NCBI GenBank assembly: GCA_017468865.1
Contig: JAFUHM010000005.1
Location: 1 to 64,000, forward strand
From: Oscillospiraceae bacterium
GTDB lineage: Bacteria > Bacillota > Clostridia > Oscillospirales > Ruminococcaceae
Length of the DNA: 64,000 nucleotides
Reading direction: 5' to 3'
The position numbers and the translations under genes were made by a program. This document shows positions 1-64,000 of this stretch, one piece after another; positions within the stretch are counted from its first letter, which is position 1; each line of letters begins with the position of its first letter. Under the pieces are notes generated by a model. It saw only the letters and a program-made list of their open reading frames with translations, was not told where the DNA came from and did not search any database.

Positions 1-860
1 TTCCCGCAGGCGACATCGGTACAGGCGCAAGAGAGATCGGCTATATGTTCGGTCAGTACAAGAGACTTCGCAACGAGTTCACAGGCGTACTCACAGGCAA
101 GGGTCTCACATACGGCGGTTCTCTCGCAAGAACAGAGGCTACAGGCTACGGTCTGTGCTACTTCACCAAGGAGATGCTCGCAGCTAACGGCAAGTCCTTC
201 GAGGGCAAGACCGTTGTTATCTCCGGCTCCGGCAACGTTGCTATCTACGCTACCGAGAAGGCTACTTCCTTCGGTGCAAAGGTAGTTGCTATGTCCGACT
301 CCAACGGCTACATCTACGATCCCGACGGCATCGAGCTTGCTGTTTTAAAGCAGATCAAGGAAGTTGAGAGAAAGCGCATCAAGGAATATATAAGCAGAAC
401 TTCCCACAAGAACGCAACATACACCGAGGGATGCAAGGGCATCTGGACTATCAAGTGCGACATCGCTCTTCCCTGCGCTACTCAGAACGAGATCGACGGC
501 GAAAGCGCACAGATCCTCGTAAACAACGGCTGCTGGTGCGTATCCGAGGGTGCTAATATGCCTTCTACTCCCGACGCTATCAACACTTACCTTGCTAACG
601 GCCTCCTCTACGGTCCCGCTAAGGCTGCAAACGCAGGCGGTGTGGCTACTTCCGGTCTTGAGATGTCCCAGAACAGCGAGAGACTTTCCTGGACATTCGA
701 GGAAGTTGACGAGAAGCTCCACGGCATCATGGTCTCCATATTCAAGGCTTGCGAGTCCGCAGCTAAGGAATACGGCATGGAAGGCAACTACATGGCAGGC
801 GCTAACATCGCAGGCTTCCTGAAGGTTGCTGAGGCTATGAAGGCTCAGGGCTGCGTCTGA
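1..860 (+). CDS. gdhA: NADP-type glutamate dehydrogenase, C-terminal part
   Basis: Partial gene: the reading frame is open from base 3 and the N-terminal part lies outside the window. Glutamate dehydrogenase interconverts 2-oxoglutarate plus ammonia and glutamate in the cytoplasm, the main ammonia-assimilation entry in many gut Clostridia. The visible 285 residues start in the conserved PAGDIGTGAREIGYM block, continue through the Rossmann fold with its glycine motif (GSGNVA) and end with the helix-rich C-terminus typical of the hexameric GDH class (about 450 residues in full). The NADP assignment follows this class and is not proved by the sequence. An intrinsic terminator follows closely, so it is the last gene of its transcript. 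Confidence 0.93.
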   Translation, partial: PAGDIGTGAREIGYMFGQYKRLRNEFTGVLTGKGLTYGGSLARTEATGYGLCYFTKEMLAANGKSFEGKTVVISGSGNVAIYATEKATSFGAKVVAMSDSNGYIYDPDGIELAVLKQIKEVERKRIKEYISRTSHKNATYTEGCKGIWTIKCDIALPCATQNEIDGESAQILVNNGCWCVSEGANMPSTPDAINTYLANGLLYGPAKAANAGGVATSGLEMSQNSERLSWTFEEVDEKLHGIMVSIFKACESAAKEYGMEGNYMAGANIAGFLKVAEAMKAQGCV

Positions 861-893
861 TCCGTTGCCGCAGACGACAAACTGAATAATACA

Positions 894-923
894 AGACCTC
901 CGCTATATGAGCGGAGGTCTTTT
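894..923 (+). terminator. Intrinsic terminator of gdhA
   Basis: An 11-bp perfect stem (894-904 with 910-920), a 5-nt loop and a run of T directly after the stem, about 34 nt past the gdhA stop. Confidence 0.85.
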
Positions 924-964
924 CGCTGTTGAGAATAAGACTTAAACGGACTGATGCTTTGAGA

Positions 965-1447
965 TCATCGGCTCTTTTTGCTCTTGTCCGATACGGCTCT
1001 GACCAGCAGGAGATCCAAAAGCAGCGTCACACCGCCGGCACCGTATGCAAACACGGATGCCGTATTGTAGTTGTCCACCCTGTCTCCCAGATAATAGACA
1101 TCAGGATCGTCAGGATCGTAAAAAATCGGGATAATGTCGCCTTTCTGTTCACTCTCGTCATTTGCGTATATATCGGTCAGCTTGAAGACACCATCTGTCT
1201 CAACTTCAATATGGCACCAGTATTTGCCGGTAAGATACTTGTTTTCAGCGGAAGGGTGAAACTCCCTCCTTATATGCCGGCTCTCATTGACTACTGTACC
1301 CGTGACCTGTGCCGTGCATTTTCGGGTCAGATCATTGTAAATGCCCATCTGCCATATACCGGCGGCGGTAAAGGCTATAGCTGCCGCCGCAACAAGCAGT
1401 ACACAGAATATCTTTGCTTTCCGTGAGGGTGTCTCTTTCATCTGCAT
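965..1447 (-). CDS. Two-helix membrane protein, DUF3592-like
   Basis: A 160-residue protein with a hydrophobic helix near the N-terminus (about residues 11-32), an extracytoplasmic beta-rich stretch of about 90 residues, and a second hydrophobic segment near residues 133-150, followed by a short basic tail. Helix, beta domain containing a FYDPDDP turn, helix is the arrangement of DUF3592-type proteins, whose function is unknown. The start at 1447 is supported by AAAGGA 6 nt upstream. An ATG nine bases downstream is the alternative. It lies convergent to gdhA and downstream of the tRNA operon terminator. No catalytic motif is visible. Confidence 0.7.
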   Translation of the reverse strand: MQMKETPSRKAKIFCVLLVAAAAIAFTAAGIWQMGIYNDLTRKCTAQVTGTVVNESRHIRREFHPSAENKYLTGKYWCHIEVETDGVFKLTDIYANDESEQKGDIIPIFYDPDDPDVYYLGDRVDNYNTASVFAYGAGGVTLLLDLLLVRAVSDKSKKSR

Positions 1448-1483
1448 CTGTCATCCTTTCAGCGGCACTTTATGTGATAAAAC

Positions 1484-1524
1484 TTTAAAAAAATTGCACA
1501 TACCGTGTGAACAGTATGTGCAAT
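1484..1524 (-). terminator. Terminator of the tRNA operon
   Basis: Inverted repeat 1493-1502 / 1515-1524 followed on the minus strand by seven T, just after tRNA-Cys. Confidence 0.75.
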
Positions 1525-1533
1525 CAAACGGAT

Positions 1534-1607
1534 TGGAGGCGCCACCCGGATTCGGACCGGGGGTCAGGGAGTTGCAGTCCCTTGCCTTACCACTTGGCTA
1601 TAGCGCC
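1534..1607 (-). tRNA. tRNA-Cys (GCA)
   Basis: Cloverleaf readable on the minus strand: acceptor GGCGCTA pairs with its 3' partner, the anticodon loop carries GCA, and the T-arm contains GTCCGAATC (GGTTCGAAT in most tRNAs). CCA is encoded. Third gene of a Val-Asp-Cys operon. Confidence 0.93.
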
Positions 1608-1611
1608 ATAT

Positions 1612-1688
1612 TGGCGACCTGGATGGGACTCGAACCCACGACCTCCGCCGTGACAGGGCGGCGTTCTAACCAGCTGAACTACCAGGCC
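1612..1688 (-). tRNA. tRNA-Asp (GTC)
   Basis: Minus-strand cloverleaf of 77 nt with acceptor GGCCTGG, anticodon GTC in loop CTGTCAC, T-arm GGTTCGAGTCC and encoded CCA. It is 4 nt from tRNA-Cys and 8 nt from tRNA-Val, so the three are processed from one precursor. Confidence 0.95.
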
Positions 1689-1696
1689 AAAAAAAT

Positions 1697-1772
1697 TGGT
1701 GGGAACTATAGGGCTCGAACCTATGACCCTCTGTTTGTAGGACAGATGCTCTCCCAGCTGAGCTAAGCTCCC
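1697..1772 (-). tRNA. tRNA-Val (TAC), with C at position 33
   Basis: Minus-strand cloverleaf of 76 nt: acceptor GGGAGCT, D-arm TAGCTCAGCTGGGAGAGCA, T-arm GGTTCGAGCC, encoded CCA. The anticodon loop read from a TCTGT/ACAGA stem is CCTACAA, giving anticodon TAC. The base before the anticodon (complement of 1740) is C, where almost all tRNAs have U33. First gene of the operon, behind a consensus promoter. Confidence 0.92.
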
Positions 1773-1787
1773 AAACCAACGATATTC

Positions 1788-1816
1788 ATTATACACTATT
1801 TATCCTCGTTTGTCAA
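1788..1816 (-). promoter_or_regulatory. Promoter of the Val-Asp-Cys tRNA operon
   Basis: On the minus strand: TTGACA (1811-1816), a 17-bp spacer, TATAAT (1788-1793). Transcription would start a few bases upstream of tRNA-Val. Confidence 0.85.
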
Positions 1817-1997
1817 GGGGTTTTTGAAAAAAATTTCAGAAACTTTGAAAAAAATAATAAAGCCCACAGCATAGCCGTTTGTCGGTACTTCACATCATCG
1901 GCCCGACTGTCCAGGCAGGCAAAAATACATATCTGTCCGCCCGGGAAGCGATGTCATGCCCTGCGGTCATATTTTTTCAGCAAATTCCAAATATCTC

Positions 1998-2026
1998 TTG
2001 ACTTGACAGAAAAAAAATGCTAAAAT
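1998..2026 (+). promoter_or_regulatory. Promoter of the M23 peptidase gene
   Basis: TTGACT (1998-2003), 17-bp spacer, TAAAAT (2021-2026) preceded by an extended -10 TGC. Confidence 0.75.
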
Positions 2027-2057
2027 AAGATTGAACAAAACTGAAAGGTCAGATACA

Positions 2058-3398
2058 ATGAAAAACAAACTGATAAAACTGATCGCCCTGGCGGCGGCTT
2101 TGTCGGCTGCACTGACTTTCTCTGCCGTTACGTCCGCCGATTACAGCGACGAGATAGAAGAGCTGGAGGACAGACGTTACGCAATAAACAGAGAACTTGA
2201 GGATCTTGAATACCAGCTGAGCCAGTACAAAGCCGAAACAGAGCAGACAGAAGAGTATCTTCGTCTCTACGATGAGAAGATGCGCAAGCAGGAAGAAGAG
2301 ATAGACAATCTGCGCACGCAGATCTCCCGCTTGGGGATACGCATCTCGGATACAGAGAAGAAAATAGATGACAAGCAGACGGAAATAGACAGCGACATAG
2401 AGGATTTCAAGATGCGTCTGCGGTCTATGTATATGCAGGGCGGAGGCTCGACAGCTTCGATGCTGGTAGGCTCTACGGATTTCTACGACCTTCTTGCCCG
2501 TGCTGAACTTATGGAGCGGATCTCACGTCACGACAAGCAGATGATCGACGATCTCAACTATAAACTTGACGAACTCAACCGTGAAAAGCAGTCCCTTGAA
2601 AGTGACAAGGCTGACCTTGAGGTCAAGCAGACCGAATCCGAGCAGGTTCTCACCGAACTTCGTGATACATATAACAATCACAAGGAGACAAAGGCGTTCC
2701 TGGAGGCGAAGGCTGAGGCTGCAAGAGACCGTACATGGGAGATGCAGCAGGAACAGGAAAGCGTGGAAGCAGACCTTGCAGAATATATAAGGCTCCAGCA
2801 GGAGGAGAACGAGCGCAGAGAGCGTGAGGAAGCAGAGCGCCGCCGCCGTGAGCAGGAAGAACGTGAACGTGAGGAAGAGGAAAGACGGGCACGTGAAAGC
2901 TACTATGAAGATGATGACGACGACTACAGCTATGATGATGATGACGGCGGTGACAGCTACGATACCACCGACTATTCATATCTTGCCGGCTCCTCCGATC
3001 TTATCTGGCCTTGCCCCACAGTATACAACATCACCGACGGCTACGGATGGCGAAGCATAGCTGAGGAAGGCGGCTCATCCGATTTCCACGGCGGCATCGA
3101 CATAAACAAGCCCGGCTGTTACGGAGAACCGATAGTGGCTTCCGCATCGGGATATGTCATCACAGCAGGCAACTCCGGAAACGGTTTCGGCATCCATGTA
3201 GTCATAGACCACGGCGGCTCCCTCTCCACACTTTACGGACATATGTCATCCTGCACCGTCAGTGAGGGAGATTATGTTTCCCAGGGTGAGACGATAGGCT
3301 ATATCGGTGCCACGGGATACGCTTACGGCAACCACTGTCACTATGAGGTGCGTGTGAACGGAGAACGCACCGATCCGCTTGATTACGTTTCATACTGA
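2058..3398 (+). CDS. Secreted coiled-coil M23 (LytM) peptidoglycan endopeptidase
   Basis: A 446-residue secreted protein of EnvC/PcsB-like design. A signal peptide (about residues 1-28, ending TSA|DY) is followed by a long charged coiled coil (about 30-255, heptads of E, L, K, Q), an Arg/Glu-rich stretch, an acidic DDDDDYSYDDDD linker and a C-terminal LytM domain (about 325-446). The zinc-peptidase signatures are HGGIDINKP, YGHM and HCHYEVR. Such proteins cut stem-peptide cross-bridges during growth or cell separation; this role is inferred from the family. The start is placed at 2058, with AAAGG 9 nt upstream; an in-frame ATG at 2031 would extend into the promoter region. Monocistronic or cotranscribed with the small gene at 3453. 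Confidence 0.9.
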   Translation: MKNKLIKLIALAAALSAALTFSAVTSADYSDEIEELEDRRYAINRELEDLEYQLSQYKAETEQTEEYLRLYDEKMRKQEEEIDNLRTQISRLGIRISDTEKKIDDKQTEIDSDIEDFKMRLRSMYMQGGGSTASMLVGSTDFYDLLARAELMERISRHDKQMIDDLNYKLDELNREKQSLESDKADLEVKQTESEQVLTELRDTYNNHKETKAFLEAKAEAARDRTWEMQQEQESVEADLAEYIRLQQEENERREREEAERRRREQEEREREEEERRARESYYEDDDDDYSYDDDDGGDSYDTTDYSYLAGSSDLIWPCPTVYNITDGYGWRSIAEEGGSSDFHGGIDINKPGCYGEPIVASASGYVITAGNSGNGFGIHVVIDHGGSLSTLYGHMSSCTVSEGDYVSQGETIGYIGATGYAYGNHCHYEVRVNGERTDPLDYVSY

Positions 3399-3452
3399 TG
3401 ACGGCGGATACTGCGAGCAATACAGATATTATGGAATAAATGAGGTGATACT

Positions 3453-4061
3453 ATGGCACTTTTCGGTTTTGGCAAGAAAAAAGACATACCCACCACCTTC
3501 AATCAGACCTCTGCACCCGTTGCGAATGCCGATGACTTCTTCAAGGATATGGGCAGGAAGAAGAAAGCGCCTACAAGCGTAGTCGATATACCTGTACCCG
3601 AAGTTACGGGCCTGCATGATGCTCCCCTGCCGCCTCCCGGCAGCACCATCAGAAATATCGCTGAGGTCGATCCATCATCCCTCAGAGACAAGACACTTGA
3701 TGCTCCCGATCCCGCTCACGCAAATATCAGAGCCATAAAGGACAATATTGATACTACTGTTATCCCCAAGGAAGAAAAGATACTCAGATCGCCCAAGGTG
3801 ATTACCGCAGACGACTTCTTCAGGGATCTCGACAGAAGACAGCGTCCCGTGAAGAACGACATAGACGTACCCGAGGTGACAGGTCTTAGAGATGCACCTC
3901 CCGCACATCATGTGACGGATATAGGCGACGCATTTGCCGATGACAATGAAGTCACTGCCCTGAAGGACAAGACACATGAGCCGGACACCTTCGTTCACGG
4001 GGACATAAACACTGTGGATATCAACACCATCAACCTTTCGTCACTGCGTCCCGAGAACTGA
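3453..4061 (+). CDS. Unrecognised hydrophilic protein with an internal duplication
   Basis: A 202-residue protein I do not recognise. No signal peptide or membrane segment. It contains two copies of one module: DDFF(K/R)D(M/L) followed by a basic patch, then D(I/V)PVPEVTGLHDAP in the first copy (about residues 27-60) and D(I/V)PEVTGLRDAPPAHH in the second (about 113-145). Each is followed by a segment containing SLRDKT or ALKDKT. The module therefore recurs at about 85-residue spacing. The protein is rich in Asp, Pro and Lys and is probably largely disordered. GAGGTGA precedes the ATG by 5 nt. It may be cotranscribed with the upstream M23 peptidase (54-nt gap, no terminator). Confidence 0.75.
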   Translation: MALFGFGKKKDIPTTFNQTSAPVANADDFFKDMGRKKKAPTSVVDIPVPEVTGLHDAPLPPPGSTIRNIAEVDPSSLRDKTLDAPDPAHANIRAIKDNIDTTVIPKEEKILRSPKVITADDFFRDLDRRQRPVKNDIDVPEVTGLRDAPPAHHVTDIGDAFADDNEVTALKDKTHEPDTFVHGDINTVDINTINLSSLRPEN

Positions 4062-4107
4062 TGAATTAACAAATTCTCCATTTTTTAAATTAAAAAGTAT
4101 AATATGC

Positions 4108-4136
4108 TTGACAAAAAAGTCATTTTATGGTATAAT
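4108..4136 (+). promoter_or_regulatory. Consensus extended -10 promoter of the DUF1292 gene
   Basis: TTGACA (4108-4113), 17-bp spacer, TATAAT (4131-4136) with TGG directly before the -10 box: a perfect match to the vegetative consensus. Confidence 0.9.
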
Positions 4137-4166
4137 AATCTTAAAATGAAAAAGGAGGTTGTCAGC

Positions 4167-4457
4167 ATGGCTGAAAATTTTGACAGTGAGATCTTCACAT
4201 TAACCGATGAGGAAGGCAATCCTCAGGATTTCGAGCTTCTCGACCAGATGGAGATCGGCGGTGAGAATTATTACGCATTCGTTCCCTACTATGAGAACCC
4301 TGAAGAAATGACCGACGCTGACGGCGAGCTGGTTGTACTGAAGATGGAAGAAGACGAGGATGGGGAAGAAAGTCTTGTTACCATTGATGATGATGAAGAA
4401 TATGAGCGCATCGGACAGCTTTTCCTTGAAAGGCTCCAGTCTGATTATGAGGAATAA
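4167..4457 (+). CDS. DUF1292 family acidic protein (YrzB-like)
   Basis: A 96-residue strongly acidic cytoplasmic protein. It begins FTLTDEEGNPQDFELLDQ and carries the YYAFVPYY block and the acidic C-terminus typical of DUF1292 (B. subtilis YrzB type), whose biochemical role is unknown. The start at 4167 is chosen because AAAAAGGAGG lies 8 nt upstream; an earlier in-frame ATG at 4104 lies inside the promoter. In many Firmicutes the family sits near yrrK/alaS; here it stands alone between a repeat protein and a structured RNA. Confidence 0.88.
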   Translation: MAENFDSEIFTLTDEEGNPQDFELLDQMEIGGENYYAFVPYYENPEEMTDADGELVVLKMEEDEDGEESLVTIDDDEEYERIGQLFLERLQSDYEE

Positions 4458-4505
4458 TCGTCAAACTGCATAAATTTTGCGATATTTTATCTGCTATTAT
4501 TGACA

Positions 4506-4534
4506 TTGATTTTTTTCACAAACTGTGATATAAT
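4506..4534 (+). promoter_or_regulatory. Promoter of the structured RNA
   Basis: TTGATT (4506-4511), 17-bp spacer, TATAAT (4529-4534) with extended -10 TGA. Start expected near 4541. Confidence 0.8.
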
Positions 4535-4540
4535 TTAGAC

Positions 4541-4791
4541 AATGAATTCTGCCTTGTTCGATAAAGTGTGGCTTATGCGGATCCAACACTTCTTAATAGG
4601 GATTCAGTCTCCGACGGTGGATTGCAGACCTCCCGCCACATCATGTGTGTGGATCAACGGACGCAGGGAGCGTGAGATCGCCGGGCTGTTGCCCACCTGC
4701 TAGCGTGCGGGTTTCTTACTACCATACGGCGGCAAGGCGGTTATGTTGATTCACGGTATCCGTAGGTTAATGCCGATGGATACCGTTTTTT
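4541..4791 (+). ncRNA. ssrS: Structured RNA, probably 6S RNA
   Basis: A 355-bp gene-free stretch with its own promoter. The expected 5' end can pair with a segment about 190 nt downstream: CTGCCTTG (4549-4556) with CAAGGCGG (4733-4740). This gives a closed rod of about 200 nt, the 6S RNA plan. Inside are further helices, including AAGTGT/ACACTT just after the 5' strand and CCACA/TGTGTGG in the apical part. The sequence near the 3' strand (CGGCGGCA) resembles that region of E. coli 6S. A separate intrinsic terminator follows (4753-4761 with 4778-4786, then T6). 6S RNA binds sigma-A holoenzyme as a promoter mimic. A leader controlling the phosphoesterase gene at 4815 is the alternative; I see no known riboswitch core. 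Confidence 0.55.
4753..4791 (+). terminator. Intrinsic terminator after the structured RNA
   Basis: ACGGTATCC (4753-4761) pairs with GGATACCGT (4778-4786), followed by six T. It ends 24 nt before the next start codon. Confidence 0.8.
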
Positions 4792-4814
4792 AAAACTTTC
4801 TGACGGGTCGGATT

Positions 4815-5300
4815 ATGAAGATCATTGTTATTGCAGACTCTCACGGCGATGAGATAGCGGTAAAAAGAATATTTGAGAAGACCTGGGACAGCGGCGATCT
4901 TTTCGTTCACCTCGGGGACGGTCTTAATGACCTTATGCGTGTGCGCATATGGTATCCCAAACTTGATATCCGCACGGTGACAGGCAACTGCGACTACGGT
5001 TCACAGGCTCCCATGTTTCTCATAATCCCTTCTGAACAGGGGAACATTTATGTTGCCCACGGACATATGCTCCGTGTCAATTACGGGATAGACTTTATCC
5101 GCCGCACAGCAGCATCCTACAACTGCAAGCTGGTCATATTCGGGCACACCCATTGCAGGCTTCAGCAATACGATCACAATATGTACTTTTTCAATCCCGG
5201 CAGCTGCTCCCGCCCCCGTGATTTTACCGCTCCCAGCTTCGGAGTGGTCGATATCACCGAGGCAGGCATAATCACCAATATCGTAGATCTTGATAAATAA
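4815..5300 (+). CDS. YfcE/MJ0936-type metallophosphoesterase
   Basis: A 161-residue cytoplasmic calcineurin-fold phosphoesterase of the YfcE/YsnB family. The metal-binding motifs occur in order: DSHGD (residues 8-12), GDGLND, GNCD, GHM and GHTH. Length fits the single-domain family. Known members hydrolyse phosphodiesters in vitro with Mn2+; the physiological substrate is unsettled. The ribosome-binding site is weak (GACGGGTC). The gene sits directly behind the terminator of the structured RNA, so it may depend on read-through. A strong terminator follows at once. Confidence 0.9.
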   Translation: MKIIVIADSHGDEIAVKRIFEKTWDSGDLFVHLGDGLNDLMRVRIWYPKLDIRTVTGNCDYGSQAPMFLIIPSEQGNIYVAHGHMLRVNYGIDFIRRTAASYNCKLVIFGHTHCRLQQYDHNMYFFNPGSCSRPRDFTAPSFGVVDITEAGIITNIVDLDK

Positions 5301-5323
5301 AGGGCATCCTGACGATGCCCTTT
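5300..5323 (+). terminator. Terminator of the phosphoesterase gene
   Basis: AGGGCATC (5301-5308) pairs with GATGCCCT (5314-5321), followed by TTT. Confidence 0.8.
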
Positions 5324-5364
5324 GCTTATGCAGGAACAGGCCATCCCAAATGACTGTCCCATAT

Positions 5365-5392
5365 AAAAAAGACACCGCACGAATGCGGTGTC
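5365..5392 (-). terminator. Terminator of the DUF6465 gene
   Basis: GACACCGCA (5371-5379) pairs with TGCGGTGTC (5384-5392); on the minus strand the stem is followed by six T. Confidence 0.85.
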
Positions 5393-5401
5393 ACATAATG
5401 A

Positions 5402-5842
5402 TCAAAGATCGATATATGCGCCTTCGGGCTTGCCATTGGCTACATAGTAAGCCTTGCGCTCAGCAACGTTAACGAAAACGTCAAATGAAGAAATGCGCTT
5501 TCTTCCGCCGTTCTTATATGCTTCTTTGCACTTCTCGATTATCTCGGCAGGAGAATAATTGCTATCTTCGCCAAACTGTATCTGGATAGTATCGCCTGCG
5601 GGCTTTTCCTTCTTGTCAGCAACCTTCTTGGGTGCAGTTTCCTTCTTAGGAGCCTTCTTAGCAGCTTCTTTCTTCTCTGCGGGCTGAACTGCCTTCTTAA
5701 CAACAGGCTTCTTTTCTTCCTTCTTGGGAGCCTCAACGGGAGCGGCAGCTACCTCAGCAGCCTTTTCCTCGACCTTGGCGGTTTCAACTTTAACAGCGCT
5801 GACAGCAGGCGCAGCTTCTTTTTTGGTAGTCTTTCTGGCCAT
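5402..5842 (-). CDS. Lys/Ala-rich protein with C-terminal DUF6465-like domain
   Basis: A 146-residue protein in two parts. Residues 1-85 are a low-complexity Lys/Ala/Glu/Pro stretch with repeated AKKAPKKE-type motifs, like bacterial histone H1-like tails. Residues 86-146 form a compact domain starting IQIQFGED and containing EIIEKCKEAY and AYYVANGK, matching my recollection of DUF6465, a clostridial family of unknown function. The basic tail suggests nucleic-acid or polyanion binding; this is inference. GGAGG lies 9 nt before the ATG, with a consensus promoter upstream and a terminator downstream, so it is monocistronic and probably well expressed. Confidence 0.75.
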   Translation of the reverse strand: MARKTTKKEAAPAVSAVKVETAKVEEKAAEVAAAPVEAPKKEEKKPVVKKAVQPAEKKEAAKKAPKKETAPKKVADKKEKPAGDTIQIQFGEDSNYSPAEIIEKCKEAYKNGGRKRISSFDVFVNVAERKAYYVANGKPEGAYIDL

Positions 5843-5870
5843 GTTGGAATACCTCCATCATTTTTTTATA

Positions 5871-5899
5871 ATTATAGCACATTGAATATTATATGTCAA
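5871..5899 (-). promoter_or_regulatory. Promoter of the DUF6465 gene
   Basis: Minus strand: TTGACA (5894-5899), 17-bp spacer, TATAAT (5871-5876), extended -10 TGC. Confidence 0.88.
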
Positions 5900-6001
5900 T
5901 TTTATTTAGTGATATTTTTAATATTTTCATCGGATTGCACAATCAGGCGCAGAATAACAAAGCATATTGTACAATTGATACAAATGCAGAGACAAAACAA
6001 A

Positions 6002-6025
6002 ATCTCCCCGTATATACAGGGAGAT
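6002..6025 (-). terminator. Terminator of the HPr-like gene
   Basis: ATCTCCC (6002-6008) pairs with GGGAGAT (6019-6025); a T-rich stretch follows on the minus strand. Confidence 0.65.
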
Positions 6026-6035
6026 CGGATTTCGA

Positions 6036-6266
6036 TCAGTCTACGATATACTGCTTGATAGCAGCAAAGAACTCGTCAGCATTGTCGGTGTGAGCCTCAA
6101 GTGCGATGGGCTTCTCGAGATCGAGGCTGAAGATACCCATGATAGACTTCGCATCTACTGCATATCTGCCTGAAATGAGATCTACATCAAAATCACAGAG
6201 AGATACCTTGGAAACAAAGTTCTTTACGTCATTGATCGTTGACAGTCTAATAGTCGCCTTTTTCAT
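6036..6266 (-). CDS. HPr-like protein lacking the active-site histidine (Crh-like)
   Basis: A 76-residue HPr-fold protein. The regulatory serine segment is intact: AKSIMGIFSL, with Ser41 at the position of B. subtilis HPr Ser46. The segment that should hold the phosphotransfer motif GxHARPA reads INDVKNFVSKV and has no histidine. It therefore cannot carry PTS phosphate, and by analogy with Crh it could act only as a serine-phosphorylated regulator, for example with HPr kinase and CcpA. That role is inference. GAAAGG precedes the ATG by about 9 nt. Monocistronic, with a promoter back-to-back with that of mtaB. Confidence 0.8.
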   Translation of the reverse strand: MKKATIRLSTINDVKNFVSKVSLCDFDVDLISGRYAVDAKSIMGIFSLDLEKPIALEAHTDNADEFFAAIKQYIVD

Positions 6267-6313
6267 AAGATCACGCCTTTCAGTATATTAACAGATAACT
6301 TCTGTTTGATTTA

Positions 6314-6342
6314 AGAATATCACTTATTTTCCCATATGTCAA
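6314..6342 (-). promoter_or_regulatory. Promoter of the HPr-like gene
   Basis: Minus strand: TTGACA (6337-6342), 17-bp spacer, TATTCT (6314-6319), extended -10 TGA. Confidence 0.75.
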
Positions 6343-6348
6343 GGGGAT

Positions 6349-6377
6349 TTGATTTTTTTTTACAAATATTGTATAAT
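6349..6377 (+). promoter_or_regulatory. Promoter of mtaB-purL
   Basis: TTGATT (6349-6354), 17-bp spacer, TATAAT (6372-6377). Its -35 box lies 6 bp from that of the divergent HPr-like promoter. Confidence 0.8.
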
Positions 6378-6445
6378 AGCATACAGTGAAAAAATGGCAA
6401 AAGTTTGAAATTGTGCATCTTGCACATATTATGGGGTAGTTTTTT

Positions 6446-7723
6446 ATGAACATTCACTTCACCACATTCGGCTGCAAGGTAAATATGTATGAGTCGGAAT
6501 GCCTTCGCTGCTTATTTGAAGAGCAGGGCTACGTCTGTACGGACGACAGGGACAATGCGGATGTTTTCGTTGTCAACTCCTGCACAGTCACCCGTGACAG
6601 TGATGTCAAGCTGTTCAAGGCGCTGCGCAGGATAAGGCGTGAGCACCCGGAAGGGATCATCGTTCTCATGGGATGCTATCCGCAGGCGCACGGCGTTACG
6701 GAGGAGATCACCGCAGACATAATCACCGGAACAAAAGACAGGAAGAAGATCATCGAAATGGTGGACAGGTTCATCGCTGACCGCTCCCCTGCCGTCTCCA
6801 TCCCTCCCCTTGAAAGAAACGACCCCTTTGAGAATATCTATGCTCCTTCCATCCACGGACACACAAGGGCATTCATGAAAATAACCGACGGATGCGCCAT
6901 GAACTGCACCTACTGCATCATCCCCAGATCGAGGGGCGCTGTCAGATGCAAAAGCATCGGCGACATCAGGCGTGAGGCTAAGATATTCGCCGCAAACGGC
7001 TACAAAGAGATAGTGCTCATAGGGATAAATCTCATGTGCTACCGTGACGGCGGCAAACGCCTTACCGATGCGGTGGAAGCCTGCGTCACGGACGGCATAG
7101 AAAGGATCAGGCTCAGCTCCATAGAACCTGAGATGATGCGCCGTGACGACCTTCTCCGCATGAGGGATACCGGAATATTCTGTCCCTCATTCCATCTGGC
7201 TCTTCAAAGCGGATGCGATAAGGTACTGCGTGAAATGGGACGGCATTACACGACCGATGAATACAGAAAGATCGTGGATCTGTGCCGTGAAGTTTTCCCC
7301 GGCTGCGGCATATCCGCAGACATCATGGTGGGATTTCCGGGCGAGACAGACGAGGATCACAGGCAGTCAGCCCGATTTATCCGTGATATCGGCTTTTCCG
7401 ATATGCACGTTTTCATGTATTCTCCAAGAGAGTCCACCCCTGCCGCCGCACGCACCGACCAGATACCTCCCGAGATAAAAAAACTCCGTGCCGATCAGAT
7501 AAGCAGCATAGGACGTGAAAGCAGCCGCCTGTTCCTCGAAAACCACATAGGGAAGGTCTTTCCCGTACTCACCGAAAGGCCCGGACGGGACGGCATCGCT
7601 CACGGTCACGCCCCCGATAACAGCCATGTAAAAATATTTACAGAAAATATATTGCCAAATTCAATTTTATATGTTAGAATAGATAATGTGGGGGATAATT
7701 TCTGCTCAGGTCACTGTATCTGA
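6446..7723 (+). CDS. mtaB: tRNA t6A37 C2-methylthiotransferase MtaB
   Basis: A 425-residue radical-SAM methylthiotransferase that converts t6A37 to ms2t6A37 in ANN-decoding tRNAs. The N-terminal UPF0004 domain has its three cluster cysteines (C10, C46, C77) and starts with TFGCKVN, which points to MtaB rather than MiaB or RimO. The radical-SAM motif CAMNCTYC supplies C150, C154 and C157. The C-terminus keeps a TRAM-like segment (about 365-425). The ATG at 6446 is a plausible start, with GGGG about 9 nt upstream. Only 27 nt separate it from purL, so the two are probably cotranscribed. Confidence 0.92.
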   Translation: MNIHFTTFGCKVNMYESECLRCLFEEQGYVCTDDRDNADVFVVNSCTVTRDSDVKLFKALRRIRREHPEGIIVLMGCYPQAHGVTEEITADIITGTKDRKKIIEMVDRFIADRSPAVSIPPLERNDPFENIYAPSIHGHTRAFMKITDGCAMNCTYCIIPRSRGAVRCKSIGDIRREAKIFAANGYKEIVLIGINLMCYRDGGKRLTDAVEACVTDGIERIRLSSIEPEMMRRDDLLRMRDTGIFCPSFHLALQSGCDKVLREMGRHYTTDEYRKIVDLCREVFPGCGISADIMVGFPGETDEDHRQSARFIRDIGFSDMHVFMYSPRESTPAAARTDQIPPEIKKLRADQISSIGRESSRLFLENHIGKVFPVLTERPGRDGIAHGHAPDNSHVKIFTENILPNSILYVRIDNVGDNFCSGHCI

Positions 7724-7750
7724 ATACCGATCCTCAAAAGGAGTAGTTTT

Positions 7751-10700
7751 ATGTCAGTTTATCGTGTTTATGTAGAAAAAAGACGTGAATACGCATCTTC
7801 ATCGGATAATCTCACGGAAGATGTCAAGACCGCTCTTCGCCTTGACGGACTTCGCAGCATCCGTGTCCTCAACAGATACGATGCGGAGAATATCTCACCC
7901 GAAAGCTTTGAGTATGCTATCGACAACGTATTCTCCGAGCCTGCTGTTGACATCGTACACAAATCCCTTCCCGAACTTGACTCAGATGAATATGTCTTTG
8001 CCGTGGAATACCTTCCCGGTCAGTTCGATCAGCGTGCCGACTCATGTGAGCAGTGTATCCAGATACTTACGCAGGAGGAGCGCTGCACCGTAAAGAACGC
8101 CCGTGTTTATATCGTCAAGGGCAGCCTTACGGGAATTGACATTGACCGCATAAAGCATTATATCATCAACCCCGTTGAGAGCCGTGAGGCTACTCTTGAT
8201 GAATATGCTACCCTGAAGCAGAACTATGCCGTACCCACCGAAGTAGCAACACTTACGGGATTTATCTCCCTCACCGATGCAGGACTCAAGGAATTTGTCA
8301 GCCGTTTCGGTCTGGCTATGGACGAAGACGACCTTAAATTCTGCCGTGACTATTTCCGCAATGAAGAAAAGCGTGATCCCACCATCACCGAGATCCGCAT
8401 GATAGATACATACTGGTCCGACCACTGCCGTCACACCACATTCCTCACCGAGATAGACGATGTGGACATTGATGCTGATTTCATCCGTGATACATACGAT
8501 GACTACATCAGAGTAAGGCAGGAGCTGGGCAGAGAGAACAAGCCCCTCACCCTCATGGATCTTGCCACCATTGCCGCACGCAAGCTGAAGGCTGACGGAA
8601 AGCTCCCCGACCTTGACCAGTCAGAGGAGATCAATGCCTGCTCCGTTCATATCAAGGTAGATGTGGACGGCAAGGATGAGGACTGGCTCCTCATGTTCAA
8701 GAACGAGACACATAATCATCCCACCGAGATAGAACCTTTCGGCGGTGCCGCTACCTGTCTCGGCGGTGCTATCCGTGATCCCCTTTCGGGCAGATCCTAT
8801 GTATATCAGGCTATGCGTGTCACAGGTGCGTCCAATCCCCTCGTACCCGTGGAGGACACAGTTCACGGAAAGCTCCCCCAGCGCAAGATAACCGTGGGCG
8901 CTGCCAACGGATACTCATCCTACGGCAACCAGATAGGACTTGCAACAGGTCATGTATCGGAAGTCTACCATCCCGGCTATGTTGCAAAGCGCCTTGAGAT
9001 AGGTGCCGTTGTAGGTGCCGCTCCTCTGGAAAACGTGATCCGTGAAGTACCCGAGCCCGGCGATGTAGTCATACTCCTCGGCGGACGTACAGGGCGTGAC
9101 GGCTGCGGCGGTGCGACTGGTTCATCCAAGTCACATACCGAGGCTTCCCTTGAGTCCTGCGGTGCGGAAGTACAGAAGGGCAATCCTCCCGAAGAGCGCA
9201 AGCTGCAGAGACTCTTCCGTGACCCTGAAGTTACCCGCATGATCAGACGATGCAACGATTTCGGCGCAGGCGGTGTTTCCGTTGCAGTGGGAGAACTTAC
9301 CGACGGACTTGTGATAGATCTGTCCGCAGTTCCCAAGAAGTACGAAGGCCTTGACGGAACTGAACTTGCCATCTCCGAATCTCAGGAGAGAATGGCTGTC
9401 GTGGTACGTCGCAGCGATATGAAGAAATTCATCGCAGCTGCCGAGAAGGAGAACCTCGAAGCTACCAAGGTCGCAGATGTAGTGGCTGAACGCCGTCTGA
9501 AAATGAAGTGGAACGGAAAGGTCATCGTTGACCTCTCCAGAGATTTCCTCAACTCAAACGGTGCATCCAAGCACACCACCGTCAAGATCAATACCCCCAT
9601 CACCCTTCAGGCATCCACCTATTCCAACAATGCGGACAGCTGGAGTTCCCTCATGGCAAACCTCAACATCTGCTCGCAGAAGGGACTTGTTGAAAGGTTT
9701 GACTCCACCATCGGCGCAGGCACCGTACTGATGCCCTTCGGCGGAAAGTATCAGATGACTCCCACACAGGCTATGGCTGCCAAGATCCCGGTACTCAAGG
9801 GACAGACCAAGACTACTTCTGTAATGGGCTGGGGCTTTGATCCCTACCTGTCTGACAAGTCTCCCTATCACGGTGCTATGGAGGCTGTTATCCACAGCAT
9901 AGCAAAAGTCATCGCAGCAGGCGGAGACTATCATCATACATGGCTCACATTCCAGGAATACTTTGAGCGCACCAACGATGATCCCACACGCTGGGGCAAG
10001 CCCTTTGCGGCTCTCCTCGGCGCATACAAGGCACAGCTTGAGCTTTCGTGCGGTTCCATAGGCGGCAAGGACTCCATGTCGGGTACCTTCGAGAACATCG
10101 ACGTTCCTGCTACCCTCGTTTCCTTTGCGGTATCCACCGCAGACAGCGGCGATGTGCTTTCCCCCGAATTCAAGTCCGCAGGCAACAACGTTATCTATAT
10201 CGAGCCCGAACACGACGAAAACGACCTGCCCAAGTGGGACAGCGTGCGTGACGTATTTGACCGTGTACAGAAGCTCATCGCAAGCAAGGCGGCTCTGTCG
10301 GTATGGGCTGTCGGCTTCGGCGGAGTGGCTGAGGCTGTTGCTAAGATGTCCATGGGCAACCGTATAGGTATGCGCTTTGAGAAGGCACTTTCCGAGAGGA
10401 CGCTGTTCTATCCCAAGTACGGTGCATTCGTCATAGAGCTTGACGGTGATCCTTTCACCACTGAGACTGTCATAGGCAGGACCATTCCCGAATATGAGAT
10501 AGACTGCCGCACCTACAAGGTGAACATGACCGAAGTCCAGTCTGCATGGGAGAAGAAGCTCGAACCTGTATTCCCCGTAAACGTAAGAGGCGAAGAGAAG
10601 GCTGCCAAGACATACACCAATGCTCCTGCTAATATGCAGCAGCACGCTTCCGTTCTGGCTCATCCCAAGGTGCTCATCCCCGTATTCCCCGGCACTAACT

Positions 10701-11458
10701 GCGAATACGACACAGCCCGTGCATTTGAGCGTGCAGGTGCTGCCGTAGAGACTGTCGTTATCCGCAACCTGACAGGACAGTCCCTTGAGGAAAGCGTCCG
10801 CTACTTTGAGAAGGCTGTCAAGAAGTCCCAGATCGTTATGATACCCGGCGGCTTCTCAGGCGGTGACGAACCCGACGGATCCGGTAAGTTCATAACCGCA
10901 TTCTTCCGCAATCCCCGCATCAAGGATGCAGTCACCGATCTTCTTGACAACAGAGACGGTCTTATGCTGGGCATATGCAACGGTTTCCAGGCTCTTATCA
11001 AGCTGGGGCTCGTTCCCTTCGGCAAGATAGTTGACCAGACCGCCGACTCCCCCACTCTTACATTCAACACCATCGCACGTCATCAGTCAATGATGGTAAA
11101 TACACGCATTTCCTCCAACAAGTCGCCGTGGCTTGCAGGCTGCAATGTGGGTGATATCCACAGCATTGCTATTTCCCACGGTGAGGGTCGTTTCGTAGCA
11201 TCCGACGAGCTTATCGCTCAGCTTGCCGCCAACGGACAGATCGCTACTCAGTACGTTGACGTGGACGGCAACCCCACCATGAACATCCGCTTCAATCCCA
11301 ACGGCTCCTTTGATGCTATCGAAGGCATCACTTCCCCCGACGGACGTGTTCTCGGCAAAATGGGACACAGTGAGCGTCTTGGTTTTGATGTGTGCAAGAA
11401 CGTCCCCGGAAACAAGGATCAGAAGATCTTTGAGAGCGGCGTAGCCTACTTCAAATAA
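7751..11458 (+). CDS. purL: Phosphoribosylformylglycinamidine synthase, single-chain
   Basis: A 1235-residue FGAM synthase for the fourth step of purine synthesis (FGAR + glutamine + ATP to FGAM). It is the large single-chain form found in Clostridia, not the PurS/PurQ/small-PurL complex. Order: PurS-like N-terminal region (1 to about 170), linker with TYWSDHCRHTTF, two AIRS-type ATP-binding halves (TGSSKSHTEAS; CGSIGGKDSMSG), then a C-terminal class-I glutaminase. The glutaminase has FPGTNCEYD, GGFSGGDEPDGSGKF, nucleophile elbow LGICNGFQ and catalytic HGEGRF. AAAAGGAG precedes the ATG. A 15-bp palindrome of the dispersed repeat family sits 3 nt after the stop. Confidence 0.96.
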   Translation: MSVYRVYVEKRREYASSSDNLTEDVKTALRLDGLRSIRVLNRYDAENISPESFEYAIDNVFSEPAVDIVHKSLPELDSDEYVFAVEYLPGQFDQRADSCEQCIQILTQEERCTVKNARVYIVKGSLTGIDIDRIKHYIINPVESREATLDEYATLKQNYAVPTEVATLTGFISLTDAGLKEFVSRFGLAMDEDDLKFCRDYFRNEEKRDPTITEIRMIDTYWSDHCRHTTFLTEIDDVDIDADFIRDTYDDYIRVRQELGRENKPLTLMDLATIAARKLKADGKLPDLDQSEEINACSVHIKVDVDGKDEDWLLMFKNETHNHPTEIEPFGGAATCLGGAIRDPLSGRSYVYQAMRVTGASNPLVPVEDTVHGKLPQRKITVGAANGYSSYGNQIGLATGHVSEVYHPGYVAKRLEIGAVVGAAPLENVIREVPEPGDVVILLGGRTGRDGCGGATGSSKSHTEASLESCGAEVQKGNPPEERKLQRLFRDPEVTRMIRRCNDFGAGGVSVAVGELTDGLVIDLSAVPKKYEGLDGTELAISESQERMAVVVRRSDMKKFIAAAEKENLEATKVADVVAERRLKMKWNGKVIVDLSRDFLNSNGASKHTTVKINTPITLQASTYSNNADSWSSLMANLNICSQKGLVERFDSTIGAGTVLMPFGGKYQMTPTQAMAAKIPVLKGQTKTTSVMGWGFDPYLSDKSPYHGAMEAVIHSIAKVIAAGGDYHHTWLTFQEYFERTNDDPTRWGKPFAALLGAYKAQLELSCGSIGGKDSMSGTFENIDVPATLVSFAVSTADSGDVLSPEFKSAGNNVIYIEPEHDENDLPKWDSVRDVFDRVQKLIASKAALSVWAVGFGGVAEAVAKMSMGNRIGMRFEKALSERTLFYPKYGAFVIELDGDPFTTETVIGRTIPEYEIDCRTYKVNMTEVQSAWEKKLEPVFPVNVRGEEKAAKTYTNAPANMQQHASVLAHPKVLIPVFPGTNCEYDTARAFERAGAAVETVVIRNLTGQSLEESVRYFEKAVKKSQIVMIPGGFSGGDEPDGSGKFITAFFRNPRIKDAVTDLLDNRDGLMLGICNGFQALIKLGLVPFGKIVDQTADSPTLTFNTIARHQSMMVNTRISSNKSPWLAGCNVGDIHSIAISHGEGRFVASDELIAQLAANGQIATQYVDVDGNPTMNIRFNPNGSFDAIEGITSPDGRVLGKMGHSERLGFDVCKNVPGNKDQKIFESGVAYFK

Positions 11459-11461
11459 TGG

Positions 11462-11476
11462 GTGGGCAGTGCCCAC
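11462..11476 (+). repeat. Dispersed palindrome, copy after purL
   Basis: GTGGGC-AGT-GCCCAC, a perfect 6-bp inverted repeat with a 3-nt loop, 3 nt after the purL stop. Related copies follow rpsO (22123, 22218) and queF (51421, 51328). Confidence 0.8.
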
Positions 11477-11533
11477 ACCTGATTCGGCGCTTATGCGGAC
11501 TCAATACAGCTCTAACAGATAGAATAAAAACTT

Positions 11534-11562
11534 CATGGGCGTGGGAAGATACCACGCCCATG
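11534..11562 (+). repeat. Long hairpin without U-tract
   Basis: Perfect 11-bp stem CATGGGCGTGG (11534-11544) / CCACGCCCATG (11552-11562). No T-run follows, and the acetyltransferase start is 17 nt downstream, so it is more likely a leader hairpin than a terminator. Confidence 0.6.
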
Positions 11563-11579
11563 AATATGACGGAGGAAAT

Positions 11580-12053
11580 ATGATCACATATCGGAAAGCA
11601 AATTCATCCGACATACCTGAAGTCATCAAAATGAGGCTTGGATATATGCACGAGACACACACTGAGCTTTCTGATGACGTATTTGATGAAATAGCACATC
11701 AGAGCGAAGGCTATTTTCAAGAGCATCTCAACCGTGACTGCATTGTTTACCTTGCTCTTGACGGTGAGAAAGTAGCGGCGTGCATCTTCTTCCTGCTCAT
11801 CAACAAGCCTGCCTCCCCTCTTTTCATCACCGGAAAGACAGGCACCCTCATGAATGTGTTCACCCTTCCCGAATACCGCAGAAAGGGTATCGCACGTCAT
11901 CTTGTGGAAATGGCTATATCCGACGGCAAGGAATGGGATCTGTCCTACATTGAGCTTCGCTCCACCAAAGACGGATATCCCCTTTACTGCTCACTTGATT
12001 TCGTGGAAGACAAGTCGATATATATGTCCATGAAACTCAAGCTTGTGGAATGA
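11580..12053 (+). CDS. GNAT family N-acetyltransferase
   Basis: A 157-residue acetyl-CoA-dependent N-acetyltransferase. It starts MITYRKANSSDIPEV, a typical GNAT beta1-alpha1 start. The acetyl-CoA-binding motif A reads VFTLPEYRRKGIARHLVE, where RxxGIA is the pyrophosphate loop. A C-terminal YIELRSTKDGYPLYCSLDF motif B and a final KL strand complete the fold. Substrate unknown. The start at 11580 is chosen for GGAGGA 4 nt upstream; an upstream ATG at 11535 lies inside the hairpin. A bidirectional terminator follows. Confidence 0.88.
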   Translation: MITYRKANSSDIPEVIKMRLGYMHETHTELSDDVFDEIAHQSEGYFQEHLNRDCIVYLALDGEKVAACIFFLLINKPASPLFITGKTGTLMNVFTLPEYRRKGIARHLVEMAISDGKEWDLSYIELRSTKDGYPLYCSLDFVEDKSIYMSMKLKLVE

Positions 12054-12086
12054 TCTTCATTCGCTCTTTAGAACGCTTGCCAACAA

Positions 12087-12121
12087 AAAACAGTTGCTGT
12101 TTACCGCAGCAACTGTTTTTT
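12087..12121. terminator. Bidirectional terminator
   Basis: CAGTTGCTG (12091-12099) pairs with CAGCAACTG (12107-12115), flanked by A-run and T-run. It serves the acetyltransferase gene and the convergent minus-strand operon. Confidence 0.9.
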
Positions 12122-12122
12122 A

Positions 12123-12353
12123 TCAGTATTCCTTTGTGATCTTATCTATACCGTAACTCTCCATGAATTCACGGAGTTCATCATCGGTGCGTATCAGTAT
12201 CATCTGCTCATATTTCCCGGTATTGACATCCCTGAACCCTGCTGTGCGTTCACCTGTACAGATGCTTGCACGCAGCACGGGGACGAGTCTTTCCTTGTCA
12301 TATTTCTTTTTCTCCGTCCTGTGTGCGGAGAACAGATTTGAAAACAGTGACAT
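12123..12353 (-). CDS. Small conserved protein of unknown function
   Basis: A 76-residue protein starting MSLFSNLFSAHRTEKKK. It carries LRASICTGERTAGFRD and the ending YGIDKITKEY. I recall similar short proteins in many Clostridia with no proven function. No membrane segment. The start at 12353 has GAGGT 6 nt upstream and follows the FkbM stop by 2 nt, so it is translated from the same message. Last gene of the long dgt-dnaG-rpoD run, ending at the bidirectional terminator. Confidence 0.72.
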   Translation of the reverse strand: MSLFSNLFSAHRTEKKKYDKERLVPVLRASICTGERTAGFRDVNTGKYEQMILIRTDDELREFMESYGIDKITKEY

Positions 12354-12355
12354 AT

Positions 12356-13414
12356 CTACCTCACGCAATAAAGATTGGTCTCCCATGCGGGAATGTACAG
12401 GAGATGACGCATATACAGTTTGAGATCTGGTGCTATGTCATGTATCATGAGCGGAAGTTCAAAGATATCATCCGTCCTGTGATACAGCGCACAGATAAGC
12501 TGAGAGCCGTTTATGAGAGACTGCCTGCATCCCTCTATGGCATCACGCTCCGCACCCTCCACATCCATCTTGATGAGGGTGGCGTGTTCGGTCAGACTGT
12601 CACCCCGTACAGCCTTCACAGAGCGGGTCTTTTTGTTTTCGCCGTTGTCTATACGGGAATTCCTGCCGGAAAGATCATCGAACACAAGCTCGGTATCCTC
12701 ACTGTACGCCGCCGCATTCACAAGGGTGACATTTTCCATTTCCCCGCAGTTCTTCGTCAGCTTGCGGAAGTTCTTCGTATCCGGTTCAACTGCATAGATA
12801 TGCCTGTATGATGCCATCTGCGCAAACTCCGCAACGGTATCGCCGTTGTATGCGCCCATATCTATATAGACCTCATCGGCGCCGAACTTCATGATCCTGC
12901 CGAATATCTCCGATCTTTCCGCTGTGCATGAAGTAAGGTACTCTGTCTTTCCGCTTATTCGGAAGTTTATCACGTCGGCAAAAGTCTTTCTCGACATATC
13001 ATCCGCAAGCAGATCGTACACACGCTGTATCTTATCAGCGTTTTCAAGGCAGTACCCGTATGTGAACAGTCCGTCACCCACCACAGGCACATCAGGAGCT
13101 ATAAGGATGTGCCGCCTTGCCATATCCTCGATACGCCTGTAAAGGCTCTCGTATCCCGCTCCGAAGGCAAGCACTATCACGAACTCATCTATAAGCGCCT
13201 CGATCTGCGAAAGCGAATGTACCAGATGTCCCTTGAATGAATGGCCTCTGACGAACTCATCGCTTGCAAAGAAGCCTGCCACGGGTATGGAGTACATCTC
13301 AAACACACGGAGTATCTTCTCCGCCCCGTCTCCCATCCCGTATATGAATACGGGTAGCTCGGTATTGCGGAGGAATTCCCACGAATCCGTTTTTTCCTTT
13401 ATAAAATCAAGCAT
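12356..13414 (-). CDS. FkbM family methyltransferase
   Basis: A 352-residue protein. The C-terminal half is a SAM-dependent FkbM methyltransferase: YIDMGAYNGDTVAEF (SAM-binding motif I), YAVEPDTKNFRKL, VNAAAYSEDT, and LIKMDVEGAERDAIEG, the FkbM hallmark. The first 130 residues form a nucleotide-binding-like domain (VFIYGMGDGAEKILRVF), an arrangement seen in proteins that modify cell-surface glycans. The substrate cannot be read from the sequence. It overlaps the upstream PH-domain gene by 8 nt, implying translational coupling. Confidence 0.88.
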   Translation of the reverse strand: MLDFIKEKTDSWEFLRNTELPVFIYGMGDGAEKILRVFEMYSIPVAGFFASDEFVRGHSFKGHLVHSLSQIEALIDEFVIVLAFGAGYESLYRRIEDMARRHILIAPDVPVVGDGLFTYGYCLENADKIQRVYDLLADDMSRKTFADVINFRISGKTEYLTSCTAERSEIFGRIMKFGADEVYIDMGAYNGDTVAEFAQMASYRHIYAVEPDTKNFRKLTKNCGEMENVTLVNAAAYSEDTELVFDDLSGRNSRIDNGENKKTRSVKAVRGDSLTEHATLIKMDVEGAERDAIEGCRQSLINGSQLICALYHRTDDIFELPLMIHDIAPDLKLYMRHLLYIPAWETNLYCVR

Positions 13415-13829
13415 CGCTGTCGTCCATGGTCATCCCGTCATCTTCCATATCAAGATGAGGCGGCACCATGCCGGAGGTGATCATATCCCTGCCTCTTATG
13501 CTGTACTTGTCCCTGGCTGCCTCTATCTGCTCATCAAGCAGATTCATGAGTTCCCTGGGCGCCTTTACGGACTTTATCTCCTTAACGGGAGTGTCATTAT
13601 CCTTAACATTGATGATGACGGTGCCGCAGCCGAAAAGCCTCTGACCGAAGGGAAGAACAAGTTTCTTGTCTATAACCCGGTACAGGTCAAATTCATCCTC
13701 TTCGACCGTGAAGAAGCCCTTTCGTGTAATGAACTTCTTCTCCGTAAGGATATATCTTGTGAATGACAGCGGGAGTCCGAAGAGCGTCCTCTTTTTATCC
13801 GTCCATAAATAGTCAAATTCTATCTTCAT
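13407..13829 (-). CDS. Bacterial PH-like domain protein
   Basis: A 140-residue protein with a beta-rich first 90 residues (YILTEKKFITRKGFFTVEEDEFDLYRV, shortened here to its core ITRKGFFTVEEDEFDLY) like bacterial pleckstrin-homology (YdbS/YdbT-type) domains, followed by a helix (APRELMNLLDEQIEAARDKY) and an acidic Met/Asp-rich tail. The role of such domains is not established. Its ATG overlaps the TAA of the GH27 gene by one base (TAATG), and its 3' end overlaps the FkbM gene, so it is tightly coupled on both sides. Confidence 0.75.
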   Translation of the reverse strand: MKIEFDYLWTDKKRTLFGLPLSFTRYILTEKKFITRKGFFTVEEDEFDLYRVIDKKLVLPFGQRLFGCGTVIINVKDNDTPVKEIKSVKAPRELMNLLDEQIEAARDKYSIRGRDMITSGMVPPHLDMEDDGMTMDDSDA

Positions 13830-15100
13830 TATATCCCCTCCTCACAGATCAGATAGCATACCGCACCGTGTGACGGTATATTCATACCCAGCGAACCGCT
13901 TGCATAAACGGTCTCACCGCTCCACAGCTCCTTTGCCGCATATTCGCCGTAAAGCTCCGCAGCCGACAGGGGCAGTTCAAAGGATACATCCGCATCTCCT
14001 GCATTAAACACAGCCACATAAGTGCCGCCCTGTGCATTTGCAGCCGCCCACACTATGATCTCGTTCCCGTCAGCATCCGTGCGGCACACCTGATGTGAAT
14101 GACGTGCGTTTGCGTGCATATCGAGTATATCAGCATTGGTCAGGAGCGACATGGTGAAGCTGTCGAACTTCGTCATCTCGCCGCCTATGAACAGGGGTGA
14201 GCGGAATATGCTCCACAGAGTCATCATCGTTATCTGCTCATCATGGGTGAACTTGGTGCAGTCATTTACATCATAGTCCTGCCTGATGGGGCCTATGGGG
14301 AGCATATCCGCATCAGGATAGCATCCTGCGCCTGTATGTATGCTCCACACCTGTGCCCTTTCAAACATATTGTAGAGCAGTTTCCAGTCATCCCAGAAGT
14401 CGTCCGTGATGCGCCACATATTCGAATACTTCTTGTACATCTCTGCAAATTCGGGAAGTGCGGGGCCGGGAGAAAGTGAAAGCACCATGTCTCCGGAAGC
14501 GGAAAGCGCATTTGAGAGCAGCTTCAGCTCCTCTTCGCAGTGAGGCATCTCACGGGCTATATCATCGCATTTGATGAAATCAACGCCCCATGATGCGTAC
14601 AGTTCAAAGATGCTCTTGTAATACTCATATGCGCCCTTTTTGCCGGGATCGACTCCATACATATCCGTATTCCATACGCATATGCTGTCGGTCTTGGCTA
14701 TCTGACGTGCGGTCACATCAGTCCCCTTTATGGGCGTATTGCGGTGTACATCCTGACGGGGTATACCTCTCATGATATGTATGCCGAACTTCAGACCGAG
14801 GGAATGAACATACTCCGCAAGGGGAGCAAATCCCTTCCCGCCCGCAGATGAGGGGAACCTGTTCTCCGCAGGGATGAGCCTTGAATACTCATCCATACAT
14901 AATTCCGTGAAGGGATGATATTCATGGTTCACAGCCGTAGGCTCTGACCACTGTATATCAACTACGATATATTCCCAGCTGAACTGCTTGAGGTGCTCTG
15001 CACAGAATGCGGCATTCTGCCTGACGATGTCCTCGGTCACACCTGCGCCGTAACAGTCCCAGCTGTTCCATCCCATAGGTGCTCTAACAGGTCTTATCAT
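13829..15100 (-). CDS. GH27-type glycosidase (alpha-galactosidase-like)
   Basis: A 423-residue clan-D glycosidase. It opens with RAPMGWNSWDCYG, the GH27 alpha-galactosidase signature, and has the nucleophile strand GVDFIKCDD and the acid/base region WRITDDFWDDW. A C-terminal beta-sandwich follows (about 340-423). GH27 includes alpha-galactosidases, alpha-N-acetylgalactosaminidases and beta-L-arabinopyranosidases, so substrate is uncertain. The WRI(S/T)DDFWD variant reminds me of the non-classical branch. No signal peptide, so it acts in the cytoplasm on imported oligosaccharides. The start at 15100 has AGGAGG just upstream; an ORF extension to 15196 overlaps the Rrf2 gene and is rejected. Unusual location in a dnaG-rpoD operon. 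Confidence 0.85.
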   Translation of the reverse strand: MIRPVRAPMGWNSWDCYGAGVTEDIVRQNAAFCAEHLKQFSWEYIVVDIQWSEPTAVNHEYHPFTELCMDEYSRLIPAENRFPSSAGGKGFAPLAEYVHSLGLKFGIHIMRGIPRQDVHRNTPIKGTDVTARQIAKTDSICVWNTDMYGVDPGKKGAYEYYKSIFELYASWGVDFIKCDDIAREMPHCEEELKLLSNALSASGDMVLSLSPGPALPEFAEMYKKYSNMWRITDDFWDDWKLLYNMFERAQVWSIHTGAGCYPDADMLPIGPIRQDYDVNDCTKFTHDEQITMMTLWSIFRSPLFIGGEMTKFDSFTMSLLTNADILDMHANARHSHQVCRTDADGNEIIVWAAANAQGGTYVAVFNAGDADVSFELPLSAAELYGEYAAKELWSGETVYASGSLGMNIPSHGAVCYLICEEGI

Positions 15101-15108
15101 ATGACCTC

Positions 15109-15507
15109 CTATTCTTTCATATCGGCGAAAGTACAGGCTGAGAGCCTGTCTGCTATCGTCCTGCTCACTTCCTCGAACACAGGACGGTATCTGCACAGTT
15201 TCTTCTCGGTGCGTGTGCAGATAAAATCATCTTCGTGACATCTGTTGATATGATACTCGCCCTCAATGGCACAGACCGCATCATAAAGCGTGATCTGTGA
15301 AGGGTCCTTGGCAAGTTCATATCCTCCCTGCATCCCCTTGTATGAACGCACTATGCCGGCAGAAACGAGCTTGCGGAGTATCTTCAGTGAAAACCTCAGC
15401 GTAACGCCTGTCTGCTCGGACAATGTCTTTGCATCGAGCCTGCCGCCGTCAGCCGCCAGCACTCCGATGATCCTAACCGCATAATCCGATTCAAGAGTAA
15501 TACACAT
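15109..15507 (-). CDS. Rrf2 family regulator with three candidate Fe-S cysteines
   Basis: A 132-residue winged-helix regulator. Residues 4-60 form the HTH (DYAVRIIGVLAADGGRLDAK; LRKLVSAGIVRSYKGMQGGY). C90, C97 and C105 lie in the region where IscR/NsrR carry their cluster ligands (RCHEDDFICTRTEKKLC), so it may sense iron-sulfur, redox or nitric oxide status; this is inferred from spacing. The start at 15507 has AGGTGAGG directly upstream. It follows the second sigma gene by 17 nt and precedes the GH27 gene by 8 nt. A second Rrf2 gene lies at 50796. Confidence 0.88.
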   Translation of the reverse strand: MCITLESDYAVRIIGVLAADGGRLDAKTLSEQTGVTLRFSLKILRKLVSAGIVRSYKGMQGGYELAKDPSQITLYDAVCAIEGEYHINRCHEDDFICTRTEKKLCRYRPVFEEVSRTIADRLSACTFADMKE

Positions 15508-15524
15508 ATCCTCACCTACAAAGA

Positions 15525-16565
15525 TCAAAAATCTTTCAGTCTCTTGCTCCTTCCGGGGTTTTTGAGCTTACGGATAGCCTTGGCTTCGATCTGGCGTATA
15601 CGCTCACGGGTAACGTTGAACTTTTCACCCACCTCTTCAAGAGTGCGTGACCGTCCGTCATCAAGGCCGTAGCGGTAGCGAAGCACCCTCTCCTCACGGT
15701 CTGACAGTGTTTTGAGCACGGAATTAAGCTCGTCCTTGAGCATAACGAGAGAGGCAGCCTCCGCAGGAGACAGTGCCTCCTCATCGGGAATGAAGTCACC
15801 GAGATGGCTGTCCTCTTCCTCACCGATAGGTGTCTCCAGTGAGATGGGATCCTGTGCGATGCGGATTATCTCACGCACCCTGTCCACGCTGATGCCGAGC
15901 TCCGCAGCGATCTCCTCGGGTGTGGGGTCATGTCCGTTCCTGTGAAGGAGCTGACTTGATGTCTTTTTCACCTTGCCTATGGTCTCCACCATATGCACAG
16001 GGAGCCTGATCGTCCTTGCCTGATCGGCAATGGCACGGGAAATGGACTGCTTTATCCACCATGTGGCATAGGTGGAGAACTTGTAACCCTTCTCATAGTC
16101 GAACTTCTCGACTGCCTTCATAAGTCCGAGGTTGCCCTCCTGGATAAGGTCGAGGAACTGAAGGCCTCGTCCCACATACTTCTTTGCGATGGATACCACA
16201 AGACGCAGATTAGCCTCTGCAAGCTGGTTTTTCGCCTTGGTATCCCCGTCCTTCATCCGCTTTGCCACTTCATGTTCCTTTTCGGGAGAGAGCAGCTGTA
16301 TGCGGCCGATATCCTTCAGATAGATCTTCACCGGATCGTCTGCGGATATACCCTCAGTTATCTGTTCATCCGTAAGGTCGATCTCAGTATCAAGATCGTC
16401 TATTATCTCGATGCTGTTCTGCTTGCACATCTCACAGAACTGCTCGATCATCTCAGGATCGATGCCGTGCTTTTCCATGACGTTGTTCATGTCGGACATG
16501 GAGATCGAACCTGTCGCACGCCCCTTTTCAAGAAGCGCTTCGGAAACTTTTTCAAAAATCGTCAT
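15525..16565 (-). CDS. Second sigma-A/RpoD paralogue
   Basis: A 346-residue group 1/2 sigma-70 factor lying 8 nt downstream of another rpoD. It has a short region 1.1-like N-terminus, region 1.2/2 ([20 protein letters not shown]), 3 and 4.2 ([17 protein letters not shown]). Region 4.2 contacts for the -35 box match the first copy. Region 2.4 differs at -10-contact positions: WWIKQSIS (residues 169-176) against WWVRQAIT, giving K172 and S176 where E. coli has R436 and T440. This suggests an alternative vegetative sigma with slightly different -10 preference. AAGGTG lies 4 nt before the ATG. Confidence 0.9.
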
Positions 16566-16573
16566 ACTACACC

Positions 16574-17641
16574 TTATTCCAGGAAATCCTTTACCTTTTT
16601 ACTTCTGCTTGGGTGACGAAGCTTTCTCAGAGCCTTCGCCTCTATCTGACGTATGCGTTCTCTTGTGACTTCAAACTCCTGCCCAACTTCTTCGAGGGTC
16701 CTCGATCTTCCGTCTTCAAGTCCGAAGCGAAGTCTGAGCACCTTCTCCTCACGGTCGGTAAGAGTTGAGAGCACCTCTCCCAGCTTCTCTTTGAGGAGGA
16801 TAAGGGATGCCGCATCTGCCGGAGCGGGCGCCTCCTCATCTGGGATGAAGTCACCGAGATGACTGTCCTCCTCCTCGCCGATGGGTGTTTCGAGTGAAAC
16901 AGGATCCTGCGCTATGCGCATTATCTCACGCACCTTATCCGGCGTGATCTCAAGCTCCTGCGCTATCTCCTCGGGAGTAGGATCACGGCCGTTCTGATGA
17001 AGCAGCGCCGTGGAAGTCTTCTTCACCTTTGTGATCGTCTCGACCATATGCACAGGTATGCGGATGGTCCTTGCCTGATCCGCAATTGCACGGGTGATAG
17101 CCTGACGCACCCACCATGTGGCATAGGTGGAGAACTTGAACCCCTTCTCGTAGTCGAACTTCTCCACCGCCTTTATTAGGCCTAAGTTGCCCTCCTGTAT
17201 CAGGTCGAGAAACTGCATCCCTCGTCCCACATACCTCTTGGCGATGGACACCACAAGACGCAGATTGGCCTCGGCGAGCTTCTTCCTCGCCTTGGTGTCT
17301 CCCTCTTTCATCTTCTTGGCAAGCTCCGTTTCCTGCTCGGTCGTAAGCAAAGGCACCTTGCCGATATCACGAAGATAGATCTTGACGGGGTCATCCACGG
17401 TGATGCCTTCTCCCCCGTCAAAATCATCAGCCATGGAAGCCGTGATGTCATTGAGATCAAGCGAGGTGTCTATATCATCTATTATCTCGATGCCGCTCTG
17501 CTTGCACAGGTCATAGAACGCCTCTATGGTCTCAGGCTCGATATCGAGCCTGTCCATGGAATCATTGACCTCCGTGGCACTGAGTTTGCCTGCTTGCTTT
17601 CCCTTTGCGATAAGTTCCTCAAAGACCTTATCTTTGTTCAT
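16574..17641 (-). CDS. rpoD: Primary sigma factor RpoD (SigA)
   Basis: A 355-residue housekeeping sigma factor that directs RNA polymerase to -35/-10 promoters. N-terminal region 1.1-like (1-80), region 1.2 ([17 protein letters not shown]), 2.1-2.4 with [20 protein letters not shown] (171-190), region 3 with IPVHMVETI (the extended -10 contact segment), and 4.2 with [20 protein letters not shown]. The length is typical for Firmicute SigA. Its ATG overlaps the dnaG stop by 4 nt, the classic dnaG-rpoD arrangement. I take this copy as the primary factor because region 2.4 matches the canonical sequence. Confidence 0.95.
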
Positions 17642-19407
17642 TTTCCCACCCCATTTTTCTTTGACGCCAACAGCCGTTTCTGAAGATCCAAAAGTTCATC
17701 TTCCGACATCTGCGCTGCCGGTTTATCTGAAGATCTGTCACGTCTGGTTCTGAGATGTTTCACAAAATCATCGAATGACCGTCTGTCAAGCCTTAATTCA
17801 CTGTATTCTGTAATTATCGACACGACTCTGCCCATCTCCTCCGGAGAATAGTTCTCCTGCAGGCTCATGATATCAGCCTGTGACGATGAGGAAAGAAGAG
17901 CCGTGTAATCGGAGAATATCCTTCTGTTGAGGTCAGTGAGGAAATCCTCCGCCGAAACGTTGTTCAACACATAGGCAAGCTCATCGGGATTTCGGCAGAG
18001 ATAGGCGATGATTCCCTTTTCTGCCCGAAACGCCCCCGGATCCCTTATCGACTGGGGATCTTCGCTGCGCTCCTTTGCAAAGGAACGTATCTGCTGCCAC
18101 TGCCTGTCCTTGCTGCCCTTCTCTGTGCGCCGCCGCAGTCCTTCGACCTGCGTCCTGACCGCCTCCGTGGGGATATTCTGATCGGCAGCCACACGGGAGA
18201 TATACACCTCCCGCTCCACAGATGAAGCAATGGAAGCTATCACTTCGCTTGCCCTCTTGAGATATTCCACACGCCCCGTATCCGAGGTGATGTCAAGCCC
18301 TTCTTCGCAGCGGCGGAGCTCAAAGTTCACCGCTCCTTCGGACTTATCCATGATATGCCTGAATTCAGCCGCACCTCGGCTCTTTATAAACTCGTCGGGA
18401 TCCTTTGCGCCGTCTATCTTCAGCACCTTCGCACGAAGCCCTGCCTCACCGAGAAGGTTTATGGCACGCATGGCTGCCGCCTGACCCGCACCGTCCGAGT
18501 CATAGGAGATCAGCACCTCATCGGCATAATTCTTCATCAGGCGAGCCTGTTCCGCAGTAAGTGCCGTGCCCAGAGTGGCTACGGTATTCTCAAATCCCGC
18601 CTGATTGAGACTGATGACATCCATATATCCCTCACACAGGATGAGCCTCTTTTCGCCTGTTTTCTTGGCAAAATTCAGTGAGAACAGGTTTCGGCTCTTC
18701 TTGAATACGGGAGAATCCGAGGAATTGAGGTACTTGGGGCCTTCCCCGTCGATTATGCGCCCGCCGAAGGCTATGACTTCCCCTCTCAGATTGATTATGG
18801 GGAACATCACACGGTCACGGAATGTATCATACAGGCCGCCGCTGCGGTTTCTCCTTGCAAGGTTGGAGATCTCAAGCTCCTGTTCGGTAAATCCCTGCTC
18901 CTTCAGGTGATCGGTAAGATACTGCCATTCATCGGGGGCATATCCCAGCCCGTATTTTGTGATGGTCTGAGGCAGCAGCCTTCTTGAGGAAAAATACATC
19001 CGTCCTTTTTCGCCCTTCTGATCCCTTGTCAGGGTGGTATTGAAAAACCTTGCCGCCGCACGGTTGATCTCAAGGATGCGCTGCCTGAGCCTGGATGAGT
19101 CCTCACTTACGCCGCTGTCGGGCACAGTCAGCCCTGCACGCTGAGCAAGGGCACGCACCGCATCCATATAAGGAAGGTTCTCATACTGCATCACGAAGGT
19201 GATAACATCGCCGCCCGCTCCACATCCGAAGCAGTGGTAATGCTGATCGGCAGTATAAATATGGCAGGAGGGCGACTTCTCGGAATGGAACGGACACAGG
19301 CACACATAGTCACGGGAAGTGCGCTTGAGCTGGATATGTGCGCCCATTACATCTTCTATTCTGTTGGCAGCTTTGAGCTGTTCGACAAATTCGGGAGGAA
19401 GAGGCAT
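17638..19407 (-). CDS. dnaG: DNA primase DnaG
   Basis: A 589-residue primase that makes RNA primers at the replication fork. N-terminal CHC2 zinc finger ([13 protein letters not shown]...[10 protein letters not shown], about residues 37-68), central catalytic core with TOPRIM motifs ([22 protein letters not shown]), and a C-terminal helicase-binding region (about 450-589). It lies 1 nt after dgt and overlaps rpoD by 4 nt. All three are probably made from one transcript, linking replication and transcription initiation. Confidence 0.96.
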
Positions 19408-19408
19408 A

Positions 19409-20398
19409 TCAGCACCATCTTTTGGGAATAAACAGGGATTTGTAAAGAGATACGGCGTAGCTGTCGGACATACCCGAAATATAGTCGCACACTGCTCTTT
19501 CCTTGGAGAACCTCTCCATTATACCCACATACAGGGGCGGCATCTTTTCCGTATTCTTGCAGTAGTACTGAAAAAGCTTCTGTACGACCTGCTTTGCCTT
19601 CTGCTCCTCACTTTTCGCAAGGGCGGAGCGATATACGTTGTCAAACATGAACTCATGGAGCTCATCCTGCGCCTTGAGCACCACTGGATCAAGGTGTATG
19701 TTCTCCACACCGTTCTCGATTATTGACATGATCATCGTAGTGATGCGCTCACTCTTTGAATGGCCGAGTACGGCGATAGGGCCGGGAGGGAGCATCTCTT
19801 CGGTAAGTATGCCCGCTCTAATGGCATCGTCGATATCATGATTGATATATGCGATCCGATCTGCAAGGCGGACTATATATCCTTCCTTGGTCAGAGCCAC
19901 CTTATCGGTATGGGCAGCAATACCGTTTTTCACCTCATAGGTAAGGTTCAGTCCCCTGCCGTCACGTTCGATGTAGTCAACGACACGCACGCTTTGCAGA
20001 TAATGCTTGAATCCGCAGGAGCTTATCTCATTGAGGGCAGCCTCTCCCGCATGGCCGAAGGGGGTATGCCCCAGGTCATGTCCGAGAGCGATCGCCTCTG
20101 TCAGATCCTCATTGAGGCGAAGGGCACGGGAAATGGTGCGTGCGATCTGGCTGACTTCAAGGGTATGGGTGAGCCTTGTGCGATAATGATCCCCGATAGG
20201 GTCAAGAAAGACCTGTGTCTTATGCTTCAGGCGACGGAAGGAATTACAGTGGAGTATCCTGTCACGGTCCCTCTGAAAATCTGTCCTGATGGGACACTTC
20301 TGCTCGGGGTCACGGCGAAAGCCTGTGTGCTTGGAGGTGCAGGCCTCCTGGCAAAGGGTACCGAGTTCGAGTACCTCTATCTGTTCTCTTACGGTCAT
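19409..20398 (-). CDS. dgt: dGTPase-like HD-domain triphosphohydrolase
   Basis: A 329-residue HD-superfamily deoxynucleoside triphosphate triphosphohydrolase, predicted to cleave dNTPs to deoxynucleoside and triphosphate. Motifs: RDRDRILHCNSFRRLKHKTQV (cited core FRRLKHKTQVF), RTRLTHTLEV (H of the HD motif), and ALGHDLGHTPFGHAGE (the HD pair). Single-chain length fits the Firmicute type found upstream of dnaG. First gene of the dnaG-sigma operon, preceded by a 7-bp inverted repeat overlapping the likely promoter region. Confidence 0.9.
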   Translation of the reverse strand: MTVREQIEVLELGTLCQEACTSKHTGFRRDPEQKCPIRTDFQRDRDRILHCNSFRRLKHKTQVFLDPIGDHYRTRLTHTLEVSQIARTISRALRLNEDLTEAIALGHDLGHTPFGHAGEAALNEISSCGFKHYLQSVRVVDYIERDGRGLNLTYEVKNGIAAHTDKVALTKEGYIVRLADRIAYINHDIDDAIRAGILTEEMLPPGPIAVLGHSKSERITTMIMSIIENGVENIHLDPVVLKAQDELHEFMFDNVYRSALAKSEEQKAKQVVQKLFQYYCKNTEKMPPLYVGIMERFSKERAVCDYISGMSDSYAVSLYKSLFIPKRWC

Positions 20399-20414
20399 GC
20401 TTTCAACTCTTTTC

Positions 20415-20437
20415 TATAACAAATGGTAACTGTTATA
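20415..20437. promoter_or_regulatory. Palindrome upstream of dgt, candidate operator
   Basis: TATAACA (20415-20421) and TGTTATA (20431-20437) are perfect inverted arms with a 9-nt centre, 17 bp before the dgt start. On the minus strand the distal arm coincides with a weak -10-like TATAAC. An operator is plausible but unproven. Confidence 0.4.
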
Positions 20438-20447
20438 ATTTACGGAA

Positions 20448-20468
20448 AAAGAGCGGAAAATACTCTTT
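20448..20468 (-). terminator. Weak terminator of yigZ
   Basis: AAAGAG / CTCTTT stem (20448-20453 with 20463-20468) followed by T5 on the minus strand. Confidence 0.45.
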
Positions 20469-20495
20469 TATATATGTAATATATATGTAAATTTT

Positions 20496-21122
20496 TTATG
20501 AACCCAGATTCATATCAGCAAATTCGATGTGATCGACTGCCGCCGCAACACGTCCGTTGGTGATATCCGTTACCGCCAAGGAAAAGGCATCAGCGCTGTC
20601 CGCACGGCAAAGAAGACAGAGCGTGACGTTATCCGCAAAATCGGAGGAGACGATCCGCACATCATACTGTGCGAACAGGTTCTGCAGCGTGCCGTAATAG
20701 GTATAGTCGCAGGTGATGTTCATGACGGCACACTCTTCCATTTCGCATATATGCGTATTGCTCACCGCCGCCTTTGCAGCCGATGTATAGGCACGCACAA
20801 GACCGCCTGTGCCCAGCAGTATGCCGCCGAAATACCTTGTGACCACGATGCACACATCAGTAAGGCCTTCCCGCCTGAGGAGCTCGAGCACGGGTACTCC
20901 CGCCGTGCCCGAGGGTTCGCCGTCGTCGGTATAGCGTGTGATATTACCGTCTCTGAGGATATAGGCATAGACATTATGGCGTGCCTTCCTGTTGGCCGCC
21001 CTTATGCCCTCGATGAAGGCTATCGCCTCATCTTCATTGGTCACATGGCTGAGAGCCGCTATGAACCGTGACTTCCTGTCTTCAAATTCGCCTGTGCTTA
21101 GAGATGACACCGTTTTATACAT
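20496..21122 (-). CDS. yigZ: YigZ/IMPACT family protein
   Basis: A 208-residue two-domain protein of the UPF0029 / IMPACT family. The N-terminal domain (about 1-120) contains KSRFIAALSHV, ARHNVYAYILRD, DDGEPSGTAGVPVLELL and VTRYFGGILLGTGGLVRAY, which are diagnostic. A C-terminal DUF1949-like domain follows (about 135-205). Eukaryotic IMPACT binds GCN1 in translation control; bacterial function is not established. I start at the ATG at 21122; an in-frame TTG at 21134 is possible. It lies downstream of rpmE after a terminator. Confidence 0.9.
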   Translation of the reverse strand: MYKTVSSLSTGEFEDRKSRFIAALSHVTNEDEAIAFIEGIRAANRKARHNVYAYILRDGNITRYTDDGEPSGTAGVPVLELLRREGLTDVCIVVTRYFGGILLGTGGLVRAYTSAAKAAVSNTHICEMEECAVMNITCDYTYYGTLQNLFAQYDVRIVSSDFADNVTLCLLCRADSADAFSLAVTDITNGRVAAAVDHIEFADMNLGS

Positions 21123-21140
21123 ATCGTTACCCAAAATAAA

Positions 21141-21165
21141 AGGCTGTCCGCAGCGCAGACAGCCT
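21141..21165 (-). terminator. Terminator of rpmE
   Basis: AGGCTGTC (21141-21148) pairs with GACAGCCT (21158-21165), followed on the minus strand by TTTATTTT. Confidence 0.75.
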
Positions 21166-21170
21166 TATGA

Positions 21171-21374
21171 TCACTTGCCGAGATTGAAACGCTTGTTGAA
21201 ACGATCAACACGTCCGCCCGTATCAACGAGCTTCTGCTTGCCCGTGTAGAAGGGATGGCACTTAGAGCAGATTTCAACTCTGATATCCTTCTTTGTGGAG
21301 CGTGTCTTGATCACGTTGCCGCAGGCACAGGTGATCGTGGTCTCCTCATAGTTAGGATGGATACCTTCTCTCAT
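21171..21374 (-). CDS. rpmE: 50S ribosomal protein L31, zinc-binding form
   Basis: A 67-residue L31 of the zinc-containing (C+) class: C16 and C18 in TCACGN, and C36 and C39 in [15 protein letters not shown]. It starts [16 protein letters not shown], which is typical. The C+ form is usually expressed under zinc sufficiency; no C- paralogue is visible here. AAAGGAG lies just before the ATG. A leader of about 80 nt separates it from a consensus promoter. Confidence 0.96.
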
Positions 21375-21463
21375 TTATAGCACTCCTTTCGTATGTGATA
21401 AGCTGATGACAGCAGCCCATCACCGTACCTCGGACAGTAGTGCTATCAAAAGTCATATGTAGT

Positions 21464-21492
21464 ATTATACCACGGATCTCAACTTTTGTCAA
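21464..21492 (-). promoter_or_regulatory. Promoter of rpmE
   Basis: Minus strand: TTGACA (21487-21492), 17-bp spacer, TATAAT (21464-21469), extended -10 TGG. Confidence 0.9.
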
Positions 21493-21686
21493 TAGCCATC
21501 ATGGTGTAAAATGTAAAATTTATATGAACAGCAAAGCATAATCCTGCCTGTTTTGCGGATATTCGATCACCGGAGATCATCAGGCACATACAACTCAAAA
21601 AGCCGCCATATTTGCACTCATCCGGCATCACAGCACCCGAATATAAGAAAAATTTCCCGTATAACGAAATTTTTTTCAAAAACCCC

Positions 21687-21715
21687 TTTACAAATGGGGA
21701 GAGATGTGTTATAAT
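21687..21715 (+). promoter_or_regulatory. Promoter of rpsO
   Basis: TTTACA (21687-21692), 17-bp spacer, TATAAT (21710-21715), extended -10 TGT. Confidence 0.85.
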
Positions 21716-21856
21716 GTATTTTGTGTGTAAAACACGTCATTCCCATGACAGTGTCCCCGGGATACGCCGCAATCATATGCGGACTGCACCTGCCGGTCAC
21801 ACAGTCATGACTGTGCAGCAGCACAATGGAAAATATTATTAAAGAGGTGTATCACT

Positions 21857-22123
21857 ATGATGCAGAAAACAGAAAAGGCTGCTATAATCGAGCAGTACAG
21901 ACTCAGCGAGACAGACACAGGTTCTCCCGAAGTTCAGATCGCCATCCTCACCAAGAGGATCAAGGATCTCACCGAACATCTGAAGATCCACAAGAATGAC
22001 CATCACTCCAGAAGAGGCCTTCAGAAGATGGTAGGTCACAGACGTAACCTCCTCGGCTACCTCCAGAAGAACGACATCGAGAGATATCGTGCTATCGTAG
22101 CTAAGCTGGGTCTTCGTAAGTAG
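21857..22123 (+). CDS. rpsO: 30S ribosomal protein S15
   Basis: An 88-residue S15 that binds the central domain of 16S rRNA. It contains [15 protein letters not shown] and the [15 protein letters not shown] block, both diagnostic. The start is ATG ATG; AAAGAGGTG favours either 21857 or 21860. rpsO followed by pnp is a conserved order. Here 650 bp of repeats separate them and no T-run terminator is visible, so read-through into pnp is likely. The stop codon touches the first palindromic repeat. Confidence 0.96.
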
Positions 22124-22400
22124 TGGGCAGTGCCCACAGCCATTCGTTGATTCATCTATTCTGACAGTCATGATATGGCTCGACCGATAAGGAACGAAAA
22201 CGGCACAGACTTTATGTTGGGCGGTGCCCACAGCCAATTCGGTGATTCATCTATTCTGACAGTCAGTCATGATATGGCTCGACTGATAAGGAATGAGAAC
22301 AGCAAAGGCTTTATGTTGGACTGTTGTCCACACCGGTTTCGTTGATTTATCCGATCGGACAGTCTTAATATGCCTCTCGGACAGTCTTAATATGCCTCGA
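22123..22400 (+). repeat. Three tandem, decaying copies of a ~95-bp repeat after rpsO
   Basis: Copy 1 (22123-22216) and copy 2 (22217-22316) share the palindrome, then ATTCATCTATTCTGACAGTC, ATGATATGGCTCGAC and GATAAGGAA. Copy 3 (22317 to about 22400) is degenerate. Each begins with a stem: GTGGGC/GCCCAC, TGGGC/GCCCA and TGGAC/GTCCA. The third differs by a compensating base-pair change. Copy 3 also holds a local 22-bp duplication ending TTAATATGCCTC. Confidence 0.85.
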
Positions 22401-22505
22401 CCGATCGGATAATGCGGCGGAACACTTTTAACAGGCAAGGGATATTTCCCTTCATTGTGTATGTAAGCGGACACGGGATGTGTCCGCTTAAAATGAAAAC
22501 GGCAA

Positions 22506-22742
22506 GTTAATAATAAATCGGGCTTATGATCCCGACTTATTATTATAAATCGGGCTTATGATCCCGACTTATTATTATAAATCGACTTATGATCCCGATT
22601 TATTATTGTAAATCGGACTTATGATCCCGGTTTATTATTGTAAATTGGACTTATGATCCCGATTTATTATTAAATCGGACTTATCGACCCGATCTATTAT
22701 TGATCGGACGCATGGGAATATCGTGAGCCGGATTTATTATTA
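22506..22742 (+). repeat. Array of seven ~31-bp hairpin units upstream of pnp
   Basis: Seven direct repeats, consensus about AAATCGGACTTATGATCCCGATTTATTATT. Each can fold as AATCGG...CCGATT, and the AT-rich linkers TTATTATT and AATAATAA can extend the stems. Unit sequences vary but pairing is mostly kept (AATTGG with CCGATT; GATCGG with CCGGAT). The array ends about 30 nt before the pnp start. Confidence 0.88.
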
Positions 22743-22773
22743 ACGCCGTTATCATACTATATAGGAGGAACAT

Positions 22774-24900
22774 ATGAATACGGCTAAAACATTCGACAAC
22801 TACCGTGTCTTCAAGACACAATTTGCCGGCAGAGAACTTACCGTTGAGACGGGCAAGACCTGCGAACTCTCCAACGGCTCCTGCTGGGTACGCTACGGCG
22901 ACACCACCGTTATGGCCAACGTAACAGCAAGCGTAAAGCCCAGAGACGGCATTGACTTCTTCCCTCTCTCCGTTGACTACGAGGAAAAGCTCTACTCCGT
23001 AGGACGCATCCCCGGTTCGTTCAACAGACGTGAGGGCAAGCCCTCCGAGAAGGCTATCCTCACCTCCCGTGTGGTTGACCGTCCTATCCGTCCTCTTTTC
23101 CCCAAGGATATGCGCAACGATGTATCTGTTGTAATGACGGTGCTCTCCGTTGACCCCGACAACTCCCCCGAGATCGTCGGCATGATCGCAGCTTCCATAG
23201 CTATCCACATTTCCGATATCCCCTGGAACGGACCTGTAGGCGGCATCTCCGTCGGTCTGGTAGACGGCGAGATCGTACTCAACCCCACACTTGAACAGCG
23301 TCAGCACAATGACCTCAACCTCACCGTGGCGGGCACCATGGAAAAGGTGGTCATGATCGAGGCAGGCGCAAACGAAGTTGACGATGACACCATGCTCGAT
23401 GCCATCATCAAGGGCCATGAGGAGATCAAGAAGATCGTAGCATTCATTGATGACATCAGATCTCAGATAGGCAAGAAGAAGTTTGAATTCGAGTCTCAGG
23501 AAGTAGATCACGATATGTTCGATGCCATTGAGGCATTTGCGGCAGACCGTGTGAAGGTGGCACTTGACACCGATGACAAGAACAAGCGTGAAGAGATGCT
23601 CAACCCCATCAAGGATGACATCCACGCTAAGTTCGATGAACTCTATCCCGAAAAGGAACTCATGATAGATGAGTGCATATACAAGCTCCAGAAGAAGATC
23701 GTGCGCAACTGGCTCTACGAGGGCAAGCGTGTTGACGGCAGAGGCCTTGACGATATCCGTCCTCTGGCTGCGGAAGTAGGTCTTCTCCCCCGTGTACACG
23801 GTTCGGGCCTTTTCACAAGAGGTCAGACACAGGTGCTCACCATCGCTACACTTGCTCCCGTCAGCGAGTCTCAGAAGATAGACGGTCTTGACGAGGAAGA
23901 CACCAAGCGTTATATGCACCATTACAACTTCCCCTCGTACTCCGTTGGTGAGACTAAGCCTTCAAGAGGCCCCGGAAGACGTGAGATAGGTCACGGCGCA
24001 CTCGCTGAGCGTGCTCTTCTCCCTGTTATCCCTCCCGTTGAGGAATTCCCCTATGCCCTCAGACTTGTTTCCGAGGTGCTCTCCTCCAACGGCTCCACTT
24101 CACAGGGCTCCATCTGCGGCTCCACACTCGCACTTATGGATGCAGGCGTTCCCATAAAGGCACCCGTTGCCGGTATTTCCTGCGGCCTTATCACCCGTGA
24201 TGACGGTTCATTCCAGACTATGGTGGATATCCAGGGTCTTGAGGACTTCTTCGGAGATATGGACTTCAAGGTAGGCGGCACAAAGAAGGGTATCACCGCT
24301 ATCCAGGTGGATATCAAGGTCGATGGTCTGACCTACGACATCATCCGTGAGGCATTCGCAAAGACTCATAAGGCAAGGGACTATATACTTGATGAAGTAA
24401 TGCTCAAGGCTATCCCCACTTACCGCAGTGAAGTCGGCAAGTACGCTCCCAAGATGCTCTCCACCAAGGTACCCACCGACAAGATAAGAGAAGTCATCGG
24501 TCAGGGCGGCAAGGTCATCCAGAAGATCTCCGCTGACTGCAACGTCAAGATAGACATCAACGATGAAGGTGACGTATTCATCAGCGGCATAGATGCAAAC
24601 GACTGCAAGAAGGCGCTCCAGATCGTGGAGACTATCGCAAATGACCCCGAAGTAGGCGCTATCTACAAGGGCAAGGTCGTTAAGCTCATGTCCTTCGGTG
24701 CGTTTGTTGAGATAGCTCCGGGCAAGGACGGTCTCGTTCACATCTCCAAGCTCGACAAGCAGCGTGTTGAAAGCGTTGAGGACATTGTAAGCGTCGGCGA
24801 TGAGATCGTAGTAAAGGTCATGGAGATCGACAGCCAGGGCAGGATAAATCTCTCCCGCAAGGATGCGCTCGCTGACCTGGAAGCTAAGAGAAACGGCTGA
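22774..24900 (+). CDS. pnp: Polyribonucleotide nucleotidyltransferase (PNPase)
   Basis: A 708-residue phosphorolytic 3'-5' exoribonuclease. First RNase PH core (1 to about 210), helical linker, catalytic second RNase PH core (about 310-540, with FTRGQTQ and GDMDFKVGGTKKGITAIQVDIK, cited core MDFKVGGTKKGITA), KH domain (IREVIGQGGKVIQKI) and S1 domain (YKGKVVKLMSFGAFVEI). Ends at the usual family length. AGGAGG is well placed. Upstream hairpin units suggest control of its own mRNA, as known in principle from E. coli, where an RNase III-cut leader stem mediates autoregulation. A strong terminator follows. Confidence 0.97.
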   Translation: MNTAKTFDNYRVFKTQFAGRELTVETGKTCELSNGSCWVRYGDTTVMANVTASVKPRDGIDFFPLSVDYEEKLYSVGRIPGSFNRREGKPSEKAILTSRVVDRPIRPLFPKDMRNDVSVVMTVLSVDPDNSPEIVGMIAASIAIHISDIPWNGPVGGISVGLVDGEIVLNPTLEQRQHNDLNLTVAGTMEKVVMIEAGANEVDDDTMLDAIIKGHEEIKKIVAFIDDIRSQIGKKKFEFESQEVDHDMFDAIEAFAADRVKVALDTDDKNKREEMLNPIKDDIHAKFDELYPEKELMIDECIYKLQKKIVRNWLYEGKRVDGRGLDDIRPLAAEVGLLPRVHGSGLFTRGQTQVLTIATLAPVSESQKIDGLDEEDTKRYMHHYNFPSYSVGETKPSRGPGRREIGHGALAERALLPVIPPVEEFPYALRLVSEVLSSNGSTSQGSICGSTLALMDAGVPIKAPVAGISCGLITRDDGSFQTMVDIQGLEDFFGDMDFKVGGTKKGITAIQVDIKVDGLTYDIIREAFAKTHKARDYILDEVMLKAIPTYRSEVGKYAPKMLSTKVPTDKIREVIGQGGKVIQKISADCNVKIDINDEGDVFISGIDANDCKKALQIVETIANDPEVGAIYKGKVVKLMSFGAFVEIAPGKDGLVHISKLDKQRVESVEDIVSVGDEIVVKVMEIDSQGRINLSRKDALADLEAKRNG

Positions 24901-24950
24901 TAACTGACTGTATTTCGCTGCTCTCCTGAGATCAGTGCTTTGAAAAGTGT

Positions 24951-24987
24951 AAGGATCGGAGTGATGACATCATCCCGATCCTTTTTC
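24951..24987 (+). terminator. Terminator of pnp
   Basis: AAGGATCGG (24951-24959) pairs with CCGATCCTT (24975-24983), with an inner ATGA/TCAT helix and T5 after the stem. Confidence 0.85.
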
Positions 24988-25061
24988 TCTCTGACTATGC
25001 CATTTCCATGAGGCATTTCTTGGAAACTGATTAAAATCAGATTAGAAAGTGCCGTTATCTC

Positions 25062-25090
25062 TTGTAATCCGCATGGCGATATGATATAAT
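25062..25090 (+). promoter_or_regulatory. Promoter of the lipoprotein gene at 25140
   Basis: TTGTAA (25062-25067), 17-bp spacer, TATAAT (25085-25090), extended -10 TGA. Confidence 0.7.
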
Positions 25091-25139
25091 CATTCACGGT
25101 CGTTGTGATAAGACACATCTATGGGAAAGGATATGACAC

Positions 25140-25910
25140 ATGAAAAGATATACAGCATTGATGATAGGCTGTCTGCTTCTGGCAGGCTGTCAGAACGCAC
25201 CTGCCGCACCCGCCCCTGAGAGCGAAACTGTCGCCGCTTCCGAGTCTGTGATAGTGACGGAACAGACTGTATCAGCATCATCCGAGCCGCAGGCCGAAAC
25301 ATCTGCGGAGGATATCACCGCTGAGGAGGGTTCGGCTATGTCAAATGAATTTCTGGATAACCTTAACGATCAGATGGCGGGGATCAGGGCAATGACGGAA
25401 GCCGCCGATCCCGCAGAGACAGCTGCCGAAGATACGCAGGAGACTACCGGTGAGGCTGCGGTCTCCGAGACTGTCGGGAGCACAATCGGTGAGCAGGCGA
25501 CCGAGAAGAGGGGCGACCCAGATTACGGCTATGTGATCGTACCGACTGACTGGGTACAGGCAGAGCAGGATCCCGGGATAGCTATCCCCTATCTGGAATA
25601 TGACGATCCCGAAGGCACCTGCGAGATAGTTATGTTCAGCAGAGAGAATTACTATTCTCAGCTGGCAGCCGACAATATTTATGATGATTACGAGTCCCGT
25701 GAAGGCCACACCATCATAGGCAGCAGTAAGGCGACCATATGCGGCTGCACTTCGTACCGCATCGATATACATATCGACGATCAGAATCGCACTCTGATAG
25801 TATGGGTGTTTCAGGACGATGATCTGATAACGCATTTTATCAACATCGAGTGCCCCGATGACAAGACGGATGATATGCTGAAGATCGCATCGACTTACAG
25901 TTTCACATGA
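25140..25910 (+). CDS. Lipoprotein of unknown function
   Basis: A 256-residue predicted lipoprotein: the lipobox LLAGC places the lipidated cysteine at C17. A low-complexity Ala/Glu/Ser/Thr linker (about 20-120) leads to a compact C-terminal domain (about 125-256) starting YGYVIVPTDWVQAEQDP and ending IASTYSFT. Its layout (YVIVPTDW..., IEC...DMLKIASTY) is like small PsbP/DUF1795-type domains that often occur on surface lipoproteins, but I cannot assign a family firmly. AAAGGA lies upstream of the ATG. Own promoter and terminator, so monocistronic. Confidence 0.75.
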   Translation: MKRYTALMIGCLLLAGCQNAPAAPAPESETVAASESVIVTEQTVSASSEPQAETSAEDITAEEGSAMSNEFLDNLNDQMAGIRAMTEAADPAETAAEDTQETTGEAAVSETVGSTIGEQATEKRGDPDYGYVIVPTDWVQAEQDPGIAIPYLEYDDPEGTCEIVMFSRENYYSQLAADNIYDDYESREGHTIIGSSKATICGCTSYRIDIHIDDQNRTLIVWVFQDDDLITHFINIECPDDKTDDMLKIASTYSFT

Positions 25911-25922
25911 TATGGATCACTT

Positions 25923-25953
25923 CGCTGTCACGCTTTTGTGTGACAGCGTTTTT
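25923..25953 (+). terminator. Terminator of the 25140 lipoprotein gene
   Basis: CGCTGTCAC (25923-25931) pairs with GTGACAGCG (25940-25948), followed by T5. Confidence 0.85.
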
Positions 25954-25978
25954 CCTTATCCTCTGTGACGCATTTCTA

Positions 25979-26007
25979 TTGACATTTTCGGATAAAAGTG
26001 ATATAAT
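25979..26007 (+). promoter_or_regulatory. Promoter of the HIT gene
   Basis: TTGACA (25979-25984), 17-bp spacer, TATAAT (26002-26007), extended -10 TGA: full consensus. Confidence 0.9.
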
Positions 26008-26038
26008 AGACACAAACATAATCCGGGAGGAATATATC

Positions 26039-26377
26039 ATGGACTGCTTATTCTGTAAAATAATCGCAGGTGAGATACCCTCATCAAAGGTATATGAGGA
26101 TGATATGTGCCTTGCATTCAATGACATCGCACCGCAGGCACCCACACACATCCTTTTTATCCCCAAGGTACACATCGGTTCCTGCGGAGAAGTTACACCC
26201 GACAACTCAAAATATGTTTCCCATATTTTTGAGAAGATCTCCGAAGTGGCAGCGCAGAAAGGGCTTACCGACGGTTTCCGTGTAGTATCCAACTGCGGTG
26301 TATCCGCAGGTCAGACCGTACCGCACCTTCACTTCCATGTAATGGCAGGCAGAGAGTTTACTTGGCCCGCAGGCTGA
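26039..26377 (+). CDS. HIT family (HINT-type) nucleotide hydrolase
   Basis: A 112-residue histidine-triad protein, likely a purine nucleoside phosphoramidase or related hydrolase. It starts CLFCKIIAGEIPSSKVYED and has the triad HLHFHV near the C-terminus. The CxxC plus CKIIAGEIP start is typical of bacterial HinT. GGGAGGA 8 nt upstream fixes the start at 26039; the ORF continuation to 25907 runs through the promoter. The solute-binding protein gene follows after 50 nt without a terminator. Confidence 0.93.
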   Translation: MDCLFCKIIAGEIPSSKVYEDDMCLAFNDIAPQAPTHILFIPKVHIGSCGEVTPDNSKYVSHIFEKISEVAAQKGLTDGFRVVSNCGVSAGQTVPHLHFHVMAGREFTWPAG

Positions 26378-26427
26378 TCCTGCTTCACATCACAGACTAC
26401 CGCATTTATGACAAAAGGAGAAAGAGT

Positions 26428-27801
26428 ATGAGATCAAGAAAGATCATGGCAGCCCTTGCCGCACTTGCTGTTGCGCTGCCTCTGGGAAGCTGTTCATCAG
26501 AGAGCTCCGAACCGTCCCCCAATGATGTTACCACTACTCAGGCTACCGAATGGACAGGCGACGCTGTAGAAGTTGAGGAAATGGATGACACCCTTGATGT
26601 GGATATCAAGGGAAAGGAACTTGTTTGGCTGGGCATCTATGACCTCAATCCCACCAATGACTCCCCCGAGAGAAGCCCCGAACTTGCCCTCTTTGAGGAC
26701 ACTTACGGCGCTAAGATAAAGTATATGCCCACTACCTCCGACAAGAGATTTGACGATCTTGCAACGAATATCCTGGGCGGTACTTCCCCTGACATATTCG
26801 CATATGAGTGGAGGACTTTCCCCTACGACATCTCAAAGGGACAGTATCAGCCTATAGACTCCCTGGTAAACTGGGACGATCCCAAATGGGCTGATGTCAA
26901 GGAAACGGCAGATTCCTTCATCTGGAAGGGCGACCACTATATCGCACCTCTGGGCTATTCCTTCAATGATACACAGGTGCTCATGTACAACAAGACCACC
27001 ATAGAGAATGAAGGCTTTGAAGACCCGTATCAGCTGTATCTCGACGGTAAATGGACATGGACGGAATTCGTTGAGATGATGAAGAAATATGTGGAGAACC
27101 ATCCCGGCGAAGAGATATACGGCATAGGCGGCTGGTGGGCAAATGCATTTGTCTTTACCGCAGGTGACACCATGGTGACCTATGACGGCACTACATTCAC
27201 CAATAACCTGAGAAGCGCCAAGATAGAAAAGGCACAGGGCGTGCTTCAGGATATCTTCCGCAATAATCTGATAAAGAGAGGCTGGATAGGACCTGAGTCC
27301 GCATTCCTCGATGACAGCATCCTTTTCTACGGCATGGGTACATGGGCATATAATGCCGCTTCCCTCTCCCGTCCCGATGATGTTATACAGATAGTTCCCT
27401 TCCCCAAGGCTGATGATTCGGATAACTATTATGTTTCCAACAAGGTCTTCAGTTATATGTGGGTAAAGGGTTCCGAGAACGGAGACTGCGTGAGCGCATG
27501 GCTCGACTGCAACCGCACCGTCAACTATGATGACAAGTACACAGAGGCTACCAAGGAGAAATTCCTTGCTAACTCCGCAGGATGGACACCCGAGATGTAT
27601 GACATCGCTATGGAATTCTACGATTCCGATAAATTCATACAGACATATGACTACGGTTACGGCCTGTCCACATTCATGTCCGATGAGCTTATGACCATAC
27701 TGTATGAGGGCATTGCCAACGAACAGTTCGAGGACTGGGTACAGGCTCGTGAAGAATACTATCCTATCGTACAGGACGAGATAAACGCATACTCCGAATA
27801 A
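26428..27801 (+). CDS. Extracellular solute-binding lipoprotein (ABC importer, family 1)
   Basis: A 457-residue sugar-type solute-binding protein. Lipobox PLGSC gives lipidated C22; a short Ser/Pro/Thr linker follows, then the two-lobe fold with DLATNILGGTSPDIFAYEW and the Trp/Tyr-rich ligand side. Family membership predicts binding of an oligosaccharide outside the membrane for an ABC importer. No permease or ATPase gene is adjacent, and the permeases at 28832-30612 have their own binding protein on the opposite strand, so the partner and ligand are unknown. AAGGAG lies 8 nt before the ATG. A terminator follows. Confidence 0.85.
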   Translation: MRSRKIMAALAALAVALPLGSCSSESSEPSPNDVTTTQATEWTGDAVEVEEMDDTLDVDIKGKELVWLGIYDLNPTNDSPERSPELALFEDTYGAKIKYMPTTSDKRFDDLATNILGGTSPDIFAYEWRTFPYDISKGQYQPIDSLVNWDDPKWADVKETADSFIWKGDHYIAPLGYSFNDTQVLMYNKTTIENEGFEDPYQLYLDGKWTWTEFVEMMKKYVENHPGEEIYGIGGWWANAFVFTAGDTMVTYDGTTFTNNLRSAKIEKAQGVLQDIFRNNLIKRGWIGPESAFLDDSILFYGMGTWAYNAASLSRPDDVIQIVPFPKADDSDNYYVSNKVFSYMWVKGSENGDCVSAWLDCNRTVNYDDKYTEATKEKFLANSAGWTPEMYDIAMEFYDSDKFIQTYDYGYGLSTFMSDELMTILYEGIANEQFEDWVQAREEYYPIVQDEINAYSE

Positions 27802-27839
27802 CCGACAGTTGATACTGTTATTCTCCGACCAATGATCTG

Positions 27840-27871
27840 CCTCCCGAAAGCGTTATGCTTTCGGGAGGTTT
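27840..27871 (+). terminator. Terminator after the solute-binding protein gene
   Basis: A 12-bp perfect stem (27840-27851 with 27857-27868) followed by TTT. Confidence 0.8.
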
Positions 27872-28002
27872 CTCTGTCTGCGGGCGAAAAAAGATTTTAC
27901 GGATCTTTTGTCCTTTTTTTCTTCTCCCTCGGTTAAATGTACAAAAGGAAAAACAAAGGGATCAAGAGGGATCCGAAGAACTTTATACCGGAGGAAAATA
28001 AA

Positions 28003-28764
28003 ATGTTTAAGAAAAAGATCGTCGCATCCGTACTCGCAGCAGCAGCCGCTATAACAGCACTTTCCGCAGCCGTAAAGGCTGAAGTTGTCTATGACACATA
28101 CGCATACAACAATAACAATGTAACTGTTTCGAGCGGTGTTGTATACGACAATTACACGACCGTCACCACATACAATAACAATAACAATAACAACAAGAAC
28201 AGCAAGAACAGCGGTGTTGTCTATGACACCTATACATATAATCCCAATGCCTACACCATCACCTTTGACGCTAACGGAAACAAGGTATACACCTATGAGG
28301 ACGGCAGAGTGTATATCGAAAATACTGCTGACACCACATATGTATTTGACAAGGCATACTTTGACCATACAGACTACTACGACTCCTACAACACAAAATC
28401 TGCCGCAGAGAAGGCTGTCGGATTTACTATAAAGACACCCGACAAACTGACCGCTGACTACCCCTTCGTGGAGTATACTGTTATCTCCGACACCATACTT
28501 GAAGTGTCCTACACCGATGTCGACGATAACTTCATCACCATCAGAAAGGCTGTCGGCAAGGCTGACATCTCCGGTGATGACACCGCCTACGACATGACCA
28601 AACAGGAAAAGCTGAACAAGGCTGTTGTTATCCTTTACGGAGTAAAGATAGACGGATACTACAAGGCGATCGCATACAAGAACGGCTACTGCTACTCCTT
28701 CGTATTCTCAACTCCCCAGACAAGGGCAGAGATAGAGGCTTATGTAAAGGCCGTGACCAATTAA
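28003..28764 (+). CDS. Secreted protein with Tyr/Asn repeats, unknown function
   Basis: A 253-residue secreted protein. Signal peptide about 1-27 (AAAAAITALSAAVKA|E). Residues 28-90 hold three copies of VVYD(T/N)Y separated by Asn-rich runs (YNNNNV; YNNNNNNNKNSKNSG). Residues 95-253 form a soluble domain with GFTIKTPDKL, VISDTILEVSYTD and QTRAEIEAYVKAVTN, similar in flavour to small secreted domains of gut Firmicutes. I do not recognise a family. GGAGG precedes the ATG; an ORF extension to 27937 lacks support. Confidence 0.72.
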   Translation: MFKKKIVASVLAAAAAITALSAAVKAEVVYDTYAYNNNNVTVSSGVVYDNYTTVTTYNNNNNNNKNSKNSGVVYDTYTYNPNAYTITFDANGNKVYTYEDGRVYIENTADTTYVFDKAYFDHTDYYDSYNTKSAAEKAVGFTIKTPDKLTADYPFVEYTVISDTILEVSYTDVDDNFITIRKAVGKADISGDDTAYDMTKQEKLNKAVVILYGVKIDGYYKAIAYKNGYCYSFVFSTPQTRAEIEAYVKAVTN

Positions 28765-28768
28765 GATA

Positions 28769-28793
28769 ACAGCCGCGGCATCGCAGCGGCTGT
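28769..28793 (+). terminator. Hairpin after the Tyr/Asn-repeat gene
   Basis: ACAGCCGC (28769-28776) pairs with GCGGCTGT (28786-28793). The T-tract is weak, so termination is only probable. Confidence 0.5.
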
Positions 28794-28831
28794 CCTGATC
28801 TTTCTGTCATAATACGTCGGTGTGAATGAGA

Positions 28832-29689
28832 TCAGCCCTTTACACTTCCGGCAGAGATACCGTCTATGAACTGATCCTGTGCGCAGAAGAAAACTACAAG
28901 CTGAGGTATAATGGATATTACCGATACAGCAAGTACACGGTTCCACTCAAAGCCAGTATCGGCATCCATTGACAGCTTTACAAATATCGTAGCAGGATAT
29001 CTTTCAACTGTCTTTACATAGAGCAGAGGACCCATGAAGTCGTTTGATGACCACATGAACTGGAACAGTGCGCAGCTCACCATTGCGGGCTTGAGCATAG
29101 GGCAGATAACGTGCCACAGAGTCTGGATGGAGTTGCATCCGTCAATGGTGGCAGCCTCATCGAGTTCCTTGGGGATATTGCGCAAAAACTGTATCATCAT
29201 GAAGACGAAGTAGGTATCGAACGCAAAGAGAGAAGGGATCACGAGAGGAAGATATATCTTGGAGTCTATCCATCCGAAATTGTTGTAGAGGATGTACTGA
29301 GGTACATTCATTACAACGTTGGGAAGGAACAGTGTAGACATGAGCACCGCAAAGAGCACATTCTTGCCCACAAAGTTGAAGCGACCGAATCCGTATGCGG
29401 TGATGGTACAGGAAACCACAGTGAAGAGCACCTTGGGGATAACATAGGAATAGGTGTTGAGCATGGCTTTGAGAAGGTTTATCTTTCCGCCGTAGTCATT
29501 CATGGAATTCCTGTAGCCGTCAAGGGAAGGATGTGCGGTGAAGGGGGTCATATTTGTGAATATTTCCTGATTTGTCTTGAAAGTGGCACCGACCATCCAT
29601 ATGAGAGGATATACCATAATAAAGCCCACTATTATCAGTATGGCATATTTGAGTATGGTGCCGATCTGCTTTTTTGAATGTTCGCCCAT
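28832..29689 (-). CDS. Carbohydrate ABC transporter permease (MalG-like)
   Basis: A 285-residue inner-membrane permease with six predicted helices and the cytoplasmic EAA loop EAATIDGCNSIQTLWHVICP that docks the ATPase. Family CUT1, MalG-like. It is 5 nt downstream of the MalF-like gene, forming the channel pair. Next to GH105 and Kdu genes, the likely cargo is unsaturated oligogalacturonides or rhamnogalacturonan fragments; this is inferred from context. No ATPase gene is visible; CUT1 systems often share an MsmK-type ATPase encoded elsewhere. Confidence 0.9.
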   Translation of the reverse strand: MGEHSKKQIGTILKYAILIIVGFIMVYPLIWMVGATFKTNQEIFTNMTPFTAHPSLDGYRNSMNDYGGKINLLKAMLNTYSYVIPKVLFTVVSCTITAYGFGRFNFVGKNVLFAVLMSTLFLPNVVMNVPQYILYNNFGWIDSKIYLPLVIPSLFAFDTYFVFMMIQFLRNIPKELDEAATIDGCNSIQTLWHVICPMLKPAMVSCALFQFMWSSNDFMGPLLYVKTVERYPATIFVKLSMDADTGFEWNRVLAVSVISIIPQLVVFFCAQDQFIDGISAGSVKG

Positions 29690-29694
29690 AAATC

Positions 29695-30612
29695 TTACCT
29701 CTCGTCGCCGTAGTATACCCAGTACTTCTGGCTGATAAATGCGATAAGGCTAAGTACCATGACAATGATGAACAGTACCCAGGCCATTGCACTTGCCATA
29801 CCCATTTCATAGCTCTTGAACGCTCTGTTGTAGATGAGCAGGGAGAAGAGCGTGGTAGCATTTCTGGGCCCGCCCTGTGTGATGATATAAGGGCCGTTGA
29901 ATTCCTGGAATGCCTGACAAAGCTGAGTTACAAGGTTATAGAATATTATCGGAGTTATCATCGGTACGGTGATGGACCAGAACTGCCTTATCTTGCTTGC
30001 GCCGTCGATGGTGGCTGCCTCGTAAAGGTCAGCAGGCACACCCTTGAGTGCTGCAAGGAACAGTACCATCGCCGAACCGAACTGCCATACTCTGAGCAGT
30101 GAGATGATGAAAAGTGCATACTTCGGATCAGCAAGCCAGTTCACTCCATCACCGCCGAAAAATCTGATGACTGCGTTGATAAGGCCTTCATCACGGAAGA
30201 GTGCTTTCCACAGAACTGCGATAGCAACAGAACCGCCGAGTATGGAGGGGATATAGTAGGCTGTCCTGAAGAAATTCACACCCTTGATCTTGTAATTGAG
30301 AATGTATGCGATAAAGAGCGCAAAGGCGAGTTTCAGGGGGACCGTAATGAACGCATATCTGAACGTGATGCCCAGCGAATTCATGATCTTCTTATCCGAA
30401 AAGATCTCACTGTAATTCATAAATCCCCATTTGGTGATCTCAGGCTTGAACAGCTCAAAATCAGAGAATGAGTACACCAACGATGATAAGAAAGGATATA
30501 ATCTGAATACCAGAAATCCCACAAGCCAGAGAAGAATGAACATCGCACCGTAATTTCTTCTCCAGAAGAGCTGCAGGCTCCCCGATCGTTTGCCTATCAA
30601 TTTCTCAGTCAT
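29695..30612 (-). CDS. Carbohydrate ABC transporter permease (MalF/UgpA-like)
   Basis: A 305-residue six-helix permease of CUT1 type with the EAA loop EAATIDGASKIRQFWSITVP and N-terminal basic cytoplasmic stretch (RRNYGAMFILLWLVGF). Its start overlaps the GH105 gene by 8 nt, and the MalG-like partner follows after 5 nt, so the three are translationally linked. It forms the membrane channel with that partner and probably takes pectin oligosaccharides from the binding protein at 31791. Confidence 0.9.
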   Translation of the reverse strand: MTEKLIGKRSGSLQLFWRRNYGAMFILLWLVGFLVFRLYPFLSSLVYSFSDFELFKPEITKWGFMNYSEIFSDKKIMNSLGITFRYAFITVPLKLAFALFIAYILNYKIKGVNFFRTAYYIPSILGGSVAIAVLWKALFRDEGLINAVIRFFGGDGVNWLADPKYALFIISLLRVWQFGSAMVLFLAALKGVPADLYEAATIDGASKIRQFWSITVPMITPIIFYNLVTQLCQAFQEFNGPYIITQGGPRNATTLFSLLIYNRAFKSYEMGMASAMAWVLFIIVMVLSLIAFISQKYWVYYGDER

Positions 30613-31705
30613 ATAGACCTCCGCTCAATAATAGTTTCTGTGCATAAGCCATCATAAAGGGTCCTACGCCTTTGGGATCGTCCGAGACTATCTTTTCGGA
30701 AAGATAGTACTCAACACTTCCGTCACGCTTGTCACCGGGGCCCAGACCCGCTACCCAGCATATGTCCGTCAGATGCTCACCGTCATCTGACCTGCGCAGC
30801 TTATCCTTTACCAGATCATCAAAAATATCCGTTCCAAGTCCCGCATATTTCTCACGGCTTATCACATCAAGTCTTGCGGCCTTCATGACAGCGTATGCCA
30901 CCATTGCAGACCCTGATGTTTCAGTATAGTTGCCGCTGACGTCGCTCCTGTCAATCACCTGGAAGAACAGTCCCGACTTGGGATCCCTGTATTCAAGTAT
31001 ACCGAACAGCGCCTCACGGAACTGATCGCACATTTCACGGTAATACTCATACATTTCCTCGGACATGACGTCTATCACATCTATCATAGCCATGAGATAC
31101 CATCCCATGGATCTCAGCCAGAAATTCGGAGATAAGCCCGTTTCCTTGTCAGCCCAGGGCTGAACCCTTGCCTCGTCGTATCCGTGATAGGAGAGCTTTT
31201 TCTCCTTATTGAACATGATCCGTCTTACGTTGCGGAATTGGGAACGGATATCGTTGTAGTTTTGCTTGCCGTTATATTTCGTCTCGTATTCCATGTAGAA
31301 AGGCTGAGCCATATACAGACCGTCGAGCCATACCTGATCGGGATAGATGGCCTTATGGAAGAAATTGCCTTCCTTTGTCCTTGGCTGCTGACGGAGATCG
31401 TTTATCAGGTAATCGACAGCCTTGCGGTATTTTTCGATGCCTGTCTTTTCATATGCAAGGAAAAGGACTTTGCCTGCATTGAATCCGTCTATATTGTGCT
31501 TGCCGACTTCATAGTTGGTGATGACACCGTTCTCGTCGATAAGCTTATCAAGATAGCCTAATATGAAATCGAGGTATTTTTCATCTTTAGTAGCGAGGTA
31601 AAGCTGCTGACATCCCATAAGGACACAGCCATCCTCATAATTCCAGTAATCCTTGTAATTGCGGTAATTGTCAAGGAAGTCTGCTATGTATGTTTCAACC
31701 GACAT
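30605..31705 (-). CDS. GH105 unsaturated rhamnogalacturonyl/galacturonyl hydrolase
   Basis: A 366-residue (alpha/alpha)6-barrel hydrolase of the YteR/YesR type that removes the 4,5-unsaturated uronic acid from lyase-made pectin oligosaccharides, giving the substrate for KduI. Diagnostic segments: VWLDGLYMAQPFY (catalytic Asp region), GLSPNFWLRSMGWYLMAM, and ETSGSAMVAYA. No signal peptide, so cytoplasmic. It is inserted between the binding-protein gene and the permeases and overlaps the first permease by 8 nt. Whether it prefers rhamnogalacturonan or homogalacturonan ends cannot be decided from sequence. Confidence 0.9.
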   Translation of the reverse strand: MSVETYIADFLDNYRNYKDYWNYEDGCVLMGCQQLYLATKDEKYLDFILGYLDKLIDENGVITNYEVGKHNIDGFNAGKVLFLAYEKTGIEKYRKAVDYLINDLRQQPRTKEGNFFHKAIYPDQVWLDGLYMAQPFYMEYETKYNGKQNYNDIRSQFRNVRRIMFNKEKKLSYHGYDEARVQPWADKETGLSPNFWLRSMGWYLMAMIDVIDVMSEEMYEYYREMCDQFREALFGILEYRDPKSGLFFQVIDRSDVSGNYTETSGSAMVAYAVMKAARLDVISREKYAGLGTDIFDDLVKDKLRRSDDGEHLTDICWVAGLGPGDKRDGSVEYYLSEKIVSDDPKGVGPFMMAYAQKLLLSGGLYD

Positions 31706-31750
31706 GCGATCACCTCAAAAGAATATGTGCCGTAACAGGGCATAGAATGT

Positions 31751-31776
31751 CCTGCCGTGCCGCTAAGCACGGCAGG
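31751..31776 (-). promoter_or_regulatory. Stem-loop between binding-protein and GH105 genes
   Basis: A 10-bp perfect stem CCTGCCGTGC / GCACGGCAGG with a 6-nt loop, no T-run. It follows the binding-protein stop by 15 nt. Such stems often protect the upstream mRNA and raise binding-protein level over permeases. Confidence 0.55.
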
Positions 31777-31790
31777 AAAACATATCTTTA

Positions 31791-33176
31791 TCAGCCGTTG
31801 AGAACAGCAGTGATGCCGTCATAGAGTATCTGTGCAGCTTCCTGGGAATCATATTCCTTGTAGGAAAGACCGCCGATAGCATCATAGTATACACCATCGG
31901 GATTGTTCTTGAGCTTGGCATCCTCAAACTTGGAGTCAAGACCGAAGGATACCCATGCAAGTACCTTGCCGTTAGCCTCGGAAACCTTTTCGTTGAGAAG
32001 TCCCTGGTCGGTGCATACCTTGAACGCATTGGCAGAAAGAGGTATGCCTCTCTCGGATGCCATTATTGCGGCACCCTCATCATCATTGAGAAGGTAGTTG
32101 AGAAGATCTGCGCTCTCGTTGGGATAAGGTGTGTTCTCGGATATAGCGAATGCGAGAGATACCTTGGAGAAGCCGCCCTTGCTGGTGCCCATATCGTTGA
32201 AGTAATCGCCGACTACGAACTCCTGACCTTCTTCGAGTGCGGAACCGAACTTTGAAGCGGAGGAATCCCACTCAAATATGCCTGCATAGGTGCCGTTCAT
32301 CCACTTGGGGTTCTTGTCAAGGGAATCAGCGCCGTCGCCTGCGAGAGTCTGAATGGAGGGTATAACGTGCTTGTCTTCGAGTTCCTGGAGGAAATCAAGG
32401 CCGTCCTTGATCTCGTCAACTGTGTAATTGAGTGTGTTGTTCTCTACCCATGCCTTTCCGTACTTGGACTCAAGGAAGTATACCATGAGGATCATTCTGT
32501 CATACTCACCTGCTGCCAGAGGATAATACTCATCACCGAGTACATCCTTGAATGTCTGACCTGCTGCATAGAGTTCCTCAAGGGAGGTAGGTGTAGAGAT
32601 GCCTGCTTTATCAAATGTGCTCTTATTCCAATAGAAGATACGGCCTGTCATGGAAACAGGGATCGCCTGAAGCTCGCCTGCCAGTGTGCAGGTGCTGAGA
32701 GCTGACTCGGAGTACTGAGTAAGATCAAAGTGATCGGACACCTTGTTCATATCCAGGAAAACGCTGCCGTCTGCGGAATAGCTCTCGATCCAGTTCCAGT
32801 TTATCTGGTTAACATCAGGTGCGGTGCCTGCATAGAAGGAAGTTGCCATTGCATCTTCCCAGCCGCTCCATGCGCCGAACTGAACATCCACCTTGATGTT
32901 GGGGTTCTTTGCCATGAAAGCGTCAACAGCCTTCTGTGTAGCCTCGTGACGGGAGTCGCCGCCCCACCATGAGATAGTAAGATTTACCTGTCCGTCTGCC
33001 GCAGGAGCAGCAGTTTCCGCAGTGTCACCGCCCTCGGCAGGAGCAGCCTCGGTAGCAGCGGTATCAGCCGCAGTAGTGGATGCGGGTGTGGATGTGGATG
33101 TTCCGCCGCAGGCGGAAAGAGCTGCACACATGGTCAGAGCCATAATGCCTGCTGTTGCCTTGGTTATCTTCTTCAT
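31791..33176 (-). CDS. Extracellular solute-binding lipoprotein for pectin oligosaccharides
   Basis: A 461-residue family-1 solute-binding protein. Signal peptide with lipobox LSAC, lipidated C23; a Thr/Ala/Glu linker to about residue 65; mature fold starting VNLTISWWGGDSRHEATQKA, containing TAPDVNQINWNWI and WMNGTYAGIFEWDSS. The WWGGDSRHEAT start is common to binding proteins of pectin and rhamnogalacturonan importers in Firmicutes. Neighbouring permeases and GH105 support the ligand; it remains inference. AGGAG lies 8 nt before the ATG. Confidence 0.9.
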   Translation of the reverse strand: MKKITKATAGIMALTMCAALSACGGTSTSTPASTTAADTAATEAAPAEGGDTAETAAPAADGQVNLTISWWGGDSRHEATQKAVDAFMAKNPNIKVDVQFGAWSGWEDAMATSFYAGTAPDVNQINWNWIESYSADGSVFLDMNKVSDHFDLTQYSESALSTCTLAGELQAIPVSMTGRIFYWNKSTFDKAGISTPTSLEELYAAGQTFKDVLGDEYYPLAAGEYDRMILMVYFLESKYGKAWVENNTLNYTVDEIKDGLDFLQELEDKHVIPSIQTLAGDGADSLDKNPKWMNGTYAGIFEWDSSASKFGSALEEGQEFVVGDYFNDMGTSKGGFSKVSLAFAISENTPYPNESADLLNYLLNDDEGAAIMASERGIPLSANAFKVCTDQGLLNEKVSEANGKVLAWVSFGLDSKFEDAKLKNNPDGVYYDAIGGLSYKEYDSQEAAQILYDGITAVLNG

Positions 33177-33295
33177 TTTTCATTTCTCCTAACTGTGATG
33201 TTTCAGAATGTATGTTGCATTGTATGTCGCTTTATGATAATGAGACAGGCTCAGCATATGGTGTGTTTTGGTCGCCTTGTCTGCCTCACGATCAC

Positions 33296-34090
33296 TTACT
33301 GAGGCTGCTTGCCTATATAGGCAAGGATGCCGCCGTCAACGTAGAGGATGTGACCGTTGACAAAGTTGGATGCATCAGATGCAAGGAATACTGCGGGACC
33401 TCCCAGATCATCAGCATCGCCCCACCTTGCGGCAGGAGTCTTGGCAATGATGAATGAGTCAAAGGGATGACGTGACCCGTCCGGCTGACGCTCTCTGAGG
33501 GGAGCTGTCTGAGGTGTGGCAATATAGCCGGGTCCTATGCCGTTGCACTGGATGTTGTACTCGCCGTACTCGGATGCTATGTTTCGGGTGAGCATCTTCA
33601 GACCGCCCTTGGCAGCCGCATAAGCGGAGACCGTTTCACGTCCGAGTTCGCTCATCATGGAGCAGATGTTGATGATCTTTCCGTGTCCGAGCTTTATCAT
33701 CTGAGGGATGACTGCCTTGGATACGATAAAAGGAGCATTGAGGTCCACATCTATGACCTGTCTGAACTCAGCGGCAGACATATCGCACATGGGTATGCGC
33801 TTGATTATGCCTGCATTGTTTACCAGGATATCGATCTTTCCGGTCTCGGCAATGATCTTCTCTACGGTCTTGTTCACCTGATCCTCATCGGTCACATCGC
33901 AAACATAGCCCAGAGCATCTATCCCGTTCTCCTTGTAAGCTGCAAGTCCCTTATCCACAAGTTCCTGCTTGATGTCATTGAATACGATCCTTGCCCCGGC
34001 TGCGTGCATGGCCTTTGCGATAGCAAAGCCTATACCGTAAGACGCACCGGTAATAAAGGCAACCTTTCCCTCCAGGGAAAACTGATCCAT
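33296..34090 (-). CDS. kduD: 2-dehydro-3-deoxy-D-gluconate 5-dehydrogenase (SDR)
   Basis: A 264-residue short-chain dehydrogenase. NAD(P)-binding GASYGIGFA, NNAG motif, catalytic Ser in NICSMMSELG and YxxxK in SAYAAAKGG. In the unsaturated branch KduD reduces 2,5-diketo-3-deoxygluconate to 2-keto-3-deoxygluconate. Assignment to KduD rather than gluconate 5-dehydrogenase rests on the KduI gene 8 nt upstream and KdgK before that. Confidence 0.88.
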   Translation of the reverse strand: MDQFSLEGKVAFITGASYGIGFAIAKAMHAAGARIVFNDIKQELVDKGLAAYKENGIDALGYVCDVTDEDQVNKTVEKIIAETGKIDILVNNAGIIKRIPMCDMSAAEFRQVIDVDLNAPFIVSKAVIPQMIKLGHGKIINICSMMSELGRETVSAYAAAKGGLKMLTRNIASEYGEYNIQCNGIGPGYIATPQTAPLRERQPDGSRHPFDSFIIAKTPAARWGDADDLGGPAVFLASDASNFVNGHILYVDGGILAYIGKQPQ

Positions 34091-34098
34091 ACTTCCTC

Positions 34099-34938
34099 CT
34101 ATCTGAGATCCTTCATCTCAACTGCGTCCATGTCGTCAAATGCCTGATTTTCTCCTGCCATTCCCCAGATAAATGTATAGGAATGTGTTCCCGATGCACT
34201 GTGAATAGACCAGCTCGGTGAGATGACAGCCTCTTCATTTCGCATAACAAGATGTCTTGTTTCGTTGGGCTCTCCTATGTAGTGGAAGACGACCGCATCG
34301 TCGGGCACCTCAAAGTAGAGGTATACTTCCATGCGCCTGTCGTGGGTATGACAGGGCATAGTGTTCCATACGCTGCCGGGCTTGAGTGCAGTCATGCCCA
34401 TTACGAGCTGACAGCTCTCCACCTGACCCGGGAGTATGTACTTATTGATCACACGATGATTGGAATCCTCCAGACTGCCGCATTCCACCTTATTCTCAGG
34501 CTTTATGCTGTCAAGAGTGATAAGCACCGTGGGATAAGACTTGTGAGCAGGCGTACTGTTGAAATAGAAGCGGGAAGGCCTGGACTTATCCGCACTTGCG
34601 AATACAATGTCCTTCGCACCCATTCCTATATACATACCGTCCTTATAGTCAAGGTCATAAACCTTGCCGTCAACGGTCACAGTGCCCTTGCCGCCGATGT
34701 TGATGATGCCCATCTCACGTCTTTGCAGGAAATACTCTGCACGGATCTCCTCTCCTGCTGTGAGCACGAGGGGCTTTGTAACAGGCACAGCCGCACCTAC
34801 GATCATACGGTCAACATGGCTGTATACAGTCTTTATCTGATCTGCCTCAAACAGATCCTGTATCAGAAACTCCTCACGGAGTCTCGAAGTGTCATATGTC
34901 TTAACGTCACGGGGTGACGCTGCAGTTCTCAGTTCCAT
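34099..34938 (-). CDS. kduI: 5-dehydro-4-deoxy-D-glucuronate isomerase
   Basis: A 279-residue cupin isomerase converting 5-keto-4-deoxyuronate to 2,5-diketo-3-deoxygluconate. It carries the zinc site WNTMPCHTHDRRMEVYLYFE (two His and one Glu) and the conserved ending SPSWSIHSASGTHSYTFIWGMAGEN, cited core SIHSASGTHSYTFIWGM. Length matches KduI. Together with KduD and KdgK, it processes the monomer released by GH105. Gaps of 8-9 nt on both sides indicate one message. Confidence 0.95.
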   Translation of the reverse strand: MELRTAASPRDVKTYDTSRLREEFLIQDLFEADQIKTVYSHVDRMIVGAAVPVTKPLVLTAGEEIRAEYFLQRREMGIINIGGKGTVTVDGKVYDLDYKDGMYIGMGAKDIVFASADKSRPSRFYFNSTPAHKSYPTVLITLDSIKPENKVECGSLEDSNHRVINKYILPGQVESCQLVMGMTALKPGSVWNTMPCHTHDRRMEVYLYFEVPDDAVVFHYIGEPNETRHLVMRNEEAVISPSWSIHSASGTHSYTFIWGMAGENQAFDDMDAVEMKDLR

Positions 34939-34947
34939 AAACGCTCC

Positions 34948-35985
34948 TTATCTCTGTACTCTTCCCGAGGCATCGCCCTTTGCAAGGGTCTCTACTTCCT
35001 TGCGTGTAACAAGGTTGAAATCACCGGGGATCGTATGCTTGAGAGCAGATGCAGCAACAGCAAATTCAAGTGCATCCTTCATATCCAGTCCGTCGAGCAG
35101 ACCGCAGATAACACCGCCCGCAAAGGAGTCGCCGCCGCCTACACGGTCAACGATAGGCTTGATGCTGTACTCTCTTGAATGATAGAATTCCTTGGTCTCG
35201 GCACTGTAAATGCAGGCAGACCATCCGTTATCCGATGCGGAATGAGAAACTCTGAGAGAGGAGATGCAGTACTTGCATCCGAACTGATCCACCATCTGGG
35301 AGAATATATCCTTGTATCCGCCGAGTTCAAGATCGCCGCTCACAACATCCGTATTGCCGGGCTTCATCCCGAGGACCTTCTCTGCATCCTCTTCATTGCC
35401 GATTATCACGTCAACATACTTCATGAGAGGCTTCATCACGCTCTGAGCCTTCTCCTCGCTCCACAGCTTCTTGCGGAAGTTGAGGTCACAGGAAACAGTC
35501 ACGCCGTGAGCCTTTGCAGCCTTGAGAGCCTTTTCCGTGAGCTTTGCGGCACTGTCGGAAACTGCGGGAGTGATGCCCGTAAAGTGGAACCAGTCCGCAC
35601 CCTCGAAAATCTTGTCAAAGTCAAAATCAGCCTCGGTAGCAGTAGATATCGAAGAATGTGCTCTGTCGTACACTACCTTTGAAGGACGCATAGCCGAACC
35701 CGATTCAAGGAAGTAAATGCCGAGCCTTTCGCCTGTACGGGCAATATTCTTTGTGCAGACGCCGTATTTGCGAAGTGCGGCTACTGCGCAGTCACCTATC
35801 TCGTTTGCGGGAACAGCTGTTACAAATTCAGCATCGTGACCGTAATTTGCAAGTGATACCGCAACGTTTGCCTCGCCGCCTCCGTAATTGATGTCAAATT
35901 CATCTGCCTGAATGAACTTCTCGTTTCCCGGAGTAGAAAGCCTGAGCATTATCTCTCCGAATGTGACCACCTTTGCCATTTTCAT
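34948..35985 (-). CDS. kdgK: 2-keto-3-deoxygluconate kinase (PfkB family)
   Basis: A 345-residue ribokinase-family sugar kinase: N-terminal GEIMLRLS, GGGEANVAVSLANYG, and the C-terminal PfkB signature GGGDSFAGGVICGLLDG with the catalytic Asp. It phosphorylates 2-keto-3-deoxygluconate, the point where both branches meet. Start ATG 35985 or 35979 (ATGAAAATG); AAAGG is placed for either. First gene of kdgK-kduI-kduD. A terminator-like stem separates it from the aldolase gene. Confidence 0.92.
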   Translation of the reverse strand: MKMAKVVTFGEIMLRLSTPGNEKFIQADEFDINYGGGEANVAVSLANYGHDAEFVTAVPANEIGDCAVAALRKYGVCTKNIARTGERLGIYFLESGSAMRPSKVVYDRAHSSISTATEADFDFDKIFEGADWFHFTGITPAVSDSAAKLTEKALKAAKAHGVTVSCDLNFRKKLWSEEKAQSVMKPLMKYVDVIIGNEEDAEKVLGMKPGNTDVVSGDLELGGYKDIFSQMVDQFGCKYCISSLRVSHSASDNGWSACIYSAETKEFYHSREYSIKPIVDRVGGGDSFAGGVICGLLDGLDMKDALEFAVAASALKHTIPGDFNLVTRKEVETLAKGDASGRVQR

Positions 35986-36085
35986 CGATCCTTTCTATGG
36001 ATGTGTTGAGTTTAAGACCTTGCAGGGAACAGGATGACCGAGCGTTTCACCCTTTCATGTCCCCTTATTCCCTTCTTACTGAAGG

Positions 36086-36120
36086 AAAAGCCGCCCGCCC
36101 CGACCCTGCGGAGCAGGCGG
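36086..36120 (-). terminator. Terminator of the uxaB-uxaA-aldolase unit
   Basis: CCGCCTGC pairs with GCGGGCGG (minus strand, 36113-36120 with 36091-36098), followed by CTTTT. Confidence 0.65.
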
Positions 36121-36130
36121 TCAGAGTATG

Positions 36131-37090
36131 TCATCTTTGAACGAGGTGAAGTGCAAAGCCCGAATACTCGCCCTTCACATATATAGCCTTGAGCTTGCCC
36201 TTTGCGTCATACTTTGCTGTATCGTAGTCAAACTCCACTCCCTGCATCTCCAGATGGAACACCGCACGCTCAACAAAGTTGGTGCCGACTGCGATATGTC
36301 CGTGAGTGCCGAGATAGGGAGATTTCATTATCTCTATGCCCTTGCCTGCAAATACGGAAGAGTTCCCGTTCTTGGATGCAAATCCGAAGAGCTTCTCAAA
36401 TGCGGATGCAGTGGAAAGAGCCTTATCCTCGCTCTCTTCATTTATCCCGACGTGCTCCACTGCAAAGCCGAGCATCTTAGCCACCGCTTCTTTGGTGAGC
36501 GCCGTGATCTTGTCAAACTCCCCTGCTGCCACAAGGTCTTTCTTCACCATCCATGAACCGCCGCAGGCGATTATCTTGCCGAATGAAAGGTACTGATTGA
36601 GGTTGTCCGCATTTATACCGCCTGTGGGCATGAACTTCACTGCGGTATAGGGAGCGCTCATCGCCTTTATCATCGCCAGTCCTCCGGCAGCCTCTGCCGG
36701 GAAGAACTTGACAGTGGTAAGGCCGAGTTCAAGTGCAGCCTCTATATCAGACGGACTTGATGTACCCGGAACTATGGGGTATCCCTTTTCGATGCAGTGA
36801 CGCACCACATTGGGATTGAGTCCGGGCGAAACGATAAACTTCGCACCTGCTGCCACTGCCCTGTCAGCCTGTTCGGTAGTGAGGACAGTTCCTGCACCTA
36901 CGAGCATATCAGGGAACTTTTCAGACATTATCCTGATGCTGTCCTCTGCGGCAGCCGTTCTGAACGTGACCTCCGCACAGGGAAGCCCGCCGTCGCAAAG
37001 CGCCTTTGCAAGAGGCTCCGCATCCTTCTTGTCGTCAAGTGCAATGACAGGCACGATGCCTATCTTAGAGATCTTTTCAAGTACATCCAT
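36131..37090 (-). CDS. eda: KDPG aldolase fused to a VOC-like domain
   Basis: A 319-residue fusion. Residues 1-210 are a class-I 2-keto-3-deoxy-6-phosphogluconate aldolase (EVTFRTAAAEDSI with catalytic Glu; KFIVSPGLNPNVV; VKFFPAEAAGG with the Schiff-base Lys; PTGGI). Stand-alone Eda is about 210 residues, so the extra 110 are notable: VEHVGINEESED...HIAVGTNFVERAVFHL...YSGFALHLVQ looks like a vicinal-oxygen-chelate (glyoxalase-like) module. The aldolase cleaves KDPG to pyruvate and glyceraldehyde 3-phosphate. The ATG overlaps the uxaA stop (TAATG). Confidence 0.88.
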   Translation of the reverse strand: MDVLEKISKIGIVPVIALDDKKDAEPLAKALCDGGLPCAEVTFRTAAAEDSIRIMSEKFPDMLVGAGTVLTTEQADRAVAAGAKFIVSPGLNPNVVRHCIEKGYPIVPGTSSPSDIEAALELGLTTVKFFPAEAAGGLAMIKAMSAPYTAVKFMPTGGINADNLNQYLSFGKIIACGGSWMVKKDLVAAGEFDKITALTKEAVAKMLGFAVEHVGINEESEDKALSTASAFEKLFGFASKNGNSSVFAGKGIEIMKSPYLGTHGHIAVGTNFVERAVFHLEMQGVEFDYDTAKYDAKGKLKAIYVKGEYSGFALHLVQR

Positions 37091-38571
37091 TATAAAGTGA
37101 CTCCCTTCTTGAATATCGCCATATCATGAAATGCAGCGACTTCACTTCTTACCTTTTTCCCCGAGGCAACATCCAACACAGTATTGAAGAATACCTGCGC
37201 CAGATCGTCGATGGTCTTATCCTCGGCGATCACCCCTGCATTGAAATCTATCCACTTGCTTTTCTTCCCCGCAAGTGCAGAATTGCTCGATATCTTCATA
37301 GTAGGCACGGGACATGCAAACGGTGTGCCTCTGCCCGTCGTAAACAGCACGATATGAGCGCCTGCCGAAGCAAGGGCAGTAGCCGCCACAAGATCGTTCC
37401 CCGGTGCAGACAGGAGATTGAGTCCCTTCTCCTGTACTCTGTCTCCGTAAGCAAGTACGCCGTTGACAGGTGATGTACCCGACTTCTGTGTGCATCCGAG
37501 GGACTTGTCCTCAAGTGTGGATATGCCGCCCGCCTTGTTTCCCGGAGAGGGATTCTCATATATGGGCTGTCCCGATGAAGAAAAATACGATTTGAAATCA
37601 TTTATCATACATACTGTACGGTCAAACGTTTCCTTGTCCTTGCATCTGTCCATAAGTATGGTCTCCGCACCGAACATTTCGGGTACTTCCGTAAGAATGG
37701 TAGTACCGCCCTGTGCGGCAAGAAAATCGGAAAATCTTCCCACAAGAGGATTGGCAGTCAGTCCCGAGAAACCGTCCGAGCCTCCGCATTTGAGTCCGAC
37801 TATCAGCTTGTCCGCTGATATCTTCTCACGCCTGAAGCCCTTTGCGTATCCTGCAAGCTCTTCAAGGAGCTTCATTCCCTCCTCGATCTCATCTTCCATA
37901 TCCTGACAGTTAAGGAACCTGATCCTTGGGCTGTCGGTATCTCCTATGTAATCCTTCAGGACCCCGATGCTGCTGTTCTCACAGCCAAGCCCCACCACAA
38001 GCACTGCCGCTGCGTTGGGATGGCAGATAAGATCGGAAAGTACCTTTCTTGTGTTCTCCTGATCGTCGCCAAGCTGTGAGCATCCGTAGGGATGAGTAAA
38101 TGCTATGATGTCCTCCAGGGAACCGCCGATAAGCGAAGATGCCTTCTTTTCAAGAGTGCGGACGATACCGTTTACGCAGCCGACCGTGGGGATTATCCAT
38201 ATCTCATTGCGGACGCCCACCTTGCCGTCAGGTCTGTTGTACCCCATGAAGTAAGCCTGGGTTTCAGCAGACCTTGCCTGTGCGGGAACGGGATCGTAAG
38301 TGTATTCGAGCAGTCCCGAAAGTGCTGTCTGTATATTATGTATATGCACCCATTCGCCGGTGCCTATATCAGCCTTTGCCCGGCCGATTCGATATCCGTA
38401 TTTTATAATGTCCTCCCCTGACTTCACGGGAGAGATACATATCTTGTGTCCTGCAGGGATGTCCTGCACAGCAGTGACAGTCACACCGCTTATATCCACC
38501 GTATCGCCCTTTGTTATCGGCGTCAGTGCGACAGCCACATTGTCATTGTCATTTATCCTGATGACCTGCAT
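37090..38571 (-). CDS. uxaA: Altronate dehydratase
   Basis: A 493-residue altronate dehydratase: N-terminal SAF-type domain (1 to about 95) and the large UxaA/GarD catalytic part (about 100-493) with GYNRPDGKVGVRNEIW, HPYGCSQLGDD, KCGGSDGFSGLTANP and FTTGRGTPF. It dehydrates D-altronate to 2-keto-3-deoxygluconate in the saturated galacturonate branch, as an iron-dependent enzyme. It follows uxaB by 9 nt and is coupled to the aldolase gene. Confidence 0.95.
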   Translation of the reverse strand: MQVIRINDNDNVAVALTPITKGDTVDISGVTVTAVQDIPAGHKICISPVKSGEDIIKYGYRIGRAKADIGTGEWVHIHNIQTALSGLLEYTYDPVPAQARSAETQAYFMGYNRPDGKVGVRNEIWIIPTVGCVNGIVRTLEKKASSLIGGSLEDIIAFTHPYGCSQLGDDQENTRKVLSDLICHPNAAAVLVVGLGCENSSIGVLKDYIGDTDSPRIRFLNCQDMEDEIEEGMKLLEELAGYAKGFRREKISADKLIVGLKCGGSDGFSGLTANPLVGRFSDFLAAQGGTTILTEVPEMFGAETILMDRCKDKETFDRTVCMINDFKSYFSSSGQPIYENPSPGNKAGGISTLEDKSLGCTQKSGTSPVNGVLAYGDRVQEKGLNLLSAPGNDLVAATALASAGAHIVLFTTGRGTPFACPVPTMKISSNSALAGKKSKWIDFNAGVIAEDKTIDDLAQVFFNTVLDVASGKKVRSEVAAFHDMAIFKKGVTL

Positions 38572-38580
38572 AGCCGCTCC

Positions 38581-40041
38581 TTATGAAACTTTTCTGACAG
38601 CATTTCTCATGCCCTCAGTCCGTATCATCTCAAGCATCATGCCGACCACCGGCTCAAGTCCCGGTCTTTCGCTCAGATCCTCGCCCCAGAACGCCTTGTT
38701 TGAAAGCACCTCATGAGTAAGGTCATCAGTCGATCTGCCCGAATTTGCAGCAAAGAAATCGATCACCGAATTATCATCACGGATCTCATATTCCTCGCCG
38801 TCCCTGTGTCCTATCAGGACACCATCCCTTATCTCGCTGCCGTTGTAGAATGCGATCAGAGCGGCAAGAGAGAATGCAAGATGATTGGGAACACGATGTG
38901 TAGTCTCCATATATTTGGTAAGTGAAGGCATACACCTTGCACGCCACTTAGAAACGGAGTTGAGTGAAATGGAGAGCAGTGCGTGCTTTATGAAGGGATT
39001 TCTGAAACGGTCGATAACGGAATTTGCGAAATCCACAAGATCCGACTTAGGAAGGTCAAGAGTAGGTATGACCTCATCAAATATGGTCTTGTACATGAAG
39101 TCGTATATATCCTTGTCGTCCATCGACTGACCTACATAGTCATTTCCCGCAAGGAAGGAAGCCAGCACGAACGAGGTGTGAGCACCGTTGAGTATGCGGA
39201 CCTTGCGCTGCTTGTAAGGCTTGTGGTCGTTTGTGAATATAACGGGAAGTCCTGCCTTATCAAAGGGAAGTTCACCGCTTATGTCCTTATCGGATTCTAT
39301 CACCCAAAGTGCAAAAGGTTCGCCTGTAACGAGGAGCTTGTCCTCATAGCCGAATCCCTTGTATATATCGTCAGCCTCATCACGAGGAAATCCCGTAACG
39401 ATCCTGTCTACCAGCGTAGAAGTAAATACGCAGGCCTTGTCGATCCAGTCGGAGAAAGCATCTTCCAGCTTCCACAGCGAAATGAAGGACTTTACGCATT
39501 TTTTGAGATTTTTTCCGTTGTCGTCGATAAGTTCAACAGGAAGGATCACAAGCCCCTTTTCGCAGTCACCGCCAAAGTACTTGTATCTTTCATAAAGGAA
39601 CTTTGTCAGCTTTCCGGGATAGGTCTCCGGAGGACATGAATCGAACTTGTCGTTCTCATTATATACGATGCCCGCCTCGGTAGTATTGGAGATCACGAAG
39701 CGAAGGGTATCGAGCTTTGCAAGATCGGAATATTCCTTGTAGTCCTCGCTGCAGCCGTATACGCTGTCAACAGATGTAACTACTCTTTTTATTATCTTCT
39801 CTTCACCCTTGTCAAGACCTCTGAGATATACCGTGTATATGCAGTCCTGCTCTCTGAACCTGTCAAGATCTCCGTGAGGGATGGGCTTTACTATGGCAAT
39901 GCTGCCGTTGAAGTCCGTCTTCTCATTAAGGATGTCTATCATATAGTCCACAAAGGCCCTCAGGAAGTTGCCCTCCCCGAACTGTACCGCCCTTATGGGG
40001 CGCTTTGTCTTCGTTATCCCGGTATTGTTCACATTTTCCAC
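38581..40041 (-). CDS. uxaB: Tagaturonate reductase
   Basis: A 486-residue long-chain mannitol-dehydrogenase-family enzyme reducing tagaturonate to altronate with NADH. N-terminal nucleotide-binding AVQFGEGNFLRAFVDYMI and catalytic region KQRKVRILNGAHTSFV. Tagaturonate rather than fructuronate reductase is preferred because UxaA is adjacent. The start is GTG at 40041, with AAGGAG about 10 nt upstream. It heads the minus-strand unit, driven by a full-consensus promoter whose start site overlaps a palindromic operator. Confidence 0.93.
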   Translation of the reverse strand: MENVNNTGITKTKRPIRAVQFGEGNFLRAFVDYMIDILNEKTDFNGSIAIVKPIPHGDLDRFREQDCIYTVYLRGLDKGEEKIIKRVVTSVDSVYGCSEDYKEYSDLAKLDTLRFVISNTTEAGIVYNENDKFDSCPPETYPGKLTKFLYERYKYFGGDCEKGLVILPVELIDDNGKNLKKCVKSFISLWKLEDAFSDWIDKACVFTSTLVDRIVTGFPRDEADDIYKGFGYEDKLLVTGEPFALWVIESDKDISGELPFDKAGLPVIFTNDHKPYKQRKVRILNGAHTSFVLASFLAGNDYVGQSMDDKDIYDFMYKTIFDEVIPTLDLPKSDLVDFANSVIDRFRNPFIKHALLSISLNSVSKWRARCMPSLTKYMETTHRVPNHLAFSLAALIAFYNGSEIRDGVLIGHRDGEEYEIRDDNSVIDFFAANSGRSTDDLTHEVLSNKAFWGEDLSERPGLEPVVGMMLEMIRTEGMRNAVRKVS

Positions 40042-40161
40042 TTCTGATGTAACTCCTTTACAGCGGTGTTGTTAGGATGCAGGAGAAACCGCAGATGCGG
40101 ATGCATCTTTGGTTTGTCCCTACATTCTGTGTACAAGTATGGAGCGTATGTAACGGTTTCC

Positions 40162-40175
40162 TGTAACCGCTTACA
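40162..40175. promoter_or_regulatory. Operator O1, overlapping the uxaB start site
   Basis: TGTAACCGCTTACA, inverted TGTAA/TTACA arms. It starts 6 bp beyond the uxaB -10 box and covers the expected start site. A degenerate second site, TGTAACGGTTTCCT, abuts it at 40149-40162. Confidence 0.72.
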
Positions 40176-40180
40176 TGGAT

Positions 40181-40209
40181 ATTATATCAATCCGCAATTA
40201 AATTGTCAA
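40181..40209 (-). promoter_or_regulatory. Promoter of uxaB-uxaA-eda
   Basis: Minus strand: TTGACA (40204-40209), 17-bp spacer, TATAAT (40181-40186), extended -10 TGA. Strong promoter needing repression. Confidence 0.9.
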
Positions 40210-40289
40210 GTGAATTTGTGCGATTTTGTACGAAAAATCAATAAAATAATATTTCTTTGTGCATATTTCACAAATTTGCATTTTAGGTG

Positions 40290-40318
40290 TTGATTTTAGG
40301 AAACTTGTCGTGTATAAT
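40290..40318 (+). promoter_or_regulatory. Promoter of the LacI-type regulator
   Basis: TTGATT (40290-40295), 17-bp spacer, TATAAT (40313-40318). Confidence 0.8.
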
Positions 40319-40335
40319 ATAACCTGTAAACCGAC

Positions 40336-40349
40336 TGTATGCGGTTACA
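40336..40349. promoter_or_regulatory. Operator O2, in the regulator leader
   Basis: TGTATGCGGTTACA, about 10 nt past the expected start of the regulator transcript. It matches O1 at 9 of 10 arm positions. Confidence 0.68.
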
Positions 40350-40379
40350 CAAATCGATACATCCGCATATTCATGCCGA

Positions 40380-40393
40380 TGTATGAGGTTACA
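40380..40393. promoter_or_regulatory. Operator O3, in the regulator leader
   Basis: TGTATGAGGTTACA, 44 bp from O2 (about four helical turns), suggesting cooperative or looped binding and autoregulation. Confidence 0.65.
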
Positions 40394-40427
40394 TCCGCTC
40401 GGATCGAAGTGAAAGGAGGACTGTCTC

Positions 40428-41441
40428 ATGAATATATATGACATATCCAAGAAGACAGGCTTTTCCACGGCTACGATCTCAAGGGTGATAAATGGCAGCG
40501 CCAGTGTCAGTGACAAGACCAGGGAGAAGATACTCGCCGTTATCGATGAATACGGTTACACTCCGAATGTATTCGCACGGGGGCTGGGTCTTAATACCAT
40601 GAAGACCATCGGCATAATGTGTACCGACTCATCAGACAGATATATCGCTCAGGCAGTCTACTACCTTGAGGAGTCTCTGCGAAAGGCAGGCTATGATCTC
40701 ATACTGTGCTGTACAGGCCACGATTACCACATCAAGGTCAAGCAGATGAAGCTCATCCTTTCCAAAAGGGTGGATGCAGTCATCCTTGTAGGTTCTTCCT
40801 ATGTTGAGGAGACCGACGAGATGAATGCGTATATCCTTGAAGCAGCAGGCACCGTCCCCGTCATGATGATAAACGGTATCCTCAATGCTCCCAATATATA
40901 CTGCACTGTCTGCGATGACTACTCCGCCATATACGAAGTCACCGACAAGCTCCTTTCATCGGGCCGCACGAAGCCTGTATATCTCTGCAACTCTTCATCA
41001 TACAGCGCAAAGCAGAAGATAAAGGGGTACAAGGACGCTCTGAAGCTTCACGGCATCGATCAGGCAGACAAGCACATACTGACCATCAGCCCTGCTGTCA
41101 AGGTGGGATTTGTGAATGTGGTGCGTGACACCCTGCTTGAATGCGGAATTGACTTTGACTGTGTCGTTGCATCTGAGGATATGCTCGCCATGGGAGCCGT
41201 AAAGTATGCCAAGGCAAAGGGGCTGAAAATACCCGAGGAGCTCTCTGTAACGGGGTATAACAATTTTGACCTCTGCGAATGCAGCGAACCCGAACTTACA
41301 TCCGTTGACAACAAAGTCGAAGCCGTCTGCGAGAAATGCGTTTCATCCCTCATGCAGATATTCTCCGACCAGGCGAGATCAGTACCCAAGCAGACAGTTT
41401 ATTCATGCGAGATAGTTAAACGTGGTACTACCATGTTTTGA
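40428..41441 (+). CDS. LacI family regulator of the pectin locus (KdgR-like)
   Basis: A 337-residue LacI/GalR repressor. N-terminal HTH MNIYDISKKTGFSTATISRV followed by the hinge helix (NVFARGLGLN); the rest is a periplasmic-binding-like effector domain (about 60-337). It lies divergent to uxaB and upstream of uxaC, with three palindromes in between, so it very probably senses a pathway sugar acid, such as 2-keto-3-deoxygluconate, and controls both arms and itself. Effector identity is inference. AAAGGAGG precedes the ATG. Confidence 0.88.
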   Translation: MNIYDISKKTGFSTATISRVINGSASVSDKTREKILAVIDEYGYTPNVFARGLGLNTMKTIGIMCTDSSDRYIAQAVYYLEESLRKAGYDLILCCTGHDYHIKVKQMKLILSKRVDAVILVGSSYVEETDEMNAYILEAAGTVPVMMINGILNAPNIYCTVCDDYSAIYEVTDKLLSSGRTKPVYLCNSSSYSAKQKIKGYKDALKLHGIDQADKHILTISPAVKVGFVNVVRDTLLECGIDFDCVVASEDMLAMGAVKYAKAKGLKIPEELSVTGYNNFDLCECSEPELTSVDNKVEAVCEKCVSSLMQIFSDQARSVPKQTVYSCEIVKRGTTMF

Positions 41442-41480
41442 TATAGGTCTATTCATGTTTCTAACAGAAAGAGGATCATT

Positions 41481-42881
41481 ATGAAAAGCTTTATGGATAA
41501 GGATTTCATGCTTTCCACCGAAACCGCTTCCAAGCTGTTTCACAACTACGCTGAAAAGATGCCCATCATCGACTATCACTGTCACATCGACCCCAAGGAG
41601 ATAGCACAGGACAGGCAGTTTGAGAGCATCACACAGGTATGGCTGGGCGGCGACCACTACAAGTGGAGGCTCATGCGCTCCGCAGGCGTGGATGAGAAAT
41701 ACATCACAGGGGATGCGACAGAGCGTGAGAAGTTCCAGAAATGGGCTGAGACCATTTCCCGTGCCATCGGCAATCCTCTCTATCACTGGAGCCATCTGGA
41801 GCTTCAGCGTTATTTCGGCTACAACAAGCCCCTGAACGGCGACACCGCAGAGGAAGTATGGCAGCTTGCAAATGAAAAGCTGCGCTCTCCCGAAATGTCC
41901 GTTCGCAACCTTATCCGCAAATCGGGAGTGGCTGTCATCTGCACCACCGATGATCCCGTTGACAGCCTGGAATGGCACAAGCTCATAGCCGAGGACGACT
42001 CATTTGAAGTCAAGGTGCTCCCCGCATGGAGACCCGACAAGGCTATGAATATCGAGAAGCCCGATTATGCCGATTATATATCCAAGCTCCGGTACGTCAG
42101 CGGCATGGCTGTCTCATCATGGGATGACCTGAAAGCAGCCCTCGTCAAGAGAATGGAATTCTTCGCATCCATGGGATGCAAAGTCTCCGATCACGCATGG
42201 GAATTTCCCTACTACTCCCCCGTCAGCGACGATGAGGCAGATGCCATATTCAGGAAAAAGCTCTCCGGCAAAGATGTCACCGAAGAGGAGAAGATCAGCT
42301 TCAAGACCGCATTCATGCTCTTCATGGGCAGGATGTATCACAAGATGGGTTGGGCTATGCAGCTGCATATCGGTGCTAAGCGTGACAACAATACTCTCAT
42401 GTTCAACAAGCTCGGACCCGATACAGGCTATGACAGCATAAACACTTACACCTCCTCCGCAGATCTGGCAGACTTCCTCAATGCTCTGGAGATCACGTCG
42501 GAGCTTCCCAAGACTATCATATACTCCCTCAATCCTCATGACAACCAGGCAATAGACACCATACTCGGCTGCTTCCAGTCCTCCGAGGCTGTCTGCAAGG
42601 TACAGCACGGCAGTGCATGGTGGTTCAACGATCACGAGATCGGCATGAAGGAGCAGCTCCGCTCCCTCGCAAATCTCGGTTATCTTGCAGGATTTGTGGG
42701 TATGCTCACAGACTCCCGCTCCTTCCTCTCCTATCCCCGTCACGAATATTTCAGACGTATCCTCTGCGATGTATTCGGCGCTTGGGTTGAAGAAGGGAAA
42801 TTCCCTGCGGATATGCAGACTCTCGGCAGCATAGTAGAGGACATCTCCTACAACAATGCCAAGAACTACTTCGGATTTTGA
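41481..42881 (+). CDS. uxaC: Glucuronate/galacturonate isomerase
   Basis: A 466-residue uronate isomerase of the amidohydrolase superfamily, converting D-galacturonate to tagaturonate (and glucuronate to fructuronate). Metal motif MPIIDYHCHIDPKEIA, conserved GGDHYKWRLMR and C-terminal RHEYFRRILC. It is the first enzyme of the saturated branch and feeds UxaB and UxaA on the other strand. It follows the regulator by 39 nt without a terminator, so it probably shares its promoter and repression. AGAGG lies before the ATG. Confidence 0.95.
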   Translation: MKSFMDKDFMLSTETASKLFHNYAEKMPIIDYHCHIDPKEIAQDRQFESITQVWLGGDHYKWRLMRSAGVDEKYITGDATEREKFQKWAETISRAIGNPLYHWSHLELQRYFGYNKPLNGDTAEEVWQLANEKLRSPEMSVRNLIRKSGVAVICTTDDPVDSLEWHKLIAEDDSFEVKVLPAWRPDKAMNIEKPDYADYISKLRYVSGMAVSSWDDLKAALVKRMEFFASMGCKVSDHAWEFPYYSPVSDDEADAIFRKKLSGKDVTEEEKISFKTAFMLFMGRMYHKMGWAMQLHIGAKRDNNTLMFNKLGPDTGYDSINTYTSSADLADFLNALEITSELPKTIIYSLNPHDNQAIDTILGCFQSSEAVCKVQHGSAWWFNDHEIGMKEQLRSLANLGYLAGFVGMLTDSRSFLSYPRHEYFRRILCDVFGAWVEEGKFPADMQTLGSIVEDISYNNAKNYFGF

Positions 42882-42945
42882 TTATCTGCAAGATCCGCCC
42901 CAACTAACGCTTTTATCTTATTTATGATTCCCCTCAACGGCAGAT

Positions 42946-42963
42946 CCTCTCCTTCAGGAGAGG
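42946..42963 (+). repeat. Tight hairpin before the pectinesterase gene
   Basis: CCTCTCC-TTCA-GGAGAGG, a 7-bp stem with a 4-nt loop, 24 nt before the pectinesterase start; followed by GTTTG, not a clear T-run. Confidence 0.5.
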
Positions 42964-42986
42964 GTTTGCACTTTATTCAGGTGATT

Positions 42987-43868
42987 ATGATAACAGTAGA
43001 TATCAATTCGGATAACGGATACAAAAGCATACAGCAGGCAGCAGATGCGGCGCAGGAAGGCGAGACCGTCTATATCAGAAGCGGCATATACCATGAACAG
43101 GCACACATCCGAAAGCCCCTCACCCTCATTGGAGAAGATGCCCGCACCACTGTCATCACGGGCGGGCTCTGCGGCTTTATGAAGTATCGGGGTGGAAAGC
43201 TCGGCACCTTCCGCTCCTATTCCTGCCTCATCTTTTCCGATAACGTCCGCATGGAGAATATCACCGTGGAGAACACCGCAGGATGGGGCGATACCGTGGG
43301 ACAAGCCATCGCACTATATGCCGAGGGTGACGGTCTCATATTCAAAAACTGCCGCTTCATCGGCAGACAGGACACCCTCTTTACAGGCCCCCTCCCGTAT
43401 AAGGAAATAGAAAAGGGCGGCTTTGCAGGGCCTACCGAAACTGCCCCCCGCCGCTCTGTCCGCCAGACCTATGAGAACTGCTATATCGAAGGTGACGTTG
43501 ACTTTATCTTCGGCTCCGCCAATGCAAATTTCATCAGATGTCATATCCACTCCCTTGACAGAGGCCTCCCCGTCAACGGATATGTCACCGCCCCCTCCAC
43601 CTATGAAGGGGAAGAAGGTTACATCTTCGACCGTTGTGTTTTCACAGGCGACTGCGCCGACGGCTCCGTCTATCTTGCACGGCCATGGCGTGACCACGCA
43701 TGCGCCTCATTCATCGAGTGTGAACTTGGCAGGCACATCTCCCCTGCCCTCGTACACGACTGGGGCAAGCCCCGTACACACCTTACATCACACTTTGACT
43801 TCATCCGCTGTCACGGCGGCGCTGTAACAACCATGCAGGAACGTCTGCCCTGCATACACATCGAATGA
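42987..43868 (+). CDS. Pectinesterase (CE8) without signal peptide
   Basis: A 293-residue right-handed beta-helix pectin methylesterase. The family motifs appear in order: GQAIALYAEGD (aligned to GxYxE), FIGRQDTLF, GDVDFIFGSANA (catalytic Asp) and LARPWRDH (Arg/Trp). It removes methyl groups from galacturonate. No signal peptide is present with the start at 42987 (AGGTG upstream), so it should work in the cytoplasm on imported methylated oligogalacturonides. An ORF extension to 42924 runs through the hairpin and adds no signal sequence. Downstream of uxaC by 105 nt. Confidence 0.9.
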   Translation: MITVDINSDNGYKSIQQAADAAQEGETVYIRSGIYHEQAHIRKPLTLIGEDARTTVITGGLCGFMKYRGGKLGTFRSYSCLIFSDNVRMENITVENTAGWGDTVGQAIALYAEGDGLIFKNCRFIGRQDTLFTGPLPYKEIEKGGFAGPTETAPRRSVRQTYENCYIEGDVDFIFGSANANFIRCHIHSLDRGLPVNGYVTAPSTYEGEEGYIFDRCVFTGDCADGSVYLARPWRDHACASFIECELGRHISPALVHDWGKPRTHLTSHFDFIRCHGGAVTTMQERLPCIHIE

Positions 43869-43883
43869 TACATCACACACAAA

Positions 43884-43918
43884 ATGACCGCACGGTACAT
43901 CATACCATGCGGTCATTT
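43884..43918. terminator. Bidirectional terminator
   Basis: ATGACCGCA (43884-43892) pairs with TGCGGTCAT (43908-43916), followed by T on both strands. Between the pectinesterase gene and convergent tRNA-Thr. Confidence 0.7.
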
Positions 43919-43919
43919 C

Positions 43920-43995
43920 TGGAGCTGGCAACGGGACTCGAACCTGCGACCTGCGCATTACGAATGCGCTGCTCTACCAACTGAGCTATGCCAGC
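43920..43995 (-). tRNA. tRNA-Thr (CGT)
   Basis: Minus-strand cloverleaf of 76 nt: acceptor GCTGGCA/TGCCAGC, D-arm TAGCTCAGTTGGTAGAGCA, anticodon CGT in loop TTCGTAA, T-arm GGTTCGAGTCC and encoded CCA. A single tRNA gene with its own promoter. Confidence 0.95.
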
Positions 43996-44016
43996 TTCTT
44001 ATGCATCAACTAATAC

Positions 44017-44045
44017 ATTATACCATATCAGATCGAAATTGTCAA
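44017..44045 (-). promoter_or_regulatory. Promoter of tRNA-Thr
   Basis: Minus strand: TTGACA (44040-44045), 17-bp spacer, TATAAT (44017-44022), extended -10 TGG. Confidence 0.9.
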
Positions 44046-44105
44046 GAGTTTTTTTTAATTTCGTTCGCCCAATTTGTTTTCTGTCTGTCCCATATGCGGC
44101 AGATA

Positions 44106-44138
44106 CGCCCGAAAACCGATTTCTGCGGTCTTCGGGCG
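44106..44138 (-). terminator. Terminator-like stem after the Cys-rich gene
   Basis: CGCCCGAA (44106-44113) pairs with TTCGGGCG (44131-44138) with an inner ACCG/CGGT helix. No clear T-run, so weak. Confidence 0.45.
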
Positions 44139-44155
44139 AAAGCACTGTTGCTCAT

Positions 44156-44404
44156 TCACCAAAGTTTTTTCACAGACGGGCAGTGCATATCCTTGTACGC
44201 AGCACGCAGCTCCACAAAGCAGCCGCACTGCAGGCAGCTTCCCGAAGAAAGGTCATCACAGCCTTCACATATCCTGAGACGTTCCCTGTACTCATCCTCA
44301 CAGGTGCGTTCATCATCATCTATGAGAGATATCCTGATCTGAACGCTTTCATACATCTTCATGGGGTCGTATGAGGACAAAAGGCATCTTTTGCAGGGAG
44401 TCAC
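44156..44404 (-). CDS. Small Cys-rich protein, DUF6171-like
   Basis: An 82-residue protein with two cysteine clusters: CKRCLL at the start, then CEGCDDL...[15 protein letters not shown] and a final CP. The pattern suggests one or two zinc sites and matches my memory of DUF6171, a Firmicute family of unknown function. The GTG start overlaps the arabinofuranosidase stop by 4 nt (GTGA), so it is translated by coupling. No independent ribosome site is visible. Confidence 0.78.
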
Positions 44405-45879
44405 CTGGCGCTGACCTCAACTACGGAGCAGGGAGGGAGCTTCATGGAGATCTTCCCGTCCCTGACCGCTGCCGTAAAGGGGATGATCTTCACATTGTCG
44501 GGCGCATCAAAATCATTGTGCGCATGGACTTCATTGGTGAGTATCCTTCCGCTGACAGTACCTATCTCCATTCCGTGTACAGAGCAGGTGATGTCCGCAG
44601 ATTCAGCAAGTGAGCAGTTGCCTGCGGTTATCGTCAGAACGCCGTCCTTTACGGAAGCGGATGATGTTATCATAGGTACATCCTTCTTGCCGCCGATATT
44701 CTCATTCTGACAGCAGCAGTACACAGCATCACCGTTCTGATGCTCCTTGAACAGATCAAACACATGATAAGTCGGAGTCTTTATCATCTTTTCACCCTCG
44801 GTCAGGATGAGCGCCTGAAGCACATTGACCGCCTGGGCTATGTTTGCCATCTTCACTCTCTCTGAATGGCGGTTGAAGATGTTGAGGGAAATAGCCGCTA
44901 CAATGGCATCACGCATAGTGTTCTGCTGATAGAGAAATCCGGGGTTGGTGCCGGGCTCCACATCGAACCATGTGCCCCACTCATCAACTATCAGAGCCAC
45001 CTCGCCCTTCGGGTCATACCTGTCCATGATCTGCGAGTGACGTGTAATGAGTTCGTCCGTGAAGTTGACGGTGCCGAGAAGTTCAAGATACTCATTCTCG
45101 TCAAACTCAAGCGCAGAACCCTTGTTGTTCCAGTCGGGAACGGAATAGAAGTGCAGGGAGATGCCCTTTGCCGTCCAGCCCGCAGGGGTCTTCAGCCCCT
45201 TCATCATGCCCTCTGTCCAGTCATAATCCGAGCCGCTCGGACCGCAGGCTATCTTGTACAGATGATTGCCGCTGTGATCCTTGCAGAAGGTCTGGAACTG
45301 CTTGTACAGGCTGCAATAGTGATCTACCGACATATTTCCGCCGCAGCCCCAGTTCTCATTGCCTATGCCCAGGTATTTGAGTTTCCAGGGCTCTTCACGG
45401 CCGTTCTGACGTCTTTCGTCCGCAGCAGGGGAAACGTTTCCCGAAGTGATGTACTCCACCCATTCCGACAGTTCCTGAACAGTACCGCTGCCCACATTTC
45501 CGGAAATGTAGGGCTCGCATCCCACCAGATCGCAGAACTCCATGAACTCATGTGTACCGAAGCTGTTATCCTCGGTAACACCGCCCCAGTTGGTGTTTAT
45601 CATCTTCTTTCGGGAAGCCTTCTCCCCTATGCCGTCACGCCAGTGATACTCATCGGCAAAGCATCCGCCCGGCCAGCGGATAACAGGCATCTTTATGTTG
45701 CGAAATGCCTCAACCACGTCATTCCTTATGCCGTGAGTATTGGGTATGGGAGAATCCTCCCCCACATAAATGCCGTTATAGATACATCTGCCGAGATGTT
45801 CGGAGAAATGGCCGTATATCTCAGGATTGATATGACCGATAACGTCTTCTGTATTGATAAGCATATCAAATGTTCTCAT
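44401..45879 (-). CDS. GH51 alpha-L-arabinofuranosidase
   Basis: A 492-residue intracellular arabinofuranosidase removing terminal arabinose from arabinan, arabinoxylan or pectin side-chain oligosaccharides. Conserved [35 protein letters not shown], acid/base Glu in [12 protein letters not shown] and nucleophile Glu in [10 protein letters not shown]-terminal beta-sandwich from about 370. No signal peptide. Start 45879 with GGAGG 6 nt upstream. It fits beside the pectin locus and the xylanase. Likely cotranscribed with the Cys-rich gene. Confidence 0.95.
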
Positions 45880-46001
45880 ACATACCTCCATCATGTTTAT
45901 CGGATGCTGCGGGAGCGCATCTTACCAAATAGGTTTATCCCTGCTTTCGGAAAAGCACAAATCGCAAGCCTGCCGTTATCCTGCAGGGAGCATTTTCCTT
46001 G

Positions 46002-46030
46002 ATTATAGCACAGCGGGAAATGCAAAACAA
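46002..46030 (-). promoter_or_regulatory. Proximal promoter of the GH51 gene
   Basis: Minus strand: TTGTTT (46025-46030), 17-bp spacer, TATAAT (46002-46007), extended -10 TGC. Confidence 0.72.
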
Positions 46031-46247
46031 TAGCCTATTGTGTCATGATATACTGATTTATTGTGCTTTTGCCTTCGGATGAGGGAGCAGACAGCGGCGG
46101 CGGTACTCTCCGCCCCTCACGCAAAGAAACTGCATAAAGGAACATTAAAGCAAAATGAGCAGACCCTGCGGCGTTTGTTCATCAGTACAGAGGGCTGTGT
46201 ACTGACTGCAAGAGCCGCTATCGGCGGGCTGTATTTGGTCTTTATTT

Positions 46248-46276
46248 ATTATACCACATTTCAATGTACCTGTCAA
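46248..46276 (-). promoter_or_regulatory. Consensus promoter with no adjacent gene
   Basis: Minus strand: TTGACA (46271-46276), 17-bp spacer, TATAAT (46248-46253), extended -10 TGG. The expected start near 46241 opens a non-coding stretch. Confidence 0.8.
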
Positions 46277-46315
46277 GAGGGAATTTAAAAATTCCTCAAA
46301 AAAGCACCTGAAAAG

Positions 46316-46341
46316 AAAGGCACTCACATCGGAGTGCCTTT
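46316..46341 (-). terminator. Terminator of the GH10 gene
   Basis: AAAGGCACTC (46316-46325) pairs with GAGTGCCTTT (46332-46341); T-rich on the minus strand. Confidence 0.8.
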
Positions 46342-46351
46342 CCGTCATCGA

Positions 46352-48121
46352 TCATTCCTTGACTTCCAGAATTGAATAGAAAGCGGGCTTTGCCTGATAT
46401 TTGCGGTCAAAGAGGAGAGGCTGCTGAGCAGACCGCCAGCTCTTGTCATCCGTAACTCCCCATACGATAAGTGCGGACACATTATCCCTGTGCTCATAAA
46501 TAGCATTCATGATCCCCTTGTAGTAATCGGCCTGCGCCTGCATAAGAGAATCGCCCGACCCTGCATTGACAGTGGCATCAAGTTCCGTTATCTGGATATC
46601 AAGGCCCAGTTCCGAATACACATCCAACGCCTTGTTGTACATCGCCACGGACGGGAAAGCGTCAGGACCGCTCCTCACATCAAGATGCGACTGCATACCG
46701 ATACCGTCTATGATGCCCTTTTCCTTGAAGTCCTCCGCCATATCATATATGGCGTGCATCTTCACATCCATGTACTCATTGTAGTCATTATAGTACAGCT
46801 TGCATCCGGCAGGGGCATACTTCCTTGCGAATGTGAAGGCAAGTTCGATAAATGAGTTGTCGCCGTATACCTTCACCCAGGGCGAATGCTGTTCGGAATC
46901 CTCCTCACGGCATCCGGGAAGTCTGGGCTTTCCGTCCTCGAGCCATGCCTCATTTACCACGTCGCACGCATAGAACTCTATGTCGGGATAAAGCTCCCTG
47001 AGCGTCTCAAAGTAGTTCTTGATATAGTTCTCCATTCGCTTGGTCATCTTCTCGGGAGATACCCATTCCCCTGCCATGTCATAGCCTTCCTTAAAGAACC
47101 ATGTGGGTGTCTGGGAATGCCATACCAACGTATGTATGCGCATAGGCACCTTATTCTTGCTGCAGTAGCTGAGGATAGGCTTTGCACGGGAGAAGGATAT
47201 CTGAGGATTTTCGTCATCCCCCGTCTCCTCCAGATATGCAAGGGTCGCATCAAGGTCGAGCACATAGTCAGGCTTCATCTCATTGCCTGCGGTCAGGCTG
47301 TCCCCGAAATGCTTCTCGGTGAGTGCCATTGTTCCCCTTGTGCTGAAATCCTTTGACACAAGTGCCGTACCTACCTTGAAATCGCCCTCAAAGTGATCGG
47401 ACAGGGAAGTAAGCTCATTCTGTATGTTTGCCGAGGGAAGCATCGCCACATTGAAGTTGTCGATGAACATATCCGAAGCATCCCCTTCAAAATACACATA
47501 TACATCCTTCATCTCAGGAGTATACCCTACGGATATCTGTGTGAACGACAGCCAGTCATCGCCGCTCTTCTTGGCAAGGTTCTCATAGAAGACCTCGCCG
47601 CTCTCATCGGTGTACTGCATCATCATGGAAACAGAGCCGTGCTCCCTTGTCATGACGGATGCCGTTATCACATATTCCTCATAAGGCTCACAGATCTGGT
47701 CAAGCCTTATGGCCGGACGGTTCCATGTACCGCTTGGACTGGTCGCTACCATGCACTTGCTTCCGCCCTTTGACACTTCCGATGTGATGAACAGCTGTGT
47801 ATCATCGCCCTCCCTGACGGTGAATGCGGAGATATCATCATCCTCAAAGGTATAGAATGCCTTTATTGTAAGATCGGTGAGAGGGATGGTATTCTCCTCC
47901 TCGCTCTCTTCTGCGTCTGCGCTGTCCTCTTTCACATCTTCCGAAGCCTCTGCCGATGTCTCGGTAGTCTCAGCTGCCGTTTCTTCCGTCACCTGTTCGG
48001 ATGCGGCGGCTGTCTGTGCCGAAGTCTGTGCATCCGACCCTGCATTTGATGTACAGGATGTTATTGTCGCCAGGCACATAAGTGCCGCAGCAGCCCTGAA
48101 TATAGACGATCTTTTCTTCAT
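46352..48121 (-). CDS. GH10 endo-1,4-beta-xylanase lipoprotein with N-terminal CBM
   Basis: A 589-residue surface xylanase. Signal peptide ending TITSC (lipidated C23 likely), acidic Ser/Thr/Glu linker (to about 80), a CBM22/CBM4_9-like carbohydrate-binding domain (about 85-230: YTFEDDDISAFTVREGDD, MFIDNFNVAML), then a GH10 barrel (about 235-589). The acid/base Glu lies in ACDVVNEAW and the nucleophile in IQITELDA. It would cut xylan at the cell surface. No dockerin is visible, unlike cellulosomal xylanases. AAGGAG precedes the ATG. Confidence 0.94.
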   Translation of the reverse strand: MKKRSSIFRAAAALMCLATITSCTSNAGSDAQTSAQTAAASEQVTEETAAETTETSAEASEDVKEDSADAEESEEENTIPLTDLTIKAFYTFEDDDISAFTVREGDDTQLFITSEVSKGGSKCMVATSPSGTWNRPAIRLDQICEPYEEYVITASVMTREHGSVSMMMQYTDESGEVFYENLAKKSGDDWLSFTQISVGYTPEMKDVYVYFEGDASDMFIDNFNVAMLPSANIQNELTSLSDHFEGDFKVGTALVSKDFSTRGTMALTEKHFGDSLTAGNEMKPDYVLDLDATLAYLEETGDDENPQISFSRAKPILSYCSKNKVPMRIHTLVWHSQTPTWFFKEGYDMAGEWVSPEKMTKRMENYIKNYFETLRELYPDIEFYACDVVNEAWLEDGKPRLPGCREEDSEQHSPWVKVYGDNSFIELAFTFARKYAPAGCKLYYNDYNEYMDVKMHAIYDMAEDFKEKGIIDGIGMQSHLDVRSGPDAFPSVAMYNKALDVYSELGLDIQITELDATVNAGSGDSLMQAQADYYKGIMNAIYEHRDNVSALIVWGVTDDKSWRSAQQPLLFDRKYQAKPAFYSILEVKE

Positions 48122-48174
48122 ATCATTTGCTCCTTGGAATTGTTTTGACTTTCAGATCAAGTCCTGCTTCCTTG

Positions 48175-48203
48175 ATTATACCACAGCCGACGAGAAAATT
48201 CAA
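48175..48203 (-). promoter_or_regulatory. Promoter of the GH10 gene
   Basis: Minus strand: TTGAAT (48198-48203), 17-bp spacer, TATAAT (48175-48180), extended -10 TGG. Confidence 0.8.
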
Positions 48204-48290
48204 GTGATTTATTGAAAAAGGCATAAATTGGAAAGTCAGACATCATTTTTTGGTGAATTTGTACAAATTATATTTTTTTTTGAATTTCTC

Positions 48291-48319
48291 TTGACAAACA
48301 AGAGATCGGGTGATATAAT
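48291..48319 (+). promoter_or_regulatory. Promoter of the metY-cysK-Rrf2 operon
   Basis: TTGACA (48291-48296), 17-bp spacer, TATAAT (48314-48319), extended -10 TGA. Confidence 0.9.
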
Positions 48320-48324
48320 CATAG

Positions 48325-48342
48325 TAATCCGATAGGAATTAA
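48325..48342. promoter_or_regulatory. Candidate Rrf2-family operator
   Basis: TAATCC-GATA-GGAATTA, an imperfect palindrome starting 6 bp after the -10 box, so it covers the transcription start. Its TCC...GGAATTA form is like sites of CymR/IscR-type regulators; the operon encodes such a regulator. Confidence 0.5.
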
Positions 48343-48520
48343 GGGCAAAAGTAATCGACAGAGGAAGCTGACTATGGTACACATATTCTATTCCCTTCTC
48401 AGGGCGAATTTCAGATTCGGGCGAATGTCACGATGTTGCATGTGAACAACCGCATATGACATACAGCATTACAAATAATCTGACATTTGACCGCAGTATT
48501 TGCTGCAGAAGGAGTACATC

Positions 48521-49798
48521 ATGAGCTACAAATTTGAAACATTACAGCTTCACGTTGGACAGGAACAGGCTGACCCCGCTACCGATTCCAGAGCTGTCCC
48601 CATTTATCAGACCGCATCCTACGTTTTCCACAACAGCGCACACGCAGCCGCTCGCTTCGGACTCGCCGACCCGGGCAATATATACGGCAGACTTACCAAC
48701 TCCACACAGGATGTGCTTGAAAAGCGCATCGCCGCATTAGAGGGCGGGACTGCTGCTCTTGCCGTGGCATCGGGTGCATCCGCCGTCACATATACAATAC
48801 AGGCTCTTGCCTATAAGGGCGAGCATATCGTGGCACAGAAGACCATATACGGCGGCAGCTTCAACCTGCTTGCACACACTCTTCCCCAGTACGGCATAGA
48901 CACCACATTTGTTGACATACATGACCATGCCGCTGTTGAAGCCGCTATACGCCCCGAGACAAAGGCTCTCTACATAGAGACTCTCGGCAACCCCAACTCT
49001 GACATCCCCGACATTGAGGCTCTTGCAGGGATAGCACACAGACACGGCATCCCCCTCGTGATAGACAACACGTTCGGCACACCTTATCTTATCAGACCTA
49101 TTGAATACGGTGCTGATATCGTTATCCATTCCGCCACCAAGTTTCTCGGCGGCCACGGCACCACACTCGGCGGCATCATAGTTGACTCCGGCAATTTTGA
49201 ATGGTCACCCGAAAGGTACGCACCCATAGCCGCACCCAACCCAAGCTACCACGGTGTATCCTTCACCGCAGCCGCAGGGAAGGCAGCCTTCGCAACATAT
49301 ATCAGGGCTATCCTCCTTCGTGACACCGGTTCCGCCATATCGCCCTTCAACGCATTCCTTCTTCTTCAGGGCGTGGAGACACTTTCTCTCAGGCTCGACA
49401 GACACATAGAGAACACAAAGAAAGTCATAGACTTCCTTTCCAAACATCCTCTCGTTGAAAAGGTGAACCACCCCTCACTTCCGGATCATCCCCAGCACGG
49501 TATCTATAACAAGTATTTCCCCGCAGGCGGCGGCTCTATCTTCACCTTTGATATAAAGGGCGGCAGAGAAGAGGCATGGAAGTTCATCGACTCACTGGAG
49601 ATATTCTCACTTCTTGCGAATGTGGCAGATGTGAAGTCACTGGTGATACATCCCGCTTCCACCACCCATTCCCAGCTTTCCGAAAAGGAACTTGAAGATC
49701 AGGATATCCATCAGAACACTATAAGACTTTCCATCGGCACGGAACACATCGATGATATTATTGCAGACCTTGAAAAGGGATTTGCAGCTATAAGATAA
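48521..49798 (+). CDS. metY: O-acetylhomoserine sulfhydrylase
   Basis: A 425-residue PLP enzyme of the Cys/Met-metabolism family. It makes homocysteine from O-acetylhomoserine and sulfide. It starts [19 protein letters not shown], the signature of the MetY subgroup, has [20 protein letters not shown], and the PLP-lysine in [12 protein letters not shown]. The subgroup insertion and length (about 425) separate it from MetB/MetC (about 380). AAGGAG fixes the start at 48521; an ORF extension to 48500 lacks a site. 11 nt before cysK. Confidence 0.94.
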
Positions 49799-49809
49799 GG
49801 AGGACTATC

Positions 49810-50739
49810 ATGGGCATTTACAAGGGAACACTCGGACTTATCGGCAATACCCCCCTCGTTGAACTGGTCAACACAGAGAAGGAGCTCGGTCTTAAAGCCA
49901 CCATTCTCGCAAAGCTCGAATACTTCAATCCCGCAGGGAGCGTCAAGGACAGGATCGCTAAGGCAATGATCGAGGACGCCGAGGAGAAAGGTCTTCTCAA
50001 GCCTGGCTCCGTCATCATCGAGCCCACTTCAGGCAACACCGGGATAGGACTTGCAGCCATCGCAGCTGCAAAGGGATACCGCATCATCATCACCATGCCC
50101 GAGACTATGAGTATCGAGCGCCGCAACATACTCAAAGCTTACGGTGCAGAGCTTGTCCTCACCGAGGGCGCAAAGGGAATGAAGGGTGCCATAGCCAAGG
50201 CAGATGAGCTTGCATCTCAGATAGAGGGCAGCTTTATCCCCGGTCAGTTCGTCAACCCCGCCAACCCTGCCGCTCACAAGGCGCACACAGGTCCCGAGAT
50301 CTGGAACGATACCGACGGAAATGTTGATATCTTCGTAGCAGGTGTAGGCACAGGCGGTACTCTCACAGGCGTAGGCGAGTACCTCAAAGACAAGAAGCCC
50401 GACGTGAAGGTTGTTGCAGTAGAACCTGCAAGCTCCCCCGTCCTTTCCGAGGGCAAGGCAGGCGCACATAAGATACAGGGCATCGGCGCAGGCTTTATCC
50501 CCGAAGTCCTCAATACCGCCGTCTATGATGAAGTTATCGCCATCGCCAACGAAGATGCCTTCGAGCGTGCTAAGCTCCTTCTGAAGAAGGAAGGCATATC
50601 TGTGGGCATATCTTCCGGCGCTGCACTTCACGCTGCAATAGAACTTGCACGCCGTCCCGAGAACGAAGGAAAGGTCATCGTTGCACTTCTTCCCGACAGC
50701 GGCGACAGATACTACTCTACTCCGCTTTTCACCGAATGA
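49810..50739 (+). CDS. cysK: Cysteine synthase A (O-acetylserine sulfhydrylase)
   Basis: A 309-residue PLP enzyme combining O-acetylserine and sulfide to cysteine. PLP-binding K46 in [11 protein letters not shown], phosphate-binding substrate loop PTSGNTGIG, glycine loop [12 protein letters not shown] and C-terminal [10 protein letters not shown], all family hallmarks. In B. subtilis CysK also binds the Rrf2-type repressor CymR, and here an Rrf2 gene follows directly. TAAGGAGG lies before the ATG. Confidence 0.96.
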
Positions 50740-50795
50740 CAGACTTTATGCGGGATGCTTTGCGGCATCCCGCATAGTTGAACGGGGGGATACTG

Positions 50796-51236
50796 TTGAA
50801 GATATCGACGAAGGGAAGATATGCGCTCAGGCTGATGGCAGATCTTGCCACTTATCCCAAGGGCGAGACAGTCCCTCTCAGGGACATCGCCGAAAGACAG
50901 GATATCAGCATAAAATATCTTGAACAGATAGTGTCTGTCCTGAATAAGGCAGGGTATGTCAGAAGCATCAGGGGAAGCGGAGGCGGATACTCCCTTACAG
51001 CCGACCCGAAGGAATACACCGTAGGCATGATCCTCCGCCTGACCGAAGGGAGCCTTGCCCCGGTCTCCTGTCTTGAAACGGAAGTGAACACCTGTCCGAG
51101 AGCACAGGACTGTTCCACCCTGTTCCTGTGGGAAAAGCTCTATTCCGCCATAAATGAAGTAGTGGACAATATCACCATTGCCGACCTCGCCGATAATTCA
51201 AAGCTGTTTGACTACATCGGCTCATACTGCATATGA
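50796..51236 (+). CDS. Rrf2 regulator of sulfur genes (CymR/IscR-like), TTG start
   Basis: A 146-residue Rrf2 winged-helix regulator: KISTKGRYALRLMADLA, ISIKYLEQIVSVLNKAGYV and SIRGSGGGYSLTADP. C92, C100 and C106 occur close to the IscR cluster positions, so it may hold an Fe-S cluster, whereas classical CymR does not. Operon position after metY and cysK favours a CymR role in cysteine control. Start: no ATG fits; TTG at 50796 has GGGGGGA 4 nt upstream and gives the family's usual (M)KISTKGRYA start. A strong terminator follows. Confidence 0.88.
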   Translation: MKISTKGRYALRLMADLATYPKGETVPLRDIAERQDISIKYLEQIVSVLNKAGYVRSIRGSGGGYSLTADPKEYTVGMILRLTEGSLAPVSCLETEVNTCPRAQDCSTLFLWEKLYSAINEVVDNITIADLADNSKLFDYIGSYCI

Positions 51237-51238
51237 TA

Positions 51239-51268
51239 AAGCCGCAGACATCACGTCTGCGGCTTTTG
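51239..51268 (+). terminator. Terminator of the metY operon
   Basis: AAGCCGCAGAC (51239-51249) pairs with GTCTGCGGCTT (51255-51265), followed by TTG. Confidence 0.85.
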
Positions 51269-51325
51269 TTCACTAATGCGGAGAAACAGGTGTGACAGTT
51301 TTATAAAACTGACCCAAAATCGGCT

Positions 51326-51435
51326 GTGGGCACTGCCCGAACCTTTCATGTTACGGACACATATGCACCAGACAAGCCGGATCTATAAAACGGAGCAGCA
51401 TATTTGATCTCCAAACGGCCGTGGGCACTGCCCAC
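51326..51435 (-). repeat. Two tandem copies of the dispersed palindrome after queF
   Basis: GTGGGC-ACT-GCCCAC (51421-51435) and GGGC-ACT-GCCC (51328-51338), about 95 bp apart, the same spacing as after rpsO. On the minus strand the first directly overlaps the queF stop (TAGTGGGCAGTGCCCAC), exactly as at the rpsO stop. Confidence 0.8.
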
Positions 51436-51917
51436 TATCTGTTGTCCACCTTTTCGGGATACATATCGTGCTGAGAGAGCCTGTTCCACGCAAGTTCCTC
51501 GTATTTCGTCCCGGGACGGCCGTAATTGGCATACGGGTCTATGGATATCCCTCCCCTTGGAGTGAACTTCCCCCAGACCTCGATATATTTGGGATCCATC
51601 AGCTTTATCAGATCCTTCATTATGATGTTCACGCAGTCCTCATGGAAGTCGCCGTGTTCACGGAAGGAGAACAGATACAGCTTCAGGGACTTGGACTCCA
51701 CCATTTTCACATCGGGTATGTAGGAAATATATATGGACGCAAAATCAGGCTGTCCCGTAATAGGGCAAAGGGATGTGAACTCGGGGCAGTTGAATTTAAC
51801 GAAATAGTCGTTCTCCGTGTGCTTGTTGTCAAATGACTCCAGCACATCGGGACAGTAGTCATTCGGATACTTTGTCGCCCCGTTCCCCAGAAGCGTCAGT
51901 TCATCCCTGTTTCTCAT
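51435..51917 (-). CDS. queF: NADPH-dependent preQ0 reductase QueF
   Basis: A 160-residue type-I (YkvM-like) QueF reducing 7-cyano-7-deazaguanine to preQ1 for queuosine synthesis. The T-fold motif [12 protein letters not shown] has the covalent-catalysis cysteine C51 and D58; [20 protein letters not shown] is the QueF signature. Start 51917 has GGAGG 9 nt upstream; the upstream thioredoxin-like gene overlaps it by 17 nt. No other queuosine gene is visible nearby. Confidence 0.95.
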
Positions 51918-52230
51918 TTTTAACTTCCTCCAATGCTTTGATGATGGTATCCTTGTCATGGAGACCCAGCAGCTTTCTTGACATCTTCCCGTTCCTGAAA
52001 ATTATGATCGTGGGATATCCTTCGATGTTATATTCATCCATCAGATCGGGACAGCTGTCACCGTCCACCCTGACAATGGAAACATTCGTCTCCAGTTCCA
52101 CCCGCTCCAGAACTTTTTCCATGTCTTTGCACGGCAGACACCAGTGAGCGCAGAAATCAGCCATCACAACTTCATTCTGTTCTATCGTCTGCATCAGGTC
52201 TTCCATACCGCCTATTTCCCTGAAACTCAT
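51901..52230 (-). CDS. Thioredoxin-like protein with a CLPC active site
   Basis: A 109-residue thioredoxin fold: [20 protein letters not shown] with C31/C34, a following cis-Pro region ([13 protein letters not shown]), and C-terminal helix. The dipeptide between the cysteines is LP instead of GP, and the usual W-A-x-W stretch reads C-A-H-W with an extra Cys27; redox potential and partners may differ from housekeeping thioredoxin. Start 52230 with GGGGTG upstream. Cotranscribed with the sensor kinase (13-nt gap) and overlapping queF. Confidence 0.87.
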
Positions 52231-52243
52231 ATTTTCACCCCGT

Positions 52244-53479
52244 TCATACAGTCTGTTTGAGCACAACTGTAAACTTTGTACCTATATCCTTAAAGGATGA
52301 CACCTTGAAGTATCCCTCATGACGGTCAACTATCAGCTTGGCGATGGACAGCCCGAGGCCTGTGCCTCCCGATTCACGGTTGCGGGCCGGATCAGACCGA
52401 TAGAACCTTTCAAAGATATGGGGGATATCCTCCGCGTCCATACCTATGCCCGTATCAGCCACCTCAAACTGAGGCTCTCCCTTTTCGCCCCGCATCACAC
52501 GCAGGCTTATCTTTCCGCCGGAAGGAGTGTACTTTCCTGCGTTGTCCACAAGTATACGGGCAGCCTCCTTGAGCATGGACAGATCGCCGCTTATACTGAT
52601 CTCATCCTTTATGTCGCACTGGTACTCATGTTCCTTATCTATCATGACCTGCTCATTGTATATCTCACGCATCATATCCGAAAGGGAGAACTCCGTTACG
52701 TTCATGGGCTGTCTGCCGTTATCCGAACGGGAAATGAACAGGAGCTGCTCCACGAGCTTGTTCATGTTCTCCGATTCTTTCCGTATGGCGGTGATGCCCT
52801 CATCCAGCACGCTTTCGTCCTCTTTGCCCCAGCGTGCCAGCATATCCGCATATCCCTTTATCACGGCGATGGGCGTTCGCAGTTCATGGGACGCATCAGA
52901 CACGAACCGTGCCTGTGAAGCATAGCTCTCACGCATACGGTCAAGCAGCAGATTGATGCTGTCCTCTATGCTCTTCAGGTCACGGTTCCCCGTGGAGATA
53001 TGGATATCCGATAAGGGATCGAGATGCTCTATCGCACTTTCGATGTCGTCAAACTGTGTATTTTTTGCCTCAGCTATCTTGCCGGCCGTTATGGCAAGCC
53101 TGTTATATGGGGAAAGTATCTTCTTGGCATTGTAATAGGCAGGGATGAATGACAGTATCCATGTCACCGTCTGTATCACGCCCATAATGCTGATAAGGTT
53201 CAGCAGCCGCTGCAAAAAATCCCCCATGGGTATGGAATGTACACCGACATGGTAAACGATGGAGCCCATCATTTCCCATGTGCCCGACAGAGTCTCATCA
53301 AAAGTGACAGACCGTGACATGGAAGGATAGATACCGCCAACGCTGATGCTTTCGGATGCTATGCACCAGCTCATCACAGAGAACACAAATATCAGCAGAT
53401 CGCAGAGAAGCCAGACAAACAGTCGCTCGATCTGCTTGTTTGCGGCTATCCTGCCTGCTATTGACCGGCTGTCGTTCAT
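52244..53479 (-). CDS. Membrane sensor histidine kinase
   Basis: A 411-residue kinase. Two membrane helices (about 18-41 and 93-115) bracket an extracytoplasmic loop of about 50 residues. A linker leads to the dimerisation/phosphoacceptor segment FVSDASHELRTP (H198), then the HATPase domain: N-box VDNAGKYTP, G1 VADTGIGM, F-box IFERFYRSD, G2 GTGLGLSIAK. Partner of the response regulator 16 nt upstream. Signal unknown. GGAGG lies 5 nt before the ATG. Confidence 0.93.
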   Translation of the reverse strand: MNDSRSIAGRIAANKQIERLFVWLLCDLLIFVFSVMSWCIASESISVGGIYPSMSRSVTFDETLSGTWEMMGSIVYHVGVHSIPMGDFLQRLLNLISIMGVIQTVTWILSFIPAYYNAKKILSPYNRLAITAGKIAEAKNTQFDDIESAIEHLDPLSDIHISTGNRDLKSIEDSINLLLDRMRESYASQARFVSDASHELRTPIAVIKGYADMLARWGKEDESVLDEGITAIRKESENMNKLVEQLLFISRSDNGRQPMNVTEFSLSDMMREIYNEQVMIDKEHEYQCDIKDEISISGDLSMLKEAARILVDNAGKYTPSGGKISLRVMRGEKGEPQFEVADTGIGMDAEDIPHIFERFYRSDPARNRESGGTGLGLSIAKLIVDRHEGYFKVSSFKDIGTKFTVVLKQTV

Positions 53480-53495
53480 ATTATCCTCCGAATGA

Positions 53496-54176
53496 TCATT
53501 CTCCTATCTTATAGCCCACGCCCCTGACGGTCTGTATGTATTTCTTCGGTGTGACCGCTTCAAGCTTCTGACGAAGATAACGTATATATACATCCACCAC
53601 GTTCGTCTCGCCGAAGTAGTCGTATCCCCACACCTTTTCAAGGAGCTGTTCACGGGAAAGGACGATGGACTTGTTTTCAAGCAGCGCCTCGAGCAGACCG
53701 TATTCTTTCAGGGTGAGCTCGATGGGCGTACCGTTTACGCTGACGGTATGCTTGCCCGTATCCATCTCTATCCCCTCGTAGCTTATGATATCCGATCTGC
53801 TGACCTCGGCTGCCTGGGGTATACGCAGAAGAGCCCTTATCCTTGCGAGGAGTTCCTCGATGGCAAAGGGCTTTGTAAGATAATCATTCGCTCCCATATC
53901 AAGGCCTGACACCTTATCCATCACGGCATCACGGGCAGTGAGCATTATCACAGGGGTATTTATCCCGTCCCGCCGTATGCGCCGCAGGACTTCAAGTCCG
54001 TTGAGGCCGGGGAGCATGATATCAAGTATTATTATGTCTATCCCGCCCGCAGTGATGAGGTCTATCGCCTGTCTGCCGTCGGGACACTTCTCCACTTCAT
54101 AGCCCTCATGCCTGAGTTCAAGCTCCTCATATCGGGCAAGTTGTGTATCGTCTTCTACTATCAGTATCTTTGACAT
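53496..54176 (-). CDS. OmpR/PhoB family response regulator
   Basis: A 226-residue regulator: receiver domain (1-118) with acidic pocket EDD, phosphoacceptor D52 in IIILDIMLPG and Lys in NDYLTKPF; C-terminal winged helix (about 125-226) with LTLKEYGLLEALLENK and VVDVYIRYLRQKLE. Start: ATG 54176, overlapping the stop of the preceding gene (TGATATG); an in-frame GTG at 54185 is the alternative. It forms a two-component system with the kinase that follows. Confidence 0.94.
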   Translation of the reverse strand: MSKILIVEDDTQLARYEELELRHEGYEVEKCPDGRQAIDLITAGGIDIIILDIMLPGLNGLEVLRRIRRDGINTPVIMLTARDAVMDKVSGLDMGANDYLTKPFAIEELLARIRALLRIPQAAEVSRSDIISYEGIEMDTGKHTVSVNGTPIELTLKEYGLLEALLENKSIVLSREQLLEKVWGYDYFGETNVVDVYIRYLRQKLEAVTPKKYIQTVRGVGYKIGE

Positions 54177-54177
54177 A

Positions 54178-54597
54178 TCATTCACGCACCTTTATGCTGT
54201 ATCTTACACCTGCAAGCACTGTCACGACGAGTATTACCGACGCTATAAAGCGGGTAAAGACAAGCAGCAGGAGTGCCAGGATAAACGGGATATCAAAACT
54301 TCCGCCGTCATAGCTGACATTCACCTGAGAATGTATGATAACGGAAACTGCGGATATGAAGCCTTTCCATATCATACCCATGAACTCCCTGAAGCTGTCC
54401 GCATCAGAGGCTCTCTTGCCGGCAGGGATGATCTCATTTGACGTGGTCATGCCGCCGTGAGGGATCCTCCCCCGCTTTTCGAGGATGATCATCGCCTCAA
54501 GCAGATCATCACCGGCAGCATCAAGCACCTCTTGCGCCTCCTCAAACGAGATACCGCATTTATTTACGAGTATTTCTGCATTTCTAAGTCTGTCCAT
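54178..54597 (-). CDS. UBA-like plus membrane DUF4342-type protein
   Basis: A 139-residue protein. Residues 1-45 are a UBA/TS-N-like helical domain (CGISFEEAQEVLDAAGDDLLEAMIILEK, cited core EEAQEVLDAAGDDLLEA); a hydrophilic linker follows; the C-terminal 60 residues contain one to two membrane helices (FDIPFILALLLLVFTRFIAS; VILVVTVLAGV). This is the DUF4342 layout, function unknown. Start ATG 54597 with AGGGGA upstream. It is followed at once by the response regulator, so it may be part of that signalling unit. Confidence 0.75.
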   Translation of the reverse strand: MDRLRNAEILVNKCGISFEEAQEVLDAAGDDLLEAMIILEKRGRIPHGGMTTSNEIIPAGKRASDADSFREFMGMIWKGFISAVSVIIHSQVNVSYDGGSFDIPFILALLLLVFTRFIASVILVVTVLAGVRYSIKVRE

Positions 54598-54608
54598 ACG
54601 ATCCCCTG

Positions 54609-55223
54609 TCAAAAGAATCCGTTTTCGTCTCTGCTGTACACTTCCTCCTCTTGAGGCATCTCATATGATACAGAGCCGTTCCCGTAACGCTCACTGTAAT
54701 TTGCTGCTTCCTGCTGCTGATATTCGGCCTTGAAGGATCTGCCTGTCCTTCCGACGCCGCCGTAAACATTGCCGTTATATGCTCTGCCGGAGTTGTTCTG
54801 ATAACCACTGTCACTGTAAGCACGCCTGTCATGCTGTTCCCGGCGGCTCTCCTGCGACTGCTCGGGATTAAGGCCTATGATCATGTCCTTGCTGAACAGA
54901 GGCCCTGTGAGCCTGAATGTGACACCTGCGATAAATGCGATTATGAAAGCGGGAAATGCAAATTCAAATCCGAAAAGTGCTATCGCTGCCGCAAATATCA
55001 GGGGCAGAGAAAATGTCTTCTTGTTGCCGAATACAAGACTGCTCTCCAAAAACTTCGTAAAACCTGACTTTACTGCCGATCCGTTCATATTGCCTTCATC
55101 CTTTCTATTTCTGCGGAGATTTCCAACTGCAAGGTAGAAATCCCCGTTAGCCTGTCTGTATGCCTGCTCTGCCTGCGAGTAATCGGCACCTGTAAGTTCG
55201 CAGATCCTCTTGATCTCATCCAT
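54609..55223 (-). CDS. Larger UBA-like/DUF4342-type membrane protein
   Basis: A 204-residue relative of the next gene: a UBA-like N-terminus (ICELTGADYSQAEQAYRQAN), then KTFSLPLIFAAAIALFGFEF and a second hydrophobic stretch to about residue 105. A long Tyr/Asn/Gly/Arg-rich cytoplasmic tail follows (SGYQNNSGRAYNGNVYGGVG). The two proteins look like a duplicated pair that diverged in the tail. Start 55223, with GGAGG 7 nt upstream; an ATG 6 nt earlier sits too close to it. First gene of the six-gene unit ending with queF. Confidence 0.72.
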   Translation of the reverse strand: MDEIKRICELTGADYSQAEQAYRQANGDFYLAVGNLRRNRKDEGNMNGSAVKSGFTKFLESSLVFGNKKTFSLPLIFAAAIALFGFEFAFPAFIIAFIAGVTFRLTGPLFSKDMIIGLNPEQSQESRREQHDRRAYSDSGYQNNSGRAYNGNVYGGVGRTGRSFKAEYQQQEAANYSERYGNGSVSYEMPQEEEVYSRDENGFF

Positions 55224-55682
55224 ACCCATTCCTCCCGACGATCGCATGATTTCTATGGTGGTATTATACTACATGAACATTAAAGTGTCTTTGGAGAATT
55301 ATTAAAATTTGATTAAAAATTTACCGTCATTATCTTCGTACAAAGTTCAGCCTCACTCGGATGACCGCACTTTCCGATGAAGCGGCGCTCCGTATAAGTC
55401 CGCCATACTGATAAAGCCATGCCCGCCTATCCGGCGGAGCATGGCTTTATGAGATGCAGGCGGTGTATGCACAACATTGAAAGCAATGAATTATAAACTA
55501 TTCTTAAACTATGCAATCGTATCTTATAATTCATTTTACAGTCATTTTGCATTTCCTAACAGTCCAAAGTGCTTTCTACATTCTTTCATGTGTGCATCAG
55601 TACAGTTAGTAGGTCGATACTAAATACAAACAGTACCTGTATCAAGAATCCTTTTTCATCTTTAGAATACATCTCCCAAATC
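55224..55682. other. Gene-free boundary of the AT-rich island
   Basis: A 460-bp stretch. Near 55262-55290 is a possible minus-strand promoter (AAGACA, 17 bp, TATAAT) for the UBA/DUF4342 unit. At 55411-55450 lies a strong hairpin. The remaining 230 bp up to the nuclease lipoprotein stop is AT-rich and holds no ORF of 60 codons; no immunity gene is visible. Confidence 0.6.
55411..55450. terminator. Strong bidirectional hairpin
   Basis: ATAAAGCCATGC (55411-55422) pairs with GCATGGCTTTAT (55439-55450), with an inner CCGCC/GGCGG helix. It separates the island from the upstream operon and may end the toxin-like gene transcript. Confidence 0.65.
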
Positions 55683-57014
55683 CTAAGTCCCAACGATTTC
55701 TATCGGGATTTGGGGATAAATATTTTCTAGTCTTTTCAAGATTTCCGATCTAACTAAATTACAAGTTGTTTCAGAGTATCCTCTGCCTGTTACATCAAGT
55801 ATAACCTTTTGAGTTGAACCTCTAGGAAGATTAACAACCCTTGCTGAAACTTCTCTTTCAAGTTCTCTATACAGTGTCCTTAAACATGATGGATTTTCCA
55901 AATCGTAGTATTTTACCTCTATTGCTTCAATATGATCTCCCACATTTCTTATGATATCAGGACGTGTGGCTCCCGGAGTTCCAAATTCTACTTTCTTTCC
56001 ATTAAGATAGGAAAGTTGTTCAAAACCTCCATACTCATTCAGTGCCCTTAACTCTGCCTGTCGCCATTGAAAAAGATTATCGGGAATATCCACAGCCCCC
56101 TTAGTATATTCTGTAACGCCTTCGACTGCCTTTGTAGCCCTGTGTATCGCTGTCAATTCAGATGCTCCACCTACCAGAACACCAGATATGGCACCCCATT
56201 TAAACGCCTCGCTACCACCTAAAGCAGCTGCCTTAAGTGCTTTATCAAAATCCTTTGTCTGAAAGCCCTCGATTACGGCTGCTGATACAGAACCGATAAC
56301 ACCAGAAGAAAGTGCAAATTCTGTTGCAGTCTTAGCAGAAGCGGCAAACACCATACTTACCGGCGCCATTCCGACACCTCCGCTCACTACGGACACTGTA
56401 ACACAGACAAAGATCACCCCTGTTCCAATTGCAACATTTTTCAAAGCCTTTTCATACGTGTCATCGTATTCTTCAAACGGTTCAACTACTGTTTGACCGT
56501 TATCTCCCAGTGTAAATATGTACTTAGTTCCCTGAAACTGTTCGTCAAGTTCAGCAAGAGTATAACCAAAGAAAATATTAGCCTTTGAATTATACTCTAA
56601 TTCTTCAATGTATTCTTTTGAAACATATACCGTACTCACATTATCTATTATGAAATCCTCACTTGAAAACTCATCAGTTAATGTTGAATATACAGTATCT
56701 TCTACATATTGAAGTAGTTTCGGATCATTTAAAGACGAAAAGTTCTTTTTGCTGATAAACTCAGAATCACTTAAACCTTCCATTGGTGACACTTTTCCAT
56801 GTGAATTCGTCGAATCTGAGTCATCAGTTGTTTCCACATCTTCATTTGGAACTGTGGTTTCCGTAGATAACGACACTGTTGTCTCCGCTTCAGAAATAAC
56901 CGGCTGTTCTGTGGTCGATATTATAGTCTGAGACGACGTATCGGCTGCATCTTGCACAGAACAAGCGGTCAGGAGCATAGCACAGGAAAGCAGTATGGTA
57001 ATGGCTTTTTTCAT
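55683..57014 (-). CDS. Lipoprotein with C-terminal PD-(D/E)XK-like nuclease domain (toxin-like)
   Basis: A 443-residue protein. Lipobox LLTAC gives lipidated C18; a Ser/Thr linker runs to about 75; an unknown domain to about 185; then a glycine-rich hydrophobic segment (about 192-285) ending KALKAAALGGSEAFKWGAIS, of the sort that precedes toxin domains in Gram-positive polymorphic toxins. Residues 315-443 resemble a restriction-endonuclease fold: E321/E327, GATRPDII (D353), IEAIEVKYYD (E366, K368), LPRGSTQKVILDVTGRG. Start 57014 with AGGAGG upstream. It follows the surface-protein gene by 20 nt. No immunity gene is visible. Function as a contact toxin is inference. Confidence 0.72.
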   Translation of the reverse strand: MKKAITILLSCAMLLTACSVQDAADTSSQTIISTTEQPVISEAETTVSLSTETTVPNEDVETTDDSDSTNSHGKVSPMEGLSDSEFISKKNFSSLNDPKLLQYVEDTVYSTLTDEFSSEDFIIDNVSTVYVSKEYIEELEYNSKANIFFGYTLAELDEQFQGTKYIFTLGDNGQTVVEPFEEYDDTYEKALKNVAIGTGVIFVCVTVSVVSGGVGMAPVSMVFAASAKTATEFALSSGVIGSVSAAVIEGFQTKDFDKALKAAALGGSEAFKWGAISGVLVGGASELTAIHRATKAVEGVTEYTKGAVDIPDNLFQWRQAELRALNEYGGFEQLSYLNGKKVEFGTPGATRPDIIRNVGDHIEAIEVKYYDLENPSCLRTLYRELEREVSARVVNLPRGSTQKVILDVTGRGYSETTCNLVRSEILKRLENIYPQIPIEIVGT

Positions 57015-57034
57015 AGTGTTCCTCCTATCATTCA

Positions 57035-58933
57035 TTATTTTCTCTTCTTTTGCAGCATTGCACCTGTACCGACAATGACAGCAGCTACTGCTCCACCGCC
57101 GACAATAGGTAATACCGACTTATTATCCCTTTCATCATCCGAAACGGAAACAGAGGTACTATCTGTGGTTTCAGATGCAACAGGTTCACTTGTAGTTACA
57201 GCAGAGCTTTCGGATGTTACCTCAGCCGTGCCGGATGATGTTTCAGCACTTTCTGTTTCGGGTTGAATAGTCGTTGTTTCGATAACGGGTTCAAAAATAT
57301 CGCCATTTTCGGTTATCGTATATCCGTTATCTTCCATGTTTTTGAGCTGCGCTATTGTGTAATGTTCCGATTTATTATTGTGCTTTGTGTATGCCGCAAG
57401 TATATTGTTGCTTCCAACGTAAATTGTAGCTTCATAATTCTTCACTTTCTCTAAATCTGGATTATATGCGTAAATAGTGTATACTCCTTCATCCGTGAAG
57501 CTCTCTCCATTTGACACTGCACCGTTAAACTTAGGGGCATCAATTAATGCAGTGCAATTATCATTAAATATCTGTTTTGTCATTGCAATTTTGATATATT
57601 TGGAATTAGCTGTATCTATGCTGAATCCATTTTTAGTCACAGCACCACTATTTAGCTCTGATTTTGTTTCTGAATCAAAAATATACACCATACAATTTGC
57701 GTTTCTTATCCTAAATCTGAATGAAGTCTGATAGTAAGTGGTACTGTCTATACCCTCTTTATCCGTGATAGCATAATTGAGATGCACTTCGTAATCTCCC
57801 TCTTCAAAAAGCTGGATCGAGGTATCCGCTCCGGGTGAAGCAAGAGCAGCGAGGTAGTCCGAGTAATTGACCTCGGTATTGTTGTTTTCGGAGTCAGTAT
57901 GTCTGATGATCAGCTCACCGTGCTTCATATTGTGTTTAAGAACCTTGAACTCCTCATCGGAACCGTCTTTGTCATTTTCGATGATAAGATCGCTGTTGCC
58001 ATTCAGTTTGTTTATATCCTGATCGAGACGGAAAGTGAGCTTTACTTTATTACCGACTTTTTTCAGATATACATCATCGGAATCGCCCTTGTCCGTATAA
58101 CCGCTCAGGCAGAAATATCCCATATCCCAGCCGTAATGAGGATCCTTGCTGTCTATTGTTTCAGAGCCGGCATAGTTATTCTTTTTTGTTTTTACAGTGT
58201 ATGCGGAGTTCTTCGCTCCGGCATAGAAATAATATTTTTCACCTGTCGGGGTAGTATCGGTGTCTTTATAGCTGGCGTAGAATTGGTAGACCTCGGCGTA
58301 CTTCTTGTATTCATGCTTAGAAGTGTCAACAAACAGGATCTTTTTGCTTTCAAGCTGCTTTTCAGTCTCATATGCAACAATAATGCGATAATAACATCCA
58401 TTAGCGAGCTGAATGTTATTGATCCCATTCTCCTGATCGAAAGTCACATCGGTGGAAATGTCGGTAAATACCGCTCCTGTTGACCATTTGTTGCCATCAA
58501 GAGAGGTTTGCAGTATGACAGCTCCTTTTTTGATCTTGCCATCAAGTGATACACCGTTTACCATCTTTTTGCTGTCTTCTGTGAGATGCCAGTCCATAGC
58601 ACCCGCATCCCTCAGATTACTGCTGTATTTGTATGAAACAGAAAACACGGTATTATTTGCTATCTCGTAGGCGGCATACCCATCCTGGGTGTAATCGTTT
58701 GAGATATCCCCTTCAATGGATAATGAACCAAGTGTAACAGATTTGTCTGTCGTTGAAGATGCCGATGAAGAATCTATCTTATACTCACTCTTATTATCAA
58801 ACTCATACACTTGTCCATGTATGCCAAAAGCCTGCTCTTTTGCTTCCGCAGAAGGATACAATACTGGCGTAAATACTGCGAGCATCAAAGCTATCCCAAA
58901 TGTACAGGACAGTCTTTTAAATAGTTTTCCCAT
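57035..58933 (-). CDS. Large surface protein with C-terminal anchor helix
   Basis: A 632-residue secreted protein I do not recognise. Signal peptide (1 to about 31, ending AEA|KE); long beta-rich region (about 35-500) with no motif I know; Thr/Ser/Glu/Val-rich stalk (about 545-600); C-terminal helix VLPIVGGGAVAAVIVGTGAM and a KKRK tail. The end resembles a sortase substrate but LPxTG is absent (SVLPIV), so membrane anchoring is more likely. AAAGGAG precedes the ATG. It forms a two-gene unit with the nuclease lipoprotein, which has a similar Ser/Thr stalk. Confidence 0.72.
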   Translation of the reverse strand: MGKLFKRLSCTFGIALMLAVFTPVLYPSAEAKEQAFGIHGQVYEFDNKSEYKIDSSSASSTTDKSVTLGSLSIEGDISNDYTQDGYAAYEIANNTVFSVSYKYSSNLRDAGAMDWHLTEDSKKMVNGVSLDGKIKKGAVILQTSLDGNKWSTGAVFTDISTDVTFDQENGINNIQLANGCYYRIIVAYETEKQLESKKILFVDTSKHEYKKYAEVYQFYASYKDTDTTPTGEKYYFYAGAKNSAYTVKTKKNNYAGSETIDSKDPHYGWDMGYFCLSGYTDKGDSDDVYLKKVGNKVKLTFRLDQDINKLNGNSDLIIENDKDGSDEEFKVLKHNMKHGELIIRHTDSENNNTEVNYSDYLAALASPGADTSIQLFEEGDYEVHLNYAITDKEGIDSTTYYQTSFRFRIRNANCMVYIFDSETKSELNSGAVTKNGFSIDTANSKYIKIAMTKQIFNDNCTALIDAPKFNGAVSNGESFTDEGVYTIYAYNPDLEKVKNYEATIYVGSNNILAAYTKHNNKSEHYTIAQLKNMEDNGYTITENGDIFEPVIETTTIQPETESAETSSGTAEVTSESSAVTTSEPVASETTDSTSVSVSDDERDNKSVLPIVGGGAVAAVIVGTGAMLQKKRK

Positions 58934-59225
58934 ATTCTACTCCTTTACCGGTAAATACTTGTCAAACAATAACACATCCATGATCTATGAGCGACCCATT
59001 TGTGTTAACTATTTGAGATCAGCAACAAAACACGAACTCCGACTCATACCCGCAGACCAATGTCTGACGATAGGGGCTGAACGGATGTTTATCCCTTCAT
59101 CAGGCAAAAATCCCCGAATAGTCATCTATATAACGACATATGTTTCCATATCAGATACTATTATACTATAAAATAGAATAAATTTCAAGTATTTTAAGAA
59201 AAAAAAGACGAAACGGGGTCTGCAT
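58934..59225. other. Divergent region, surface protein / XRE regulator
   Basis: 292 bp, AT-rich at both ends. No promoter fits the 17-bp rule well; TATACTATAAAAT around 59160-59172 could be the -10 region of the XRE gene. Nothing else recognised. Confidence 0.45.
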
Positions 59226-59591
59226 ATGGAGATATACGACTTTGGGACTCTTCTGCGTGAACTGCGGCAGAAAGAGCATATGACACAGAAAACGCTCGGA
59301 GAACGGCTGGGACTTACAAAGACAGCCATAAGCAAATACGAGAACGGAACGGCAAGCCCCTCTCTGGAGATGCTGAAATCGCTGTCCACCATCTTCCATG
59401 TGTCCACAGACTACCTGTGCGGCATAGAAAAAGCTGGAACTGTCTCGGTAAACTATCTTTCTGTTGAACAGGTAGAGCTGGTCAAAAGCGTAGTCGGCGC
59501 ACTGCAAAGAAAAAACTCATATATGAAGGCGCAGGAAAATGAGGATAATTATTCCCTGATAGGCAGGATAGTCACGGAACTGACCAAGTAA
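59226..59591 (+). CDS. XRE family HTH regulator
   Basis: A 121-residue regulator. Residues 5-62 are a Cro/CI-type HTH: LLRELRQKEHMTQKTLGERL, TKTAISKYENGTASPSLEML and FHVSTDYLCG. The C-terminal half is a short helical tail without a known effector domain. It is divergent from the surface-protein/nuclease pair and the only regulator in the island, so it may control those genes; this is inferred from position. GGGGT lies 6 nt before the ATG. Confidence 0.9.
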   Translation: MEIYDFGTLLRELRQKEHMTQKTLGERLGLTKTAISKYENGTASPSLEMLKSLSTIFHVSTDYLCGIEKAGTVSVNYLSVEQVELVKSVVGALQRKNSYMKAQENEDNYSLIGRIVTELTK

Positions 59592-59621
59592 AGCCGCACC
59601 GCTCTTTTATAATGATGACAC

Positions 59622-59664
59622 ATCCCCTCGGAGCAGCACCGATCAAGTGTGGCTCCGAGGGGAT
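59622..59664 (+). terminator. Hairpin after the XRE gene
   Basis: ATCCCCTCGGAGC (59622-59634) pairs perfectly with GCTCCGAGGGGAT (59652-59664), a 13-bp stem with a 17-nt loop. It is 30 nt past the stop, without a T-run, so termination is plausible but unproven. Confidence 0.55.
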
Positions 59665-59804
59665 AATGCTCTTTGTATATCTGAAATTATTTCCGGTAAA
59701 TCCCTGACAGGTATTGACTTTTTGACGTTAACGGTATAAACTTATTACAGGCGGCAGGCTTTTCTGCATCTTACCCCGATTTTCGGCATCTTGCCTTGAC
59801 TTGC

Positions 59805-59833
59805 TTGAAAAGAGCCTGTATTTGTAGTATGAT
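59805..59833 (+). promoter_or_regulatory. Promoter of the hydrolase-LytTR-DUF3021 unit
   Basis: TTGAAA (59805-59810), 17-bp spacer, TATGAT (59828-59833). Confidence 0.6.
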
Positions 59834-59867
59834 GATATCAGCAAAACATATGAAAGGTCGTGCTGAT

Positions 59868-61235
59868 ATGACAATACTTCTTTTAGCGGTGCTGATCGTC
59901 ACGGAGATCGCATTTCTTGCCGCAGAGAGAGCCACATCCGACAAGAATGACTGGAACAGAAAGCGTCTGCTCGCAGATCTGGCTGAACTTGCCGTTTTCG
60001 GCATAATGCTCTTGCTTCCTGATATCGACCTGTCTTTCAGGTTTACGGGGCTGATCGTTATCCTTCTGATAAGGCTTATTGTTGCAGGGATAAGATATCT
60101 TGCAGGGAGAAAGACCGAGAAGCGGAAAACGATGGCAGGCAAGATAATGAGCCTTATTCTGAGCGGTGCGATGTTCACTTCTGCGATAGTGCCTGCGTTT
60201 CTTTTCAGAAGCTATACGGGCAGACCGCTGACAGGGAAATACACCCCTGCATCCTGTACGGCGATACTGACAGACACTTCGAGGAGGGAGACCTTCGAAC
60301 AGGACGGTTCGTTCCGTGAAGTTCCCGTGCATCTGTTCTATCCCGCCGAAGCGGAAGGGATACCCGATCATTCGCTCCCTCTTGTGATATTCAGCCACGG
60401 TGCATTCGGCTGGTATCAGAGCAATATGTCCGCATATCTGGAACTTGCAAGCAACGGCTATGTGGTGGCAAGCATCGAACATCCCTATCATTCACTGTTT
60501 ACCCACGACACATCCGGAAAGCTCATCCCGGTCAACAGTCAGTTTATGAACGATGCCCTGACTATCGGGAACGGTGATGCGGAGGATACAGAACGTGAAG
60601 AAGTATTCCGCACGGAATGTGAATGGATAGAGCTTCGTACCGCCGATATGGGATTTGCCGTTGATACGATGAAACAGACAGCAGTGACACAGGACTTCTC
60701 TGCCTGGACTTTCACCGAAGGCGACAAGGCGCAGTTTGAAACGGCGGCTCGGCTTATGGACACGGACAAGATAGGTCTTATGGGACATTCCCTCGGCGGT
60801 GCGGCTGCGGTCACGGTCGGCAGACGTGATGATATATCCGCAGTCATCGACATTGACGGCACGATGATAGGTGAGCAGGAAGGCTTTGAGGACGGCAGGT
60901 ATATCATCAATGAGGAGCCTTACACCGCTCCCCTGCTCGATATCTATAATGAGCACCATCACAGCGACTGCATTGAGGCAAGGAATACAGGCTATGCTTA
61001 TGCGAACAATATTGTCCTTGACAATGCAGAAAATGCGTACAGCACATATTTTGTCGGAGCAGATCATATGAATATGACCGATCTTCCCCTGATATCGCCT
61101 TTCTTTGCAAAGCAGCTTGGCACAGGAGAGATCGATCCCGAAAAATGCACGGATACACTGAACAAACTCATACTTGACTTTTATGACTGCTATCTGAAAG
61201 GGCAGGGCGAATTCAGCGTGCAGGAACACTATTGA
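59868..61235 (+). CDS. Membrane-anchored PAF-acetylhydrolase-like alpha/beta hydrolase
   Basis: A 455-residue protein. N-terminal region (1 to about 110) has four hydrophobic helices (ILLLAVLIVTEIAFLAA; ELAVFGIMLLLP; GLIVILLIRLIVAGI; IMSLILSGAMFTSAIV). The rest is an alpha/beta hydrolase: oxyanion strand VIFSHGAFGW, nucleophile elbow GLMGHSLGGAAA, acid-bearing VIDIDGTMIG and late His in FVGADHMNMTD. This order is that of platelet-activating-factor acetylhydrolase II. The hydrolysed lipid or ester is unknown. Start 59868 with GAAAGG upstream. The LytTR gene follows after 7 nt. Confidence 0.85.
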   Translation: MTILLLAVLIVTEIAFLAAERATSDKNDWNRKRLLADLAELAVFGIMLLLPDIDLSFRFTGLIVILLIRLIVAGIRYLAGRKTEKRKTMAGKIMSLILSGAMFTSAIVPAFLFRSYTGRPLTGKYTPASCTAILTDTSRRETFEQDGSFREVPVHLFYPAEAEGIPDHSLPLVIFSHGAFGWYQSNMSAYLELASNGYVVASIEHPYHSLFTHDTSGKLIPVNSQFMNDALTIGNGDAEDTEREEVFRTECEWIELRTADMGFAVDTMKQTAVTQDFSAWTFTEGDKAQFETAARLMDTDKIGLMGHSLGGAAAVTVGRRDDISAVIDIDGTMIGEQEGFEDGRYIINEEPYTAPLLDIYNEHHHSDCIEARNTGYAYANNIVLDNAENAYSTYFVGADHMNMTDLPLISPFFAKQLGTGEIDPEKCTDTLNKLILDFYDCYLKGQGEFSVQEHY

Positions 61236-61242
61236 GGATATT

Positions 61243-61680
61243 ATGGATATCAGGATCGTAAGCATCGGAGCGGAAAAGCAGGAATATATCGAGATCGGCT
61301 GCCACAAAGCAGATGAGAATATCAATGAGATAGTATCCTTCATAAAATCCCGTCAGGGTGCAGTTGAAGGTACGAAAGATGACAGGCAGTATCAGCTTCC
61401 CGTGGTGGATATCTTCTACATCGAATCGGTGGACGACAGGGCCTTCATCTATCTGGAGAAGGACTGCTACGAATCACGCAAAAAGCTCTATGAGTTTGAG
61501 GAAGTGCTGGCTTCACGGAGGTTTGCAAGGATATCCAAAGCGGTCATCATCAATCTGATGAAGATCTTGTCCATATCCCCGGCACACAACGGACGCTTTC
61601 TGTGCAGGCTGACAAACGCTGAGGAAGTCATCATTTCCAGAAAATATGTACCGGATATCAAGGAAAAACTGAAGGGGTGA
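61243..61680 (+). CDS. LytTR DNA-binding regulator
   Basis: A 145-residue protein whose C-terminal 95 residues are a LytTR beta-type DNA-binding domain (VVDIFYIESVDDRAFIYL, RFARISKAVIINLMKI, SRKYVPDIKEKL). There is no receiver domain. Stand-alone LytTR genes followed by a DUF3021 membrane gene form a known regulatory pair in Firmicutes, usually autoregulated and controlling an adjacent membrane or transport gene. Here the DUF3021 gene follows after 4 nt. The hydrolase upstream may be its target or cargo. Confidence 0.92.
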   Translation: MDIRIVSIGAEKQEYIEIGCHKADENINEIVSFIKSRQGAVEGTKDDRQYQLPVVDIFYIESVDDRAFIYLEKDCYESRKKLYEFEEVLASRRFARISKAVIINLMKILSISPAHNGRFLCRLTNAEEVIISRKYVPDIKEKLKG

Positions 61681-61684
61681 AATA

Positions 61685-62119
61685 ATGAAAGAGCATATCA
61701 AGGAGATCGCAGGCAGCTATTTTATTTCGGTCACACTGATAAATATTGCCATATGCGTGACAGGGCTGATGTTCCGTCCTGAGCAGACATTCGGATATGA
61801 TGCGTTTTTGTTGCCGCTCATATTCGGACTGCTTACCGTTATCCCCACACTGATAATGTATACGGAGAAGGAACTGACGGTAAGACAGCTTTTACTGCGC
61901 AAGGCGATACAGCTTTCACTGGATATCGTCATTCTGCTCGCTGTGATATTTGCGGGAAATGAAATGAACAGAGAGACAGTGACCGCAGCCGTCGGTGTAT
62001 CGGTAAGCATAGTTGTTGTGTTCACCGCTGTCCACCTTATCGAATGGATGCTCGAACGGCGTACCGCAAAGCTGCTGACAGAGGAACTCACGGCATTCCA
62101 AAGGCGCAATTCCGCATAG
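61685..62119 (+). CDS. DUF3021 family four-helix membrane protein
   Basis: A 144-residue integral membrane protein with four hydrophobic helices (about 11-29, 40-59, 76-92 and 101-121) and a basic C-terminal tail (RRTAKLLTEELTAFQRRNS). DUF3021 members accompany LytTR regulators and are thought to inhibit or sense for them. The biochemical role is unproven. Translation is probably coupled to the LytTR gene (4-nt gap; GGGGTGA is the ribosome site). Confidence 0.88.
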   Translation: MKEHIKEIAGSYFISVTLINIAICVTGLMFRPEQTFGYDAFLLPLIFGLLTVIPTLIMYTEKELTVRQLLLRKAIQLSLDIVILLAVIFAGNEMNRETVTAAVGVSVSIVVVFTAVHLIEWMLERRTAKLLTEELTAFQRRNSA

Positions 62120-62159
62120 ATCCGCAGCACAGTGCGCACAAAAAGATACTCACTGCATA

Positions 62160-62188
62160 TTGACAAACACCGTTATTTGTGATATCAT
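62160..62188 (+). promoter_or_regulatory. Promoter of the TIM-barrel gene
   Basis: TTGACA (62160-62165), 17-bp spacer, TATCAT (62183-62188), extended -10 TGA. Confidence 0.8.
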
Positions 62189-62274
62189 ACTGTATACAGA
62201 ACTTGACCCGGATGTCGTATGACCGTTCCGGAGATCTCCGGCAGCACAGAACAAGACGAAAGAAGGCATCACAA

Positions 62275-63096
62275 ATGAACAGGATACTTTGCTCAACAGG
62301 TGCGCTCTTAGGAAGAGCCAACGGACGTGACTTCACTTTGCTTGCCGATCTTGAGAAAAGGCTCGAATGTGACGGATTTGAACTTATGATGTACGAAGAC
62401 TGGTATGAAAAAGCTGATGCTGCAGCGGCTTTTCTGAAAGGGCTGGAGAAGCCGTGTGTGACCTTTCATGTGGAAAAAAGGGTGGGCGACCTTATCAGCA
62501 GAAATGCCGAAGGCGATACCGAAAAGGCTGCGGAGCTTTTTGAGCTCAACTGCAAACTTGCACAGGAGATAGGTTCGGAGAAGCTCGTGCTGCACCTCTG
62601 GAGCGGCCTTGATTCCGATAAGGATATGCCTCATTGTATCGAAATGTACGCAATATGCAGGGATATTGCGCAAAAATATGATATTTTGCTCACTGTGGAG
62701 AATGTGGTATGCAACAGGAATGACCCTATCAGCGATATGCACACTGTACTCAAAGCATATCCCGATGCTGTCTTCACCTATGACACAAAAATGGCGGAAT
62801 TTCACGGTCAGCTTATGGATATCGCACTTGATGAGAACCGCCCTCTCTGGGAGAGAGTGGTCCATCTCCATGCCAACGACTACAAAGGCGGTATCAAGGA
62901 CTGGGCGAACCTGAAGACGCTGCATCTGGGTGAGGGACAGGCAGACCTTAAGGGCTTCTTTGATCTCGTAAGGGAGAGAGGTTACAAAGGTGACATCACA
63001 GTTGAGTCTACATCCTTCGGGAAAACTGACGGCATCATAGATGTCGATAAAATGAACGCAAGTCTTGCAAAGGCAAGGGAACTGATAAACGGGTAA
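62275..63096 (+). CDS. Xylose-isomerase-like TIM-barrel protein
   Basis: A 273-residue AP-endonuclease-2/xylose-isomerase-fold protein. Metal-ligand motifs of the superfamily are visible: LVLHLWSG (His), ILLTVENVVC (Glu), TYDTKMAEFHG (Asp, His), VHLHANDYKGG (His/Asp) and ITVEST (Glu). Members are sugar epimerases or isomerases; the substrate cannot be read. AAGAAGG fixes the start at 62275; the longer ORF from 62179 begins inside the promoter. Single gene. Confidence 0.87.
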   Translation: MNRILCSTGALLGRANGRDFTLLADLEKRLECDGFELMMYEDWYEKADAAAAFLKGLEKPCVTFHVEKRVGDLISRNAEGDTEKAAELFELNCKLAQEIGSEKLVLHLWSGLDSDKDMPHCIEMYAICRDIAQKYDILLTVENVVCNRNDPISDMHTVLKAYPDAVFTYDTKMAEFHGQLMDIALDENRPLWERVVHLHANDYKGGIKDWANLKTLHLGEGQADLKGFFDLVRERGYKGDITVESTSFGKTDGIIDVDKMNASLAKARELING

Positions 63097-63317
63097 CTGT
63101 TAGTGCAGCAGCATGACAGGCAACTATGAGCATCGAATGATCTCAGTATGACATGGAAAGAAATTGTCATATGAAATACTGCAGGATACATACAGAGGAT
63201 ACAGACTATCAGACCCAACAGCCCGGAGGATCGTTTACAGCGGAGCGTTCATCTGAAAAAGGCTGTATTCATGTATAGCTGAAAATGACGATGACGGGGC
63301 GGGAAAGGAAACACAGG

Positions 63318-63830
63318 ATGGCTATCAAGCAGGTGATTGTACTGCCATACGACGAGCAATGGAAGCAGGATTTTGCTGCAATAAAAAATGAGCTGACCAA
63401 TGCCCTGGACAGGCTCATCACAGGGATCGAATATGTGGGAAGCACTTCGGTGCAAGGTTTGTCTGCAAAGCCGGTTATTGATATCGATGTTGTGATCAAA
63501 GATGATACTGTGCTGGAAAATGTTATTGCAGCTTTGGCAGAGATAGGTTACAGGCATGAAGGGGACCTTGGCATCCCGGGACGTGAGGCTTTCAGATACG
63601 ACGGAAAAGAGCATCTGAGGAAACATCATTTATATGTATGCTGTGAGGATTCGGCGGAACTGAAAAGACACATGAGATTCAGAGATCATCTGCGGACTCA
63701 TCCTGATGCAGTGAGAGAATACAGCCGTATAAAAGAAGAAGGCGCCAAACTCTATCCTTACGATATGGATAGTTATATCAAACATAAATCTCCTTTCATT
63801 GAGAGGATATATGCACAAATAGGGATATGA
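63318..63830 (+). CDS. GrpB family protein (nucleotidyltransferase fold)
   Basis: A 170-residue GrpB/UPF0157 protein: VIVLPYDEQWKQDFAAIKNE, EYVGSTSVQGLSAKPVIDID (the nucleotidyltransferase-like GS...DID motif), HHLYVCC, RFRDHLRTHPDAVREYSRIK and KSPFIERI. The fold suggests nucleotidyl transfer; function not established. The start at 63318 follows AAAGGAAACACAGG; the ORF extension to 63285 has no site. No clear promoter in the preceding 220 bp. Confidence 0.92.
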   Translation: MAIKQVIVLPYDEQWKQDFAAIKNELTNALDRLITGIEYVGSTSVQGLSAKPVIDIDVVIKDDTVLENVIAALAEIGYRHEGDLGIPGREAFRYDGKEHLRKHHLYVCCEDSAELKRHMRFRDHLRTHPDAVREYSRIKEEGAKLYPYDMDSYIKHKSPFIERIYAQIGI

Positions 63831-64000
63831 TCATCCCGAGAGGATCGTATATCAGAGATCATAAGCGCTCTTTCCATGAAGAATTCGGGAGTGCGGAAGG
63901 TTTTTGAGAAGATCGGTGTACCGTCAGATATAAGATAAGCTTGAGGAAAAAGCTCAACAGATAGGCTGCTGTACAACGGCAGTTTCTGATGCGGTCTCTC
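63831..64000. other. Window end, nothing assigned
   Basis: 170 bp without a supported gene. A short open frame (about 63850-63938, containing MKNSGVRKVFEKIGVPSDIR) could be a remnant, but nothing identifies it. Confidence 0.4.

Follow-up and report, generated by a model that had tools for sequence, protein, structure and literature searches.

Tandem sigma-70/sigma-A promoters with a long 5' leader form a general bacterial class, and putative mobile promoters are short promoter units common to non-homologous genes; a literature search for the latter phrase found no paper. In the family of the organism studied here, gene-transfer-agent (GTA)-like packaging, including that of Ruminococcus callidus, and operons in Faecalibacterium were published in 2026, according to the accessible part of the source (PMC12946183), which also reported lysis and particles of Faecalibacterium in late stationary phase.

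We analysed a stretch of 64,000 nucleotides (the window) from an Oscillospiraceae bacterium, in which a promoter, P1, lies between a GH10 and a GH51 gene (Table 1). Like the tandem-promoter class, P1 and a second promoter, P2, are two same-strand serial promoters before one gene, the distal one being the stronger in consensus; in contrast to that class, P1 is predicted from sequence, and the relatives read lack the distal promoter. P1 also resembles the promoters of tRNAs, RNase P and a lysine riboswitch in its own genome, which are full-consensus extended -10 promoters with no ORF directly behind them, whereas no recognisable RNA family follows P1. With putative mobile promoters it shares a unit common to non-homologous genes and a similarity that ends at the -10, yet its copies are few and convergence is possible. 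P1 further resembles the promoter of an FpGTA I-like capsid operon on contig C67 of the same genome, this likeness to FpGTA I being one of gene order with the accessible part of the published description (PMC12946183); no capsid gene lies near P1. Taken together, the stretch behind P1 looks ordinary in kind and lineage-specific.

Table 1. Features around P1, in window coordinates
Feature	Coordinates	Strand	Description
GH10 gene	46352..48121	-	with CBM_4_9; upstream of P1
Upstream stretch AATTTTTAAATTCCCTC	46277..46295	-	A/T-rich, partly palindromic, upstream of the P1 -35
P1	46248..46276	-	full-consensus extended -10 sigma-A-type promoter, TTGACA-17-TATAAT, TGG before the -10
5' domain	46147..46241	-	predicted to form one long irregular hairpin, which holds the CAGTACA/TGTACTG stem
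Second predicted stem-loop	46073..46126	-	based on the fold of 207 nt
P2, putative GH51-proximal promoter	46002..46030	-	TTGTTT-17-TATAAT, TGC before the -10
GH51-type alpha-L-arabinofuranosidase gene	44401..45879	-	PF06964 (E 7.9e-52), PF22848 (E 5.8e-07)

Results

The -35 hexamer TTGACA of P1 (46276-46271) is followed after a 17-nt spacer by the -10 element TGGTATAAT, which ends at 46248 on the minus strand, and both the spacing (within 16-18 nt) and the TGn are those of an extended -10 sigma-A (sigma-70-type) promoter. The consensus score of 12/12 confirms the original prediction of a full-consensus minus-strand promoter opening a 360-bp non-coding stretch. Allowing at most one mismatch, TTGACA-N14-TGN-TATAAT was found 10 times in the window against 0.05 expected from shuffles; the exact pattern has 8 copies in the window, P1 included, and 85 in the own assembly G000 (2,186,373 bases, 97.8% complete), where the reversed control gave 0. 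Given these counts relative to the shuffled and reversed controls, the promoter signal of P1 is real and belongs to a large class, and the sequence marks P1 as a genuine strong sigma-A promoter. It had rightly been ranked among the strongest in the window, a rank that it shares with the 8 exact window copies and the 85 genome-wide. Transcription would start near 46241, about 7 nt past the -10. The A/T-rich stretch upstream of the -35, which is common to P1, the terS promoters of the clade and the promoter of the lysine-riboswitch gene, is possibly an UP element or an operator.

With a simple greedy ORF map we examined 56 of the 85 genome copies and found 20 without a same-strand ORF within 300 nt or in the stretch read (for two of them, only 103 and 316 nt behind the promoter); a strong promoter with no ORF is therefore less unusual than had been assumed. 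A scan of all 20 against Rfam placed a known RNA directly behind seven, namely RNase P, the lysine riboswitch and five tRNA sites (one driven from window 44045-44017), and none behind the other 13, P1 among them. The P1-type promoter thus often serves RNA genes in its own genome.

Several further sites came to light in this survey. The full-consensus promoter at window 21492-21464 has no ORF for about 570 nt (z -2.61 over 200 nt; no Rfam match), and the first 200 nt behind two others (L023 1529, minus strand; L013 1501, plus strand) have z -4.26 and -3.65, likewise with no Rfam match. A 6S RNA (RF00013, 52.2 bits) occupies window 4543-4747, about 400 nt behind the full-consensus promoter 4108-4136. 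The lysine riboswitch (L130 1057-1266, 92.2 bits) lies directly behind a strong promoter, and the gene that follows it reads as aspartate-semialdehyde dehydrogenase. Seven similar full-consensus TTGACAGTGCATAGATGATGTGCTATAAT-like promoters, several of them near contig ends (G000 contigs C19, C23, C30, C51, C83, C84 and C94), are possibly rRNA operon promoters.

The next gene downstream of P1 is GH51 (ATG at 45879; Alpha-L-AF_C domain), whose start codon lies 362 nt from the inferred P1 start on the same strand; the heuristic gene map places the next ORF 368 nt past the P1 -10. Because a hairpin and a T-run, read from the sequence, follow the GH10 stop ahead of P1, P1 is probably insulated from GH10. 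The minus-strand ORFs of at least 30 aa wholly inside 46241-45880 are 31, 36 and 42 aa long, and a hidden small gene was rejected after the 36- and 42-aa ORFs gave no match in a PHROG search. A 67-aa ORF overlapping P1 (46348-46145) had no Pfam match; nor did a plus-strand ORF of 75 aa (46061-46288), which was rejected as a gene and whose sole PHROG match (E 0.0084) covers 16 residues of a functionally uncharacterised family. The claim that no gene starts behind P1 is therefore borne out, there being no credible gene ahead of GH51.

P2 was read from the sequence: its extended -10, TGCTATAAT, lies at 46010-46002, and it is missing from the promoter scanner's list owing to its -35, TTGTTT, which matches 3/6. 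GH51 thus plausibly has a promoter of its own, as originally proposed, though a weaker one than that proposal implied. The P2 -35 is overlapped by a perfect 15-bp palindrome, ACAATAGGCTATTGT (46041-46027), a possible operator. A terminator scan found no terminator-like site on the minus strand between 46241 and 45880.

Predicted folding is modest and is concentrated at the P1 end. The first 95 nt (46241-46147) fold at -30.7 kcal/mol (z -2.58; 3/200 shuffles equally good), the MFE structure being the same as the centroid structure, and the 207 nt from the P1 start up to P2 have z -2.24 (4/200 shuffles equally good). The proximal 117 nt after P2 do little better than shuffles (z -0.73), the whole 362 nt have z -1.54 (8/100 shuffles equally good), and fold windows starting beyond about 46090 have z mostly near 0 or positive. 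The folded part stops before P2, so a discrete RNA fits as well as a leader does. The hairpin that had been predicted is real, pairing TCAGTACA with TGTACTGA (46205-46198 and 46189-46182) over 8 bp with a loop of 8, and an 8-bp perfect inverted repeat also occurred in 17/300 shuffles of the 362 nt. Rfam covariance models gave no family or riboswitch above the gathering score in the stretch, and up to E 10 only DGCR5, which is on the other strand and meaningless; a known RNA behind P1 was therefore rejected.

The stretch is conserved among relatives in its P1 part only: blastn of 45880-46300 against 20 genus genomes, the own included, matched elsewhere just the promoter portion of about 45 bp. 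A single-sequence covariance model of 46241-46072 recovered itself and one match at E 0.87 in 19 congeners, which thus provided no homologues of a small-RNA candidate and so no alignment for covariation counts. A GH51 match is present in 18/20 genus genomes, and upstream DNA was read at 18 GH51 loci (2 own, 16 other). Ten of the 16 others have a divergent ORF 94-157 nt from GH51 with a shared N-terminal signature, and the two of these ten that were tested are both AraC-family; the remaining six show no AraC-like neighbour, which leaves the ancestral arrangement uncertain. No leader similar to the own one was found upstream of the 16 non-own loci. From the upstream stretches of all 18 loci a conserved GH51 leader or attenuator was rejected, since 10 of the 16 face a divergent AraC-like gene. 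None of seven other GH10 loci read has GH51 or P1 next to it, and among the relatives read the order GH10-P1-GH51 was seen in the own genome only.

When 46000-46290 was compared with the own genome by blastn, an unprompted match emerged at C67:5727-5769 (43 bp, 86%, E 1.6e-7), which is the promoter of a terS-terL-portal-scaffold-capsid operon. Of three further matches in the genus, two are terS promoters (G004 and G005); the remaining one follows an aminotransferase-like gene (as read from its ORF) and points into its 3' end. A scan of 84,980 species for the motif located it in RGIG1353, in RGIG7021 (twice) and in one Cloacimonadota record, and viral contigs scanned for the motif gave 0. Two strong promoters without an ORF are antisense to genes that, judged from their ORFs, are ABC transporter-like (L118 1550-1505, G004:C214) and aminotransferase-like (L116 938-881, G005:C138); both point into the 3' end of the gene.

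Some further candidates were rejected. A capsid-operon remnant was discounted because the resemblance does not extend past the -10 and searches of 50,697 phage and 72,556 plasmid records gave no match to the stretch. The LexA-type box, GAAC-N4-GTTC, occurs neither in the window nor in the one LexA-like locus read of the own genome, although some distant terS genes have it close by. Lysis genes controlled by the capsid promoter were discarded as well, a G013 holin having no match in the own genome, G004 or G005.

The operon on C67 (L038 5820-13304) comprises about 7.5 kb of terS-terL-portal-scaffold-capsid-connector-tail genes, the scaffold gene being so named from its place before the capsid gene. 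Chromosomal genes flank the operon on both sides, and the ORF list shows neither an integrase nor lysis genes in its vicinity. Its gene order fits that given for the FpGTA I operon of Faecalibacterium in the accessible part of the published description (PMC12946183), and it is likely a gene-transfer-agent-like element. TerL matches were found in 20/20 genus genomes and, many of them distant, in 101/148 family genomes. In 17/20 genomes (L041-L060) the 1 kb ahead of the best terL match contains a promoter-like site, of which AAATTTGCAAAAA..GCTTGACA-17-TGTGCTATTAT is a recurrent form; in G001 the site occurs only at -917, and the other three genomes were read over 320-720 nt. Near this site G001 carries GAACATATGTTC, which we take to be the Gram-positive LexA box. 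The capsid operon is a more interesting lead than P1.

Discussion

We hold with moderate confidence that P1 is a tandem upstream promoter that gives GH51 a long, partly folded, lineage-specific leader. The sequence and orientation of P1, the lack of a credible gene or predicted terminator behind it and the absence of the arrangement from the relatives read are the observations behind this reading. On this basis GH51 would be served by two promoters in tandem, P1 being the distal one. Transcripts initiated near 46241 would begin with about 200 nt of untranslated, folded sequence and then extend past the weaker P2 into the gene. GH51 would be expressed from two mRNAs, one with the long leader from P1 and one with a leader of about 118 nt from P2. 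The arrangement would be lineage-specific, having arisen where GH51 came behind GH10, away from a divergent AraC-type regulator. Of the two products first suggested, a small RNA and an attenuating long leader of GH51, the long leader is the simplest outcome, because P1 and GH51 are on the same strand and the 362 nt that precede the start codon contain no predicted terminator; attenuation is unsupported and a small RNA lacks conservation. In favour of the tandem arrangement, a long or absent ORF distance is common in the promoter class (20/56); against it, so near-perfect a promoter would be surprising at a minor upstream start site, and 7/20 ORF-less promoters of the class drive stable or regulatory RNAs.

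That last count also bears on the main rival, in which the product of P1 is a separate small RNA of about 95-210 nt that ends before P2 and is trans-acting or a stable structural RNA. We consider this possible but doubtful. The single long hairpin of the first 95 nt, with its agreement between MFE and centroid, is what such an RNA would offer, and the first 200 nt (z -2.49) rank 13 among 55 promoters, beside the lysine riboswitch (-2.53); yet z is -2.3 or lower for 8/100 200-mers taken at random from the window, the stretch has no predicted intrinsic terminator, and neither Rfam, the structure model in the 19 relatives nor blastn beyond the promoter part returned anything real. A folded leader ahead of a sugar-metabolism gene might suggest instead that GH51 is controlled by attenuation or by a riboswitch, which the missing terminator-like site, the absence of an Rfam riboswitch, the weak fold of the proximal 117 nt and the lack of a similar leader in the relatives read make very improbable. 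It is just as hard to credit that P1 matches the consensus but has no role, initiation there being weak or the RNA quickly degraded: no product is conserved and the arrangement occurs in one genome only, but a full consensus with an extended -10 is far above chance in the window, and tRNA, RNase P and riboswitch genes of the own genome have promoters of the same class.

The resemblance to the terS promoter raises a further alternative, that P1 is a dispersed copy of, or is co-regulated with, the promoter of the GTA-like terS-terL-portal-capsid operon and that the stretch is transcribed with that operon; we regard this as unlikely. The unprompted blastn match and the two terS promoters among the three genus matches speak for it, as does a model, R3, built from three terS promoters only, which gives P1 39.7 bits where the next site, the training site apart, reaches 26.2 (258,543 own-genome bases). 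Moreover, spacer identity is 10-12/15 against at most 9/15 in the other 55 consensus promoters, and P1 is the one promoter of the 56 whose spacer starts with GG. Yet the promoter of the lysine-riboswitch gene matches P1 at 24/35 positions outside the hexamers, against 25-27 for the terS promoters and the ORF-less copy in G005, the 24/35 being a selected maximum because that promoter was picked by a model partly built from P1. The inclusion of this promoter in the comparison of 55 (38 earlier) weakens the link, and since it is nearly as similar, the likeness may have arisen by convergence on an optimal promoter. R3 also gives 32.0 bits to an unrelated site in Cloacimonadota, the similarity stops at the -10, GH51 is not known to take part in particle production, and only two or three ORF-less copies were seen across three genomes. 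The link between P1 and the terS promoter is accordingly suggestive at most, and convergence may explain much of it. A more far-reaching version, in which P1 belongs to a small dispersed promoter set of one rumen Oscillospiraceae/Ruminococcus-like clade that shares the capsid-operon regulator, so that the folded RNA or long-leader GH51 mRNA would be made only during particle production, we consider highly unlikely.

If P1 is only an upstream promoter, its meaning is local: a gut fibre-degrader would have its arabinofuranosidase gene under a near-perfect promoter, apart from the usual AraC-type neighbour. The analysis also provides a calibration, in that a gene-less full-consensus promoter is common in this genome and leads to a known RNA in 7 of 20 cases. 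Were the shared capsid-operon regulator true, a fibre-degrading gene or an RNA would be tied to a gene-transfer programme; and a genuine resemblance to the capsid promoter would provide a sequence-level entry to the activation of GTA-like operons in this family.
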